Of a DNA stretch of 64,000 bases, positions 1 to 64,000 are shown one piece after another (positions within the stretch are counted from its first letter, which is position 1; each line of letters starts with the position of its first letter). The stretch covers positions 19,123,501-19,187,500 of the forward strand of contig WPIO01000001.1 in NCBI GenBank assembly GCA_009760855.2, read 5' to 3'. The notes below the pieces were generated by a model. It did not search any database. It was not told the origin of the DNA and saw only the letters and a list, made by a program, of their open reading frames with translations. This DNA comes from Cristatella mucedo (taxonomy: Eukaryota > Bryozoa > Phylactolaemata > Cristatellidae). The position numbers and the translations under genes were made by a program.

Positions 1-129
1 TTTCTAGTGCGAAAGTATTCTTTTTGGGTGCCGAAACATTAAGCTGTCATTTCATTTGTATACTATTGTACAACATCGAGAGCAGTAGCAGTGCTAGGTG
101 CTACCTCGTGACTGTCGGTAGTATTTTTT

Positions 130-272
130 TTAATTCATTTGTATAGCGCCCCAAGAGAACTAAATCTCTATTCAGGCGCTTCACATATGCCTCGGGCCTC
201 GAGCCCATGACCTCAGCCAGACCTTGGTCGGGGCGAGCACCTTAACTGCTGGACCAAACCAGCTTGGGCCTG
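130..272 (-). repeat. SINE2 copy (tRNA-derived, LINE-like tail)
   Basis: On the minus strand this starts with a tRNA-like head (B box near GGTCATGGGCTCGAGGCC) and ends with the hairpin tail GCGCCTGAATAGAGATTTAG, a TTCTCTTGGGGCGC arm and ACAAATGAATT. The same layout occurs at 347-512 and 18855-19035. Confidence 0.6.
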
Positions 273-346
273 TATTTTTCGGTCTAAGTTGTGCAGACAT
301 GTTGTGTGACCAATAGATGTGGAAGCTAATAAGGATCAAGATGATA

Positions 347-512
347 AAAATTTAATTCATTTGTATAGCATGCTAAGATAACAATCTCTGTTCAAGGGCT
401 TCACATATGCAATGGAACTGTAGCCCACGACCTCGGCTATCAAATACATTCATCTTGACCTTGGTCAGAGCAAGCACCTTAATTTACTACTGGGCAAACC
501 AGCACGGCGATA
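347..512 (-). repeat. SINE2 copy, diverged
   Basis: It has the same order as the preceding copy: AATTCATTTGTATAGC tail, AGATAACAATCTCT hairpin remnant, CACGACCTCGGC and the tRNA-like GACCTTGGTCAGAGCAAGCA. It is more diverged than the copy at 130-272. Confidence 0.5.
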
Positions 513-539
513 AGCAAAGTTCGTAGCATAATAATATAA

Positions 540-2050
540 TGAAATTAATAATAATAATCACTTGTATTTTGCCTAAAGAGAGCTAATTTTGGTGTAGGGA
601 GTTTTCTTACACGTGCTTCAAAGGTGGCTTACAAACTGATTAGTGTTAATACAGTTTTGGCATGCATCAGTGCATGGACGGAGTAAATAATGTCAGAAAC
701 AGATGGGTTTTTAGCTGGTGGTGCAGTGTTAGTCGGTAGCAATGTCTAGGCTATGGGATAGAACGGAAGGCACAGTTTCCAAAGGATTAGATTTGATCAG
801 AGGCACGGCTAAATGACTAAAGTTGGAGAACCGGTTGGTACGGTGATTATTACTATGTATGTATGTATTGCTATTACTATTACTAGTACTATGACGCCTG
901 ACTATTTCAGATTGGTAAGCTTGAGCAAGAACAAGAAGAGAAGTACAAATGAGTGACAGGGCATAGAAATTCGTTTCTTGATGTGGAGCCAGTTAATGTA
1001 GGAAAGAAACGCTATAATGTCGTAATTTCGACATTCACGTTAGGCAAGCCGAATGGCCACGATTTATGCCACCTGTAAGCTTCATATTAGACACAGACTG
1101 CAGCTGAACTGGAGGAGAGAGAGTTACAAAGTCTATATTGGATATCTGAGTTCGTTGACTAACTTGGCTGCGCTACCACTATCAAACTATGCTTGACTGT
1201 TTTGAATATTATATAGCTGAAATTAAGGTTGACTTGACTGCAGACCTCATGAGATCATGCAGAGACTGACTTTGGAAGAGGGTACCCAGAGGCTCCAGGG
1301 GTTATGCTAACCTTGTCATTTTTATTTGTGAAGCTTTTCAGTTTATGAGTGACATTAGTTTTGCCATTGCTTTTAGAATAGCTTTTTCGTCGTCCAGTTT
1401 GAGAGCGTTAGCTGTCATTCAAGTGTAAATTGTAATACGAACTGCTGGGGATTTGAGAGAATCTGAGGTCTGGAAGGCCAGAAAAGACTAAAGTGCACAG
1501 GTATTACTGCACATAATTTGAATAGCAATGAAAGCTTCGAGGAGCTCGGTGATTACATCGGTAACTAGGGTATCGTGTATGAGCAGAAGAAAACCTAGAA
1601 CGGATTTACTGGGTACCCCTTACTTTGAATGCTTGTCAAATGATTGTAGGCAACTTACGTATACACTCTGAACTTTCTCACTAAGAAACGGCCTCAACAT
1701 TGAAGTACAATGCCAGTGATGCTCCTGCAGATTGATAGGTGCTAAAGGAGGAATTGGTGTGAACAGTGCTGGAAGCTGACGAGAAATTCAAGAGAGCTAG
1801 CACGAGAGTCACAACCTAATCCAAAATCCCTGAGAGTGTCATTATACTCTCGCAGTAATGTTAACTCTGTCGAGTGATTAGACTTAAATTCAGACAGGAA
1901 TCGTTTGATAGGTTGGATGGTATTGCTAACAGTTTAACAGCCCACTACCTGTTCGGATGCCTTTGATAGAAATGGCAGTAGGGAATTATTGGAAAGGGCA
2001 ATAGATGGAAGTTAATTAAATTCATATAGACTAGTGTTGATCTGTTATTG
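540..2050 (-). mobile_element. Old LINE A copy, strongly diverged
   Basis: The copy begins at its 3' end with AATAATAATAATCACTTGTA. Patches of the LINE A sequence follow, for example TTTCCAAAGGATTAGA near 780 and ATATAGCTGAAATTAAGGTT near 1210, and a patch near 1960 resembles 22840-22870. No reading frame survives. Confidence 0.45.
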
Positions 2051-2781
2051 AGTACCCTGACAACAGCCTTTTTTGAAGGATGTGGAACAAAACTAAAGGG
2101 CAAGGATATAATTACTGCATTTATTACTGTAGCTAATGTGCAGAGAATCTAGGCATCTCGGAAGGAGGACGGTAGGTGTAGCTTCTAAAGGGCCAGCAGT
2201 CTTCTTAGAATAAGAAGTGATTAATTGTTTAAACATTTATTTTTTAACTTACATTATTAATCATTTATTTCGTCAACCCAGCTGACCCCTGGTGTACCGG
2301 ATTTTACACTTTGGCTAAATCAGTTCTGGTATAGCTTTAGTGCATTCCTTACTCCATCAAAGGTCGCGCTCAATCACTGAGCTCTTTTGTCTCCTTTTCC
2401 TGCACTGTCAGTCTGCCTTCAACCCTGCCTCATGCTGGCCTCATCTTGAAATTCATCTCCTAGTCTAAGAAGACTACTGGCCCCCTAGAACCCACACCTA
2501 CTGCATTTCTTTTAAGTGCATAGATTTTTTGCCACCATAGCTATCATAGTAATATAATATTATTAACAAGAGGACATTTGTATAGCACTCTCAGAGAATT
2601 GAGTCTCCTCTTTCTAGTCACCTTGCACTTGCTGTAAAGGACGCAGGAAATATATAGTGGATGTGGCTGCCGTTGCTATTAGTCTTCACAGTGCATGTAT
2701 CAGCAACTGCACTGCTGTTGCCCGACCTTACCCGACCAGGATGCTTAGTTGTTTTACCTGTGGGATGATCATGCATCGTAG
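2051..2781. other. Intronic stretch with no recognised feature
   Basis: No exon of E-Syt, repeat family or RNA gene was recognised here. Short open frames near 2657 lack splice or homology support. Confidence 0.4.
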
Positions 2782-2958
2782 GTGCAAACAAGTCGCCAGA
2801 ACAGCAAGAAGATGGCCGGTGCTTCTGTCAGTGTTGGTGTGATCGTCGGCAATGATAGGCGTTCTACGGCACCGTCCTACGATATGGTTAATCCGCAATG
2901 GCGTGAGAACTTCTCATTCTTGGTTCGACGCCCCGTGCTGGAAGATGTAAAATTCCGT
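2782..2958 (+). CDS. ESYT2: E-Syt exon: first half of C2B
   Basis: The exon encodes 59 residues, including [10 protein letters not shown] and [10 protein letters not shown], which are strands 2 to 4 of a C2 fold. It ends CCGT|GTGAGT in phase 0. The acceptor TAG at 2779-2781 is weak; a second AG at 2798 would shorten the exon by 18 bases in the same frame, so the left edge is uncertain. No upstream exon (C2A end or C2A-C2B link) was found between 1 and 2781. Confidence 0.78.
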
Positions 2959-5900
2959 GTGAGTAAATAACACCGGTTGCTGGGCTTCAGTGCCGTGTTT
3001 GCTCTGCACCTGACTTCCTATAACGAAATTATTTGTTTCTGTGTCTTGTACCTGTATACTTTAGGGCAGGTACTTGTGGCTCCCAGCCAAGCAGTTAAAA
3101 AATATGCAGTAATAGTTTATCAGGCTTCGTGCATCTGGAAGACACGAGTGCTAAAATAACACCTATTTTATCGCAGACATCATTGACCTCCATTAAAAGT
3201 ATCAGGTGAGTTATGGCGGGGATCTAGTACGTCATCCCAGAAAAATTGCTGATCGAAAAGGATTTCCTCTAAATTATTAAAAGTCTAAAGTACCACATGC
3301 TCAACATTGTTTGCATTACCGTCTTGCTAGAAAGAGCAATTTAATATGCAGAGTTGTCGAATTTAGGGGCCTACCCTTTTTAAATAGATCTAAATGAACC
3401 TCCAATGTCATCCTGTTGGATAGACACTGTGTATTCAGGCCCCTTTACTAGGGAGAACTTCTAACAAATGCATGTCTAATTCCTCTGTAGCAAAATGCAA
3501 CAACAATGCTGGCTGGGAAGGCATAGCTGGTGTATCAATATACATAACGATTGCACCGTGATTAAAATGCCGTCGAATCAGCTGATGTCGTGACGTCAGT
3601 TGGGGGTGAGTTCCAGGCTTTGGGACCATACGAACTAAAGTCACAGTCTCCAAGGGATTTAAAATTTGTACGAAGTATTGCCAAACGATTCGATTCAGAA
3701 AGTGGGTGGTGCAATGTCTGGCCTGATTGGGGAGTAATTCGGATAGGTTGGCTGGGGCCAGAGAATAAAGGGACCTAAAGTGAGTGACAAAACCTTTAAG
3801 TCGATATGCTGTTTGATTGGGAGCCTGTGCAGGTAATCAAGAAGTGGTGTGATATGGCAGGTGCAATGCTCACGACAGACGGGGTGGGACTGACATACTA
3901 GTAATTTGGTGCACTCATGCCTCTACCTCATATGTTGGATTACTGGGCACTTTCTCCTCACCGCTTTCTAGCTCTGATCTCTTTTATCATCAGATGGTCC
4001 TTGAAATGAAATTATTGTCGTTTCAAGGTCAGGCTTGGAAGTCACTGGAAAGGTTGCATCTGGAGATTTACTGGGGCCCTGTGTTTTCGAGACAGTAGTG
4101 AGCATGATATGTGGCAAGATTGAGGGAGTTTCTCACAACTTACTGTGGTGTGGTGTGCTAAAGAGATCACCAGTCGATGGGCCCTTGTTACCTATACATC
4201 TTTGTGATAGAATTGCCAAGAACCCACCAAATTCCTCCAAGCCTTGATTGCTAGCTCGGACATTGCATTGGTGATAGTGCCATCGGCTGGCCTTTATGAA
4301 GAAATCAAATTGCTGTGAGCATTTGTGGCGCATCACACACCCCTCATCTCACCTCACCCAACCCGGCAAGGTTCTCCTTTGGCATTTGTCAAAGATTCCG
4401 GGGAATATTGGAGTTCAACCACTTTTGTATCATTCTGATGTGGTGTATATCTATTCTGTTCATAATTTTGCCATGACTCCAGGTTTCTAGCACCAACAGG
4501 TTGGAAGAGGGGCCGAGTTCACTTTTCATGGAGGTAACCTTGACCTGAACCGTAGTGCTGTTTTTTGGCGCGTCTACACGTCAGTAGCCGACATACTTGT
4601 AATGTATGTAACTCCGCAAAGCTACAAAGACTATGTGTGGGTGTTACACATGAGCGTTTTGTATAGCCCACACACAGCTTAAGTGGCATTCGGTAGCCAG
4701 CAGACCCATCTCATGCAACAAAGAGAAAGTGGGAAGTATAGTAGTCAGGAGAGCAGTTGAGGTAGTGAGTAACATGGAAGTAGCAGCTCAGAACGGCTGG
4801 ATAGGATGTGCCATAGTCGGCAGCAGGAGAGTAGTTGTCTTTACGTAAGAATCGTGGAAGTGAATTTTACAATCCAAGACCTGCAGAGCAAAAGCGTCTG
4901 CAGACTACGAACTTTAAGTGGAGGAATGGAACAGCTAGTTTATTGTCCACATAGGACCTGAGGGTGCGAACAGGCTGAAACTGATGCAGCAGCTCAGCTA
5001 GGTATGAAGGAGCCAAGCCGTGGCGGGCCTTGTGGGTCAGCGTAAGAACTTTGCTCTGTATCCTTTGATCAACCAGCAACCATCCTAGCTCTTTTAGCAA
5101 AGGAATCACATGGTCAAACCTCCGGGACTTGAAGACTAGCCTTGCAGTCATATTCGTAGCCAGCTGCAGTGGCCTAGTTGCTTTTCGGTAGGCTAGCCAA
5201 AAGGAAATTTTAATAATCAAGCCGAGACAGAACCAGGGAGTCAGTTAAATTTTTTTGCATGCCACCGTGGAAGACAGTTCCTAATCTTAGATAGGGATCG
5301 GACGGGATGGCTAGCTGTGGAAGCAGTCTTCCTAACTAAGTTTTAAAAATGTATGCAGCTGTCGAAGACGACACCTAAATTCCAAGCACATGGTGATGGT
5401 CACACAACATCATCACTAATTAGAAGACCAAAGCCTTCTAGCCCAGCCACATGCTTAAAGTGCCCTATGAGCAGCAGTTCAGTTTTATTGTCGTTTAATT
5501 CCAAGAAATTTTCCGACATCCAGGATTGAATGTCAGCAAGGCAAGAGTTCAGTTCGTCAATTGCTGCAGCTCCGACGGTTTAAATGACAAATACAGCTGA
5601 GTATCGTCAGCATAAAAGCGATATCCTATTCCAATGGCCTTAACCACTTTCCCCAGAAGTTGAGTATAAATGAAGAACAGTAATGCACCGAGGACAGACC
5701 TTTCTTGTCGCGAAAAAAGCGAAACACCGGTTTCAGGAACTACTCGTAGTTCTCCCTCACGTGCTTGCTCACCTCAGCTGCTTTAACTGTGCAAGTGTGG
5801 TCGAGTTGGTAGCAAGTATCATGAGATAATGCTGCTGTTCCAAATGTGCTAAATGTGCTCCGGCGTAGCTCGGAGCAGTGGGAGGAAATAAAATAGCTCA

Positions 5901-7837
5901 AATTAAAGCATCCACTGGCTTTCTTGGCTGTCGGTTACCGGTGAGGTGAAGCATTGCCATTGAACGTGTAGTTGCCTGCATCTTAATAATAATAATAATA
6001 ATGCACTTGATAAAGCGCCCTCAGAGAACTCAATCTCTTTCTGGGCGCTTTACATTTATTTTTCTCTGCATGTGTGACTTTTGTAAGTTGTTATCAAGTT
6101 GTATTGGATTTAGAAGTTTATCGATTTTTTTTATTTCAACTTGACTGGCGATTTCCTTCAGTGACCGACGCTTTGTCCCCGCGTGTCAAAGCGCTGTATG
6201 ACAGTGAGTGGATATGAATGTGTCAATTGTATCAAATGAAGCAAATGGCAGCTGCCCGTGGCTGCTTTCGGCACGCACCATTTAACGACCTGCACACTAC
6301 TTGCACCACCACTTGGTCTTTCTGTTGGCATTCTTCTTCATGGCTAGCAACCTCGAGGTACTGCTCTGCTGTGCGAACTACTGATTCATTTCTCAGCACG
6401 TTGCCGAGCCTACGTGCATATGGACGAGGTTGGCCATTGCATTTTTTGTACTCGCTGCTTTATTTTCCCCTTGTTATTTGCCCAGAAGTGTTCATTAGCT
6501 GGTCTATTTTCTTACCATTTGCTGGTTGCTCATTAATTTTGGTTCCGACTGCTTTTTGCCTGATTAATCGACTTAAGTTATCTTTAGAGAGTATTAGAAA
6601 CAGATTATTTTTTAACTTAACTACGAGTGCATTCTAGCTGTATGTAGGCACTCTTAGAGGGCAAACTTCCAGCATCCGATGTGTACCATCAGATTTGTTT
6701 CAAAAGCGGCCAGTGCAGTCATGCTGTAATATTTAGGCATGCTGTAATATTTAGGCATGCTGATGCAGCACTTGGCTTTCTTTTGAGAGTGACATATAGG
6801 TAAAATATGAATGTCAGCTGATCCGACAGTTTCATTTATATAGCTGCAGAAGAGCCCTGGCGGCTATCACCCTGCTTGCTGCAGGCAATAAAGGATTGCC
6901 TGCTGCAGGACTCGAACCCACGACCTCGGTCGTGAAGAGTGACACTCTTAAGCGCCCCTGACTGTAATCATTTTCATTATGCGCCCGTATTTCTGGCAAG
7001 CTGTTCATCGTGCGTAGACTTTCTCACATACAAGGGCCACATCGTCTCAAAGGTAGCAGTTAAACATGCACAGGATTTCCCATACCTAAGTAGCCTGTCG
7101 CATTCAGCTGTCGCTTGCGTTCCATTGCATTGCCACTTGCAATGTTTGGTTCTGTTTTGACTACAGGTGCAGAATCAGTGTGTTTTTTATCAAACATGCT
7201 CATGAAATGTTAATGCTTGCTCGAATCTTATCCATCGCAGTGATGAGGTGGGGTGGGATGAGGAGGAGGGGGACATAAGAACGTTGCTACGACTGTTGCC
7301 GAAGTCTGCATCCCATTTGGCGGAGCCACCTGAGTCTTGTCCGTGATACGTTTGTCGAACTTTGATTTGATTTCTACTCTACTCAAAGTGCAGTTTCTCT
7401 TATGCCTTGCATCGCTGTCACCATGACCAGCTAAGCTCTGCCTCGATGGTTTGCATCTTGGAAGCAGCACAGTCTAGCACAGGGACATCTTTCCTGTTCT
7501 AGCCAAATTCTAGCGTACCTTCGATCTGCAGGTCGTGGACTCGCGAGGTGGCGACCAGGCGGACCTCGGCACTTTAGTGGTTCCACTGAAGGAGCTGCTG
7601 TCGGCCCCTTCCATGGCAACCAGCGGCTCATATCTGCTGAAGGACCAGGGAGGTCAGAGCGAGCTTGTTCTTCGTCTGGCAGTGAAGGTGCGTGGAGCAG
7701 CACCGACGAGGTTGCCGCAGCAAGCGTCTAGGGCCGGAAGCCCTCGAATGCCAACCTGCATGTAACCTATGTGAAGCTCCTGAATTAAGATTTAAGTAGT
7801 TCTCTTAGGGAGCCATACAGAATGCGCTATACAAATG

Positions 7838-7881
<44 letters not shown>

Positions 7882-10800
7882 GTATAACCTTTTTGGTGTG
7901 CTTGTTTCCGTGAACGTGCTTTACAGAGGTCTGCTCTTTGTCATCAGCGCAGATATCTTCTCTTTATCGTATGCAAAAAGATGTCTGCCCCTTTCTTTGC
8001 TTGAGTTGCTTACAGTGCTAATTTTTTCCTTCTTGTCTCTGGACAAGCTCTGCTGCTTCCTTGGTCTCGAGAACCGCCGATAACAGCAGGGAATCGACAG
8101 ACCTCTTGCTCGACAGATAGCCCCGGCTCCTCCGCTTTTTAGGGGGCTGGGCTTCGAGTCCCTGAAGCTAGCTAGTCGGCAAAAGCGAACGGTAGGCTCT
8201 AGATTAAACGATGCTGACACAGTTCTGGCGTCGCCGTGCTGCAGGTGCTGCGGCCTCCCTCCAAGCAGACGCAGGAGCTGCAGCCCACAGCAGATGGCGC
8301 TGCAGCTTCGGACGCTGGGCCTTCGGCGCCCAGCGCGCCCTCGGGATCCATCGTCGGCGCTGCTGCTACTGCAGCTGCCGTTCAGCCGCAGCCTAAAGCA
8401 CCTGTGCGCTCGATGTCAAGAACGAGCAATCAAAGCGCCGGCCAGGCGCCGCAGCTTACACATGCAGCGTCAGCGACAGCAGCTGCGGTGGCAGAAGACG
8501 GCATGGGCGACGGCGTGGCCGTGGAGCCGACCGACAAGCAGCCGGCGAAGCTCACGCCCCCAGGAACGCCGCTCGGTCGGGCGCCCAACAGCAGCAGCAG
8601 CACCCCACGCGGCGGCGGCGCCGACGCCGTGTCGGTGTCGTCGCACTCAAACGGCGGCGGCTTGAAGAGAAACGACACGTTCCGCATGAGCGAGATCCGG
8701 CGCCGAGCCACGGTGCAGACCGAGTGAGTTAGGCTAGCTTGCTTCGGCGTGCCGGGTTAGTGAAGATTAGTGGCCGCCTTCTCCAACTGGTCACTGGCTG
8801 CCAAGCCGTGCGTGGTTTGTGCGGTGTTTGTGTGTGGGTGTGTGTGTGCTCGCGCGTGCTTGCATACGTTCCAACCGCCGGCTGTCTGCGTGCCGCTCGC
8901 CGCTATGAGTGAATTAGGGCTAGGTGCTATGTAAATCCGAATTTGTCTCGTCGTTTTGCTCGGGATTCTCGAATAATCCAGAGTATAACCACATGCCGCT
9001 GCTTTCTTATCATCCGGAAACTGCATTAGCTCACACTGTCTCTCCACGACTGACATGGAAAAAACTCGCTATGGGTAGCCGATGCAGCAGCCTCGTTTCC
9101 ATAGTGGCAGAAGAGCCATAGCTGGTTTCACTCCACTTACAGTAAGCAGTTGTCAGCTTCTGGATTCGAACACGAGACCTAGTTCATGAAGTTCGAGCAC
9201 CTTACAGCTGGGTGAAGACTCAGCAACGTGTCACCGTAATAATAGCATTAGTTTCTTTGCTTAGATGCCTGATTGTGGGCATGTCTCAAATCAGTACACT
9301 GCTTCTGTGCTGTGGAATCCAGTGACTCATGTTGCAGCCGAGCACCATTTCTCAACGTGTGACAATGCGTGTGCATGCCAGGGGACGTGTGCATTTCGTG
9401 TCATAGGTATATTGATGGAGGGTGCTCCAAGGAGTGCAAACTGTGCCCTCACTGCTGCTGCTCTAGATTGACATTGCCGATCAACTTCGGATGGTTCTGC
9501 ACCACTGCCTGCAGATCGTAATGTGTGTTACTAGTCTCCAATGCACACTGCCTATTTGCAGATGATGTACTAGAATGCCCAAGGTGCAACATTTGAATGG
9601 TAGTCCTGTACGACTGCGAATGAAGAAATGCGAATGAAGAGTTGAGCAAGCTCTTGTCCCTTGAGAGTTTGCGGTCGGTCGTGCTGTACATGCAGTTGCT
9701 GTGTCATTACCATCATTTTTTTTAAACGATGGTTAGCTGACATTGCTATAGCATTCATTTGTCCCAAGTGTGCCGGAAGTGTTCATTTACTTTGCTGCCG
9801 TTGCTTGTTTCATACATTATTGCTTCAATGATTTATAAGGGCATTAGAAGCAAGTTGACAACAGCATAACTGTGCTCATACAGTAGTCGTGTTGTAGCTA
9901 GGCACTCCAAAAGGGTGAACTTCAGGCATATAATGGGTACTATCAGAATCCTAAAAGTATGGCCCATTCATAGAAATATAGGCATGTACTAGCATAATAT
10001 TTGCTTACTGATTTCAATCGTCCTGCTATGAGGCAGATTGGGTTCCTTAGTTAACAGATGTTTGCTTGGGTCAAACTTCTACTTCCTCAAGCGAGCAGCC
10101 CATCGAAGAAAAGGTGGGTTTCTGAAAATTCTTTATCTTTCGGCCAGCTGGCTGCTCGATCGAAGTCAGAGGCATTAAGTCACCAAACCACTAACGAGAC
10201 TTCTGAATGAGAACGATTGTCAGTTGTTGGGAAGCTGTGAATGCTTTGAGGGTCGTGACACGTACAGTGGGTCCAACTGATCTTACCTTGATCTACTCTC
10301 TACAATCAGTCTGCATCAGTAGACTCTGAGCAGTAACCTTGACGGATATGTGATGATCGCCACTGTAAAGCAAACCTGTGTACTCCAGCACTGGCGGTAA
10401 GTTAGCTGCCAGCCATATTGACGTCTCTCTGCCTCATCTAACAATTATACAAATTGGTGCAAAAATGTGCTGCCTCATCTCTGATTATTCGTGTGTTGAT
10501 GAAATCAGGCGTCTACTGTCAGTGTGCCCACCGTGTAATTAATTGAGCACATTTGAGGAGTATCTGCTGCTGTGGCTTGACAGCTTCGGCATTCTGTGGC
10601 GCTAAGGGGGCTTTGAAAATTGGCATAGCCATTGGCATAAACTGCTTTCTTGCTGGGTTTTTGCAGCCTCAGCCAGGCGATTGGAGGAGACGTTGGTCTT
10701 GGAAAAATTCAGCTAACCTTTCGATACAGCGTTCAGCGTAGCCGCATCGTTGTCGTTATACACAATTGCATGTAAGTGCCTTTGCTACCCGTTACGGTTG

Positions 10801-12720
10801 AATAATGTCACAGGCAGTGACTATGACCATGCAGCCTAGGGCCGTGAAAGTGCATTACTTGGACCAGGCGAAATCCACGCTTGCAAAAGAGTTGTGCTCT
10901 CTGCGGATTTTAGCTCTAAACAAGTCTAAAGGGGAATCCTACTCAAATTAGACCATAGGGGTGCGAGAAAGCAAAGTGAGCACGAACAAACGTGTTAGTT
11001 GGTCAGTCGGCTTCCGCAGTCCTGCCGTTATACCGACTCTATTCCAACAGTACGAGCACACGCCGTGAAAGCCACATCACACCACTTCTCGCCGACCTGC
11101 ACTGGCTACCAGTCAAGCAGCAGATCGACTTCAAAGTTTTGTCGCTCACTTTTAGGTCACTTCATTCTCTGGCTCCAGCCTATCTCTCAGATGTACTCCC
11201 CCCCCCCCAGGCCAAGCATCGTACCACCCGCTTTTTGGAATCCAACAGTTTATCACTACCTCGTACAAACCTCAAATCCTTTGGAGACTGCGCATTTAGT
11301 TTGTATGCTCCCAAAGCTTGGAACTCCCTCCCGACTTGCATCAGAACATCCCCTGACTTGACCACATTTAAAAAGAACTTCAAAACACACCTATTTACGA
11401 CAGCATTTAGTGGGTCCCTGTGATTCGTCCTTCATGTGCTTATGCATGCTGACACTGTGCATGCTGCCACTAACCACATTTGCATGCTTACCCTGTGCAT
11501 GTCACCCCTAACCGCATTGTTCATGTTGTCTATCAAGCATGAAATACTCACGATTCAATCACGTTTCCCTTTGCAGCAAATGTAAAGCGCCTAGAAAGAG
11601 ATTGAGCTCTCTGAAGGGCTTTATCAAGTGTATTATTATTATTGTTATTATTATAAGATCCGGCTAGCTGAGTAACTGCTTGGCTAGTCGGATTCGACGT
11701 CCACCACAGTCGAGAGGTCCTGCCGAAAGACACCAACTCACGGGGGGGGGGGCACGAACATAATACACGGGGAACGCGTAATATACAAGTCACAACAACC
11801 AGTGTGCTATCCAGCTCCGCTCGGGCTTTGGGTGCTCGTTGCCTTGCGTGCATGGCCGCATCGCCTTTGATTTCTTGGCCGATGACACTCACTTATCATT
11901 CGGCCCTTGTAAGCCTTGCTCCACCCACATCGGCCACATTCAAGCATGCTCGGCCATTCACTTCCTGAAGCAAAACAATTGTAAGACCAGTTTCATAGCT
12001 ATGGGTAAGTCTAGTGTGACCTTAAACTCGGAGAATCTCACCTTCACGATTGGTTGGTCTAGCATCACTCCGGTGGCATCTGCCTATAATCTGGGTTTGT
12101 TGTCCAAAACTTCTAGCTGTGGATGAACATCATTGTGAATGAACATCATCGTGGATGAACATTTCAGTTACACCATCAAGCATTGAATTTACTTCAAGAT
12201 TTTCACTCTGGCTGCTCTCTCCAGTCGCTTTATTTGCTTGCACCGGCTTACCTATCCAACCTTATTTTTCCTCTAGAGTGCTCTCATACCACCTGCTCCT
12301 CGGGTTCCAATCATTTCGCGTTTCTTACTCTAAATTGAAATCGCAAATTGGAGATTGGAGATCGGGCCATCAGTTTGTATGCACCGAAAGTCGAGAACTC
12401 GCTCCTGGCTTCCGTCACCACTCGCAATGAATTTGCATAATTTGTGTCATCTGAAGATGTATCCTATGTGCCCAACCTTCCATGTGCCCTAGTGAACTTG
12501 TCTTTTTTTGTTCTTATATGCTTTGAATGCCTACCTGTGTATTGGTTTCATGGAGGTAAGGTGCTCCTCTTCACGACCGAAGTCGTGGTCGAATCCTGCA
12601 GTGCACTATCCTTTATTGCCAACTGCAATCGGTGGTGATAGCCGTTCAGGCTCTTTACCGCTATACAAATGAGGCTGTTTAATCAGCTACTATGTATGTG
12701 TGTGTGTGTGTGTGTCTGTG

Positions 12721-12753
<33 letters not shown>

Positions 12754-12789
12754 CATATACATATATATATATATATCACAGACACACAC

Positions 12790-12849
<60 letters not shown>

Positions 12850-14790
12850 ATTAACCTGGGCGTCTACTAACAGGCTGCCTTGAGTGTCTTCTTGTGTGCT
12901 TTTGCATGCTAGTCAAAGCATGAGACTTGTTTAATTGTTCATGATTGTATGAGCATTATATATGTAACTGTACCTTGCATATCATGAACCCTTGGTTAAT
13001 GCTTATCTTGCATCAAGTTGTAAAGCAACTACATAGAGATTTAGTCCTCCTTGGAAACAATACAAAAATTTATAATCATTCTCAGTATATTTGCTGCTTG
13101 GCCCAATGTTTTGGAGGGTGTGCAATCCTCATAATAATCCTTATAACATAATGTAATGGTGGTCATAAGCCCAGGGAGCCGATAGTGACTGCAAGCAAAT
13201 CGCCGGTTACATGTTTTCTTATAATAACAATAATAATAATTCACTTGATAAAGTGCCCTCAGAGAACCTAATCTCTCTCTAGGCGCTTTACATTTGCTGT
13301 AAAGTGAAATGCAATTGAATGGTAAGTAAAATCATGCTTGAAAAACAAACGAAATGTATTCTTGGTGGACACTATTATCAGCTTCCTTTCCTCAAACACT
13401 AACGTCGAAAATCATTGGCCTAGGCGACTAGGGAAGATCAGCTGATGTGGTCACTTTGGTTTACAGGCTCGTTTTTGCTTAATTAAACAGCTAAGAATAC
13501 TAATGCACAAGACAGGCTTTCTCTTTTTTGTTAGCCAGCAAAGATAGTAAAAAGAAAAGTTTCCAAACGACCAAGGAATCCAGATAATGATTGACAGAGA
13601 ACAATATCCAGCTCTGGTAACAGTGTGCTATACAACAGCACCAATCTATTTGAATGCATCGCTTATTCAAACGGATATCTTCCAAAACTTTGCTGCCCCC
13701 TAACACAGGCTACCCGGAAGTCATCCCTTGTAGTGGGAAACATTAACTAGGATTGATCCACACTGTGCTTAACCACCTCGCAGGTGTTTGATTTTGTGTT
13801 CCACCAAGATTTGCTGTCAAAAACCGGGTTCGTTTGCCATCTTGCTTTCAAATGGTTGCTTGGGCGGCCCGCTAAGCCACCATCTGTGCCCTGTTTGTGT
13901 TTGGAGCACAGGGATTCTTGCCGATATGCTAAGCGAATTCGGATTCAAATGCATTCTCTGCGTGGCTTTTCTCATAGATTTGGATATGGGGGAATTCGAG
14001 TTTTTAGAGTTAGACCTAGTTTGCAATAGTTGCACTCTGTTACAACTTCTCCAGCTTGTTCTTGCCGCTTCAGGTCGTACAACGTGCTTTTTCAGCCCTA
14101 TGCTTGGCTTTGAATTCGAGTTTGCATTTGTGAGCCGGCTAGTGGAACGTACCAGTAGCTGCGGTGGCTACATAACTGTGGCCTTTATTACAGCGGGCTG
14201 GCCTCCCAAGGCCCAGAGTCTGCCCTTAATTTGTACGTTAGTATAACCCTGGTTCATGCACTACCAATCAGAGGGATCCAGCCAGAGAAGAAGAAGACCC
14301 AGATAATTAAGAACAGCACCAGTCCCATTTTCGATGAACCGTGAGTATTCACCGAAGCAATCCACTGCCTTTTGATGCCGCTTGTTTTGTGTGGCCGGCT
14401 TGAAAGAGCTTCGAGATTCCAAATCACGCATGATGTGCCGAGATGCCACCTGAGCATACGCCCTTTGAAAGAAATTCGTGCTCCGAGCCGATAGCATAGC
14501 CGGTTGCCTTCTCATTTCACTGTATGGTAAGCGCCAGTCGGTAGATTTTCAGCACCCGGTGGATAAACTCTATAACAACAGCAATAATAATAATATTAGT
14601 AATGATACTAGATTTCTGCGCCTCCTCTAGCGTTGTTGCTTTGGCTGAGCCAGCAGTATTGTCCGTGCAGGGAATGCTCGCGAGCACGAGCCACCAGCTC
14701 GGCCTCTGTTGCCCTCGTTCGCCCGTGTTGCCTGTGCCCCACGAGCCTGCCTCTGCGCTTTTGCACCCTTCGGTGTGTGCGTGCGTGTGC

Positions 14791-14835
<45 letters not shown>

Positions 14836-15330
14836 CTCGCGTGTGTGTGTGTGTGCGTGCGCGTGTGTGCATTGACTGCATCGATTTCTCTCGCGACCTT
14901 GCCGCCGTCGTCTCTGCTATCCTAGCCAGGCTGTTGCACAGCTGGCCAGGGCGCGCGACCGAGCCCGCTCCTCGAACGTGCGCGCGTGCGCTCCCAGGCT
15001 CGAGCTCGCCGTCAACCAGAAGGACGTCAGTTCGTCAAGCGTTTCGATCACCGTGAAAAACAAGGTGTCGACGTTTACCAAGCTGAACCTGGGCCGGTTG
15101 CTGGTCGCCCTCGCCGACCTGGACGCCAGTCAGGCGAGCACGAGATGGTGAGATAGATTGAGCTCTGCCGCTTCCCACGCTCTGCCGCGCGACGACTCGA
15201 GCTGTCTCGTGCGCGTCGCCGCCTGGTGCATGCCGACGGCTTGCGGCAGACCGTTTCTGTGACAGCTGCTTGCTTCTGCGACGTTGCTGAATGTGAGCCT
15301 TGGCATTGCAGGTACAATCTCCAGCAGTGA
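2782..15330 (+). CDS. ESYT2: Extended synaptotagmin (E-Syt2-like), C-terminal seven exons
   Basis: Extended synaptotagmins tether the ER to the plasma membrane and move lipids through an SMP domain; their C2 domains bind the plasma membrane. Joining 2782-2958, 7532-7687, 8245-8723, 10667-10771, 14194-14340, 14998-15147 and 15312-15330 keeps one open frame of about 410 aa ending in TGA. It covers C2B (residues 1-111), a linker of about 160 residues rich in Ala, Ser and Pro, and C2C (about residues 275-410). Diagnostic matches to vertebrate ESYT2 are the C2B stretch [10 protein letters not shown] (family NEPVWEENFTF), the C2C start [16 protein letters not shown] (family NPVFDQ), and the end LGRLLVALA...RWYNL (family LGKVLVALA...QWYDL). 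SMP and C2A must lie left of the window. The family is recognised from memory of its domain sequence, not from a search. Confidence 0.85.
3560..3880 (-). mobile_element. LINE A fragment (C-terminal ORF2 region)
   Basis: GTGAGTTCCAGGCTTTGGGA and the segments around it recur at 20430, 35155, 44575 and 59430. On the minus strand they encode the end of an L2-type ORF2 (LHWLP...[12 protein letters not shown]...APKAWNSLP). The frame is broken. Confidence 0.7.
4560..5760 (-). mobile_element. LINE B copy with RT and C-terminal region
   Basis: On the minus strand, 5603-5614 encodes the polymerase box YADD within RFYADDTQL. Positions 4867-5220 encode [20 protein letters not shown], the C-terminal domain typical of L2/CR1-clade LINEs. 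The 3' tail at 4600-4690 (TGTGTGGGTGTTACACATGA) recurs at 38940. Frameshifts and stops make it inactive. Confidence 0.75.
5983..6058 (-). mobile_element. LINE A 3' tail
   Basis: (AAT)n followed by GCACTTGATAAAGCGCCCTC and the paired arm TCTGGGCGCTTTACA. Only the extreme 3' hairpin of LINE A is present. Confidence 0.7.
6826..6960 (-). repeat. SINE1-like copy, diverged
   Basis: On the minus strand it carries a tRNA B-box-like GTGGGTTCGAGTCCTGCAG followed by GGCAATCCTTTATTGCC, the SINE1 palindrome with both arms changed together, and GATAGCCGCCAGGGCTCTTC. Confidence 0.55.
7532..7687 (+). CDS. ESYT2: E-Syt exon: second half of C2B
   Basis: The exon encodes 52 residues, phase 0 at both ends (CTGCAG|GTC ... 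AAG|GTGCGT). [12 protein letters not shown] lines up with LGNLKVPLSQLL of vertebrate ESYT2 C2B, and [11 protein letters not shown] with the last strand. Intron 1 (2959-7531) holds LINE A, LINE B and SINE fragments. Confidence 0.87.
7842..7882. repeat. (AT)n microsatellite
   Basis: About 40 bases of AT dinucleotides. They follow a plus-strand LINE/SINE2-like tail (GCGCTATACAAATGAA at 7822-7837), as is usual for simple repeats seeded at retroelement 3' ends. Confidence 0.85.
8245..8723 (+). CDS. ESYT2: E-Syt exon: C2B-C2C linker
   Basis: The exon encodes 159 residues of low-complexity linker rich in Ala, Ser, Pro and Thr, ending [14 protein letters not shown]. Entry is phase 0 and exit is phase 2 at GA|GTGAGT. 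The linker of vertebrate ESYT2 is likewise long, Ser/Pro-rich and poorly conserved. The high GC and polyalanine content differs strongly from the AT-rich introns. The basic RRR stretch before C2C may be a membrane or regulatory site (inference). Confidence 0.8.
8727..10660. other. ESYT2: E-Syt intron without further gene
   Basis: Apart from a GT-rich stretch near 8818-8850 and the old SINE at 9083-9225, nothing recognisable is present. Short open frames have no splice or homology support. Confidence 0.4.
9083..9225 (-). repeat. SINE1-like copy, old
   Basis: CCTCGTTTCCATAGTGGCAG, AGAGCCATAGCTGG and the B-box complement GGATTCGAACACGAGACC are in SINE1 order. The central palindrome has decayed. 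Confidence 0.45.
10667..10771 (+). CDS. ESYT2: E-Syt exon: start of C2C
   Basis: A short exon of 35 codons, phase 2 in and phase 2 out (TTTTTGCAG|C ... CAT|GTAAGT). It reads [20 protein letters not shown] followed by IHNC, matching the ESYT C2C start LGQIQLTIRHSSQRNKLIVV. The codon joined to the previous exon gives Asp (GA|C). Confidence 0.86.
10980..11068 (+). repeat. Repeat R, left part
   Basis: CACGAACAAACGTGTTAGTT through GAGCACACGCCGTGAAAG matches, in reverse complement, the interior of the 61022-61709 repeat. It is interrupted by LINE A at 11069. Confidence 0.6.
11069..11654 (+). mobile_element. LINE A 3' fragment inserted in repeat R
   Basis: It encodes [35 protein letters not shown] and [12 protein letters not shown], the C-terminal end of an L2/CR1-clade ORF2, in a nearly open frame to TGA at 11421-11423. 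The 3' UTR ends with the AAAGCGCC...GGGCTTTATCAAGTG hairpin and (ATT)n. It is the best-preserved LINE A end in the window. Confidence 0.82.
11655..11866 (+). repeat. Repeat R, right part
   Basis: CTGAGTAACTGCTTGGCTAG through GCATGGCCGCATCGCC matches the reverse complement of about 61235-61385, including a poly-G run of about ten. It carries a 45-base segment (around 11754-11800) absent from the 61-kb copy. Confidence 0.6.
11867..12440 (+). mobile_element. LINE A reverse-transcriptase fragment
   Basis: It encodes [11 protein letters not shown] (YADD box with Tyr changed to Leu), NFL-like [14 protein letters not shown], and [15 protein letters not shown], which match the RT palm and thumb order of L2 LINEs. 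It then continues into a decayed C-terminal region. Stops are present. Confidence 0.7.
12548..12692 (+). repeat. SINE1 copy
   Basis: Head GGAGGTAAGGTGCTCC, B-box-like GTGGTCGAATCCTGCAG, the palindromic region ATCCTTTATTGCC, GGTGGTGATAGCCG and tail AGGCTGTTTAATCAGCTA are in the same order as the better copies at 36491 and 53694. Confidence 0.65.
12698..12845. repeat. AT-centred palindrome plus (AT)n array
   Basis: (GT)n-CTGTGATATATA at 12698-12740 is mirrored by TATATATCACAGACACACAC at about 12770-12790, with an AT-only centre. A further AT array of about 50 bases follows. The arms can fold into a cruciform. Confidence 0.8.
12846..14180. other. ESYT2: E-Syt intron without further gene
   Basis: Except for the LINE tail at 13219-13345, nothing is recognised. 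The open frame around 13784-14246 runs into the 14194 exon in the wrong frame and is not supported. Confidence 0.4.
13219..13345 (-). mobile_element. LINE A 3' tail
   Basis: AATAATAATAATTCACTTGA, AAGTGCCCTCAGAGAACC and TCTCTCTAGGCGCTTTACAT form the terminal hairpin, followed by GTGAAATGCAATTGAATGGT. It shares a near-identical stretch with 25868-26015. Confidence 0.72.
14194..14340 (+). CDS. ESYT2: E-Syt exon: C2C calcium-loop region
   Basis: The exon is 147 bases, with acceptor TTTATTACAG and donor CC|GTGAGT. It encodes [11 protein letters not shown] where ESYTs have GSDPYVRMYLL, then [19 protein letters not shown] where they have GRRKTHVSKKTLNPVFDQS. Loop-1 acidic residues are replaced, so this C2C should not bind calcium in the usual way (inference). 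Confidence 0.84.
14780..14868. repeat. (GT)n microsatellite, interrupted
   Basis: GT dinucleotides interrupted by GC pairs, about 90 bases, lie between two E-Syt coding exons. The long frames that cross it are artefacts of the repeat. Confidence 0.88.
14998..15147 (+). CDS. ESYT2: E-Syt exon: end of C2C
   Basis: The exon is 150 bases, phase 2 in and out. It encodes [10 protein letters not shown], a Ser-rich turn, SITVKNK and [12 protein letters not shown], matching the C-terminal strands of ESYT C2C. The acceptor CTCCCAG follows a GT-rich and GC-rich stretch. Confidence 0.86.
15312..15330 (+). CDS. ESYT2: E-Syt terminal mini-exon
   Basis: After the acceptor CATTGCAG, the first G completes the Trp codon (TG|G). 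Five codons YNLQQ and a TGA follow. In vertebrate ESYT2 the corresponding QWYDL is followed by only about ten residues, so an early stop is plausible. The string CAGTGAGT could also act as a splice donor, but no downstream exon in the needed phase was found. Confidence 0.7.
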
Positions 15331-16357
15331 GTTGACAGCCCGACATCGAATGCAGGCGGTCGGTTCGACACACCGGTCAAGTTTCGTAGGCAGAGCGACC
15401 GCGACCTTGTCCGAGACATTCGCTAGTGTGAAAGCAGCGTCTGTTCGTTTGTGTACATTGCAGCAAGTCTCGGAAAGAACGCCCAACGCTGGCTCGACGT
15501 TGTGCTCTCAGTGCTACAGTCGCTCTGTCGATGCTCGGTGGAGCACGTGTGTGTGCCGCCAGCATCTTGTATGCTGGTTGATCGAACCCTGTCTATGAAC
15601 AGTGGCAGCTGCTAAGGGAGGCTGCTTGGCAAACGGGCAGATTATTTTCGCGTGCCGACTGTATGAAACTTGCCTCGAGCGCACTACACTGCTGCCGTAT
15701 CGGCATATCATACCTCCGCCGACACAATGTGACCACCACTGCAGCATTTTCGATAGCTAGCATTATTTTTTCTACTATTTGTATCGAGCATGTAATTAAC
15801 CTGTGCATTGCATGGCATCGCCCGGTCGTCCACAACAGACGAAAGTTGATCACTCTTTCCTTCTTCATGTATTGAATATTACTTTCCTTGTTCTGGTGAA
15901 GTGAAACCCTTGTGATTGCATCGCTTACGGTATTTTTTGTGCGTCCAGTCACAAGGCTTATGTTCAGCAGTCACAGTATGCAAGTGATAAAATTGTGTTT
16001 ATATTTATCGACAGCATATTGAGATTTTGTATGTATGCTGATGATTTTGGCCGTAATCATGAGTGTGGCATGCTGGATCGCCCTTTCGAGTTTTGTTTGG
16101 TCGCAGTCGGCTGTTCCTAGGCCGTTTAAATGGCTATCAGGTGGATTGTTAGCCCTTGCCTGCCTTTAGTGGTGATGTGAGTAGCCGGCTACATGCCTAA
16201 TACTTCTGCAACTTCTCTCGTGCTCGAAGGTGTCCATACTCTAGCTACTGAAGTATGCCGTGTCGTGAGCAAGGCGTGGTGGCATCCTCATTGTCTAAGT
16301 AGGAAAATTGCCTGCCGGATATGGCTGATAAGTTAGGGGGTATCACCTTCGAATAAA
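15331..16357 (+). other. ESYT2: Probable 3' UTR of the E-Syt gene
   Basis: About 1 kb without a convincing reading frame follows the TGA. The first AATAAA downstream on this strand is at 16352-16357, within a short AT-rich stretch. A second AATAAA lies near 16965. The exact cleavage site cannot be read from the sequence. Confidence 0.45.
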
Positions 16358-16369
16358 ATTATATTGCCT

Positions 16370-17880
16370 GCTTCGTGCATTTCGTGTAAAGTGCTGCTTG
16401 CCTATGTTTTTACCCAAGATAGCAGCCAGCTGGCGTCTCATTTGGTTAGTCTCATTATCGTTCAAGTTTTTCAGCGACAGCCTGGATTGAAGGACGCCGA
16501 GCAACAAGTTTTTGCACCGATTCAACGGCTCGAAGAGGAGCCCACGACGTACGAAGCCTACGACGTGGACACCCCTGCTGATGGGGGGGGGGAATTCCTT
16601 GCATAACTAGCTGCCTCTTGCAAGGTCAGAGTCAGGGCTCCTCATTTCCTAGCCGGACCCCTGGCCATGCTATCGTTTATTCATCAAGGCAGGCATAGTT
16701 CAATTGTTCCGAGAACAAATAGTATGCATTCAGCTAGGGTGCGTGCACGTACTGGATATGCAATGAGCGAGTTAAGCTGTAGCTGCATGGTGCTCTCAGA
16801 CTATCAGTCAGTCAAACGGTGTAGGGTCCGAAAGCTTGCTACTCCTGCCTCCTTCAGCCTGAGCGCCTGGATGACAATGCTGGCTTGATGACCCAACCTA
16901 GCACTGAAATTACGAAGACGTCGATCGAAGCAAAGTCTTGTGTCTGCTTTGCACTAATCCTAAAATGAATAAACTGCAGAGTACTAAAACCGTGCTCGAA
17001 TGTAATGTAGCTTCGTCAACGATGAGGAAAATTATTTAATGAGTCACCCACCCAAGCACTCGTGACCAAGCATGCAGTTTCAACTCAGTGTTGAAATGTT
17101 CAATCAAACAAAGCCACGCTAAGTGTCATTACAAGATAGGCTTAGTTTGTGTGAAATTGGGGGCTCCTGTGCATTGGGTTTACGATGTGAAAGCTCAACA
17201 ACTATACTAGACACGTGGCGACCTTGAAAGGTCTGCTGCTTGCAGGTCTCAGTTGACAAGGCAACAAGAGCTGGTATCAGAAGAGCAACCGTCTTGGCAC
17301 TGAGGTGCTGTAAGAAAGGGGGAAGTTAGGGAGAGACGAAAACATTCAGCTTCTTGTTCTTACTTCTGCTTATATTGATGTTTAGTTCAGAATAATGTGA
17401 CTACCTGTTTTCCGTGTTAGAGCGAATTATCTGTGGTCTCTCTTTTGTACCACAATAGCAGTGCGAGCCTTACCCAGCAGCGGCCCAAAAAATAAATTCT
17501 TCGAAAAGGCTTTGCAATTTTCGATGTTTTAAAATGGGAAAACGCTCTGGTGGCGAATTCCCTCGCACAAATCAGTAATTGAGTGATTGTCCTATTTACA
17601 AAGACCTTCCTACCGCCCTGATGCGATAGGCCATGACAATTAACTGACTAGGCACAGCGATGCAGATACAATGTCAACGTTGCCCAGTTATCGGGTGGCT
17701 TGTCGGAGCTGAGGGCTTCAGGTTGTTATTCCTCGGATATTAGAAGTTTAAGTCCAGCTGCATCGATAATGGCTGCATTACGATGGGAAGGCACATCACT
17801 GGAGCTGCATACTCCATGCATGCCAAGCTTGCTACAGTAGGTACGATATACTGATTGAGCACTCTGTCCCGGAGTATGTC
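16370..17880. other. Intergenic stretch between E-Syt and LINE copies
   Basis: An open frame ending at 16605 resembles a last exon but no donor in the required phase was found (see rejected items). The remainder shows no recognisable gene or repeat. Confidence 0.4.
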
Positions 17881-17889
17881 GGGTCAATT

Positions 17890-18760
17890 CCATTTAATAA
17901 TATTAATAATAATAACAACACGTGTATACCGCCATCAGAGAACTTAATCTCCTTCTAAGCACTTTACATATGCTGCAAAGAAAGCATGATCGAATGAATG
18001 CTAGTGGTAGCATGCTCAATGCAAGCAAGCACAGCATGGTTAGAGGTGACATGCCCGGGGTCAGCATGCAGATATGGTTAGTGGCAGCATGCACAGTGTC
18101 AGCACTCAAAAGCACAAAAAGAACGAATCACATGGTCGGCTAGATCATCATAAGGATCACTAAGTAAGGAGCTAACCTGGGAGTTGGTGAAGAGATGGTT
18201 GATTGTCGACATCAGCATTTTCGGACTGTGCATCTGTGATTCAACAATGTTTTTATAGATGCTAGACTTGGCCTTTGCTAGGATCGACTGGTACGACGTA
18301 CAGCAGTCCTCGTATGCCTGTCATAGGCCAGTAAGTCCTGATCTTTTGTGTGGTTTTTCAAATTTTCGCTTAGTAGGCCTAGCTTGTTTAATGTCTTTGC
18401 TAAACCATATGCCGTCTTGGAGAGGGCAAACAATTCATTGTGTCAAAGGTGCAAACTCGTTGAGCATGCCAGATAGTTTCGCGTTGTGGCATTCTACCAA
18501 TGACCGATCGGAAGAGGGATTGAGCAGAAAGGACAAAGAACATATTCTTTCGTGGACAGCGTCGATGTTTAGGGTCTTCAGGTTTTGCAATTCACAGGTG
18601 ACATAAGATCCGAGTAGGTCACACACTGTAGACTGAATGAGATTTGCATGTTTTCAGATAAGCAGAATTTGGTAACACTAGTGGATTATAGCATTCAGTT
18701 GTAGGAAAAATTAGGCCAGGTCATGCACATGAGCCACAAGAGAAAGTGAGGACGAGAAAA
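17890..18760 (-). mobile_element. LINE A copy, internally deleted
   Basis: The 3' tail hairpin (17920-17980) is followed directly by the ORF2 linker between endonuclease and RT. On the minus strand this reads HERICSLSFLL, AKLSGMLNEFAPLTQ, DGIWFSKDIKQA and KAKSSIYKNIV, typical of L2 ORF2. RT and C-terminal parts are missing, and 22990-23840 is a diverged relative of the same segment. Confidence 0.68.
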
Positions 18761-18854
18761 GCTGCTGCTACCCGACCAAACCGGGAGTGTGTTGCACGAC
18801 CTGCATTGACCTGGCCATAAATGTATTCGGAGTTGAAGAATACAAGGTGGGAAT

Positions 18855-19035
18855 ACGCTCTGGCTTGGCTTAGTGGTTAAGGTGCTTGCCACGATACAAG
18901 GTCAAGGTTACTATATTTGTTGGCCAAGTTCGTGGGTCCGAGCCCGTAGCATATGCCTGAATGGAGATAAAGCGATTAAGATTAATTAAGCGCCTGATTT
19001 GAGATTAAGTTTGTTATGGTGCAATACAAATGAAT
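18855..19035 (+). repeat. SINE2 copy
   Basis: The A box is TGGCTTAGTGGTTAAGGTGC, the long variable-arm-like insert is AAGGTCAAGG...GGCCAAG, and the B box is TTCGTGGGTCCGAGCCCGTA. The tail is AGCGATTAAGATTAATTAAG with CAATACAAATGAATTA. This is the best example of the tRNA-like head in the window. Confidence 0.68.
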
Positions 19036-19115
19036 TATAAATATTAATATATATATATATATATATATATTAATATTTATAATTCATTTGTATTGCACCA
19101 TAGCTGACTGACGAT

Positions 19116-19147
<32 letters not shown>

Positions 19148-19390
19148 ATCGTCAGTCAGCTTTCATTAATATCCTGATGTGGTTTAATGTCGCCAGACTA
19201 CGTTCACCTGTTGCCTTTTTATGCTGGTCACATCATATATATATATAATGATATATATATAATGATATATAATGATTTATATATATATATATATATAATG
19301 CGACCAGCATAAAAAGGCAACAGGTGAACGTAGTCTGGCGACATTAAACGACATCAGGATATTAATGAAAGCTGACTGACGATTAGGATC
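19014..19390. repeat. Cluster of nested AT-centred palindromes
   Basis: Three abutting inverted repeats, each centred on (AT)n. The first (about 19014-19102) has arms of about 35 bases (TATGGTGCAATACAAATGAA outward). The second (about 19103-19161) has arms GCTGACTGACGATTA. The third (about 19143-19386) has arms of about 105 bases containing CGCCAGACTACGTTCACCTG. The 15-base arm of the second palindrome is shared with the third. Confidence 0.9.
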
Positions 19391-19676
19391 AGTGGGTTTA
19401 ATTACGATAGACGAAGCTGCAAGTCGGGTGATTGCAATTCTCTATAACTAAAGTAGTTATGTAGTTGTAGAGAGCCTTCAAAATCCATTAAAAATCTGTT
19501 TTCTCAAGTTTCTATCGTAAAAAGGCAGGCAGACCTGTTGGCCTCTATCAGCAATATGACCTTGCGAAGACATTTTGTAGACTACCCGACAATCTGCAGT
19601 TTAGGTCGTCTGGTTCTCTCGCTTAATCATGTGCTCTTTTTTTAACTATGTTGGGATAAAATCCAGCTCTCCTATA

Positions 19677-19679
<3 letters not shown>

Positions 19680-19745
<66 letters not shown>

Positions 19746-19795
19746 TTCATTTGTGCGGCACTCTATGACAACTTAATCCCTATCCAGGCGCTTGA
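19680..19795. repeat. (CT)n(AT)n microsatellite and SINE/LINE tail
   Basis: About 28 bases of CT and 34 of AT are followed by AATTCATTTGTGCGGCAC and CTATCCAGGCGCTTG. The latter is a minus-strand tail of the SINE2/LINE type. Confidence 0.75.
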
Positions 19796-20107
19796 AAAAG
19801 CAGCCGGAGGAACAGGCAACACAACGCTAAACGTCTGCAAAAAGCCGATGGTTCTCGGAATTCTCCAGGCAATACTTTGCCCCTCCACTCCCGGGTAATG
19901 TGGTCCTAACTTTCCTAGTACAGACCGTAATTGCCGATTGTCGTAAGTCTGCTTTGCCAGTCCACCCATTCTTATTTATCTACCTTCATTATTCTCATCT
20001 TGGACCACGGTTGTGTGCGAGCTCCGAGCATACGAGATGAACTCAACCGAGCGCAGGCCTTCGGTTCAACCGTAAATTTTGTTCATGACTTTCCTCCACG
20101 AGTTTGC

Positions 20108-20510
20108 AATAATACTAATAATAATAATGCACTTGATTAAGCGCCTTCACAGAACTCAATCTCTTTCTAGGCGCTTTAAATTTGCTGCAAAGGGAAACGC
20201 GATTGAATGCTGAGTAATATCTTGCTTGTTAGACAACATGAATAACATAATTAGGGGTGCCATGCACCGAGTCAGCATGCAAGTGTGGTTAGTGGCAGCA
20301 TGCAACAGTGTCAGCACGCAAAAGCACACGAAGGACGAATCACAGGGACCCATTAAAAGCTGTCCTAAATAGGTGTGTTTTCAAGTTCTTTTTAAACGCG
20401 GTCACGTCAGGGGATGTTCTGACGCCAGGCGGGAGTGAGTTCCAGGCTTTGGGAGCATACGAACTAAATTTACGGTCTCCAAAGGATTTGAGGTTAGTCA
20501 ATTTGGTCTA
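20108..20510 (-). mobile_element. LINE A 3' fragment
   Basis: From (AAT)n and the terminal hairpin it runs through the 3' UTR (AGTCAGCATGCAAGTGTGGT) into the C-terminal coding part around GAGTTCCAGGCTTTGGGAGC. It lies just upstream of the POLR1G promoter. Confidence 0.75.
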
Positions 20511-20759
20511 CCTGCATTGAACTCAATGCGCATTCGCGATTTGTGTAAAATGCGCAACATTGCGTATCACTGCAGGAGAATAATCTATCTACCAGCCTGG
20601 ACTGACTGAACGGCCCGAGCGATCCGGGGAGCAGGGACACATTGGCAGAACTCAAGCGGAGAAAATACTTCCGGCGCCCAATATTCGGCACCGCCGGTCG
20701 GGTCGTCAAGCAGCACGCGTAGGACAGGTAGGTTGGTTATCCAGCCGAGTAATTATGGG

Positions 20760-21000
20760 GTTTATACATGATCCCCATCTGAGTCAATCAGCACTCACTC
20801 GAAGACGAGGTCCGCCGACGGCTCGCGGAGACAATTACGCGGCAAGGTGGTTGAGCAGACGCCGCTACCGACGCGCCGGGGTGTTCCGGTTTCCGTTTGC
20901 CACGAGCATGCGCACACGCCCCCTCTCAGCATGGTTCCGCTCCGCGCTTCCGTCGTGTCGAGCTGCAGCCCGCGAGCGCGCGTTGTCATCGCGCTGGCCG
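20760..21000 (+). promoter_or_regulatory. POLR1G: GC/CpG-rich putative promoter and 5' UTR of POLR1G
   Basis: From about 20800 the sequence turns sharply GC- and CpG-rich, in contrast to the AT-rich flanks, and this continues through the first coding exon. No TATA box was seen. In-frame ATGs also occur at 20755 and 20908, so translation could begin earlier. ATG 21001 was chosen because it opens the Lys/Glu/Asp-rich part and the upstream reading looks like GC-biased noise. Confidence 0.45.
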
Positions 21001-21162
21001 ATGGAAAAGAATAGGCGCGCCGGCGCTAGGAGCCCGGTTCTGTTCACCGACGAGGAGTCCGACAGGGAGAATAGGGTCAATCTAAAACCAATTATTAAAT
21101 CTCTTAAGAAGCTGGAGCCGGAAACTATTGCTGCGTTTTCAATCGTCACCAATGTTTCTCAG
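21001..21162 (+). CDS. POLR1G: POLR1G exon 1 (N-terminal extension)
   Basis: The exon encodes 54 residues beginning MEKNRRAGARSPVLFTDEES and containing LKPIIKSLKKLEPETIAAF. The donor is CAG|GTACGT, phase 0. The content is charged and predicted disordered with one short amphipathic helix. I do not recognise it in known POLR1G proteins, so it might belong to a separate transcript. Confidence 0.6.
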
Positions 21163-24100
21163 GTACGTTCGCCTCCTCACCACTCCTCGCATTTTAGAAT
21201 AATAATAATAATGTTCCCCGTTTTATATTTGTGATTTGCAATGCGGGTTCATTCCGCTTACCCCCATTGACAATTGTAGCTCTCCCGCAGGCGTGCATCA
21301 GCTTGCTATGACCGGGTAGAACTTGCGGATGACCGCGCTCTAGTTCTCCCCTTCGTGTACTAATTACCGTACTACGCGCGCGCGCGTGCGTGTGTGTGTG
21401 AGCGAGCTCGCGCGCGTATGAGTTCAAGTGCGTGCGCGCCCCCCAGCGCGTGCGAACGTGCGTGTGTCTGCGTCTGCTGCCGGACGCACTGCGTGTCGGA
21501 ACGCGTCAATTTTACTTGGGCGTTGAGCTGCTGATCCGTCAGTCCGTATTATGAACATCTGTATTGTGAAGCAGCTGCCTCTTAGCTGCAACCGGGATTT
21601 TTCATAACTGGCTTCAAAGATCCAGGTATGCGGTCTTGCGATAGCAGACTTCGAGACGAGACGAGCGTGTGCCGCGGACGCAGCCACGGGATGAAGGAAC
21701 GTCTGTGAGGCCTGGTGACCGCTGTGCCAAGCTGGTCACTATAGTCTGAGCATAAAATTTCTGACCCCCCTTCCCACCTCCCTCTAGGCCACCACGGCTT
21801 AGCATATTGCGAGCGGGTCTGCTAGCGCCTTACAGGATGGGTCTATTTGTGTCGGCTGCTTGAGCCGTAGCCCCTGTGAGCTAGCCGTCAGTAATTTGGC
21901 ACCGGGTGGATTAACCGACAGTCATTAAGGTTGAGTTAACTAGTCAACCAATGTAACCGAAATACTAATACGATCCTGCTTCCTTTTCAGCAAATGGAAA
22001 GTGCCTAGGGAGCGATTAAGTTCTATGCGGATGCTATACAACTTTGTTATGATTATTATTATTATTAAGACATTAAATATAGCACCCTAAGAGAACCATA
22101 TTATTCTCTAGGCATTTCATGTGTGCCGTAAAGAAATTGGTCAATTGGTTAGTGATACAACGTGCAGTTTCAGCACGAAAAAGCGCACACAGGGCAAAGT
22201 TCACACTGACCCAGAACATGCTGTAGCAAGCCAGTGGGTTTTAGCTGCTTTGTAAATGTCAGGTCATTGGATGTAGTGACTCATTTGGGAGTACTTTCCA
22301 GGCTTAAGGAGCGTTCGAGCTGAAAGCACAGCATCCTGAGGATTTGAGCTTGCTTAGAGGCACAGCTAAATGATGCGAGAGCATGTGGCATGACGAGAAG
22401 CCTGACGAAGAAGTATTTCCGGTGAGTAGGCCACAACTAGAGAATGAATGTACCTAAAAGAGAGGGATAGAAGCTTGAAGTGGTAACACTGCTTAATGGT
22501 GAGCCAGTACAGATTGGTGAGAGGCGGTGTTATATGGTGGCTGCACTTCCACGATGGAGCAGCCTAGCTTCAGTTTTGCAGCAAATGTCAGTCCTATGCT
22601 GCACAGATAGGAAGACCTGTGAGTTCCAAGTTACAGATGTCTGATCGGGTTGTCGCAAATGCAAGGAACCTCATCGAGAGATCCAGAAGAACTAGCCACG
22701 AGGCTCCACCCAAGTCTTAGAATGCCGTACTTGCAGCAGGGCTGGCTCTATGAAGGGATTAGCTCGAAAACCTGTGCTCAACTTGCTTGCTAGGCTTAAG
22801 GCTTTGCTATAAGAGTTTAGCAGGTTTGCCATTGTTCGGTCCGGTGTCTTTGATAGGAACAGCCCCCTGTGGAGACTAGGTAGACTGGTGGCATCGACTT
22901 CTTAATGAGTCGGAGTCGAGTGGGGAGGTCACCTATGGCATTCACCATGGCCATTCGCTCTGATCTTATCTATTTTGCTGACGAAGGAAGTAAAACAAAA
23001 GCGATCTGCTAAATCGCTACACGGATCACGGGGTAAGATGCTGACCTGGGAGCAGTTAAGGAGATGGTCGATGGTCGGCATTAGCATTTCAGGATTATCC
23101 ATCTGCGACTCTGCAAAGTTTTTATGGAAGCTAGATTTATCCTAGCTTTGATGAATTGGCATCACCTTTTATTAGTCCTTGCATGCCAGTCGAAGAAGTT
23201 AGTCCTGATCTTGTTGCTATGCTTCATGCTCTTTCTTACTAGCCTTAAGTTTATTCAACGTCTGCAGCAAACCATTGCCCATCAGGGAAGGGGTGTACAA
23301 TGTGCTTGCACAGAAGGGCAAACTCATCCAGAACATCAGCCACTGTCATATTGTAGCATTTGGCCAATGAGGGCATGTCGAATGGACTGAGAAAAAAGAG
23401 GGAAGATATTTTTGTGCAGATGCCTTCCTTCACTGTCAAGGTTGGTTCTTAAGGTTTTTCTATCTACATAGGACTTTTCCTACCGAAGTGGATGCAAACT
23501 TTAGGCTTAATGGCATTCGCACGTTGTCGGGTGAGCAGAATTGGATAATAAAAGCAGTTGACAGCATACAGTCGTGGGAGCATAATGATCGAGTTTGTGA
23601 CCTTTGTCGTGAGTGTGGCCGTGCACACGAGCCACGAGAGAAAATGATTCAGCCAATGTACATAATACATCACGAATGGATTCAGTTGGGTCATTGAAAT
23701 GAATGTCAAAGCACCCAATTTTGAAATGGGATCTGAAATATAGCAAGATTTCATTCCTCGGTGGGGCCGAAGATTGGCAGTTTGCTTTTCGAGGGACTCT
23801 GTGAAGAATACAAGACTGTTTTGAGGGGATTGCAAGTGGCTTCAGGGAGGAGCAAGTGACAGCGGCTACTCCGTCACCAGTTTTTATTGACCATTGAGTA
23901 AGAAAAAAATGAAGCCTGTCTAGGTGTCATCAGTAATTAATGATCGGCAGTTAGTCGGATTTCTCTCGGTCTCGGTTTTTATGCAGACAGCTTATGAATG
24001 CCATCAAGAATCGTGTCTAGTGTTACATGGAATTTATTGCATATTGAACTCTCATTCTATAGGTTCACTTTAAGGTTGGTCCCACTCCAAACTGGTTTGC

Positions 24101-27100
24101 AATGGACATCATGACTTGCCAAGTGAAGACACTCACGAGTCAGCAAACCGGCTGTGCTCACTCACGCTGATATTCTACTGTCTTTCTCTCTCGAGCCTCG
24201 TTGCCGTATGTGCTCCTGTTATTACATGGCAACCGAAAGATTGCTTATTCAAAGCCTTTAAAACCTCGAGAGAGCTTCGGAACTGACCATAAAGCTTACT
24301 GCGCTGTCAGTGTCTGAGCTCGTACGTAAGTATCACCCTCACGCATGTCGTTCGCCTCGAGCTGCATGTTGGCTGTGGTCCGGCGGCCACTGTTCGTCCA
24401 CACCGTGCAGCCAGCATCTATGGTCCATAGTGGGTGACCTGCTGCGCGCTGGAGTGCAGAGCTACATGGAGTGATCAGATGGCCATACCATAGTAGATTG
24501 CTGCAGCTGGGGTACGAGCAGTTGCTCGTATTCATTTCTCTCCATAATTCACGAGTTGGTACTGTCGAATCCTCTCCACTCTTTTCCCAGTAAAATAAGG
24601 AGCAAGTGATCTACTGACCTCATGGGTGCAGTGCAGCTCAAATCTTGACCTTGAGCTCATGCTTGCACTTCACATCCCAGGTCGTGCGTTGGAGACTTTC
24701 AGCATGCATTTTTTTATTGCCTGCTGCACATCGGTTACAGCTGCCAATGCTGTTGAATCAACATTTACACTGACGATTTGACTTCAAGAGCCCTGACAGC
24801 TTTCATACACTGCACCGGGCAGAGTAAGAATTGACCTGCTGCAGTAGTCAAACCCACGACCTGAGTCTTGCTATGCGGTAGTGCTAGAGCTACATAGTGA
24901 GCCGCCAAATGTGAGCGGGCAGCTGCCCCTGCCTTTCCGCTTTGGAAAGGAGATTGCTGTTCGTGGCAGTTCAGCAAGGTCAAGGAGTTGATCATGCAGA
25001 AGAAAATCTGTTGCGACTAGCAGTAGCAGATAAAAGCGGTGCGTGATGCTTGAGGAGAAAAAGGACTAGGCGTTCCAGTTGCAGCCGAGGCATGGAAAAT
25101 ATGGTATGGGAGCTCTCGAGGTTTGACACGACGTGCCGAGCATAGTTAAATGCTGTATGGCACTGGCTCGGCAAGGTTTAAAGGTGAGGCAAAGTTAGGC
25201 AGCTAGTGCAGCACCTTCGTCTGTCGCTTTTCCGGTTTCACCAGCAGCAGTGGCTGTAGCGGTTGCAGTAGAAGCTGCCTCTGCTGGGGTTGCCAGCAGC
25301 CAAGAGACGAGGTGCCTTCGAAGACTGTGCGACTTTTTATGACGATGCTTAGTACGGAAGAGGGTGAATGTGCGTGAGTTAGCTCATTTGACATTCTAGC
25401 CGGCGGGCGAGTCGAGCGCTAACGAGTTGCAATAAAAAATCTGTAACAGTGCTGGGAGGCTGAAAGGTACCTAGTTCAAGAAACGAAAGAGCGCAACTTT
25501 CCTAAACTATGCCCAGGTGCTGTTTATCCCTATCCGAGGCAGCCCCGCAGCTGATGGAAAGCGATGGCTTGCCTGAGGCCAGGCAGCTAGAGAATGGCCG
25601 GAGTAGCATGCTCCAGTAGCAGCATGTGCCCTGGCAGAATGTGGATTGGCCAGTTTAGTTGAGAGCCAATCAGGCTCGCCAGGGCAGCCAACCAGTTAGT
25701 GTGTCAGCTGCACGTTGGAATGATGTCTGGGCAGGGGAGTCGGTCAAGGATTGTGCCTCCATTTTGAATGCTGTGTCAGATGACTCGACTGCTTACCTAG
25801 TTTCGCTTACTGTAGCCAACTCGGTCGATCGTAGCAGCTGCTAGCTTTGGTACGTTTTCATTCAGCCAATAATAATAATAATAATTCACTTGATAAAGCG
25901 CCCTCAGACAACTTAACCTCTCTAGGCGCTTACATTACGCTTTACATTTGCTGTAAAGTGAAATGCAATTGAATGGTAAGTAAAATCATGCTTGAAAAAC
26001 AAACGAAATGAATAATATGGTTAGGGGTGACATGCACAAGAGCCAATATCAGCGCTGGACCTTCGCAGCTGATCGTGACCCGAAGGAGTGGTAAGACAGG
26101 TAGAGATCACCGTTGCTTGCATGGAAATGGAAACCGGTGCTTTGTTTGGCCCTGTCGGCATTAGCAGCCTCAGGGACTGACCCACTGTGCGACTGTTATG
26201 ATGCCCCCCTCCTCGTGTCGACACCCAATTTCGTGTATGAGGCCAGGCGGCAGCTGCGCTTGAGGCTGGCGACTCGTGGCACTGACATGCAACTCCTTCT
26301 ATGTGTCACATGTCCATGCCCTTGGATCTGTTACTGTGCTTATGCATCACTTGCTGGTAATGGAGACGATGTTTTGATATATTGAAAGCGCTCATTGTTC
26401 TCATGCTCTAAATCACAGAATGACGAGATGGCAAGTCTGTGCCGCGCATCCGTGACTCGTGTGCGAGTGCACGTGCGCGCCTGTGTGTCAGGGCGCTTTT
26501 TGTTGGGCCAGCTCGAGTGCACTCACCGACTAGAACTGCTTCTTTCTGCATCGCTTCATGCTTGCCCCCACTTCACTCGGCGCCTCGGCCTCAATGGCCG
26601 TCGGATGGCTGGCAGATCGGCAGCGAGTCGGTCGTGACGTTTGCAGGTACCCAGCCGGCCAGCAGCTCTGCCCGACATCGGCGCCCACTTGCAGAAAGAC
26701 TCGGTGCGCCGGCGGAAGCGCGAGCTAGCCGACTCGCTCGGCGGCTCGCCCGATTCCGACTGCCGAGATGCCAAGAGGCAGAGAGCCGACTCAGGCCGCG
26801 GCCTGTCCGACGGAAGTGCTGAGCTGAACGTGCGCTGCGGCGGCGACGCACCGCATTCGGCCTCCGACGAAGAATCCGACGAGGGGAGCGCAGTCCTGCC
26901 CAGGGCCACGCCACAGCCGCCGAGTCGTCGGCGTGCTGCGCAGACGGAGGAGGAGCCCAGGCTGCGGTGCGCTGACCACGCAGAATAGCTCGCTTTTCTC
27001 CACTGCCCTTGCGCAAATTTCTCCGATTCGAGCGCTTTCGATGTGGAAACTGGCACTCTCGGTTGTGTCTCGGCAGTAGCTGGCGGATGGATGCAGCTGC

Positions 27101-30100
27101 TTGATTGAACCGCCATGTTCCGCAGGCTCGCTCGTGAGGGAGTGCCGTGCCTGGTGGCCCGACAGCATCGGATCTAGCCTTAATCAGAGTCTATGAGTCG
27201 GAGACGGAGACGGCGAAGTTTAGGGTCGCTGCCGCCGCCGCCAATGCTTGTCCGACGTGCAAGAGCCTCCTCATCCTCTGTCTCTCTCTCACGACTGCAA
27301 CTGTTTGCACTTTAGGTTTGTGCCACCAAGCGAATTCTGCTCTTTTGCCGTGGACCAGAGTGCAGATCACATTACGATTGAAGATGCCTTGGCAAAGGAT
27401 TGTGAACTGTGGCTCGTGGAAGTTCCGGCTGATGTAAGCTGATGCAGCACAAGTACGCTTGTGTATGCAGCCTGCTTGCGATGAAATACCTTGTGAAGGA
27501 GACAGCTCAGTGAGGGAATGTCCATAGACAATTTTTAGGGGCTTAATTTTTTAATGAGATGACTTGATTTTTCCAAGTCAGTCGGTCGTAGTAGGCTACA
27601 CAATTATTCTGGTTAGCTTGCACTCCCTTTTCATTTAGCGTGAAGGCTTTTTGGCTTGCTTTTGCCTTCGGAATCTGCCGAGGCGACTGATAGACTGAAC
27701 GCTTGCCTTGCAGACATTCGATCCTGGATGTCGATAAATTTCCTGTTAACTTGATAAATACGTTGATAAAACAGAACTGTAACCTATAGGACACTCCAAG
27801 CGTGTGGCTGGACTAGAAGACTTCGTTCTGCTATTAATTGGTGCTGTTGTGCGACTTCCACCGTGTGTTTAGAATTTATATGTCATCTTTGACTACTGCA
27901 AACATTTTGATAGTTTTATTATGATGACTGCCCCACAGCTAGCCACCAGCTATAACGTTCGATTCCTACCTAAGAATAGGGACTGTCTGCCGTGGCTGCT
28001 TGCAAAAAATTTAACTAGCTCCCTGGCTCCTGTCTTGGCCAGATTATTGCATTACGATCGTGGCATGATTACCGAAAAAACCGATAGGCTACTGCCACTG
28101 GTAATAAATATGGCTGCAATGCTAGTTAAAAAACCAGGGCTTCAGCCATGTGTCTCCTTAGCTAAAGGAGCTTCGATGGCATCCGGTTGATCAACGAATG
28201 CGGGTAAATTCTTATGCTGACCTACAAGGCCCGCCACGGCTTGGCTCCCCCATACCTAGCTGAACTGCTGCATCAGTTTCAGCCTCCTCGTGCCCTCAGG
28301 TCCTGTAAGGACAATAAATAAGCTGTTCCATTCCTCTGCTTAAAGACCGTTGGCGACAGGAGCTTTTGCTCTGCAGGTACTAGGCTGTGGAACTCACTTC
28401 CACAATTCTTACGAAACGACAACTTCACTCCTACTGCCGACTATGGCACATCTTTTCCAGCTGTCATGAGCTGCTACTTCCATGCTACTCACTACCTCAA
28501 CTGCTCTCCTGACTCTGCTATGCTTCCCACTTTCTCTTTGTTGCGTTAGATGAAGTCTATTGGCTACCGAATGCGTACCAAAAGCCGTTTAAGCTTTGAC
28601 TGCGCAATAGAAAACTCCTGCTTAACACCCACTTTGTCTTTGTGGCGGCTTTGTGGATTTCCTTTAGGCATTTTGGTTTTGCGGCTACTTTGCCACGAGA
28701 CTGATCTGTGCAGATCGCCATTTCCATTCGGTGTTTGGGAGACTGTAGTTGCCGATGAGCTGTGTTCATAGCTAATGCTTGGGCTATCCCTGTTCGTGCT
28801 TAGTTGACTTCAACTATGCTGCTGGTGATTGCATCGTTGGGATAGTGCATGCTGTCACACGCAGTGTTACATTCTTGTGTCTCTAGTTTTGCATTTGATG
28901 TTTTGTTGCTGAAGCTCACGTGAATTTAATATCTGTATCTTGATCTGGCATTTCACAATAAGTCTTTGCTTTAATAATTTTTTGGGAAAATTCTGCAGTT
29001 CTGAAAGTGCGGCAATCAGTCGAAAGGGAATGTGCGGGTTTGTGTGTCTGTATCAGACAAAGGTAAGTGAGCAAACTGTAAACCTAATACTAAGTAAAGA
29101 ATAGCCGGTTAAATAACCTCGTTTCTATAGCAGCACTAGAGCGTTGGCAGCTTTCATTCCACTTGAATTTAGATTAAAGAATTGTCTGCTGCAGGACTTG
29201 AACCCCTGACCTGGGTCACGAAGTGCACGCACCTTCCCGAGGAGCTAAGGACCCAAACAAGTATATGTTTGCTGGTTCAATAGCCTCATTTATCTAACAC
29301 TGAAGAACCTCGGCTACCTTCATCCTACTTACAATGAAGAATTGCCTGCTTTGGTATTCAAGCCTACAAGCTCCGTGAGCGCTGTGCTGTTGGGTAGGAG
29401 CCTGTCGCCTTATTTTATGGCAATCTAGTAGATACTGGTCAGGGGAGGGAAAAAGAGAGAATGATTTTGTGTTGTGTCCTGGCCATTGCTTAAGGTAACC
29501 AAAATCCTAAATGTCGTTTCATTTGTCCATGTTGCCGTCGTCGAATCTGCACACGTTTTTTTCTGATAGGTCAGCATGGACGTTCTTGCTGGTCTTGAGC
29601 TGTCCCTCGATGAGAGCCATCAGGAGTTGACGATGCCCGATGGTCAGGTAAGTGGCTGCCACTATTAGCAGTCATCGGTCCTGCCTTGACAGCTGCTGCT
29701 GATGTCGCTACTTTTCCACTATCCAGCTGTGTTTGTTTGTTATCTGCATATTCGTGTGTCGTTTACAGAGTGGAATGTACCTCGAAGCCATCAGCAGCCG
29801 CTGGACGCAGAGTGGCATGGTAAGTCGGCCGCCTCACTGCACACCGGCTGCTCGACCTTTTGAATGGCTGCGAGTACCCTAATTTAAGAAATCTGCATTT
29901 CCTAGCTAGTAGCAACCGTCTCATCTTCGGTTGGCTGTGCGACCGATGTGAATTTATGCTTGTAGGATGCCTCCATTCTGTTGCCGAACAAAAAAGGAGC
30001 GACTCTGCTCCAGTCGGGTAAATAAAGAGACCTCTTAAGCGATGGCACCGACTGGTCGGTCGATCGGACACGCACTTGCTTCCCCCTACCACCGTCAGGC

Positions 30101-33100
30101 GCTGCCCGACTCTCCGACTGCGCTTCCTACCCATTTGCAGAGCCCCACCGCTGCCCTGCTGCCCCCTCAGTGACACTCTTACCCCTCTTCTTCCTCCTCC
30201 CCCCCTTGCTGCCCCTCCACCCACCCACCTGTGGCATGGTGTTGTTTACAGCTTAAGTCGATTTTCCTCCGTTCAGCTCCCACGCCTGTTGGCATAATCC
30301 AGATTGTAAAAGCCATCGATGTCACGAAAGTCGCCACCGAGCATGTGTCTGTCTCCTCAGTCAAGGCGAAGCATAAAAAGAAGTCGTCACACTCAATACG
30401 ACCATTGCCCGAGGGCTTGAAGATCCGCTATAAGCCCATTGGATGCAATGGATCGGCGGTGGGCACGGTACCAGTTCCCAAAAAAGGTATGACTCGCTTG
30501 TGGAAGGGGCAGCTGCTATGCTGGCAACTGCTGTAAGTTAGTATCAATTGGCTTGGCTGCATGACCGTCTTTAGTTTTTGTTACTAGCTGCTTGCTCAGA
30601 CACTGCCCGTGCATGCACGTGTACATGGGCATGTCACACTCTCTCACTCGTGACATGCTACTGTCATGACTATGTCTCTTTTGGTTCAATGCATAATCTG
30701 CTTCATCTTTGTGATCGTGGGAAAACCAGACAGTAGTAAATCATCAGTGTGTGCGTATGTGTGCACATGCATGTATGTGTGTCTTTTTTTGCATGCTGTT
30801 TTGCAGTAATTATTTTTCGACAGTGCTTGCTTTACTATAGCTATTTTTATGCATGATAGTGCGTACTTTCAGCTCTGTGTCAATGCAAAATGCGAACTTT
30901 CTCAGACTAGGATACTACTGCCAAGCTAGTCATTGCATTTGTGACATCCTGTCTTGATCGCTAGAGTTCATACTTGCTGGTCTACTTGTCTATGCAATCA
31001 AGTGGGTACAGTTGTTACCAAACTTTGCAGCTAGCTTGTCTATCGTGAGCAACAGTAACGATAATCAAAATACGTTTGTATAGCGCCCTCATAAATCTGA
31101 ATCTCTTTCTAGGCACTTTACAGATGTTGTATGAAAAGCATTACCTTATGATTGGCGGTATTTGAACTGAGGTCAAATAAAAATGACCACATGTTACACC
31201 ACTTCTCACTGACCTGCACTGGCTCCCCATCTAGCAGTGTATCGACTTCAAGGTTGTGTCATTCTGGGTGCTCTGTTTTGACCCTCCGAGCTACTAGCAG
31301 CAGTTTCCTAGCTTACCTGTTAATAATGGCTCTTTTCTCATTATTTGTGCTGCCTTCGAATTTTTATTTTGTCCAAAACGGTTGATGCCTGCAGTATGAG
31401 CCCATTAGCATCTGCCTGGTAGGCATCAGGTTACAGTTGCAAGTGGCTTCATCTCTGACGCCGACTTCAAGCTGGCAAGAAGTGACAGATAACATCCTTC
31501 CGGTTCCGGCAACTTTTTGGATTTTGTCCGATTTCCTGGTACCTGAGAAAACAGTAAGTCGGTTCTCCGGATAAAGAAAGAGCCGTACTTTCAACGGCAG
31601 ATTCTGATAAATTTGATTCATCAATCATTTAAATGCACCAGACTAGCCGGTTTGTCTTTCTCGAGCGACATGATTCGTGTGAGACCGACCGGAACCTACA
31701 TTCATTGACCTGGAGTGCAGATTGCTGGCCAGGCACTGTCACAGATATGCACCGAAATCGAGAGAGCTGGACTGGCTATTTAGGCCAGTTTTCTATGCCA
31801 GCGATATTTGTTTTGTAGTGATTCTACTACTCGGGTAGATAAGATGCATAATTATTTCCAGTTTTTGTCTAATTTCTTGACTTTCTTTTGAGTAACTGGT
31901 TAGCCACCGAATATTAAAAAGTTTTACTGTACTAGATGACCTAGCGATCTTTGTAATCAAGTTTGCTAATACAGTCTCAATTTGTACTGTCATTAGTTTT
32001 AGCTTAACTCAGCCTTTGCTTTCCGAGCCCTCTTGAAAATGCATGCTTTCAGTTGCACTTTGCTCATCCACACATTCGGGTGTGCTCTCTCGGTCACTAA
32101 TGGTGATGTGTTTGTTTTGATGGAACCCATAGACTCCTAGTGATTTTTTGCATAACATTATACTAGATCTTTGAAGATTATACTTATACGTGGACTCGCT
32201 TTCAGTGGTCGGCAAGACCTCGGCTCTTTCTTTTTCAATTCACTACTGCCGTAGGGCTGAGGGCCATGCAATCCGAGCATTGATCCAGCCCCGCGCACTC
32301 CTTGGTCAGGTGCCACTCGGATAGCAGCTGCAAGGACTGGCAAGGCATGGTTTGGCTGCGTCCGTAGGTGCACAGCATCAGTGCATAGCTTCCTTGTCCA
32401 CCACCTGCGGTGCTAGAGCTTTTGCGTAATCTCGTGGCAGTCGATTGTCTCAACGAGCGCTTCCATGGCTTAAGACCATTGCGAGTTTTAGTCGAAGCAG
32501 GTTTCTTTTTTGTTCATTCGCCATCGTTTTTCTGCAATGCTCCGCCCGCACCAAGTTAGGTCTGCAGCTCTGCATTTGCCATTCTGTCGTTTTTAAAACA
32601 TTTACCATTCCTGTCAGAGTGCACAGCACTTGTCTCTAGGAAGTGGCTTTATCAGATGGGTCATTGTCACATCCTACACATCATTCGCAGTAGTTCTGTG
32701 ATGGTGCTGTAATGCGAAGTACTTCACTAATCGTAGTCGTGTTGGAAGTCAAAGCGAAACGCTCACTTCCAAGAGTTGTTGGCTTGTGAAACAAAATGGG
32801 TGGCATGCATCGGTGACGTAGATGTTATGCATCTATGCAAAAACTAACCTTGTGTTTTTCAGCCCGAATCGGTAAATCGTTTCAATGTTTTAGATCTCTT
32901 TTTGATTCCGAGGTTGTGTGTCATTTTCTGACTAGCACTATGTTTGGTACGGTGGGGTACCGAATGGGTGCTTAGCATTCGTCGGAGTGACTGGTGCTCA
33001 TTGAATGAATACCATTTTAAAATGTGCACGTCATTTAACATGAAATTTGCTGTCAAGCCACTGATATTAGCAAATGGTACAGAAATATGAATTTACAAAA

Positions 33101-34197
33101 TGTCAAAGCTAGTTTGAAAGGGAATGGCATTGTGCTGCCACACTCCGATGGTAAATGAGACGACTGCCTAGTCACCAAGGAACTGGAGGTTACAGCTCAA
33201 CCGTGAGAGAAGCCAACCGCTACTACCGTCTCAGAGAAGAAACCATTGACCAATGCCCAGGAAAACTTTCCCAAGGCACATGACCTGCACTGATGTGCCC
33301 TTGTTATATTGTCAATTCTCTCGCCCTAGCAGATGCAGTGCTGTGACAGATGGCTCCGAGGTATCCGGCATATCACTTCGAGGTCCAGCACATCGCTGTG
33401 AGGTTTGGCCGATCGCTTTGCGGTCGGGGACAGTGGTCCTTTACCAACCAATAATAATAATTATAATAGTATATATGTGTAGCATCCTCAGAATGTAATC
33501 TCTTTCTAGGACTTTACATGTGCTGCAAGGTGAGCATGATTGAATGGGTACTGGTAGCATGCACAGTGTCAGTAGCCATGACAGGCCCATCGGACCAAGA
33601 ACTCTCGCATGTCTGTCGCTGGGATTTTTCGTGCGTTTGAAGTGCAATTCTATAGGGCGTCAGGCAAGTTGCTGCCGTCCTCGGTTGTGTGCAAGGAAAG
33701 CGATTACCGTAGCAATGGCCTCGGCAACTGCAAGTTGCCACAACCGAAAAGGCAGTGCAAGAGGTAAGGCGACACGAAGCAGATGTTTGTCCTGGCTGGG
33801 TATGGGCACGGAGCAGTTTAACCTGCGGTGGTGCATTAAGCTGTGATGACCGATCGAAAGAATCCCAGAGGCAGTGGTGGCTATTTGCTGCGTCTGCCTT
33901 CTCTTCTATACCGCGAATAAGCAGTCGATACCAATCTAGGGTTATTGGTTGCCCTGACTGCTTGTAGGTCCTTCGTTGTCTATCGCTCGTGCTCCGTGAC
34001 CGCCGGCAGAGCAAAAGGAAAGCAGCAGTCACCCCCCCCCCATTGCTAGAGATCATGTTTATGGTAGTCGTGTAGGCCACCCAAACAGTGCTTAGGTTGA
34101 TGTGTATGCACCAAGTACGGGTTAGGGGTTATTGGCATGGCGACACCTCCTAGCTGCCTCTCTTTTTCCAGGTCGCAAGACAAAAAAAGCGAAGTAA
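21001..34197 (+). CDS. POLR1G: RNA polymerase I subunit POLR1G (PAF49/Rpa34-like)
   Basis: POLR1G pairs with POLR1E to form the TFIIF-like module of RNA polymerase I in the nucleolus. The exons 21001-21162, 26647-26966, 27316-27433, 29570-29647, 29769-29819, 30252-30486 and 34172-34197 join in frame to about 329 aa and a TAA. The core is recognised by RFVPPSEF (human RFSCPPNF), CELWLVEVPAD (human TELWLIQAPAD), TPVGIIQIV (human QGTLRIL) and PEGLKIRYKPIG (human PPGLRPRFCAFG). The protein ends in a basic tail, GRKTKKAK. Unlike human POLR1G (about 510 aa, long Lys-rich tail, few residues before the core), this one has about 160 residues in front of the core and almost no tail. Assignment of the first two exons to this gene rests on matching phase. 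Confidence 0.83.
21970..22062 (+). mobile_element. LINE A 3' tail
   Basis: TCAGCAAATGGAAAGTGCCT, a decayed hairpin and (ATT)n. It abuts tail to tail with a minus-strand LINE A copy starting at 22063. Confidence 0.65.
22063..23870 (-). mobile_element. LINE A copy, long but decayed
   Basis: The tail TATAGCACCCTAAGAGAACC is followed by 3' UTR, C-terminal, RT-derived and linker segments. On the minus strand 23251-23439 reads YNMTVADVLDEFAL, matching NAKLSGMLNEFAPL in the copy at 17890-18760. Many stops. Confidence 0.65.
23871..25867. other. POLR1G: POLR1G intron 1, mostly unrecognised
   Basis: A diverged SINE1-like segment at 24775-24905 (AGAGCCCTGACAGCTTTC, then TCAAACCCACGACCTGAGTC) is the only feature recognised. 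No exon-like frame with splice sites was found. Confidence 0.4.
25868..26035 (-). mobile_element. LINE A 3' tail
   Basis: (AAT)n, AATTCACTTGATAAAGCGCC and CTCTCTAGGCGCTTACATTA, followed by a small duplication of CGCTTTACATT. It matches 13219-13345 closely past the hairpin, so both come from a similar subfamily. Confidence 0.72.
26647..26966 (+). CDS. POLR1G: POLR1G exon 2 (acidic/basic low-complexity extension)
   Basis: After TTTGCAG the frame is open in phase 0 and encodes a Ser/Asp/Glu/Arg-rich segment with RRRKREL and DAKRQRAD (nuclear-localisation-like) and SASDEESDEGS (CK2-like acidic cluster). If unspliced, it would stop at 26986-26988. The donor CTGCG|GTGCGC leaves phase 2, and its CG joins the next exon's G to give Arg directly before FVPPSEF, as in human ARFSCPPNF. 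The donor is weaker than the others. Confidence 0.6.
27316..27433 (+). CDS. POLR1G: POLR1G exon 3 (conserved core, first part)
   Basis: The exon encodes FVPPSEFCSFAVDQ, then ITIEDALAKDCELWLVEV and PAD. The ELWL[I/V]xxPAD motif is the hallmark of the Rpa34/POLR1G dimerisation domain. The acceptor is TGCACTTTAG and the donor GAT|GTAAGC, phase 0. Confidence 0.88.
27915..28660 (+). mobile_element. LINE B 3' fragment
   Basis: It encodes [33 protein letters not shown] and ALRS in order, the C-terminal domain of an L2/CR1-type ORF2, with stops. 47325-47660 is a near relative and 4560-5760 carries the same family on the other strand. Confidence 0.75.
29107..29380 (-). repeat. Two adjacent SINE1-like copies, old
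   Basis: CCTCGTTTCTATAGCAGCAC...CAGGACTTGAACCCCTGACC at 29115-29210 and CCTCATTTATCTAACACTGA...CAATGAAGAATTGCC at 29283-29347 follow the SINE1 order, each lacking parts. They are in the POLR1G intron before exon 4. Confidence 0.45.
29570..29647 (+). CDS. POLR1G: POLR1G exon 4
   Basis: The exon is 26 codons, phase 0 at both ends (TCTGATAG|GTC ... CAG|GTAAGT). It encodes VSMDVLAGLELSLD, equivalent to the region after PADF in human POLR1G. An AG four bases downstream gives an immediate stop, so the first AG is chosen. Confidence 0.8.
29769..29819 (+). CDS. POLR1G: POLR1G exon 5
   Basis: A 17-codon exon between GTTTACAG and ATG|GTAAGT, phase 0 at both ends. It encodes SGMYLEAISSRWTQSGM, a short strand-rich segment of the dimerisation domain. 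It is assigned by phase and position. Confidence 0.72.
30252..30486 (+). CDS. POLR1G: POLR1G exon 6
   Basis: The exon runs from TTGTTTACAG to AAAAAAG|GTATGA, phase 0 in and phase 1 out. It encodes TPVGIIQIVKAIDV, a KAKHKKKSSHS basic stretch and RPLPEGLKIRYKPIG. The PxGLxxRxxPxG block matches the end of the conserved domain of POLR1G. Confidence 0.86.
30487..31055. other. POLR1G: Start of POLR1G last intron, no recognised repeat
   Basis: A short GT-rich patch lies near 30745-30785. Nothing else is recognised. The frame continuing from exon 6 closes at 30536. Confidence 0.4.
31060..31260. mobile_element. LINE A pieces in opposite orientations
   Basis: Minus-strand tail TTGTATAGCGCCCTCATAAA...TCTAGGCACTTTACAG at 31075-31120 is followed by plus-strand CACTTCTCACTGACCTGCAC and GTATCGACTTCAAGG at 31200-31253. 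This is two fragments or an inversion. Confidence 0.55.
31261..33440. other. POLR1G: POLR1G intron stretch without recognised feature
   Basis: No exon of POLR1G, repeat family or RNA gene was recognised. Short open frames on both strands are not supported. Confidence 0.35.
33445..33590 (-). mobile_element. LINE A 3' tail
   Basis: AATAATAATTATAATAGTAT, GTAGCATCCTCAGAATG and ATCTCTTTCTAGGACTTTAC form the decayed hairpin. The 3' UTR piece GGTAGCATGCACAGTGTCAG follows. Confidence 0.62.
33655..33766 (+). CDS. POLR1G: Possible alternative POLR1G exon
   Basis: This stretch lies between ATTCTATAG and a good donor GAG|GTAAGG. It is phase 1 at both ends, so it could be inserted between exons 6 and 7 without breaking the frame. 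It would add about 37 residues, several of them Arg or Lys. The polypyrimidine tract is poor and there is no family match, so this may be chance. Confidence 0.22.
34172..34197 (+). CDS. POLR1G: POLR1G terminal exon (basic tail)
   Basis: After CTCTTTTTCCAG, the bases GT complete a Gly codon with the G of exon 6. CGC AAG ACA AAA AAA GCG AAG TAA follows, giving PKKGRKTKKAK and a stop. A Lys-rich end is typical of the family, although the human tail is far longer. The strong acceptor and exact phase favour this over read-through of exon 6, which continues open to about 30536. Confidence 0.72.
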
Positions 34198-34778
34198 CTG
34201 ACTGGAGCATGTCGCTGCTACGTTCCGGGACTGTGTGGCAGGTGACTGTTCGGCCTGAATAGCAGTCACACCGTTGCACGATACCGGGCTCCTCCTGAAG
34301 CCGATCGATGTGTTGCACGGGATCTTGCACACGTAACGGCTTCAGTGCCTATGGTACCGTTCACGACGTACAGTTGTAGAACCTCGTATTCGTGCTGAAA
34401 TGCTTTTCCGTTCGTGGTGACCGTGCGGGAATCCGCCTGCCTACACTTTTTGCCTTTCTACAGCCACCTTGCTTGTCGGTTCGAGCAGGTCAGGTGGCAT
34501 ACATGCTACTACATTTACTATTTGCCTTGGCGGCCGGTTATGTGGCAGGACGTAGTCGGCAGAGGGATGAGTGGTGCTGCACTGAGTGACTATTCTGACG
34601 CATCCAGTCTTCGCTGGATGTTTGTTTCTGATCAGGCCTCGGCCACGTTAATGGCGCCTCTTGACACTGCAAATCGCCAATGCCTTCTGAGGCCCCAGTA
34701 CAGCTTGTTCAGGTCCTGGTTGGGCCACTTGCGAAATGACACAACCTTTTGTTGTAGGCTTGTCTTGTAATTGGACGT

Positions 34779-34784
34779 AATAAA
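34779..34784 (+). terminator. POLR1G: Polyadenylation signal AATAAA after POLR1G
   Basis: This is the first AATAAA after the POLR1G stop, 582 bases downstream, just before a LINE A tail. It gives a 3' UTR of about 600 bases. Confidence 0.5.
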
Positions 34785-34837
34785 TGTGGTTTGCACTCTA
34801 CATAATAATTAACCACTGTTAAACCGACGGTGTCCAA

Positions 34838-35330
34838 TAATAATAATAATAATGCACTTGATAAAGCGCCCTCACAGAACTAAATCTCTCTCAAGGTGCT
34901 TTACATTTGCTGCAAAGGGAAATGCAATTGAATGGTGAGTAATATCATGCTTAATAAACGAACAAAATGAATAACGTGGTTAGGAGTGACATGCTCAGGG
35001 TCAGCATGCAAATGTGGTTAGCGGCAGCATGCACAGTGTAAGCATAAGCACATCAAGGATGGATCACGGGTACCCACTAAATGCTGTCCTAAATTGGTGT
35101 TTTTAAGTTCTTTTTAAATGTGGTCAGGTCAGGGGATGTTCTGATTCAGGTCGGGAGGGAGTTCCAGGCTTTGGGAGCATACGAACTAAATGCACGCTCT
35201 CCAAAGGATACTGATGCCGGAGTATATCTGAGAGATAAGCTGGAGCCAAAGAATGAAGTGACCTAAAAGTGAGCGACAAAACCTTGAAGTTGATATGACT
35301 GTAGCGACAGAACTTTGAAGTCGATAATGA
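34838..35330 (-). mobile_element. LINE A 3' fragment
   Basis: Tail hairpin GATAAAGCGCCCTCACAGAA/AAGGTGCTTTACATT, 3' UTR with repeated GCATGC, and C-terminal coding part. The minus strand reads [21 protein letters not shown] deletion joins LSDIL to a segment near PLESVHLVRMLPK. Confidence 0.75.
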
Positions 35331-35334
35331 CACG

Positions 35335-36488
35335 TGGTTGGTTATAATACCATTACAGATCCTTCATCTCCATTCATTTTTGTAGTGAAAACGCGTTGCT
35401 TTAGTGCCCTTTAAGAAGGAAAAAGCAGTGCTGCGTTATTATTTTCTGAGGAACTGTTGCTGCATCTTTTCTTCTCATCGTCTCGGATCTCCGATAGGCA
35501 ACAAGTGAAGCAGATGTCGCAATAGGCTGCGAAGGTAAGCATTCCAACCATCCCATCATAGGGCAGTATGGTATTTCACTCAAGTAATGGGAGAGACATA
35601 GATACATTTCTTAATTTCTAAGGCTTGAGATCTGAAGCTGAATTCATTTGCGAAAAATCATTGTCTTACTATCTTACAGTAAAAGGCAAGTCTTGCAGTA
35701 GTTCATTATACTTATTCAAAGGATATTTATATGGCCCTCGAGTCTGCTGCTTTGTATTGCCATTTACGCCAGAAACGCAAGGGAAGTTTGGAAAACAGTC
35801 GGCTGGTAATGGAAAAGTTCATAAACAAGTCATTGCAGATGAATAGGCAACTTTTGGGGTTAGCGGTATAGTTCCTGATTACTGAATCACTAGAAAGCTT
35901 GGGGTTATGTTGTGAGATGAGGCCTGAGGCAAGCTGTAACTGACATGGTATGCAAACTTAACTCGCAGTTCTCTAAACCTTGGGAAAAGCAGTGTAAATG
36001 ATCTACTAAGGCCCTTATTGCCACACCAGTTGGGCTACGGCTAAACTCAATTTTTTTGTAGTTATGAAGATTTGTTATTGGGCTTCCACATTTAGATGAT
36101 TTTCCATCTTTAAATGTCAAAATGTACTTATCCCGCATCGGAGTGCCACAGCTGCTTAAAGAATTGACACGCCTTGAGAGCATGTCGTAATAGATCGATG
36201 GTAAGCGAGTTTGAGGTTTGTCTTGTCTCACGAATGGCTTGTCGAAGCTGGGGCAGCTGGAGCGAAAACCTTTTACTGAGGCCTGCAACGAGAACCTCCT
36301 GTTTTGCTATTTTTGTTAAAAGACGACAAGAGATTGGTGCTTTTGCTTCGGTTGTGCAGGCCAGCCTGTCTTGTGGTAATAGGTTTCTGTTTGTATGTCA
36401 CTTAAAATAGTTGGCCACTATAATAGGACCATTAACCCCTGTCTTCAAACCAAGAAAGTTCCAGTCTGATTTTAAATATATAAATAAA
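35335..36488. other. Stretch without recognised feature
   Basis: Both strands hold only short unsupported frames. The longest, 35905-36288 on the minus strand, shows no family I recognise and no splice context. Confidence 0.35.
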
Positions 36489-36490
36489 TC

Positions 36491-36657
36491 CTAGCTGATT
36501 AAACAGCCTCTTTTGTATAGCGACAGAAGAGCCTTAACGGCTATCACCACCGCTTGCAGTGGCGATAAAGGATCGCCCTACCGAAGGAATCAAACCCACG
36601 ACCTCGGGACCGAGGCCGTGAAAGCAACCGCCTTACCCAGTGTGCCATCACGGCTGA
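36491..36657 (-). repeat. SINE1 copy, well preserved
   Basis: On the minus strand: head AATCAGCCGTGATGGCACAC with A-box-like TGGGTAAGGCGGTTG, B-box-like GTGGGTTTGATTCC, then GGCGATCCTTTATCGCC, GGTGGTGATAGCCG and tail GAGGCTGTTTAATCAGCTAG. This is a tRNA-like promoter followed by a family-specific body. Confidence 0.72.
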
Positions 36658-36719
36658 TTTTAGAGCTAGTCACTGTACATAGTCAGTTTGGGGATGTGTA
36701 ATGACATTATGAATGCAGT

Positions 36720-37170
36720 TCAGTAAAGTCTCTGCTTGATCTTTCGGCAGCTTTTGACTTTGATTATTAAGTCCTTTTCGAGCACCTCAAATCTCACGTG
36801 GGCATCATTGGTGCAGCACGGCAATGCATGGCTAAAGTCATTTCTTAGTGGGAGACTCCAGAGCATTGGTGGGAACGGACATGCGTCATCCGATTAGCCA
36901 ATTAAGTACGTTGTACAGACCTCGGGGTTCTGTGTTTGGTCCGTTTTCTTTCACAGCATACACATATTTGTCGATGTAATCGCCAAGCACAATCTAGGCT
37001 TTCACTTGTATGCAGATGACACTCAGTTGCACCTTTGCTTTGATCCCTCCAAGGCGTCTAATTGTCTCCAATCAGTTAGTCAACAGTGGCTGCCACATCA
37101 CACTGCTTCTGTCTGAGCTTCGCTGGCTCCAGATCGAGCATCAAATTGACACTTTAACATACTCTTCTCT
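36720..37170 (+). mobile_element. LINE A reverse-transcriptase fragment
   Basis: It encodes LSAFDF (RT motif A region), then HLYADDTQLHLCF with YADD at 37009-37020. It then jumps to LRWLQIEHQID-like sequence near 37115, so a deletion removed the thumb. Stops are present. Confidence 0.75.
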
Positions 37171-37174
37171 GGCT

Positions 37175-38900
37175 TAAAGGTCGCTTCGATTGCAGCCACC
37201 GGCAGGCATACCCATCTGACATCCTCGCTCGTCCGGTGCTCTCTCTTCTCTCTCTCTCTCTCTCCCGACTCCTCGGCTGCCAGTCGTATTGCCATTCCTG
37301 GCACTAAATAACGATCGAGCTTTCCGTGCGGAAGCACTGCAAGTCTGAAGTTTAATTTCACTTTGTGTTACCACTTGGAAAAACTGTGCAGATAAGTCTC
37401 AGTAAAGAAGCGCCTGGTCTGCTCAGTTTTCCTCCGCCTACGTTGACTTATCTTGTGTGCCTCAGTGAGCCATTCTTGCTGACCTGCTCACGATTTGGTG
37501 TTACTGTTAGCAGCGAGCGAAAATACTAACCGGCGGCCCTGAGTGTGACCTGCTTTTGTATGCTAGTCTAAGCATCATAGTTGTGTACATTTTGAATGTC
37601 TGTGAAGGCATGAAACAATGAAAGTCATCCACTTTTGGATATTCTCTTGCAGCGAGTTTCGAGGAGCCTGGATAGTAATTTCATTCTTTAAGGATGCCAT
37701 ACAACCGAACCATTACTGCAAGGAATTTCCATTCTAGTCTGTAGCTTTAATGTTGCTACAATGATTAAACTTGTCCAAAACCTCTGGCATCCTAACCTAC
37801 AATCGCTTAGCCTTATTATCGGTAGTAGATGAGGACACTCCTTACTTGTTGAGCTTCAACGACATAGAAAAGAGGCTGGGGCGAGATATTTTTCAGCGAC
37901 TTTTTACAACACAGCGGTCAAGGTTGGGGCCGAAATAAGTTATTTTTCTACCCTTATCTTTATCAGAAAGAGTAACTGAATTAGTTCCTGGAAATATATG
38001 TTAAGGTTAACGCAACCTGTTGGCATCTTTCCACTTGTGATTTTGCTGTGTTAATATAGTGTTCGCCTACAACACCTGGTCGGAAGGGAATGTTAGCCTG
38101 TTTGCTTCGGGTAAGCGTTAGATGGCAGCACATCGTGTGGCCTACGTAGCATTGTCATATCCAAACATGATCCTCGACTAAACTCAGCAAGTGTTCTCAT
38201 CTAAACGACTATCACATCCATGTATTATTAGTGCCTCGGTTAAACTTGCCAGTTTTCCTAAGATACAATCCAAAGTTTGAGCGTTGATCCAGATAAAATG
38301 CGTTGCAGGTCATTTATCATGCAACTACACGACATGGCAATAATCGTTAATAAGTAGAAAGATTTGGCACTTTCTCTCTTGGATAGGTTAAGCCTATTAT
38401 AAACGTCACGCGTACACGCCTATTCGCTCAGATTTTCATTCCCTATACGAACGGGACTGCAATCTTGAAAATTATTCATTGTTCCTTAAGCAGCAGTCAC
38501 ATGAGAACTACAGGATACTGAAAACCTGCGAATGCGCTAGCAATTTATGAACCGCACTAAGAATTCAGATACATAAAAACCCTAAATCCAAAAGATGTCA
38601 TATTTCAGCAGACTTACTACTCAAAACATGGGAAGCCGTCGAAGCGAAAAGATAATTTGAGAAAGTATGGTGCAACATGCAGCGAAAGTCAGTAATGCAT
38701 TCTTTAAGGAATCTGAGGAAGATCGAGATTATGGAAGACTGTCAATATCAAAGCACAGTTACAGCTACGTGCCATACAAATAAAAATAAAAGCCTAGATT
38801 GTTGGTGTACTACACTGGCTGAGGTAGCGTATAAAGAAGTTGACCTGAAACGGTTAATGGATTATTAAGAGCTTTCTTACAGTGCAGATCGGAAAGAAAG
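37175..38900. other. Stretch without recognised feature
   Basis: A (CT)n run of about 22 bases is at 37240-37262. No gene, repeat family or RNA was recognised elsewhere. Confidence 0.35.
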
Positions 38901-38904
38901 CGTA

Positions 38905-39035
38905 CTGTAATGTAATATAACGTATCTCCGTCTGTAACCCTACAAAGTCTTAAAGGCCATGTGGGTGTTACGCAGGAGAGTTTTGTGTAGTGCACCCACA
39001 GCCTAAGCGGCTTTTGGCTTCAAGTCCGAGTCTCA
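38905..39035 (-). mobile_element. LINE B 3' tail
   Basis: TACAAAGTCTTAAAGGCCAT, GTGGGTGTTACGCAGGAG and AGTGCACCCACAGCCTAAG match 4620-4690, which belongs to the LINE B copy there. Confidence 0.6.
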
Positions 39036-39179
39036 TTAGATAGAAAAAACTCAATTCTCGTTAGTCCATGCTTTTGTGAAATACAGTCTCGACTCCTGTA
39101 ACTCAGTTCTCCAAGATCAACCGGCCGGTGCAGTATGGCGCTTGCAGCAGTTCGTTTAAAACTTTGCAGCCAAGCGTGT

Positions 39180-39275
39180 CTATAGTGAGAATTGCAATTG
39201 CCACATTCCACATGCTCCCGCCAACCTGCACTTGCTCCTTAACAAGGTGCATATCGAAGTTAAGGTTTCGGGAAC
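39180..39275 (+). mobile_element. LINE A fragment
   Basis: CCAACCTGCACTTGCTCC and GTGCATATCGAAGTTAAGG are diverged forms of the plus-strand LHWLP...IDFKV segment of LINE A. Confidence 0.45.
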
Positions 39276-39449
39276 CACTGGTAGATTTTTTCCATATAAG
39301 AAGAATAGTTTGTCGCGTGTTGCAAGAGTGGCTGTAACTGGTCCAGCACGATTGGGAAGTAAGTCCTAAATATGGCCGGAGCAGCAAAATGAACGGACCT
39401 ACCGGTGGATACAGAAACCGTACATTTGACCTGTTGCTTGATAAGGAGC

Positions 39450-40340
39450 AAGGGTAGGTTGGCATTACTGTGAGCAATGGGGCAGCTTAAACTCTCGTGA
39501 CAGACACCCCTGGCTGAAGAGTTTCAACCCAGCTGCTAGCGTGTTACTGCCGCGGCCGGAGTAGTAAGTTACATAAGTCGAGACTCAATTTCTCAAAAGC
39601 GTGGACCAACTTGGATTAAGTATCTTGATCCGATGAAAATTAAAGTTTTGAAATATTATGTAGTTGAAATTAGGTAGAATGGACTTGAAATTGAAACTAA
39701 ATACCTAGATTTCTTGCCGATTCAACGGAAGACTTGCTGGTGGAGCCAATTTCTTGACAATCATGCTTTATCATTTTTTAGTAAAACCAGGTTTGTTCGT
39801 AACTTTTACAATAATCTTATCATCGTTCAATTTGATAGCGTCTGCTGCGATCCACGTTTGAATGTCAGCAATATATGCTCTGAAAGAGTTGGGAAAGTTT
39901 GAAGCGCTGAATGGCAGGATTTAAAGCAAAGGTTCAGCTGCACATCATCGGCATAGATGTGAAAGCCAAGACTGTGTTTTGTGAACACATTCGCGAGAGG
40001 AAAAGTATAAATTGTGAAACGAAGTAAACCAATCACAGTGCCACGGCGTAAACCTTACTGCAGTGGTTCCTCGGATCGCTGTTGCCCACTGACATCAGTG
40101 CTTTCAAGTCTCCAACTGAGATAAGCCCTTAAGCGTTGCAAGGTAGTGCCAGTGACCTTCAGCTGAGAGGCTTTCGTGAAGAACGTGGTGATTAATAGTG
40201 TCAAACACCGCTAAAAGATTACCTGGACAAACCAAGGGAAATTTAATTAATATTGTAATCCAAGCAAACATGAATGCCAAAGTTGCCGGCGTGCAAAAGT
40301 GAGCGTACAACTTCGCTTTTATCACTACCATTATCAAGAA
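39450..40340 (-). mobile_element. LINE A reverse-transcriptase fragment
   Basis: The minus strand encodes VFDTINHHVLHESL (RT motif A, AFDTVNH-like) near 40160-40215 and LGFHIYADDVQLNL with YADD at 39944-39955, in the right order. Frameshifts lie between the motifs. Confidence 0.75.
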
Positions 40341-40344
40341 CTAT

Positions 40345-41270
40345 ATTTTAACAAGCTCCACCTGTAAAATTTCTGAGAATTGCATGGGGAGTAATATGCA
40401 TTTTTAACATTTCTTGGCAACAATTATTTTGCGATATCCAAATTGCCTGAAAGTATCGGGCATTAACTTTAAATGCAAAACTAGATATGCGAATCAAAAC
40501 TTCCTTGATATTTTCCAAAGATTAGATGACTTCAAGCATTGGAGCTGTAGAAATGGTTTTTGCTTTATTGCACATACTGCAAACTTGTGATGAAACTCTG
40601 TCTTGTCATGCATGTCAGATAGCTCGCCGTCGACTGTGCAGGCGTACGGAATATTAGCCAACATTAGATACCTTAACGTTGTATTACACAGCGTCAAACT
40701 ATCGCCAGTTTCAGTCAACTCCAGCGGCTTTACATTCCAGGCGCACATAGTAACGATTTTCCATGCTCACTTGAGAAGGCTTGCATAAACTTTAAATAAT
40801 CTCCCAATTCACTTAATGCATCAATCTGCTCAGTATATCCAGAATTGTTTCCGATTGTGCAGCTACTCCAGAGATCCTAATTGAGAAGATTTATTTATCG
40901 TAGATTTGCCCGTAGTAGATGTACATGTATATCCAACTGGAGCAAACTATGACAGGAAACACCTCAGAAGGAACCCTTAACAAATGACGAGTGGCTTTTT
41001 ATATTAACTTTGTTTATTCCAATGGCAATTTAGTTTCACTGTTCAACCACTATGATGCCTATACTTGAGCCGGCGCCTATGGGCAAAAGCTGCTACTGCA
41101 AATCCGAGTCCATCTTAATCGCTCTTTACTCTCGCTTATAGTTGATATTCATTAATATAGTTTGAGGTCTTTAAGGATATTTTTCATCTTGGCAACGTTT
41201 GGGGAGGGCAGTTTTCTTGCTAACATTAAAAAGTAGCATGTCGAAATCGCGAAAGTGATTAGTGTCTTAC
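40345..41270. other. AT-rich stretch without recognised feature
   Basis: No supported gene or repeat on either strand. It lies downstream of the minus-strand secreted-protein gene. Confidence 0.35.
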
Positions 41271-41273
41271 TAA

Positions 41274-41279
41274 TTTATT
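41274..41279 (-). terminator. Candidate polyadenylation signal of the secreted-protein gene
   Basis: TTTATT on the plus strand reads AATAAA on the minus strand, about 365 bases after the TAA. A weaker CATAAA variant lies nearer, around 41350. Which one is used cannot be decided. Confidence 0.3.
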
Positions 41280-41642
41280 TTAGTTACCAGCAGTTTGAAT
41301 TCATTGAACTTTGCAACCGCATTCATTTTCTAATTTAGCCAGCTTTTTCTTTATGCTCGGGTTGACGAAAGGACTTATCAAAGGTTCAGATTGACCAGTA
41401 CCGTACATATTTACTAATATAACTGCATAACTGTACAGGTAAGAGAAACTAGCGGGAGCAAAGAGAATTTAAATTGCAGGCCAAGAGTATTGATCAATCT
41501 CTCTTTACGCACTTCTCTTTACTCTCTTTCGGCACGCAGAGTAAACGACAAGCTTCGCAAGCAAGGTCAAGGAATGATATATGCACTATGCACCGGTCAC
41601 GTAGGGGAAAGGCGCCAGCGGACAGTCTTTCTATAACAGTTT

Positions 41643-42235
41643 TTACTTCGGCGGTGGCCGCCCACGACCTGTAGTAACTTGTTTAGTTGTGGGCCAACTC
41701 GTTGTTTTTGGCCGGTCCGAGGAAGCCAAATGTATCCTTATAGTCGAGGTAGTGGCTGACGCTTCAGTTTTTCCAGTCCTTTCGTCAGGCGTCTCAGTTT
41801 CAGAATGAAGTTTATTCGAATTTACTGACTCATCATTTGAGATGCTCGCAGTTTCCTTTTGCTCGGCAAGGGAGTCGTTACGGTCCTCGAGCGACTCTTC
41901 TATTGCGGCATTCGTCGAAGGCTCCGCGGTTACCTCGGCGTGGCCAGATTCCGGCTGCAGAATGGCGATGGCAGCGCTAGCTCCGTAAGCCCTAATCGTC
42001 TCGGAAAGCGATGCTCTGACATTTGCCTTCGGTTCTTGCGTTCTCCCCACGGGAATCGCTGTCGTAAGGCTGACCGACAGAGATAGTGCAACCTACAACG
42101 TCATGTAAATGCGCTGCTAAGGACTGAACAGCAGGCATTCGGCGTTAGCAAACAGAACTCTGCTGAACGTCGAACCTCTGGAGCGTTTCAACTTACCGCC
42201 ACTGCAAAGACGTGGACGGACGTGGCCTCGACCAT
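41643..42235 (-). CDS. Unrecognised secreted Ser/Thr-rich acidic protein (two exons)
   Basis: Exon 1 (42197-42235) encodes MVEATSVHVFAVA and ends GCG|GTAAGT. Exon 2 (41643-42092) starts after GTTGTAG and continues in phase VALSLSVSLTTAIPVG, then runs open to TAA, giving 162 aa. Residues 8-22 form a hydrophobic core and LTTA fits a signal-peptidase site, so the protein is probably secreted. The mature part has no cysteine, is rich in Ser, Thr, Glu and Ala, has one N-glycosylation sequon (NDS) and ends in GRGRPPPK. An RGR-type cluster could be a convertase site (inference). No family was recognised. A TATA box and a candidate downstream AATAAA support a real transcription unit. Confidence 0.6.
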
Positions 42236-42320
42236 CGTGAGACGCTGGAGAATGTTACAGCTGCTTGCGTGATTTTCCGCCGATCCTGAGGCTCTCTGTA
42301 GTCTTCCCCGTCCGTCTCTG

Positions 42321-42326
42321 CTTATA
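42321..42326 (-). promoter_or_regulatory. TATA box of the minus-strand secreted-protein gene
   Basis: TATAAG on the minus strand within CTAATATAAGCAGAG, about 86 bases upstream of the ATG. A start site some 30 bases downstream would leave a 5' UTR of about 55-60 bases. An LTR-like repeat begins about 330 bases further upstream. Confidence 0.5.
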
Positions 42327-42654
42327 TTAGATAATGAAACCCGAATTCGGCGAGGAAGTAGCTGTACGAACAGGATACGTGCAGGTAAGAGGTGTACTTC
42401 GCGGGAATGTGAATCAGGATTCGATCTGGGCATGTAATTGGTCTCTCGGTAATTGGTCTGCTTTGCCCAGCTTTAGATGTCACCAAACAGGGCGGGCTTT
42501 ATTTTGAACCCCCTGGAGATCCTTAGGCGGAATTCGGAGTCAGCTCAGAATCCAATTGGCAGATTGACTGACGCCGTAGTTGAGCCGAACCTATAAGATC
42601 TATCGACTTCCCCAAGACGGCTGGAGGAAGAGTGCAGCGACACAGTTGATTTTT

Positions 42655-42870
42655 GTTGCCAAGGCGCACCGCACAGAATGCTCGCCATCCATCAACACAG
42701 TTTATTTCACTAGGCACGGAGCAGGCGGGAAGCACGACTCCCTTAGGCTCTCTGGCCCACCGGAGCGACTGCCCCTCCAATTTACATTAGTCACTAACAG
42801 GACATCCCGACCGAATACCACATCGAGTGTCACAGCACACTCACAAAACGATTAGGGGCGGCACCATCAC
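42655..42870 (-). mobile_element. LTR-like repeat upstream of the secreted-protein gene
   Basis: It is related along its length to the 57521-57757 LTR: CATCAACACAGTTTATTTCA, ACGGAGCAGGCGGGAAGCAC, ATCGAGTGTCACA. The TTTATT gives AATAAA on the minus strand, as in all LTR copies here. Ends were not defined. No internal coding region is attached, so it may be a solo LTR. Confidence 0.5.
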
Positions 42871-42879
42871 CCTAATGAA

Positions 42880-43600
42880 ATCATACGTTTTTTATTTGCT
42901 GTCAAGTTTACCACACAATAAAATGGCTAGCGCCGTTCGAGCCACTGTCTGGAAGCCATTCCTTTTATAGCAAACGCTGGCTGATTTAGCTATTTGATTT
43001 CTACGGTGTAAAACGAGCCCGACCGGTATCGGTCTCACCTGCAACAGCCATTGACCATTAGGAATGCGGGCTTCGAGACCCCAGAACTAGCGAGCCAGGT
43101 CGAGAAACTCAAGCACCGTCATGACATAGGGAAAACATCGTAAGTAGGAAGCTTCAGCGCCAGGGTTAAGGTATGACATCTGCAAAATTGATTTAGACGT
43201 AAACACTAGACTGATAGTTTTCAGTGAAGGCAAAGATGTCAGGATGGAGTAAGATCCCACGATCCTTGTGATAATTAAATCTTGCTGCCACCCGAAATAT
43301 CAACCGTGAGCCCATCAATTCACAAGCAACAGCTAATTAACGGTAGGTTAGTAGGAGGCAGCTACGTATCCGCCTGCGTTCGAGCCATTTACGTAAGCGC
43401 GATCTAAAGATTGCATGTCGAGCCCGGGCTAGTAAAACCACGACGAAAAATTGCCCACGCGTGGCAGGTAAAACAGCACGAGATGTCGCACATTAGGAGC
43501 AATTAAGTAGGTAAGCATACACCGCCCTCGTCGGCACGCAGGCTAACAGACATCCTCTCGGAGGAGGCACGCTGAAGCACAGCCTTTGGTGTCGAGCCAG
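42880..43600. other. Stretch without recognised feature
   Basis: No gene or repeat was recognised. GC content rises towards 43600. Confidence 0.35.
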
Positions 43601-43759
43601 CTACGTGGGCACCCGCTTGTGTGGCCGACCTCGGGGCATCGCAAATCCACCCACCTGCTCAAGCTTGCACTTTAGCCCCGCGCCGTCTCTGTGCAGCGCA
43701 CCAGTGTCCAGAGCCTTCACCTTACCGCCGACTTGTGTCACTTTATGGCCGGCCGCAGA

Positions 43760-44115
43760 TGCCTCATTTACATTTGGCTGCCGCGACCTCTCCGGGCGCC
43801 GCCGCGCCTCCGGGCGCCGCCGCCAGTCTCGCCGCCTCCGCCTATCCGGCCACCGAGGCCTCACACGACGCTGCCGCCTGTCCAGGCGCCGCTGCCATTT
43901 AGGGCTCCGTTGCCTCTTCGGACGCCGCCCCATTTACGGGTGCCCCTGCGTCTGCGGCCGCCTTCGCCTCTCAGGGATTCGTTGTTTTTCCGGTCGCTGC
44001 GGTCTTTTTAGCCGCTGAGACCTCTCCGTTCGCCACCTTCTCTCCGGGCATCGCCGCCTCTCCGGCCGCATCGCCGCCTCTCCGGCCGCATCGGCCTCTC
44101 CGGCTTCTCGCCTCC
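43760..44115. repeat. GC-rich degenerate minisatellite
   Basis: Irregular repeats of GCCGCC and CTCCGG motifs, with one perfect local duplication (CGCCTCTCCGGCCGCATCGC, 44063-44101). The composition resembles the interior of the LTR element at 50241-51789. All six frames are open because of the composition. Confidence 0.6.
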
Positions 44116-44244
44116 CGATATAGAGCGCTGAACCGCGTTCACTGTCCGTTTCAGAATTGTTCCGAAAACCGAAATTCTTGCCAACATCATATACGGAAAC
44201 GATACAGCCGCCGCATCTGTGTGCGCCGCAACCTTTTAATGATG

Positions 44245-45160
44245 ATAATAATTGTAATAATAATAATAATGCACTTGATAAAGCGCCCTTAGAGAACTCA
44301 ATCTCTATCTATTCGCTTTACATTTGCTGCAAAGGGAAACGCGATTGAATGGTGATTAATATCTCATGCTTGATAAACAACATGAAAACATAGTTAGGGG
44401 TGACATGCCCAGGGTCAGCATGCCAGTGTGGTTAGTGGCAGCATGCCCAGTGTCAGCACGCATAAGCACATTATAGACAAATCACAAAGACCCACTAAAT
44501 GCTGTCCAAAATAGGTGAGTTCTAAAGTTCTTTTTAAATGTGGTAAATTCAGGGATGTTGTGATTCAAGTCGTGAGTGAGTTCCAGGCTTTGGGAGCCTA
44601 CGAACTAAATGCACGGTCTCCAAAAGATTTGAGGTTTGTACGAGGTACTGGTAAACTGTTGGATTCCGAAATGCGGGAGGTACGATGCTTGACCTGGCGG
44701 GGAGTAGATCTGAGAGATAGGCTGGAGCCTGAGAACGAAGGGACCAAAAAGTGAGCGAAAAACGTCGAAGTCGATCCGTTGCTTGATTGGTAGCCAGTGC
44801 AGGTCGGCGAGAAGTGGTGTGATGTGGCAACCGCGACGCTCACGACAGACTAGCTGCAGAGTTTTTCACCAGCTGTAAGGGCCTGATTGCACAGGCCGGT
44901 AGACCTGCAAGCAGTGAGTTGCAGAAGTTAAGACGGGATATAAAAAATGCATGGACCAACTTAGATGTGATATCCTACAAGCTCGAATTTTAGCAATGTT
45001 TTGTAGCTGAAAGTAGGCAGACTTGATTGTGGAGCTGATGTGGTCGTCCAATGAAAGGTCACTCTGGAACATGACACCTAGATTGTGTGCAGATTCAACG
45101 GGAGATATGCTGGCAGAGCCGATTTCTAGCGTTAGCATTTCCAATTTCTGAATCACACTT
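44245..45160 (-). mobile_element. LINE A 3' copy, long
   Basis: Starting at (AAT)n and the hairpin (GATAAAGCGCCCTTAGAGAA), it holds the 3' UTR, the C-terminal ORF2 region (SLRSQAPAYLSDLLPAR) and further upstream SASISPVESAHNLGVMFQSD and LDDHISSTIKSAYFQLQNI, the thumb region of an L2-type RT. It has few frameshifts and is among the younger copies. Confidence 0.8.
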
Positions 45161-45164
45161 CTCT

Positions 45165-45695
45165 GTCGCCGCTCCTCCTAGCTCTGCCTCTCCTGCTCTC
45201 AGCCTGTCCTGCCGCCGCTGTCTCGCTGCAGGTCACGTGTTTCTCGAAGCTGCGTTGCCGGAGCGAGGCGCATCGATGCCGCAGCGAGGCAAATAGTTGC
45301 CAGCTTAACAAGCAAGGAGAATGTTGGTACCCTTCCTTCATTCCTTCCTGCCCAAATCAAAGCTAAGCAACGTAGTGCAACGTAGGGTACCAGATGTCTT
45401 GCAAAGTTCATCGTTACAAATAGCTGCAGTGGTGTTGTCAGCAGTATTGGAAATGGCCTACGGTGATGCTAAATAGACTGTAACCGAAATGGCCTATATT
45501 ATAGTGTTCGTACGGAATCATTATAGACCGAACTCACTCTCAAGGCGCTTTGCAACAGACTGCGAGAGAAGTAGTAATGGACATTTCACAACTGCATCGT
45601 ATCACGCATTGAAAAGCTTGCAACAGCACGCTTGTATCATACTTAGACTTGATTACAAAAGCACACATCAGTAGACACGAAGGACCTCTGCTTAG
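45165..45695. other. Stretch without recognised feature
   Basis: No supported gene. The boundary sequence near 45160-45300 is GC-rich and of unknown origin. Confidence 0.35.
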
Positions 45696-45699
45696 TATT

Positions 45700-45956
45700 T
45701 CCGTGATTGGTTAAAGGCACTCAGACAAAAAAGTTACGTTCACCGAGACGGAGGAAAGCTGAGTGGAACGGATGGGTTTTTAGCTGCGACTTAAATTCAA
45801 TTTTATTGTAGGCGGTGACAGAAAGGAAATGCGAGTTTCCGACTTTCACACGGAAGGCCCGCGTCATAGTTTAGAGCCAGGAATGGCGATAGGACCGGCG
45901 GCCGAGGAGCCGGCGGTGGGATAGCACGCCGCCGGTAAAGCAACAATATCACGAGA
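45700..45956 (-). mobile_element. LINE C-terminal fragment, third family
   Basis: The minus strand reads AYNKIEFKSQLKTHPFHSAF, the FKSxLKTHLFRxAF signature at the end of L2/CR1-clade ORF2, but the nucleotide sequence differs from LINE A and B. The hAT element is inserted at its 5' side. Confidence 0.5.
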
Positions 45957-46283
45957 GTAAGCTGCAGAGCCCTCAGGCGGGTACCCATACTCACGCCCAT
46001 ACCCACTTAACATCTATGGGTGCTGGGTGGGCGTGGGCGACGTCTTGTCATCCTATGAGTTGGCGTGGGTTGGTATTGGCCTGCCTTACAAAAGTCTCGC
46101 TTAAGGTTGTCTTTACGAGTTCAAACGCCCGAGTCTTCCCGCAGTTCATGCGGAGCCAAAGGCGAAGTTTTCGGCCAAGTTTCGGTCGGGTTCGCCAGAT
46201 TCGGGCGTCAGATCTGGATCAGGACGACGGGCTGTCAGACCTTCAAACCGACATTGCGAGGCTCTTCCGACGAAGAAGAAGAA

Positions 46284-46775
46284 GCCGGCTGGTGGCGAGA
46301 CGCCACCGTTTACGATCCGAGACAACGTCTCCTGCGAGAATTGGTCTAAGTTAGGCATCGTCCGTCGCAGTACAATGAAGATAGACTTCACCGCATGCCA
46401 GTCCTGCAAGGTGGTCCACGAGATCAAGGCCAACGCTGGCACGTCCGAAATTGGGAAGCACGCCTGTTCTCGCTTAGTTGTCTGCAACGGAAAGCGGAGC
46501 GATGGCCGCGTTTGCTAGGCAAGGCAAGGTCACCATGTCTGACAAGAAAAAAATACGACTGCGGTCTGGGCCGACTTCTGTGCGACGTACATGCACCCAT
46601 TCGAACCCCATGCCAACGACGGGCTCAGGGCGCTGATCCAGACCGCTCTTGACATCAGAGTCGCCTGCCAAGGGGCGGACAATCACCACCAATGTCAAAG
46701 GTGTGTGACGATCGGCCAAAGTGCACTGAAAGTGATCCTCGAAAAGCACCTGGCGACCGGTGCGGGCGTCTCGTG
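46284..46775 (+). pseudogene. hAT transposase, N-terminal part (BED finger and DNA-binding domain)
   Basis: It encodes CENWSKLGIV, then FTACQSCKVVHEIKANAGTS with CxxC and a following KHAC, a BED-type zinc finger. After a frameshift it reads WADFCATYMHPFEP and LRALIQTALDIRV, as in the Hermes-type DNA-binding domain. It stops at GVSC, where the LTR element begins at 46776. At least two frameshifts or stops make it non-coding. Confidence 0.72.
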
Positions 46776-47324
46776 TGCCGTATAACAGTGGCTCTGGCAG
46801 CGGCAGCTCTTGTTGGAGTCTCACGGCAGGCGAGCGTTCTCGGTTAACGAAACTTTCCCTTTATTACTCTCAACGCCTACATATATGAGAGCTCGATCAA
46901 TCGCAGCAGACAACAAGAAATATAACATGAATTAGTGGTGTGACGTTTCGCTGCGTCAATGACTTAACTATCGGCCACAGGTGAGGCATGTGCATTAGTG
47001 TCAGGGTGCTTCGCTGATTACAACTGCAGAAGCCACAGGCGCACACATCGTCCCTTCCCCCGCAGAAAATAGATTTCATAGTTCACCAGCCTAGCAGGCA
47101 AGGCGCGGCCTACATGACTGAAACTTCGTGCAGCCATTGGCTCCTCGCTTTCTCCTCTTCTGCCTGCTCAAGGCGGTACCCTGTCCAGCGGCTTGTTGTT
47201 AGGGCTCTATCAGGATATTAATTTAAACACTGAAGAGTTCCGACCGGCTTGATTGAAGTGCAGGGTACGTGACAGCCACTCGCCAGAGCCACACGTCAGC
47301 TCTGCTCCTCGCTAGCAGCCGGCC

Positions 47325-47660
47325 CTCAGGTCCCGTGTGGACTATACATTAGCTGTTCCATTCCTCCACTTAAAGACCGTTGACAACAGAAGCTTTAGCT
47401 CTGAATTTCATAGACTATGGAACTCTCTTCCACAATTCTTACGCAACGACATCTACTCTCCCGGTGCCGACTATAGCTCATTCTTTTCAGCGGTCCTGGG
47501 CTGCTACTTCCAGGATACTCCCTACCTCAACTGCTCTCCTGACTCTGTTACGTTTCCCATTTTCTCTGTGTTACGGGAGATGAAGTCTGTTGGCTACCAA
47601 GCGCGTACTGAAAGATGCATAGGTTGTGAGTTCGCTATACAAAAATCTCCTGCGTGACAT
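47325..47660 (+). mobile_element. LINE B 3' fragment inside the LTR element
   Basis: It encodes [33 protein letters not shown] and FPIFSVLREMKSVGYQARTE in one open frame of 106 codons, ending near the tail CTCCTGCGTGACATCCATAT. It is the least mutated LINE B end in the window and opposite in orientation to its host element. Confidence 0.75.
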
Positions 47661-48237
47661 CCATATAGTCTTTACGGCTTTGTGGAGTTAGAGATGGAGA
47701 TAGATTACATCGATGCCGCCCACCTTTAGGCAAAGCTGGGACACTGCTCCCACTGTCATGCGGTTCCCACAGGTCATCTCGGTGCGAGCCCGATGGCCGG
47801 TCTTATGCACTCGTCGCCGGCTGATCCGGTTTTGTGAAAACCACTCCGGCTCATTAATATGGCCTCGTCGTTTTTGAGGTTCCACTCCGGCGAGTCGATC
47901 TCGTGGTTGTGCTCCTCTGCGCTCTACACCGAGACACTTTCATGGGTTCGCTTCACCACCGAGATGCACTCAGCGCTGCTCTCCGCAGTCGAACAGATGC
48001 TCCCCGTCGCTACGACGCTGTCGCTGCTGTGCTTCGCTGCCGAGATGTCGCTCGCTCGGGCCGCATGCACCTCGTCGCAGGCTACTCGTCGCAGGCTACT
48101 CCTCGCCGCTGACCACTACCACCTCACCGATGGAAGCCGTCACACACTGCATCTTTCAAGCCTCCGGCTGCTACCGCTGTGCACTTTCTTCGTTCCGGAG
48201 CTCTTCGGCTGTTGTGGCTACTACGTCGGAAGTAGTC

Positions 48238-48729
48238 TCATACCCGCTTCCTCCACCGGTATGGCAGCCGAATGGCTGCGGCAGCTGAATAGGTTTCGCT
48301 CGTCAGTCTGGCTCTTTCGAGCAGCTGAAGATGGGATCGACCGATGATGAAGCTAGCTCGTCGCCTAGCTTTGTCCCGGTCTCGGCTCCGTCGAGCTGCT
48401 CGTACGAGCTGCTCCTGCTCCAACCTAAATCTCTCGGCCTCCTCATTCATCAACCACGAGAATATTAAGATTAACTCATTTCGCAGCTTGTGATAATCTT
48501 GCTTTACGTCGGCCGGCTGAACACACCAACCGTGTATCGCGTTATCGCCCAGACACACTGGCACAGCTTGTTTTAATGGCATCGCCATCTTTAGCCTTGC
48601 TATAGCCTTCTCAAGAGTTAGAAGCCAAGGCATAAAGTTCTTTCCGCCTTTAAACATTTCGGACCTCAGTATAGGCGTCCATTCTAGGCCATATAAAGTC
48701 TGGCACTCTTTTCGGCACGGGTAAACCAT
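48238..48729 (-). CDS. Gag-like protein of the LTR element
   Basis: An ORF of 163 residues starts 15 bases inside the primer-binding region. EMFKGGKNFMPWLLTLEKAI, then CLGDNAIHGW and DYHKLRNELILIF follow the order of Ty3/gypsy gag (F-G, W-L, hydrophobic, L-x3-L-x3-F). The end is rich in Arg and Glu. There is no zinc knuckle, protease, RT or integrase, so the product is at most a truncated capsid. Confidence 0.55.
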   Translation of the reverse strand: MVYPCRKECQTLYGLEWTPILRSEMFKGGKNFMPWLLTLEKAIARLKMAMPLKQAVPVCLGDNAIHGWCVQPADVKQDYHKLRNELILIFSWLMNEEAERFRLEQEQLVRAARRSRDRDKARRRASFIIGRSHLQLLERARLTSETYSAAAAIRLPYRWRKRV

Positions 48730-49064
48730 TCTCTACTACCAGTTGTCGTATAATAGTAGCTTCCGCGGCCGCAACTCTTGTGGGTCTCTCACGGAAACAC
48801 ATCACGTGAATATGAGCGGTAAACAAGGCTCTCCCGTTTTTACTCTAAACGCGTACATACATGAGAGTTCGATCAGTCGCAGCAGACGACACGAAATGTA
48901 ACATGCATTAGTGGCATGACGCTGCGCTGCGTCAATGGCTTAACTATTGGCCACAGGTGAGGTACGTACATCAGTGTCAGGGAGCTTTGCATATTACAAC
49001 AGCAGAAGCCACAGGCAAATACAACATGTTTACGGTGGACCTGTCGACAAATTCGATCAAAAGG

Positions 49065-49185
49065 TTTAATATAAATAATAATACGCTTGAGAAAGCGCCC
49101 TGAGATAACTCAATCTCTTTCTAGGAGCTTTAAAATGCTTGCATAGGAAACACGATCGAATGGTTAGTGGTAGCATGCTCAATAC
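49065..49185 (-). mobile_element. LINE A 3' tail inside the hAT
   Basis: AATAATAATACGCTTGAGAA, GCGCCCTGAGATAACTC and TCTTTCTAGGAGCTTTAAAA form the terminal hairpin, followed by TAGTGGTAGCATGCTCAATA. It lies between the LTR element and the transposase catalytic part. Confidence 0.7.
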
Positions 49186-49229
49186 ACAGCAAAAATAATT
49201 TCAATGACAAGGTTTCGCACATATCGATC

Positions 49230-50235
49230 ACAATCCACTAGATCGACGAGAACTTCGTGCTCATCGATCTAGTGGATCGCAAGCAGATCATCGTCGTCTC
49301 AGACGGTGGTTTGAATAGCTGCGGCGCCGACGGTCTCCCGAAAGAGTGTTTTTGGCTGGCCTGCCTCGACCACAAGCTTGCCACATGCCTGGCAAGCGAG
49401 CTCAACAAGACGACCAAAGTCGATGACAACGTCGGGGGCCTTTCTGCAAGTAAGTAAAGCCTTCACACAGGCACGCCAAAGACACTCGGCATGAAGCTGC
49501 CGATCGTGCCGATCGATGCGTGCAAGAAGCTCGGCGAGTGCTTCAAGCAGTCCCAGTAGTGGTCGAAGCTGTCGATGACGCTCAACCAGGAGTACGCAAT
49601 GGGGCGGAACTCGTTCCTGCGCTGCCTGCACAGCATCCAGGAGATTTTTTGACTAGATCATCGTCATGCTGAAAGCGAAAGACAAAAGCTGGAAAAGCTG
49701 AACGACATCAAAGGGACGCTATTCAACCGGCTCAACGAATTCTCGCAATCTACCAGATCGCTCTAGACCTCGATGCGGACCCTCGAGCAGTTCAAGCAGC
49801 CGACCGACTCTGCTCAAAGTTGCGTTATGGCGCCGAGCTGCTGAAGCACCTTGAGTCGTTCCTCGAGGACGCCAACGACACCGCGGGCAGAGTCGTGACG
49901 CCGGAGTATTCGGCCCCTATCATTTCTCTCAAGGAGCTCATTACGCTATTGACCGAGAGCAATGTCGGAGTGCGCGATACCCACGTCCTGGCGACAGTGC
50001 TCGACCCGTTCGTGAAGAGCAAGTTGAACCAATGGAAACAGCTCTAAGAACGAGTTAAGCGATCGGTATCAAAGATTAACTGATCGAGGTCGCCAAGAAA
50101 CTGCTCAAAAACGCTACGGATAAGATTGGGGACGGCAAGGGCGAAGACGCGGCGGATCATGAGGTGCCTGCCGAGCCGCTGGCCAAGAAGCAGTGCTTGA
50201 AGACGACGTCATTGATGTACGAAATCTCCGACGAC
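49230..50235 (+). pseudogene. hAT transposase, middle part (catalytic region)
   Basis: The first stretch reads QIIVVSDGGLNSCGADGLPK, ECFWLACLDHKLATCLASEL and NKTT, where hATs have the catalytic SDGA/SDGGSN and CxxH blocks. Later patches are TLNQEYAMGRNSFLRCLHSI and, at 49950-50047, VLATVLDPFVKSKL (family ALATLLDPRFK). Several stops and frameshifts. It ends at EISDDE, where the next LTR element begins. Confidence 0.75.
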
Positions 50236-50240
50236 GAGGT

Positions 50241-51789
50241 TTTAGTTTGTTCTTGTCTGCACTGCAGAAAGCCAGCCGATGCACAACACCAACAGTTTAT
50301 TCCAACCCACGAAGCCCAAGGGCGCACGGCTCCTTTCGGCTCCTTCTCCCCCTCGACCTCCCCCCCTCTGCCACTCATCCTCTGAGTTGGTGGGAGGACA
50401 AAGCCGGCCTGTCCCTAGGCCACAGCCGTCAGACCACAGCTGGCCACCGACCTGTCCCTAGGCCACAACCACCAGCTTTTAGACCCTGGGGTGGTTTAGG
50501 GTACTACCGGTCTTCCTGCACCGCACCGGCAGTGTGCCGGGGCAGTGTGCCGGGAGCCCAGCGATACGAACCATGCAGAGAACCACAAGCCACACCCCTT
50601 AATCTTACGGATCAGCATCATACAGGCAACTGAAAAACTCGGCACGATTGCCCTAACCTTCGCTGGTCACGGTGCCCATCTAGCCCGAGGCTAAGTAACG
50701 GCCGCTCGGAGGCACGTGACAGCACGGCCTTTGACCACATGCTGGCCATGTATGGCCCCAGCTTGCAAGCATCGCCGGCCCAATTTTTGCCTCGCCTGTC
50801 TCTACAGCGCCGCTGTGAGCCTCTGCAGGCGTTATACTGGCGTTCGCATCAGCCGACTTAATGGCATTCGCCGTTGCCGCTCCTCTCTCGGCCCCCCTTC
50901 CGCTGCCTTTAAGGGCTCTGCCTCCAGCCTGGCTCTGCCGCCACTACGAGCTCTGCCGCCACTTCTCCAACATGCACAGCTGCTTCTCCGGCCTGCACAG
51001 TCGCTGCGGCCTGCACAGACTCTCCATCCTGGACAGCCTCTCCGTCCTGCACAATCTCTCCATTCCGAGCGGATCACCGACTCTGTCGTGGACGCCGCCG
51101 ATGTCGCGGACGCGGCCGACTCTGTCGCGGAAGCCACCGACTCTGTCGTGGACGCCGCCGATGTCGCGGACGCCGCCGACTCTGTCGCGGACGCCGCCGA
51201 CTTCCTCGAGGACGCCGCCGCCTTCCTCGAGGACGCCGCCGCCTTCCTCGAGGACGCCGCCGCCTTCCTCGAGGACGCCGCCGCCTTCCTCGAGGACGCC
51301 GCCGCCTTCCTCCGTGCGCAGTCTCACCGTCTGTCGCCTCGCCCAATGCTGTTGCTATGCAGGGAGCAAAAACAAATGCCACTCACACGGTTCGTAGCCA
51401 CTTTTCTTGATCTCCCTCTCGAAGTTCAGCAACCTGTTTACACGGACCACAGTCTCTCCCGCCTAGAAATAGCCTGTAGTTTGTTCTTGTCTGCACTGCA
51501 GAAAGCCAGCCAATGCCCAACACCAACAGTTTATTCCAACGCACGGAGCCGAAAGGCGCACGGCTCCTTTCCTCCCTCCACGGCTTTTGGCCCCTTCTCC
51601 CCCTCGACCTCCCCCCCCCCGCAACCACTCATCCTCTTGAGTTGGTGGGAGGACAAAGCCGGCCTGTCCCTCGGCCACTGCCACCAGCTGTTAGACCCTG
51701 GGTTGGTTTAGGGTACTACCGGTCTGCCTGCACTGGCAGTGTTCCGGCGAGCCCAGCGATACGAACCATGCAGAGAACCACAAACCACA
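50241..51789 (-). mobile_element. Miniature LTR element with minisatellite interior, inside the hAT
   Basis: Direct repeats 50241-50594 and 51475-51789 share starts (T[G/T]TAGTTTGTTCTTGTCTGC) and ends (AACCACAA[G/A]CCACA). The hAT sequence GAGGT occurs on both sides (50236-50240 and 51790-51794) as a 5-bp target duplication. On the minus strand a purine-rich AAGATTAAGGGG precedes the left LTR. The interior of 880 bases codes for no retroelement protein and holds a GC-rich minisatellite, so the element is non-autonomous (TRIM-like). Confidence 0.72.
51068..51315. repeat. GC-rich minisatellite, two unit sizes
   Basis: Two copies of a 60-bp unit (about 51080-51200) are followed by about six copies of a 21-bp unit with the core GCCTTCCTCGAGGACGCC (about 51189-51312). 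In one frame the 21-bp unit reads Ala-Ala-Ala-Phe-Leu-Glu-Asp, and all frames are open through it. Confidence 0.85.
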
Positions 51790-51794
51790 GAGGT

Positions 51795-52172
51795 GAAGGA
51801 ATCGTGGCAAAAAGACGACGACACTTGTGTTTAGCTGGAAACGTGGCTGTTGGCGGCGGGATCAAGCATGTGGCCCTACCTGGAGTACAATATGTCCGCC
51901 GACAAAGTGCAAGAAGTCGTCCCCGCCGTCAAGCAGCAGCTGCCACACAAAAAGAAGGTCATCGCCGAATTACAGATCCTAATCTGGTAAAAGATGGGCT
52001 GCGGAGCTGCCCTGTTCCCCATGTGGCACTTGTTGCCCGGTCGATGCTCTGCACGACAGCCGCCAGCGTGAAGTCGGAGAATTAACTTCTCCGACGCAGG
52101 CAACACGCTTCGAAGCGGCCTTAGGTCCGGCATCGTTAAAGATCTTATTTTTTTGCTTTCCGATTAAGATAC
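51795..52172 (+). pseudogene. hAT transposase, C-terminal dimerisation part
   Basis: The frame reads VKESWQKDDDTCV, then after frameshifts SVKSE and INFSDAGNTL with IVKDLIFLL. This is the SVPSERxFSxAG...KLxFLxxN signature of the hAT dimerisation domain. It resumes exactly at the GAGGT duplication after the LTR element and is cut at 52173 by an LTR-like repeat. Confidence 0.68.
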
Positions 52173-52440
52173 TGTAGTTTGATTCGCACACCACAGAGCC
52201 AGCCGATGACCAACACCAACAGTTTATTACGACGCATGGAGCCGAAGGGCGCACGGCTCCCTTCGGCCCCTTCTCCCACTCGACTGCCCTCTCCTCGACT
52301 GCTGTGGTCCCCTGGTCGACCCCGATGATTCATCGAAGAGGACCACAACTGTGCACAGGCCGACCATGATGGTGAGTCCACCGTCTGTCCACCAGAGGGT
52401 TACCGGCCTGCATCCACGCCACATCACAGGCGAACCACAG
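52173..52440 (-). mobile_element. Solo-LTR-like repeat at the hAT 3' part
   Basis: It begins TGTAGTTTGATTCG like the two LTRs to its left and shares CCGATGACCAACACCAACAG, TTTATT and GGGCGCACGGCTCC. The right edge is uncertain (an ACCACA occurs at 52433-52438) and no duplication of flanking bases was found. Confidence 0.5.
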
Positions 52441-52698
52441 CTGTGCACCGGCCCCTCTCGGCGATGCTTCTAACAGCTGTTCGCCAGCGGCTTATCAGAG
52501 GAGCCTGCATACAATTGAACTACAGATACTTGCAAATAAAACTTGCATTCCCGCATGTTTTCCGGTGGCGTGGGTGTGGGTGGGCAGGCGAAAGAACTTT
52601 CTGGTATGGGTAGGCGTGGGTGGGCAGAGCCGATGAGCTTTAGCAATGATTGTCCCAGGGTACATGCCGAAATGACAATTAACGACTCTGGTAGGCTG

Positions 52699-53690
52699 CC
52701 AATAATGCCACCTTTAAGCCAGACAGAGGAACTATAAGTATATTCGGTGCTTGCTCGGGAGCTAGTGGAGCTCAAACAGAAACCGTGTGTGATGCAGCCA
52801 CTATTGGCTGGGAGAGGTTACAGTACCGTTGTGTGAGCCTGCTGCTTCTGCTGCTGTAATTAGTGCAGCAGCATCTACCACTAATATTTGCCCCATCTGC
52901 AAGAGGTGGTTGGGCAATTGACTCGGTGCAGTGGCCTCAGCTTTTGGTGTAAGAATGTGGTCCGCCACAGATGCACCCCCATCTGTGATTGGTTAGCCAG
53001 TTCGTATATGTACCCGCTGAGGGAATAGAGATCGAGTCTCGTGGACCGCTACGTCCTTGCTGTGTCTCCGTGACACTCCACAAGAACAGCCGCCGCCGGA
53101 GACACTGTCATACAGCAGTACACTCATTGCATTATTTCAATAAAGAGGCAGGAGTCAAATAAGAGATTTAGTAAGCGATAAAGGAAGGCTTTAAAAGCTT
53201 AATGAAAATAAGTTGTTCTGTAGTCAGACGGCGGTGCTACGAGATCACGTGAAAACAGGGTAGAGTATTACGTATGATTCATCTGTATGCTCAGACAATT
53301 AGGTGAACCTATATTGATTAGCCGTAGGTCAAAATTACTTACTAAAATAGAGCTAGCTCAATTCGAGAGATATGAATCCAAGCAGCTCTCTAGCCGGGTG
53401 ACGTAGATACAGATGAGCTCTCATGAAAAGAGACGGAAGTTGACATGAAAGAGATTGACTTCGAAGTGACCTGGTGAAATGCACTTGACTTTGAAAAGGC
53501 GATGCATGCACGACACCGCGAGTAAACGTTCCATTGAAAAGACCTGAACTTGGTGGGACTTAAATTGGTATACCTGGTTGACAGCTTGCAGTCAACCGAA
53601 TGACATGCTTCTGTGTGCAACATATGATATCGGTAAGTATTTGACCTGATTATCCAGCTAACTGATCTGATAATGAAAAGAAAGAAAGAA
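52699..53690. other. Stretch right of the hAT without recognised gene
   Basis: Around 52885-52965 a degraded cysteine-rich frame is visible, too broken to name. AATAAAGAGGC lies near 53140. Nothing else is recognised. Confidence 0.35.
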
Positions 53691-53693
53691 ATA

Positions 53694-53860
53694 CTCTCTG
53701 ATTCAACAGCCTCTTTTTGTGTAGCGACAGAAGAGCCTTTACGGCTATGACCACCGCTTGCAGAGGCGATAAAGGATCGCCCACCGCAGCATTCGAGCCC
53801 ACGACCTCGGGGCCGAGGTCGTGAAAAGTAACCACCTTACCTAGTGAGCCATCGCGGATC
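53694..53860 (-). repeat. SINE1 copy, well preserved
   Basis: Same order as 36491-36657: tail CTGATTCAACAGCCTC, CGACAGAAGAGCC, palindrome GGCGATAAAGGATCGCC, B-box complement ATTCGAGCCCACGACC and A-box complement ACCACCTTACCTAGTGAGCC. Confidence 0.72.
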
Positions 53861-53865
53861 CACAT

Positions 53866-55185
53866 GGTGCAGGAACCAAGTTTGCAGTGGTTTATTTGCG
53901 AGCAAATTAGTGAGGTTCGTTGGCATTAAGCTCTCTAGTTATTGATAATCGAGACGCACTCGATAACGTTCCGTCGCTTAAAACAAATGCGCTTGCTAGC
54001 TCGGACACATAGGAGCCAGCCTCAAGTAATATGGCCGCTAAGTGGTGTAGTGTTTCGCCAAAGCCATTGTCCATAGCCACCTTCACAGCGGTACCTTGAC
54101 TTACGAGTGTCACAACTAGCGAATTTTTTCTAGATATGAGCTATCTCTCAACCACTTTCGCTTGCTTTGAGTTGAGAGCTAAAATTCAGGTTACGATACA
54201 GCTTCAGAGACCAAACCGCTAGTTGCCGTAGCGAACGTCACAGTGAACGCTGCAACATCCTTCCGGCATCACGTGTCACACTCGTTCACTTTAAGCTGTT
54301 GCAACGGAATTGCTCTCATGTACACGAGTGCGAGAGGGCGTCAGTGACGTAAGCAAGAGGGTTTAGGGGCACTCCGAGGAACTGACAACGGAGGAGCTAA
54401 AGGAGCTGCAGTCGCCGCTGCACGTGGAAGTTTTTAGGAAAAAGATGAGACGGAGGTTATCTATACAAGTAAGATGAATGAAATGTGTGGGATGTAGGAG
54501 AAACTTTCAGGCTTTATTCAAAATACCCAGAAAATGTTTCAACTGAGCGCGCGACAGAGCTGTTTAATAGCACTTGCCTAACTCATTTCTGAAACATTCT
54601 AAAAGTGAGGATGAAGCAGAGCTTGTTGGAGTGATTTTTATCGAAAACCTCTGCAGATAAAAGTGAGAAAAGCGTGCAAAAAGGGCAAAAATTGGCGAAT
54701 AAAATTCAGGTATTCATTTCAGCCTTTCTCTTCCAACTCCGTCAGCATCTTCAAATCGTCTGAACTTAAAGTTAATGCTGTACATTATAATTAAAAAAAC
54801 GTGTATTGCAGTAAATTCTATTGTACTGTGTTGTAATCAATATTCGCTAAGTATAAGTACATTTTTTAAATTAAAAACATGTGAAAAATTCGTGGTGATT
54901 TTTGTACGCCCGGAACGTACTAATGGCATTTCAATTCATTACCGTGGTGAAAAGTAATTTGCCACACGAGTAAGCTGAGTCGCGAGCACCGTCATGGAAC
55001 GAATTCAACTTGTTAGCCAAGGTGCCACTGTATGTCTATGGTATAGCCTATTTTATGAAACTAGACCCCTTAAAACAGAAGATCAGTTTCTATGCAATAT
55101 CCGGTACGGTGGTGTTACGTGCGTCTTGCTCAGCAGCAGATACAAGGTGGTAGCGTGCAGAAGCAGTCTTTAGGTTCTCAAGCGG
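53866..55185. other. Stretch without recognised feature
   Basis: No supported gene, RNA or repeat. Composition becomes very AT-rich around 54700-54950. Confidence 0.35.
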
Positions 55186-55189
55186 TCCC

Positions 55190-55270
55190 TTGATACAAAA
55201 TTATCACCGTCTTAGAAACGAGGTGGTGGACTGCATTAAGATTCACTGCAGCCCGTGCCAGAAGGCGTGA
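55190..55270 (+). pseudogene. Relic of a retroelement integrase zinc-binding domain
   Basis: The frame reads NYHRLRNEVVDCIKIHCSPC followed by QK, resembling the end of the HHCC integrase domain of Ty3/gypsy elements (YWPxxxxDVxxxVxxCxxCQ). Flanking frames are broken and no other domain could be followed. Confidence 0.35.
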
Positions 55271-55274
55271 GTAA

Positions 55275-56590
55275 CACTAAGCAATAGTTGGATGGTTCGC
55301 TGCACAAAGTTTGGCTGGATCTAGTAACTAGTGGCCAGTTAGTCACTGGAGCAGCTACCGACATAAGGCGTCGCAGCCGGATATACCCAAGGAGAGGGAT
55401 CTGAACTTGACCTTGCCAATGAAATCAATCGTAGGTAGCGGAAGGGACTTTTAGGGCCAGGCCACCGTCACAATTCATCCAAATCAGTCCAACCCTAATA
55501 CAAGCGTAGTTTACCATTTCCTGCACCATGACTAGCGGTACTCGCAGCACAGTGCGATTAGATCCGTAAAGAATGAAATTCCTTAAGCCTGCAGCTTTGT
55601 CAAAGGAAAACAGCCGTCAGATACATTAAAATTAGTCGATATTTTTGTCTGAGTTGTCGCCAGAATTGTTCATGCTGATGCCATAAAGTGCTTAGTTTGT
55701 GAGCACATTACATAAGGAGATCCTCCTAGGAGACACTGTAACGCTACTCCTGGCTAATACATAACTTGCTGAGATCATCAATATTGTATTTTTTATATTG
55801 AAAACATTTCGAAACCTGGAAGTAGGGATTACCAATCTTGAATACGAGAGTCAAGTATGCTCTGAAACCTTGCAAAGGAAATTAATTTAGCGATGTTTCC
55901 GTAAACCACGAAGGTGTGTTAATAGGAGTCTTGTGGGAGTCCTTCGTAGGGTGAATTAGCTCTAGGTCTGAGCTGAACTGGCTTTGCTAATAGCAGCTAC
56001 CTAGATAAACTTGCCGAATCTGTATTAAAGGATAAATGTTTCGCTGGATGTTTAGTTTTCCAGCCAGTTTTTAATTTATGCGAACGGAAAACAATCTTGA
56101 CAGCTTCAATGTCCTAAAACCACGAATTATGTCATGCATGCTAAAGGAGCGATACAATCAATGCATTACAGAAAATAAAGACGTCAGCAAGTACCCAGCG
56201 GATCAAATATTTAGGCTAGCCACGTAATCTTTGAATTTTATTATTTATACCGGGAAACGGAGGACCTATTAGCAGGTACTGGGACGGCTACAGAATTAGA
56301 TGCTACGTGGTATGCGTGTACCGGTGTGTACCGGGTTTTCCGTAATATCTGCAATAACGTAATATATGCGTAATATCTGCAAAACGGGGTAGGAAAAACT
56401 TGGACGCATACTTTAGGTCTAATGTGCGATGCAGTGTTTTATGGTAGTGCACATTTTGACCCACGAAAGTATTTGGTGAAGACTAGGGATTAGAGATAGC
56501 AAGAAGTGATATTTCTTTACTTGTGCTACAACCCTTCTGTGACATCGAACGTTAGCCATTAAATAAGGTTAAATATCGGGGGGGGGGAGA
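55275..56590. other. AT-rich stretch without recognised feature
   Basis: No supported gene or repeat. A poly-G run of nine lies at about 56579-56587. Confidence 0.35.
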
Positions 56591-56639
56591 AGAGTAAGGG
56601 CTGCTTGTTTCCCCTGCCGACCCTGACGTCTCATGGACT

Positions 56640-57480
56640 AATAATAGTCATAGTAACAATAATATTAGAACTACATCTATCTGTTCATCCCACGAAGAGA
56701 TTTATACCTCTTGCCATGCACTTTAAATATGCTGTAAAGGAAGCTTGTCAATTATTGGGCGATAACATGCATTTTATCAGCTTGCAAGAGCCTGCAAAGG
56801 ACAATTTCACAGATTAAACACAGGCTGCGAGGAACTGGTGCACTATCAGCAGCTTTTCAAATTTCACTAAGTCTGAGACTGTCGTGACGTCAGTCGGGAA
56901 TCCGGGCTCCAGGCATCCAGGAAGATTGTGAATTACACGTACAATCTCCAAAGAGTTTAAGGTTCACGAGAATAAGAGCTACTCGGCGTATGTCATAAGA
57001 GTGGACATTACGTGCCCAGCCTAACAGAGAAGTAGCTCTAAAAGATTGGCCTGAGAAAATGAATGACAGTATCTAAGAGTGACTAAAAAAAAACCTCAAA
57101 TCGACATGCTGCTTAATAAAGCGCGAGTGCGCGTGTGTACGGAACAAGCAAAATATGGCCAATGCAACACAAGACAAGCATGCCTGGCTGTTGAGTGTTT
57201 CACACTAGCGGCAAGTGCCTTTTATTAACAGGCCAGCACACCTTTAAGTAGCGAGTTGCGAAAGTTGATGCTGGATTTCACGAAAGCATGGACCAACTTG
57301 TATCAAGTATTCCGGTCTGAGCAGGCCCGAACTTTTCAAACATTACATTGCCGAAATTAAATAGGCTCAACTGTGAATTGTATGTGGTCGTCAAGAGAAA
57401 GTTCATTTTGAACAGAACACCGAGATTTCGAGCAGATTCAGCGTGCTGACAAAGGCAATTGTTTTCACCACAAAGCTCTC
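56640..57480 (-). mobile_element. LINE A copy, diverged
   Basis: From a decayed tail near 56640 it passes through 3' UTR and C-terminal patches (CCAGGCATCCAGGAAG, AATCTCCAAAGAGTTTAAGG) to the RT thumb region (ATGGACCAACTTGTATCAAG, GTGGTCGTCAAGAGAAAG). Confidence 0.62.
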
Positions 57481-57520
57481 CAACTTCTTATCGGACCAGA
57501 TTTTCGTGTAAATGCCTTTC

Positions 57521-57757
57521 TGTTATCGTCACATGCACTAACCGAACGCCAGCCGACGACCAGCACCACCGTTTTATTTTACTAGCGCAGAGCAGGGGGA
57601 AGCACAATTCTCTTCACCCCTCTCGCGAACCGGAGTGCCCTGCGACTCCCCTGTCACAAAAATCACTAACGGCGCATCCCGATCGCATACCAAATCGAGT
57701 GTCACAACCCACTGATACGGCGACCAGTGGCAGTGCCATCATTTAAACGAAGCCACA
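57521..57757 (-). mobile_element. 3' LTR of a degraded gypsy-like element
   Basis: The repeat starts TGTTATCGTCACATG and ends AAGCCACA on the plus strand. On the minus strand a purine-rich CCGGGGGCA sits directly before its TGTGGCTT start, and an AATAAA is present. It lies immediately downstream of the integrase frame, and 42655-42870 is a relative. Confidence 0.6.
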
Positions 57758-57841
57758 TGCCCCCGGATCTATAGATCAGTCCATGACGTAGTCAGAGCAG
57801 CCCGCAGCTGCTCGGTCCCACGGCCTTTGGCAACAAGCAGG

Positions 57842-58560
57842 CTAAACAGTAAGCATATAGCCCACATAGTGCACCGGTGGTCTCAGGTCAAATCTCGGCC
57901 GAAGCTTTCTCTCGGGCTCGTCGGCTCTGGCCGTACTACCAGAGCCAGCATCGAAGTTCGCGTCAAGGCGTTTGTTGTTGGCACCATCGATTTCAATGCC
58001 GATGCCTTCAAACGGAGCAGTAACTGCCCCCTGACGCCACTGAATTGTGCGACAGGGGGTAGAATTATGAAAACCTGCTGATGCGGAATGAAGTAACCCC
58101 CTGCAGGGCTTTCTAAGCGAGGCAGCATTTCCCATTCGTGTGACAAAAGCTGTCTACTAGGTGATGAGCCAAACTCCTATCCGGCTGCATCTGAAAGATT
58201 GTGCAGTACCCCATCATTAGTATGTCGGTCCCGCCCACACCGGGCAGCTATTTCTCTTATAGTTCGGTGGTTTCGCTCTACTATACCGTTTCCAGAGGAG
58301 CGGTAGGCACACCGATAAATTGTGAGTATCCCCCAACGCACACACAGCTGGCGAACGGCATTAGATCGGAAAGTGGCGGGAATGTCCATTAAGAGCTGCC
58401 ATGGCGGCCCCCTTTCTCAGAATATTTCTACAAAGCGTGGGAGCACCGAGGTCTCGCTCTCGTCGGGGATACGCCGTCAGATGGCAAACGTGCTGGGGTC
58501 GCTATCGAAGAGCGTCAGAACTTGACACCGTTGAAGAATGTAACGTCAATTGCCAGGCGG
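57842..58560 (-). pseudogene. Ty3/gypsy-type integrase, degraded
   Basis: On the minus strand, RRIPDESETSVLPRFVEIF, then ERGPPWQLLMDIPATFRSNA, WGILTIYRCAYRSSGNGIVE and RNHRTIREIAARCGR give the integrase core from before the second catalytic Asp to the GNGIVERNHRT helix. A basic C-terminal tail with IEIDGANNKR follows. The DN pair normally seen at the second catalytic position reads DI. Several stops interrupt it. Confidence 0.7.
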
Positions 58561-58990
58561 TGCCAGGCGGCATCTAAGTCCAAATGTCCATGGCTTCAAG
58601 ACACTGGCGCTGGATCCACAGACCGTCAACGCATGCACGATTTAGTTCACGTCTCCCGCCTTCTCCAGCGTTACGGAAATGCCGGAATGGAAAGCTCGGC
58701 CATGTACAACGTGTGGTCAATCCCAGACGGCAATGCAAGTAGCGGAACGCTCGCTCATCTACTTCGTGTGCTGGAGCTGCAGCTGCAAGATTCGCGATTC
58801 GCTTGAGCCACGACTGTGGTCTCGCCTTAAGTGGTCTGCTTTGGTGTCGGTCGAACGCACCAGCTTAATTGATATTGATGTCAGCAATTCAGAAACTAGT
58901 CAGCGACTCATCGTCTGTGGACTTCGCCTTCAAAAAGAACAAGGACTCAGCTTGCAGCTGTGCTTGCTCGTGTGTGTATCGTAAGCCCTC
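58561..58990 (-). pseudogene. Probable upstream part of the gypsy element, unreadable
   Basis: It lies just 5' of the integrase core on the same strand. KPWTFGLR-like sequence near 58580 may belong to the integrase N-terminal half. RT and protease could not be recognised and no 5' LTR was found to the right. Confidence 0.3.
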
Positions 58991-59114
58991 GTATTTAAAT
59001 ATTTTGGCTATCAAAAGGAATACCGGTTAGACCAGTTTGCAAAAGATAGCTCAGGCTGGGGTAACTATTGAGGCTGATGACATACAGCAACGCGAAAACG
59101 TGTAATAGCTATAA

Positions 59115-59800
59115 TAATATTCTATTTGGTATAGCTCCCTCAAAGAACTTTATCTCTTTCTAGGCATTTTACATTTGCTGCAAAGGAAGCACGATCGAAT
59201 GATTAGTGGCAGAATGCTCAATGACAGCAAGCATAATGTGGTTAGAGGTGACATGCACAAGGTCAGTATGCAAATATGGTTATTGACAGCATGCACACTT
59301 TTAGCACGCACAAGTACACACAAAGGACGAATCACATGGACCCGCTACACGATGTGATGAATACGTGCACTTTTAGCTTCTTCTTCTTAAATGTCGACAA
59401 GTCGGGATGTCGTGACGCCAGTCGGAAGCGAGTTTCAGGCTTTGGGAGCACACGAACTAAAGGCACGATCTCCAAAGGATTTGAGCTTCATGCGAGGTAT
59501 AGGTAAACGATTAGATTCACAAAAGCGGGTGGTGCGATGCTTAGCCTGGTGGTGGAGTAGATGTGAAAGGTTGTCTGGAGCCAAGAATGAAGGGACCTAA
59601 CCGTGAGTGACAGAACCTTGAAGTCGTTTCGCTGTAAGACTGGGAGCCATTGCAAGTCGGCGGGAAGTTGTGTGATGTGGTAACTGTTACTCTCACGAAA
59701 GAGGGGCCTAGCTGCCGAATTTTGCACCAACTGTAAGCAGCACTTGATTGCACAGGCTGGTAGACCAGCAATCTCTCGTCTCTTGTTTGCAGTAGCAAGA
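59115..59800 (-). mobile_element. LINE A 3' fragment
   Basis: Tail ATAGCTCCCTCAAAGAAC and TCTTTCTAGGCATTTTACAT, 3' UTR and C-terminal part. The minus strand reads QLPADLQWLPVLQRNDFKVL and LTVRSLHS. Confidence 0.75.
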
Positions 59801-59804
59801 ACCT

Positions 59805-60340
59805 GTCTCGGCGTGATAATCGCGTCAAAATAAAGCGACCGGTGACATCAATGATCATGTGCATGTGCATGCCCTAATTTATAAGGTCAATGGTTGTATG
59901 CTGTTTCTTCGCGATTTGAATTCGCGTCCTTTTTCTTGCACACCGATTTCTCGAATAATCTACCAGCAAAGGTCTGCCATGGGAAAAGAGGTGTGCCAGG
60001 GTGCTCACCGTGTGTGCAAAGGAAAGATGCAAACGCGCATGGATTTATGCAATGTTTGTTGCTCTTGTGATGTCATATACGACGCCGATCGATATGAACG
60101 ACGGGTTGATTTCCGTTCATAACATCCGTAATGGCTTATTTTACACAGAAAGTCATCAAATGACACTCAGCATGATACCTTTGTGTTCATTAAATTCTGT
60201 TCACGCTTATTGCGCTTACATGATTCAAGCACTCGATTTTAACGTATCATAACAGTGATAAAAAAGATATAGTATCCTTACGTTATAAATTGGTTAATGG
60301 GATAGTTTCAAGACTGATTCGTGGCCTAAACACATCCAGT
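59805..60340. other. Stretch without recognised feature
   Basis: Overlapping open frames at 59859-60252 lack recognisable similarity, splice sites or promoter elements. Confidence 0.3.
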
Positions 60341-60389
60341 CATAATTTATCTTTGCTTAAGCAGCTCCTGAGGTTCGCGGCTAATCAAT

Positions 60390-60545
60390 ATAGGCAAGTC
60401 ACCTCTAACCGTGGTACACTTGCTGCGGTTGAGCATGCTACCATTAACAATTAGATCATGCTTCCTTTGTAGCAAATGTAAAGTGCCTGCAAAGAGATAA
60501 AGTTCTCTGATGGCGCCATTCAAATGTATTGTCCTCATTATTAAC
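60390..60545 (+). mobile_element. LINE A 3' tail
   Basis: TTCCTTTGTAGCAAATGTAA, AAGTGCCTGCAAAGAGAT, TTCTCTGATGGCGCCATTCA and a short ATTATT end. The hairpin has drifted but is still pairable. Confidence 0.6.
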
Positions 60546-60679
60546 AAGGCTTACGCATATGCCTCCTTGTCCGACCGACAAGGTCCCGAATGTCTTGGCA
60601 CTGACCTGAAAACTGAAAGTTCAAACACCTGGAAACATCCACGACAGCCCTCAGGTAGAGCACGATAAATAAATATCTA

Positions 60680-61021
60680 TTTCACTTCTCGCCGACCTGC
60701 ACTGGCTAAAAAAATGCTAGCTGATTAAACAGCCTCCTTTTGTATAGCAACAGAAGAGCCTTTACGGCTATCACCACTGCTTGCAGTAGCGATAAAGAAT
60801 CGCCCACCGCAGGAATCGAACCCACGACCAGTCATAAACAACGAACCCAACAAATCGACTTCAAGGTTTTGTCGCTCACTTTTAGGTCAGTTCATTCTTT
60901 GGCTCCAGCCTATCTCTTAGATCTACTCCCCACCAGGCCAGCATCGTACCACCCGCTTTTCGGAATCCAACAGTCTAGAAATGCCTCGTACAGACCTCAA
61001 ATCCTTTGGAGACCATGCATT
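60680..61021 (+). mobile_element. LINE A C-terminal fragment, left part (interrupted twice)
   Basis: CACTTCTCGCCGACCTGCAC TGGCT (60682-60708) continues at 60850 with ATCGACTTCAAGGTTTTGTC and runs to ACCATGCATTT at 61021. It is interrupted by SINE1 and then by the LTR-like repeat, after which it resumes at 61710. Confidence 0.75.
60714..60833 (-). repeat. SINE1 copy inserted in LINE A
   Basis: TAGCTGATTAAACAGCCTCC, CAACAGAAGAGCC, the palindrome GCGATAAAGAATCGCC and GGAATCGAACCCACGACC. The tRNA-like head beyond the B box is missing, so the copy is 5'-truncated. Confidence 0.7.
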
Positions 61022-61709
61022 TGTACCCAGGCTGGGTTCGGTTGGCTAGGACCGGACGGCTTTAGTGAGGGTTAGGGTCACCGGCTAGGCCAGGGTCGGA
61101 CCCTACGGCATGGCCGGATGTATGCAGTGACGTGAGGTCACCGGGGCTCTTGGGTACGGGAAGTTGGCCAAGTAAGTCGTGGTGTTGGAGGCTCCCGGTC
61201 TCGCCGAGTTATGCACCTGGATTCGTGCAGGCGTGCTCCGGCGATGCTGCCACGCACGCAAGGGAACGAGTACCCAAGGCCCGAGCGGAGCTGGATAGTT
61301 CGCCCCCCCCCCGTGTGTTGGGTGTCTTTCGGTGGAAGCTTACGACTGTGGTAGTTGTCGACTCGGACTAGCCAGCAGTTACTCAGCCAGCCGGGTTTTG
61401 GACGGCGTACGCTCGTACTGTTGGATTCGGAGTCGGTACAACGACAGGACTGCAGAAGCCGACTGACTCCAACTAACACGTTTGTTCGCGCTTGCTGCGT
61501 CGTCTTGCGCCCCGTAGTGTACTGTGTATAGGACCCTCCCTGTAGACTTGTTTAGTTCCCCCGTTGTTGTTGGCGCATGCGTTATAAAGATGTTTAACCT
61601 GACGGCCGCTCGTCTTACCATAGCTCGGCGGCATTGGCGAGCGGCAGCGTGGCCGGAGTATGGCGGGATATGGCGGGAAATAGCCTTTGACCCCTGGAAC
61701 CCGGTTACA
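61022..61709 (-). mobile_element. Solo-LTR-like repeat R inserted in LINE A
   Basis: The insert begins TGTACCC and ends GGTTACA. CATT occurs at 61018-61021 and 61710-61713 as a target duplication within the LINE A word GCATTTAG. Part of it (about 61235-61490) recurs, reversed, at 10980-11068 and 11655-11866. TATA-like TTATAAC is on the minus strand near 61585. No protein is encoded. Confidence 0.58.
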
Positions 61710-62070
61710 CATTTAGTTCGTATGCTTCCAAAGCCTGGAACACCCTTCCGACTTGCGTCAGAACATCCCCTGACTTGACCACATTTAAAAAGAACTTAAA
61801 AAAACACCTATTTAGGACAGCATTTATTGGTTCCCTGCGATTCGTCCTTGATGTGCTTATGCGTGCTGACACTGTGCATGCTGCCACTAACCACATTTGC
61901 ATGCTGACCCTGTGCATGTTACCCCTAACCACGTTATTCATGATGTTTATCAAGCATGATTTACTCACCATTCAATCGCGCTTCCCTTTGCAGTAAATGT
62001 AAAGCGCCTAGAAAGAGATTAAGTTCTCTGAGGGCGCTTTATCAAGTGTATTATTATTATTATTATTTTC
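61710..62070 (+). mobile_element. LINE A C-terminal fragment and 3' end, right part
   Basis: CATTTAGTTCGTATGCTTCC continues the LINE from 61021. The coding end LTTFKKNLKKHLFRTAF, the 3' UTR and the near-perfect hairpin AAAGCGCCTAG...GAGGGCGCTTTATCAAGTG with (ATT)n follow. It is one of the best-preserved ends. Confidence 0.82.
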
Positions 62071-62074
62071 ACCT

Positions 62075-62870
62075 TAACACCACACCAATACAGCTGTGCG
62101 AGCTTGAAGTTTTACTAATTAATGCAGCTCCTCCGCTTACCGCTGATGTTTTAGCGCTCACCGGAACTCTAATAGTCACCGCACCTGGCTGGGGAAAGCC
62201 GCTGACGTGTTTTTCCAGCTATCCACAAGGTCTCCCTCACGCGGTACGCCCGCTTGTCGCATACCCCTGGTCTAATGACTTGAGTTGAGTATGCTTATTA
62301 ACGACGGCAAATCATTTACGTATAGTACTTATTTCCCGTACAACCTTACCCTTTTACTCTGTGAGATGATAATAATAATAGTAGTATTTCTAGAGCACCT
62401 TCAGAGATGGGCATGCTTACACGTGCAACGTCCAGTAGCTGCACCGTACGGAATTACAAAAGCACTCACACTGATGAGGCAGAATCACAAACTAGTCCAT
62501 AACACTCAACTGCAGTCAGTCTATGGTGGTTGTGAGGAGCAAAATGTGGAGCTACAGCTTGATCAGTATGGCATTGAGAGAGCACAGTATGCTCAACGCT
62601 GTGCAATACTCGGCAATAAATATGCGAAATGACATGGATATTGTTGGCCTACCTTCAAAATGATAGAATATCGTGTGCAATTGTGTCATGAGAACTACAA
62701 CTTCCCGTAGCCTACTGATGGATGATTTTTGAAAGGCTTAATGAATTGTAAGATTTTCACGATGATTAGCAACTGATTGCCCTTCCTTTCCCGAAATTAA
62801 AAGCATATATTGTGTTAAAATGGAAGGAGAGCTCTTTAAAAAGACTGTGCTTTAATACGTGCTAAAAAAT
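62075..62870. other. Stretch without recognised gene
   Basis: A short minus-strand LINE-tail-like patch (AATAATAATAGTAGTATTTC, GAGCACCTTCAGAGAT) lies at 62368-62410. The 115-codon plus-strand frame over it has no recognised similarity. Confidence 0.35.
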
Positions 62871-62872
62871 AC

Positions 62873-63034
62873 AAGCTGATTTAACAGCCTCTTTTTTTAT
62901 AGCGACAGAAGAGCCTTGACGGCTATCACCACCGCTTGCAGCGGCGATAAAGGATCGCCCACCACAGGATTCGAACCTACGACCTTGGGGCTGAGGTCGT
63001 GAAAAGCAACCGCCTTACCTAGTGAGCCATTACT
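62873..63034 (-). repeat. SINE1 copy, well preserved
   Basis: CTGATTTAACAGCCTC, GCGACAGAAGAGCC, palindrome GGCGATAAAGGATCGCC, GGATTCGAACCTACGACC and CCGCCTTACCTAGTGAGCC are in SINE1 order. Confidence 0.72.
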
Positions 63035-63235
63035 TAAGCTTTGCACAGCCTGTTTGTGGTCGATTTGCGGTAGATTGCAGAAGATTGCTGCATTGACAAG
63101 CCACTTCCGTGGACTGTATTGCACTGACCGAGAGCTAGCACAAGCAATGGCACTTCCGGGGAGCACCCGAAATAGAGTACAACACAAAGAAAATTCTAAA
63201 TGGAAGCGTAGCTCAACCTACTTTCCTTTTATTTT

Positions 63236-63990
63236 TGACAGTGCTTTATGGATTGCCGTATTTTCCCGGGCCATTTTGGTCTATTGCCGTGCAACTTCTT
63301 CGTTTGTACGTTCACGATTGGTTGAAAGGATGCAGTTGCACTTCTAATATATTGCCGTGTACTGAGCAAGAACAGTTGCATGTTCTCCCATCTGCTTTGT
63401 GTCTAATTATAACAGAGCGTCACAGATTGCTGTATTTTCTGTTATATTGCTTTCGATTGCCATTCACCACGCGAGATTGAACGCGAAGTATGAGGTGAAA
63501 GAATCCATAGTTATTTGGCACGATAACTGGAGCTTTGAACAGCCAGTTTCTAGTCAATCTGAAACCGATTTCGGTCAAAGCCGAGCCACTGCCATTGATT
63601 GCCGTGCACTACCCTTGGTTGTGCGCTCTCGATAGTTTAATAGGATGTGGTTGCACTTTAAATGCAGTGTAGTGCAATAAGCAAAAAAAGTTGGAGCTTC
63701 TCTCAGCAACTGTCGGTCCATTTGTAGTGAACCGTTGTGGATTGGCGAGTTTCCCCGGGCAATTGCCGTGCATTGCTATCGATTTAATGCGTATTATTGG
63801 TGAACATTATGCACGCTCACAGTTAGATTGTACGTGGAACGAGAGTTGCAGTTTATTGCAGCTCGTCTTGTCAGTTGTCCACGGATTTTGGTATTGCCCA
63901 GACCATTGATGTGGACTACCGTGCATTGCTGACAGTCAACGAGCAAAGCAGCTTGAAAATGGAATGGTTTCACTGTGGACGCAGCAAAAT
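63236..63990. repeat. Degenerate tandem array at the window end
   Basis: A module with GGATTGCCGTATTTTCCCGG...ATTGCCGTGCA recurs in changed form near 63424, 63590, 63737 and 63882. A second module (TTGAAAGGATGCAGTTGCAC) recurs near 63634 and 63952. The spacing suggests a unit of about 315 bases made of two related halves. The array runs to, and probably past, the window edge. Confidence 0.5.
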
Positions 63991-64000
63991 CCTATATGCA

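Follow-up and report, generated by a model that had tools for sequence, protein, structure and literature searches.

The 64,000-nucleotide stretch of Cristatella mucedo DNA analysed here (the window) almost certainly carries a decayed hAT DNA transposon that was hit by later insertions, namely LTR-A (itself hit by LINE-B), LINE-A, LTR-B and LTR-C (Table 1). The element extends over 45965-52690, with CAGAG at 45965 and CTCTG up to 52690, and amounts to ~2.4 kb without its four inserts. Duplications flank LTR-B, LTR-C and, imperfectly, LINE-A, and the insertion sites are empty in relatives elsewhere in the genome. The nested arrangement is real and well supported, and it is an ordinary one.

Table 1. 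Features of the nested hAT locus, in window coordinates
Feature	Position	Strand	Evidence
hAT target-site duplication, left copy, GTAAGCTG	45957..45964	.	sequence
hAT left end (CAGAGCCCTCAG...) and broken N-terminal transposase piece, with BED-like CxxC and DNA-binding part (by eye)	45965..46775	+	genome matches
LTR-A element	46776..49023	-	LTR pair; empty site in relatives
LINE-B fragment inside LTR-A	~47322..47690 (borders approximate)	+	window copies 28292-28660 and 4964-4609
Short transposase piece separating LTR-A from LINE-A; TVDLST at 49032 is the first catalytic motif	49029..49067	+	
5'-truncated LINE-A tail	49068..49203	-	window copies; empty site in relatives
Transposase middle part, second catalytic Asp, CxxH motif at 49293	49216..50240	+	
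LTR-B, short LTR element	50241..51789	.	paired repeats, duplication, empty site
C-terminal transposase piece, broken	51790..52172	+	relatives; overlapping L051 part matches PF05699, E 0.0025
LTR-C, solo LTR-like repeat, TGTAG...CTACA, 352 bp	52173..52524	.	duplication, empty site, genome copies
hAT 3' end, CCCAY-type motifs on minus strand, terminus CTCTG	52530..52690	+	genome relatives
hAT target-site duplication, right copy, GTAGGCTG	52691..52698	.	sequence

The original prediction of an hAT element with CAGAG/CTCTG termini flanked by an 8-bp duplication was upheld. The two window flanks match at 7 of 8 bases. A blind window-wide search for CAGAG...CTCTG pairs with at least 7/8 matching flank bases returned 1 match in 543 pairs; the 30 Markov controls averaged 0.33 matches, and at least one match was present in 8 of these controls, so the window flanks alone prove little. 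The right end of the window copy is diverged, and the best alignment of the left to the right end was not significant, alignments as good arising in 171 of 2000 pairs from the window and in 122 of 2000 shuffles. The question of chance was settled by the genome copies. Relatives were sought in the same 572-Mb genome, and the counts given below refer to copies that were fetched. The left-end piece had 58 genome matches (window included), several of them beginning at 45964/45965, and the scored relatives were 65-81% alike to the window hAT over the longer matches. Both hAT ends were reached in 20 of the 26 loci examined, and the concern that other copies might end elsewhere was thus not borne out. 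Among these 20 two-ended relatives, the 8-bp flanks match at 7 or 8 bases in 6, compared to 2 of 380 swapped pairs, and fall below 7/8 in the other 14. Fourteen start with CAGAG and 14 end with CTCTG, the commonest terminal 12-mers being CAGAGCCCTCAA (8/20) and TTGAGGGCTCTG (5/20). Searches of viral contigs and of bacterial and archaeal contigs found no relative, and Rfam at gathering thresholds gave no match in the window.

The nesting was confirmed by empty sites in the relatives. The LTR-A/LINE-A site is empty in all 6 relatives aligned on both sides (four are shown base by base), the LTR-B site in 7/7 and the LTR-C site in 6/6; none of these relatives thus carries the insert there (0/6, 0/7 and 0/6, respectively), and copies with the blocks separated by the same sequence, which would have spoken against the original prediction, did not turn up among those fetched. 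Alignment of the hAT pieces with the relative L010 is collinear over 2.93 kb; none of the four inserts is present in L010, which has termini of its own between the flanks GTAGACAT/GCAGACAT. Intact relatives of 3-4 kb had been anticipated; the shared ends were recovered, but L010 measures only 2.9 kb and the window remnant ~2.4 kb. The gaps between the transposase blocks had been assigned to a gag-only LTR element, a LINE-A tail, a miniature LTR element and an LTR-like repeat, and the empty sites bear out all of these as inserts, although the gag assignment was left unconfirmed by Pfam (0 families).

The LTRs of LTR-A (46776-47047 and 48744-49023; 272 and 280 bp) are 80% identical, with a K2P distance of 0.234. 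No target duplication was recognized around this element, the flanking 5-mers TCGTG and ACATG matching at 3/5 bases (chance ~0.10). Its candidate gag-like frame (minus strand, 48238-48732, 164 aa) yielded a single PDB match, a P element transposase, at E 1.2. The LINE-A tail has 13 other matches in the window, and an alignment was made of 11 of these and the tail itself (12 copies). Its 12-bp duplication (49056-49067 / 49204-49215) matches at 10/12 bases, a level reached by 19 of 3000 random pairs. The LTR-B repeats (50241-50594 and 51475-51789; 354 and 315 bp) are 94% identical over aligned bases (K2P 0.064) and are flanked by a perfect 5/5 duplication, GAGGT (50236-50240 / 51790-51794). We take LTR-B to be comparable to the short LTR elements of the TRIM/SMART type, which it resembles in its length of 1.55 kb, paired repeats, 5-bp duplication and an interior in which no coding domain was noticed, and from which it differs in the GC-rich tandem repeats of that interior.

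The pieces of transposase follow one another in order on a single strand, as had been proposed, but they number four rather than three, the additional piece being the short one between LTR-A and LINE-A. Three hAT core patterns, which were written after the sequence had been inspected, each occur once across all six reading frames of the window and in the expected place (49032, 49215 and 49293), compared to means of 0.1 (D1), 0.017 (strand) and 0 (D2) in 60 Markov controls; stretches like these motifs are also present in relatives. Compared with L009 and L010, the window transposase lacks ~90-110 bp near 49270-49281. The frame carrying the first catalytic motif is out of phase with the frame to the right of LINE-A, and a reading phase kept across LINE-A was rejected for the first-motif frame on the motif positions. 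The phase is equal on both sides of LTR-B in the window, and in L051 an open frame of 204 codons spans the LTR-B site.

Domain names at the Pfam level, proposed earlier for the window copy as a BED finger and a dimerisation part, were not confirmed: neither BED (PF02892) nor the dimerisation domain (PF05699) has a Pfam match in the window, and the window pieces, as single frames or read together, gave no hAT-type match in Pfam or PDB. The BED pattern was uninformative, with 20 occurrences in the window against 14.1 on average in the controls; it was absent from the N-terminal piece, where the strict CxxC...H pattern was not matched either. Scanning 18 frames of relatives produced one Dimer_Tnp_hAT and one zf-BED match, both below the curated cut-off: the L051 frame scored 18.0 bits against PF05699 (E 0.0025; cut-off 21.4), and L010 scored 13.8 bits against PF02892 (E 0.061; cut-off 20.6), where unrelated families were equally good (for example E 0.011, 0.032 and 0.035). 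No hAT match in PDB was obtained with small profiles built from relatives for the D2 and BED regions. The de novo TIM barrel that headed the PDB list of profile A1 (E 0.0027) was taken as a chance match. Members of profile A1 scanned singly had no match, and those of profile A2 gave zf-BED at E 0.087 in 1 of 5, beside Zn_ribbon_4 at E 0.011.

The nesting itself gives the order of events foreseen for the locus: hAT first, LTR elements later and LINE-B inside LTR-A. The hAT element would have inserted by ordinary cut-and-paste, duplicating 8 bp of target, after which its transposase gene would have decayed, and it was probably already inactive when the invasions began. LTR-A inserted into it and was hit in turn by a 5'-truncated LINE-B, and the LINE-A tail may have entered close to LTR-A at any stage relative to the other inserts. 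LTR-B arrived later with its 5-bp duplication, as the LTR divergence (K2P 0.234 vs 0.064) makes LTR-A older than LTR-B. LTR-C, a solo LTR-like repeat, landed near the hAT 3' end, also with a 5-bp duplication, its place in the sequence of events being likewise conjectural.

That the blocks are different, unrelated hAT fragments lying near each other by chance is very improbable. Their decay, and the lack of any Pfam match for them in the window, would be consistent with that reading; however, in L010 the blocks keep their order and strand and lie within the same pair of termini, and L012, L049, L050 and L051 have several of them joined. Still less credible is the idea that the sequences between the blocks are introns or ancient segments of the hAT itself. 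Although hAT genes can have introns, BuT2 having five exons according to the available text of PMC3942097, these sequences contain LTR pairs or recur elsewhere, are flanked by duplications except in the case of LTR-A, and are absent from relatives.

The nature of LTR-C within the invaded hAT element is less firmly settled. Its extent had been given as 52173-52440, and this was corrected on the right to 52524 by the relatives and the duplication GATAC, which is perfect (5/5; 52168-52172 / 52525-52529); L010, L051 and L053 place the borders at 52171-52173 and 52525. The genome contains 2338 first-look candidates, 40 of which were scored; among these 40 other matches, 9 span the whole unit and 13 span 1-343 of its 352 bp. 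In 6 further copies at 5 loci, with ~1.5 kb of flank each, no pair around an internal region was found. The reading of LTR-C as one half of an LTR pair at L056 was rejected, each of the two copies there having its own flanking repeat (5/5 and 4/5). LTR-C might instead be a short non-autonomous DNA element with 5-bp duplications and ~100 bp in common with the LTR-B repeats, a reading that we regard as rather unlikely. The missing pair in the 6 copies agrees with it, as do the inverted ends (TGTAGTT.../...AACTACA) and the perfect 5-bp duplications in 3 of the 6 copies, read past a variable CATA stretch. In contrast, a 5-bp duplication and TG...CA ends fit an LTR, and the first ~100 bp of LTR-C match the LTR-B repeats at 82-85%. 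A broader proposal is more speculative still: that the hAT family, of which ten other transposase-bearing remnants lie in the genome, seeded many MITE-like copies of ~0.4-0.9 kb, and that LTR-C, rather than being a solo LTR, is an abundant independent element of 350 bp, spreading by itself with 5-bp duplications.

The invaded hAT element resembles members of its superfamily (hobo, Hermes, BuT2, Tip100) in the 8-bp duplication, the short CAGAG-type terminal inverted repeats, a size of ~2.5-3 kb, the core transposase motifs in order and a weak hATC-like C-terminus in one relative, and differs in that the window copy is broken and is itself matched by no profile. According to the available text of PMC3942097, one BuT2 copy of D. 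mojavensis contains a ~1.7-kb insert, likely a mariner, and its 8-bp duplications are visible. Like the window element, that copy is a hAT with visible 8-bp duplications split by a later transposable element, whereas the window has four inserts and one second-level insert, of retroelement type. The nested hAT changes no idea about transposition; the insertion history recorded at this single locus has several layers and was verified with empty sites. The two ends of a hAT family, and the short copies of that family, are also defined in the genome, which aids repeat annotation. An Ac-like target preference, nTnnnnAn, in which the second base of the duplicated target is T and the seventh is A, is given in the available text of PMC10368747. 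The window duplication has T2 and lacks A7; among the left copies of the 6 relatives with 7-8/8 flanks, L005 and L006 do not fit the preference and L007, L010, L013 and L025 do.

That a decayed hAT transposon occupies this locus and has been invaded by later elements is strongly supported, with the borders corrected as in the table below. At its left end, GTAAGCTG lies directly before CAGAG, and at its right end GTAGGCTG lies directly after CTCTG, the flanks agreeing at 7 of 8 positions. A blind search of the whole window for CAGAG/CTCTG arrangements with matching flanks returned one match among 543 pairs, namely the hAT element itself. The same search in 30 Markov controls gave a mean of 0.33 matches and at least one in 8 of them, so that the window flanks by themselves are weak evidence. 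Across the 572,011,866 bases of the searched genome, the left part of the element had at least 58 matches including the window (40 scored among 139 first-look candidates), several of which begin exactly at 45964 or 45965. Both ends were then sought in 26 loci, from which L011, L015, L018, and repeats of other stretches (L001-L003, L014, L017, L034) had been excluded beforehand, and were reached in 20. These 20 loci start with CAGAG in 14 cases and finish with CTCTG in 14, the commonest terminal 12-mers being CAGAGCCCTCAA (8/20) and TTGAGGGCTCTG (5/20). Their 8-bp flanks agree at 7 or 8 bases in 6 loci and at 6 bases in 3 further ones, with no agreement of at least 6/8 in the remaining 11; flanks swapped between loci agreed at ≥7 bases in 2 and at ≥6 in 7 of 380 pairs. 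Given the genome copies, the ends are firm, and the CAGAG termini with an 8-bp duplication of the original prediction are borne out.

Features of the hAT locus and other window frames (window coordinates)
Feature	Position	Observation
hAT element	45965-52690	6726 bp including inserts
hAT with target duplication	45957-52698	
LTR-A	46776-49023	no target duplication visible (flanking bases agree 3/5)
LINE-B	~47322-47690	nested within LTR-A; window copies at 28292-28660 and 4964-4609
TVDLST	49032	
LINE-A tail	49068-49203	12-bp duplication, 10/12 agree; equally good in 19/3000 random window pairs
SHISITIH*ID	49215	
Quasi-palindrome	49233-49253 / 49257-49277	arms of 21 bp each, 90% complementary
VVSDGGLN...CLDHKL	49293	
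LTR-B	50241-51789	
GC-rich tandem repeats	51075-51312	21-bp period, within LTR-B
LTR-C	52173-52524	LTR-like repeat
Fragment akin to LTR-A end	52827-52885	76%, opposite strand, just beyond hAT right end
L2-like frames	10980-11420, 44605-44865, 59491-59847	by eye resemble L2-type LINE reverse transcriptase ends (HWLPV-like motif); no LINE match for 10980-11420, the sole one scanned with Pfam

Nineteen of the 20 two-ended loci are MITE-like copies of 383-880 bp in which window-type left and right ends are joined; the sole long one is the collinear relative L010 (2934 bp). The MITE-like loci include L004-L008, L013, and L022-L029, some with 8-bp duplications. Within the 180 bp at the left end of the window element CCCAY occurs three times on the plus strand, and within the 180 bp at the right end six times on the minus strand, a density consistent with subterminal repeats. 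For Hermes, one report (PMC10368747) describes such repeats together with a CCHC BED finger and the target preference nTnnnnAn.

A genome search with the transposase core gave 15 matches including the window, corresponding to ten other places, all of which were fetched (L009-L012, L048-L053) and scored for empty sites by Blast of the window element. Neither LTR-A nor LINE-A was present in the 6/6 relatives that align on both sides of their site (L009, L010, L011, L012, L048, and L049). The LTR-B site was empty in 7/7 (L010, L012, L048, L049, L050, L051, and L053); L052 aligns to its left side alone and is uninformative. In L010, L012, L050, and L051 the two sides meet flush, overlapping slightly at the 5-bp target, and in L051 the site lies within a 204-codon open frame; ~98 bp intervene in L049, and some bases beside the site are missing in L048 and L053. 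LTR-C was absent in 6/6 (L010, L012, L049, L050, L051, and L053). The gaps had been read as later inserts, and the empty sites uphold this.

The right border of the third insert, originally placed at 52440, is shifted by the relatives to 52524: L010, L051, and L053 fall within a few bases of 52172/52525 and L012 within ~10, and the corrected border exposes GATAC at both flanks. The unit has at least 41 genome matches (40 scored among 2338 first-look candidates), the others being 85-92% identical; besides the window, 9 of those scored span the whole unit and 13 span 1-343. The 5-bp duplication of six copies in five loci, judged by reading through a variable CATA stretch close to the terminus, was perfect in three, 4/5 in one, offset in one, and absent in one. 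In copies at the loci L056, L057, and L059, the CATA-type stretch stands immediately before the conserved GAACTACA end.

Three hAT RNase-H-like core patterns, composed from general knowledge after the sequence had been inspected, were each found once in six frames of the 64 kb; 60 Markov controls gave means of 0.1 (TVDLST), 0.017 (SHISITIH*ID), and 0 (VVSDGGLN...CLDHKL). The Hermes motif VTD..AN...CSSHLL from a PDB search alignment resembles the window motif, in a weak match to a generic query. Five of the six pure window peptide queries (BED, DBD, M, M3, and C) matched relatives at 36-59% identity and M2 matched none; the D1 and D2 queries contained residues from relatives. The Pfam-level domains predicted for the window copy were not recovered, as Pfam and PDB searches of its transposase pieces returned no hAT profile, and a pattern search found no strict BED spacing at the N-terminal piece. 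Among 18 frames of relatives scanned with Pfam, the single match of the L051 frame was Dimer_Tnp_hAT (E 0.0025, 18.0 bits vs. a cut-off of 21.4) and that of the L010 frame was zf-BED (E 0.061), which carries little weight because other frames match unrelated families at E 0.011-0.035.

The element without its inserts measures 2414 bp, with LTR-C ending at 52524 and the 5-bp duplicate removed (2504 bp if LTR-C is cut to 52439). Near 49270-49281, ~90-110 bp present in L009 and L010 are missing from the window; the quasi-palindrome at this site could reflect a template-switch mutation. Along the transposase reading path traced by eye, or next to it, there are about nine stop codons; the reading phase is equal on both sides of LTR-B, and the first catalytic motif does not share the phase of the frame to the right of LINE-A. 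Among the open frames listed for the translated parts of the ten relatives, the longest has 277 codons, so that a complete transposase frame was not encountered, and we infer that the family is extinct. According to one account (PMC3942097), hAT elements are 2.5-5 kb long, have short TIRs, and are flanked by 8-bp duplications; a BuT2 copy described there carries a large insert, likely a mariner. The anatomy and nesting seen here are thus of known kinds. The locus is an ordinary case of nested transposable elements.

With a K2P divergence of 0.234 between its repeats vs. 0.064 for LTR-B, LTR-A is clearly the older of the two, and LINE-B, being nested within LTR-A, is therefore younger than LTR-A.
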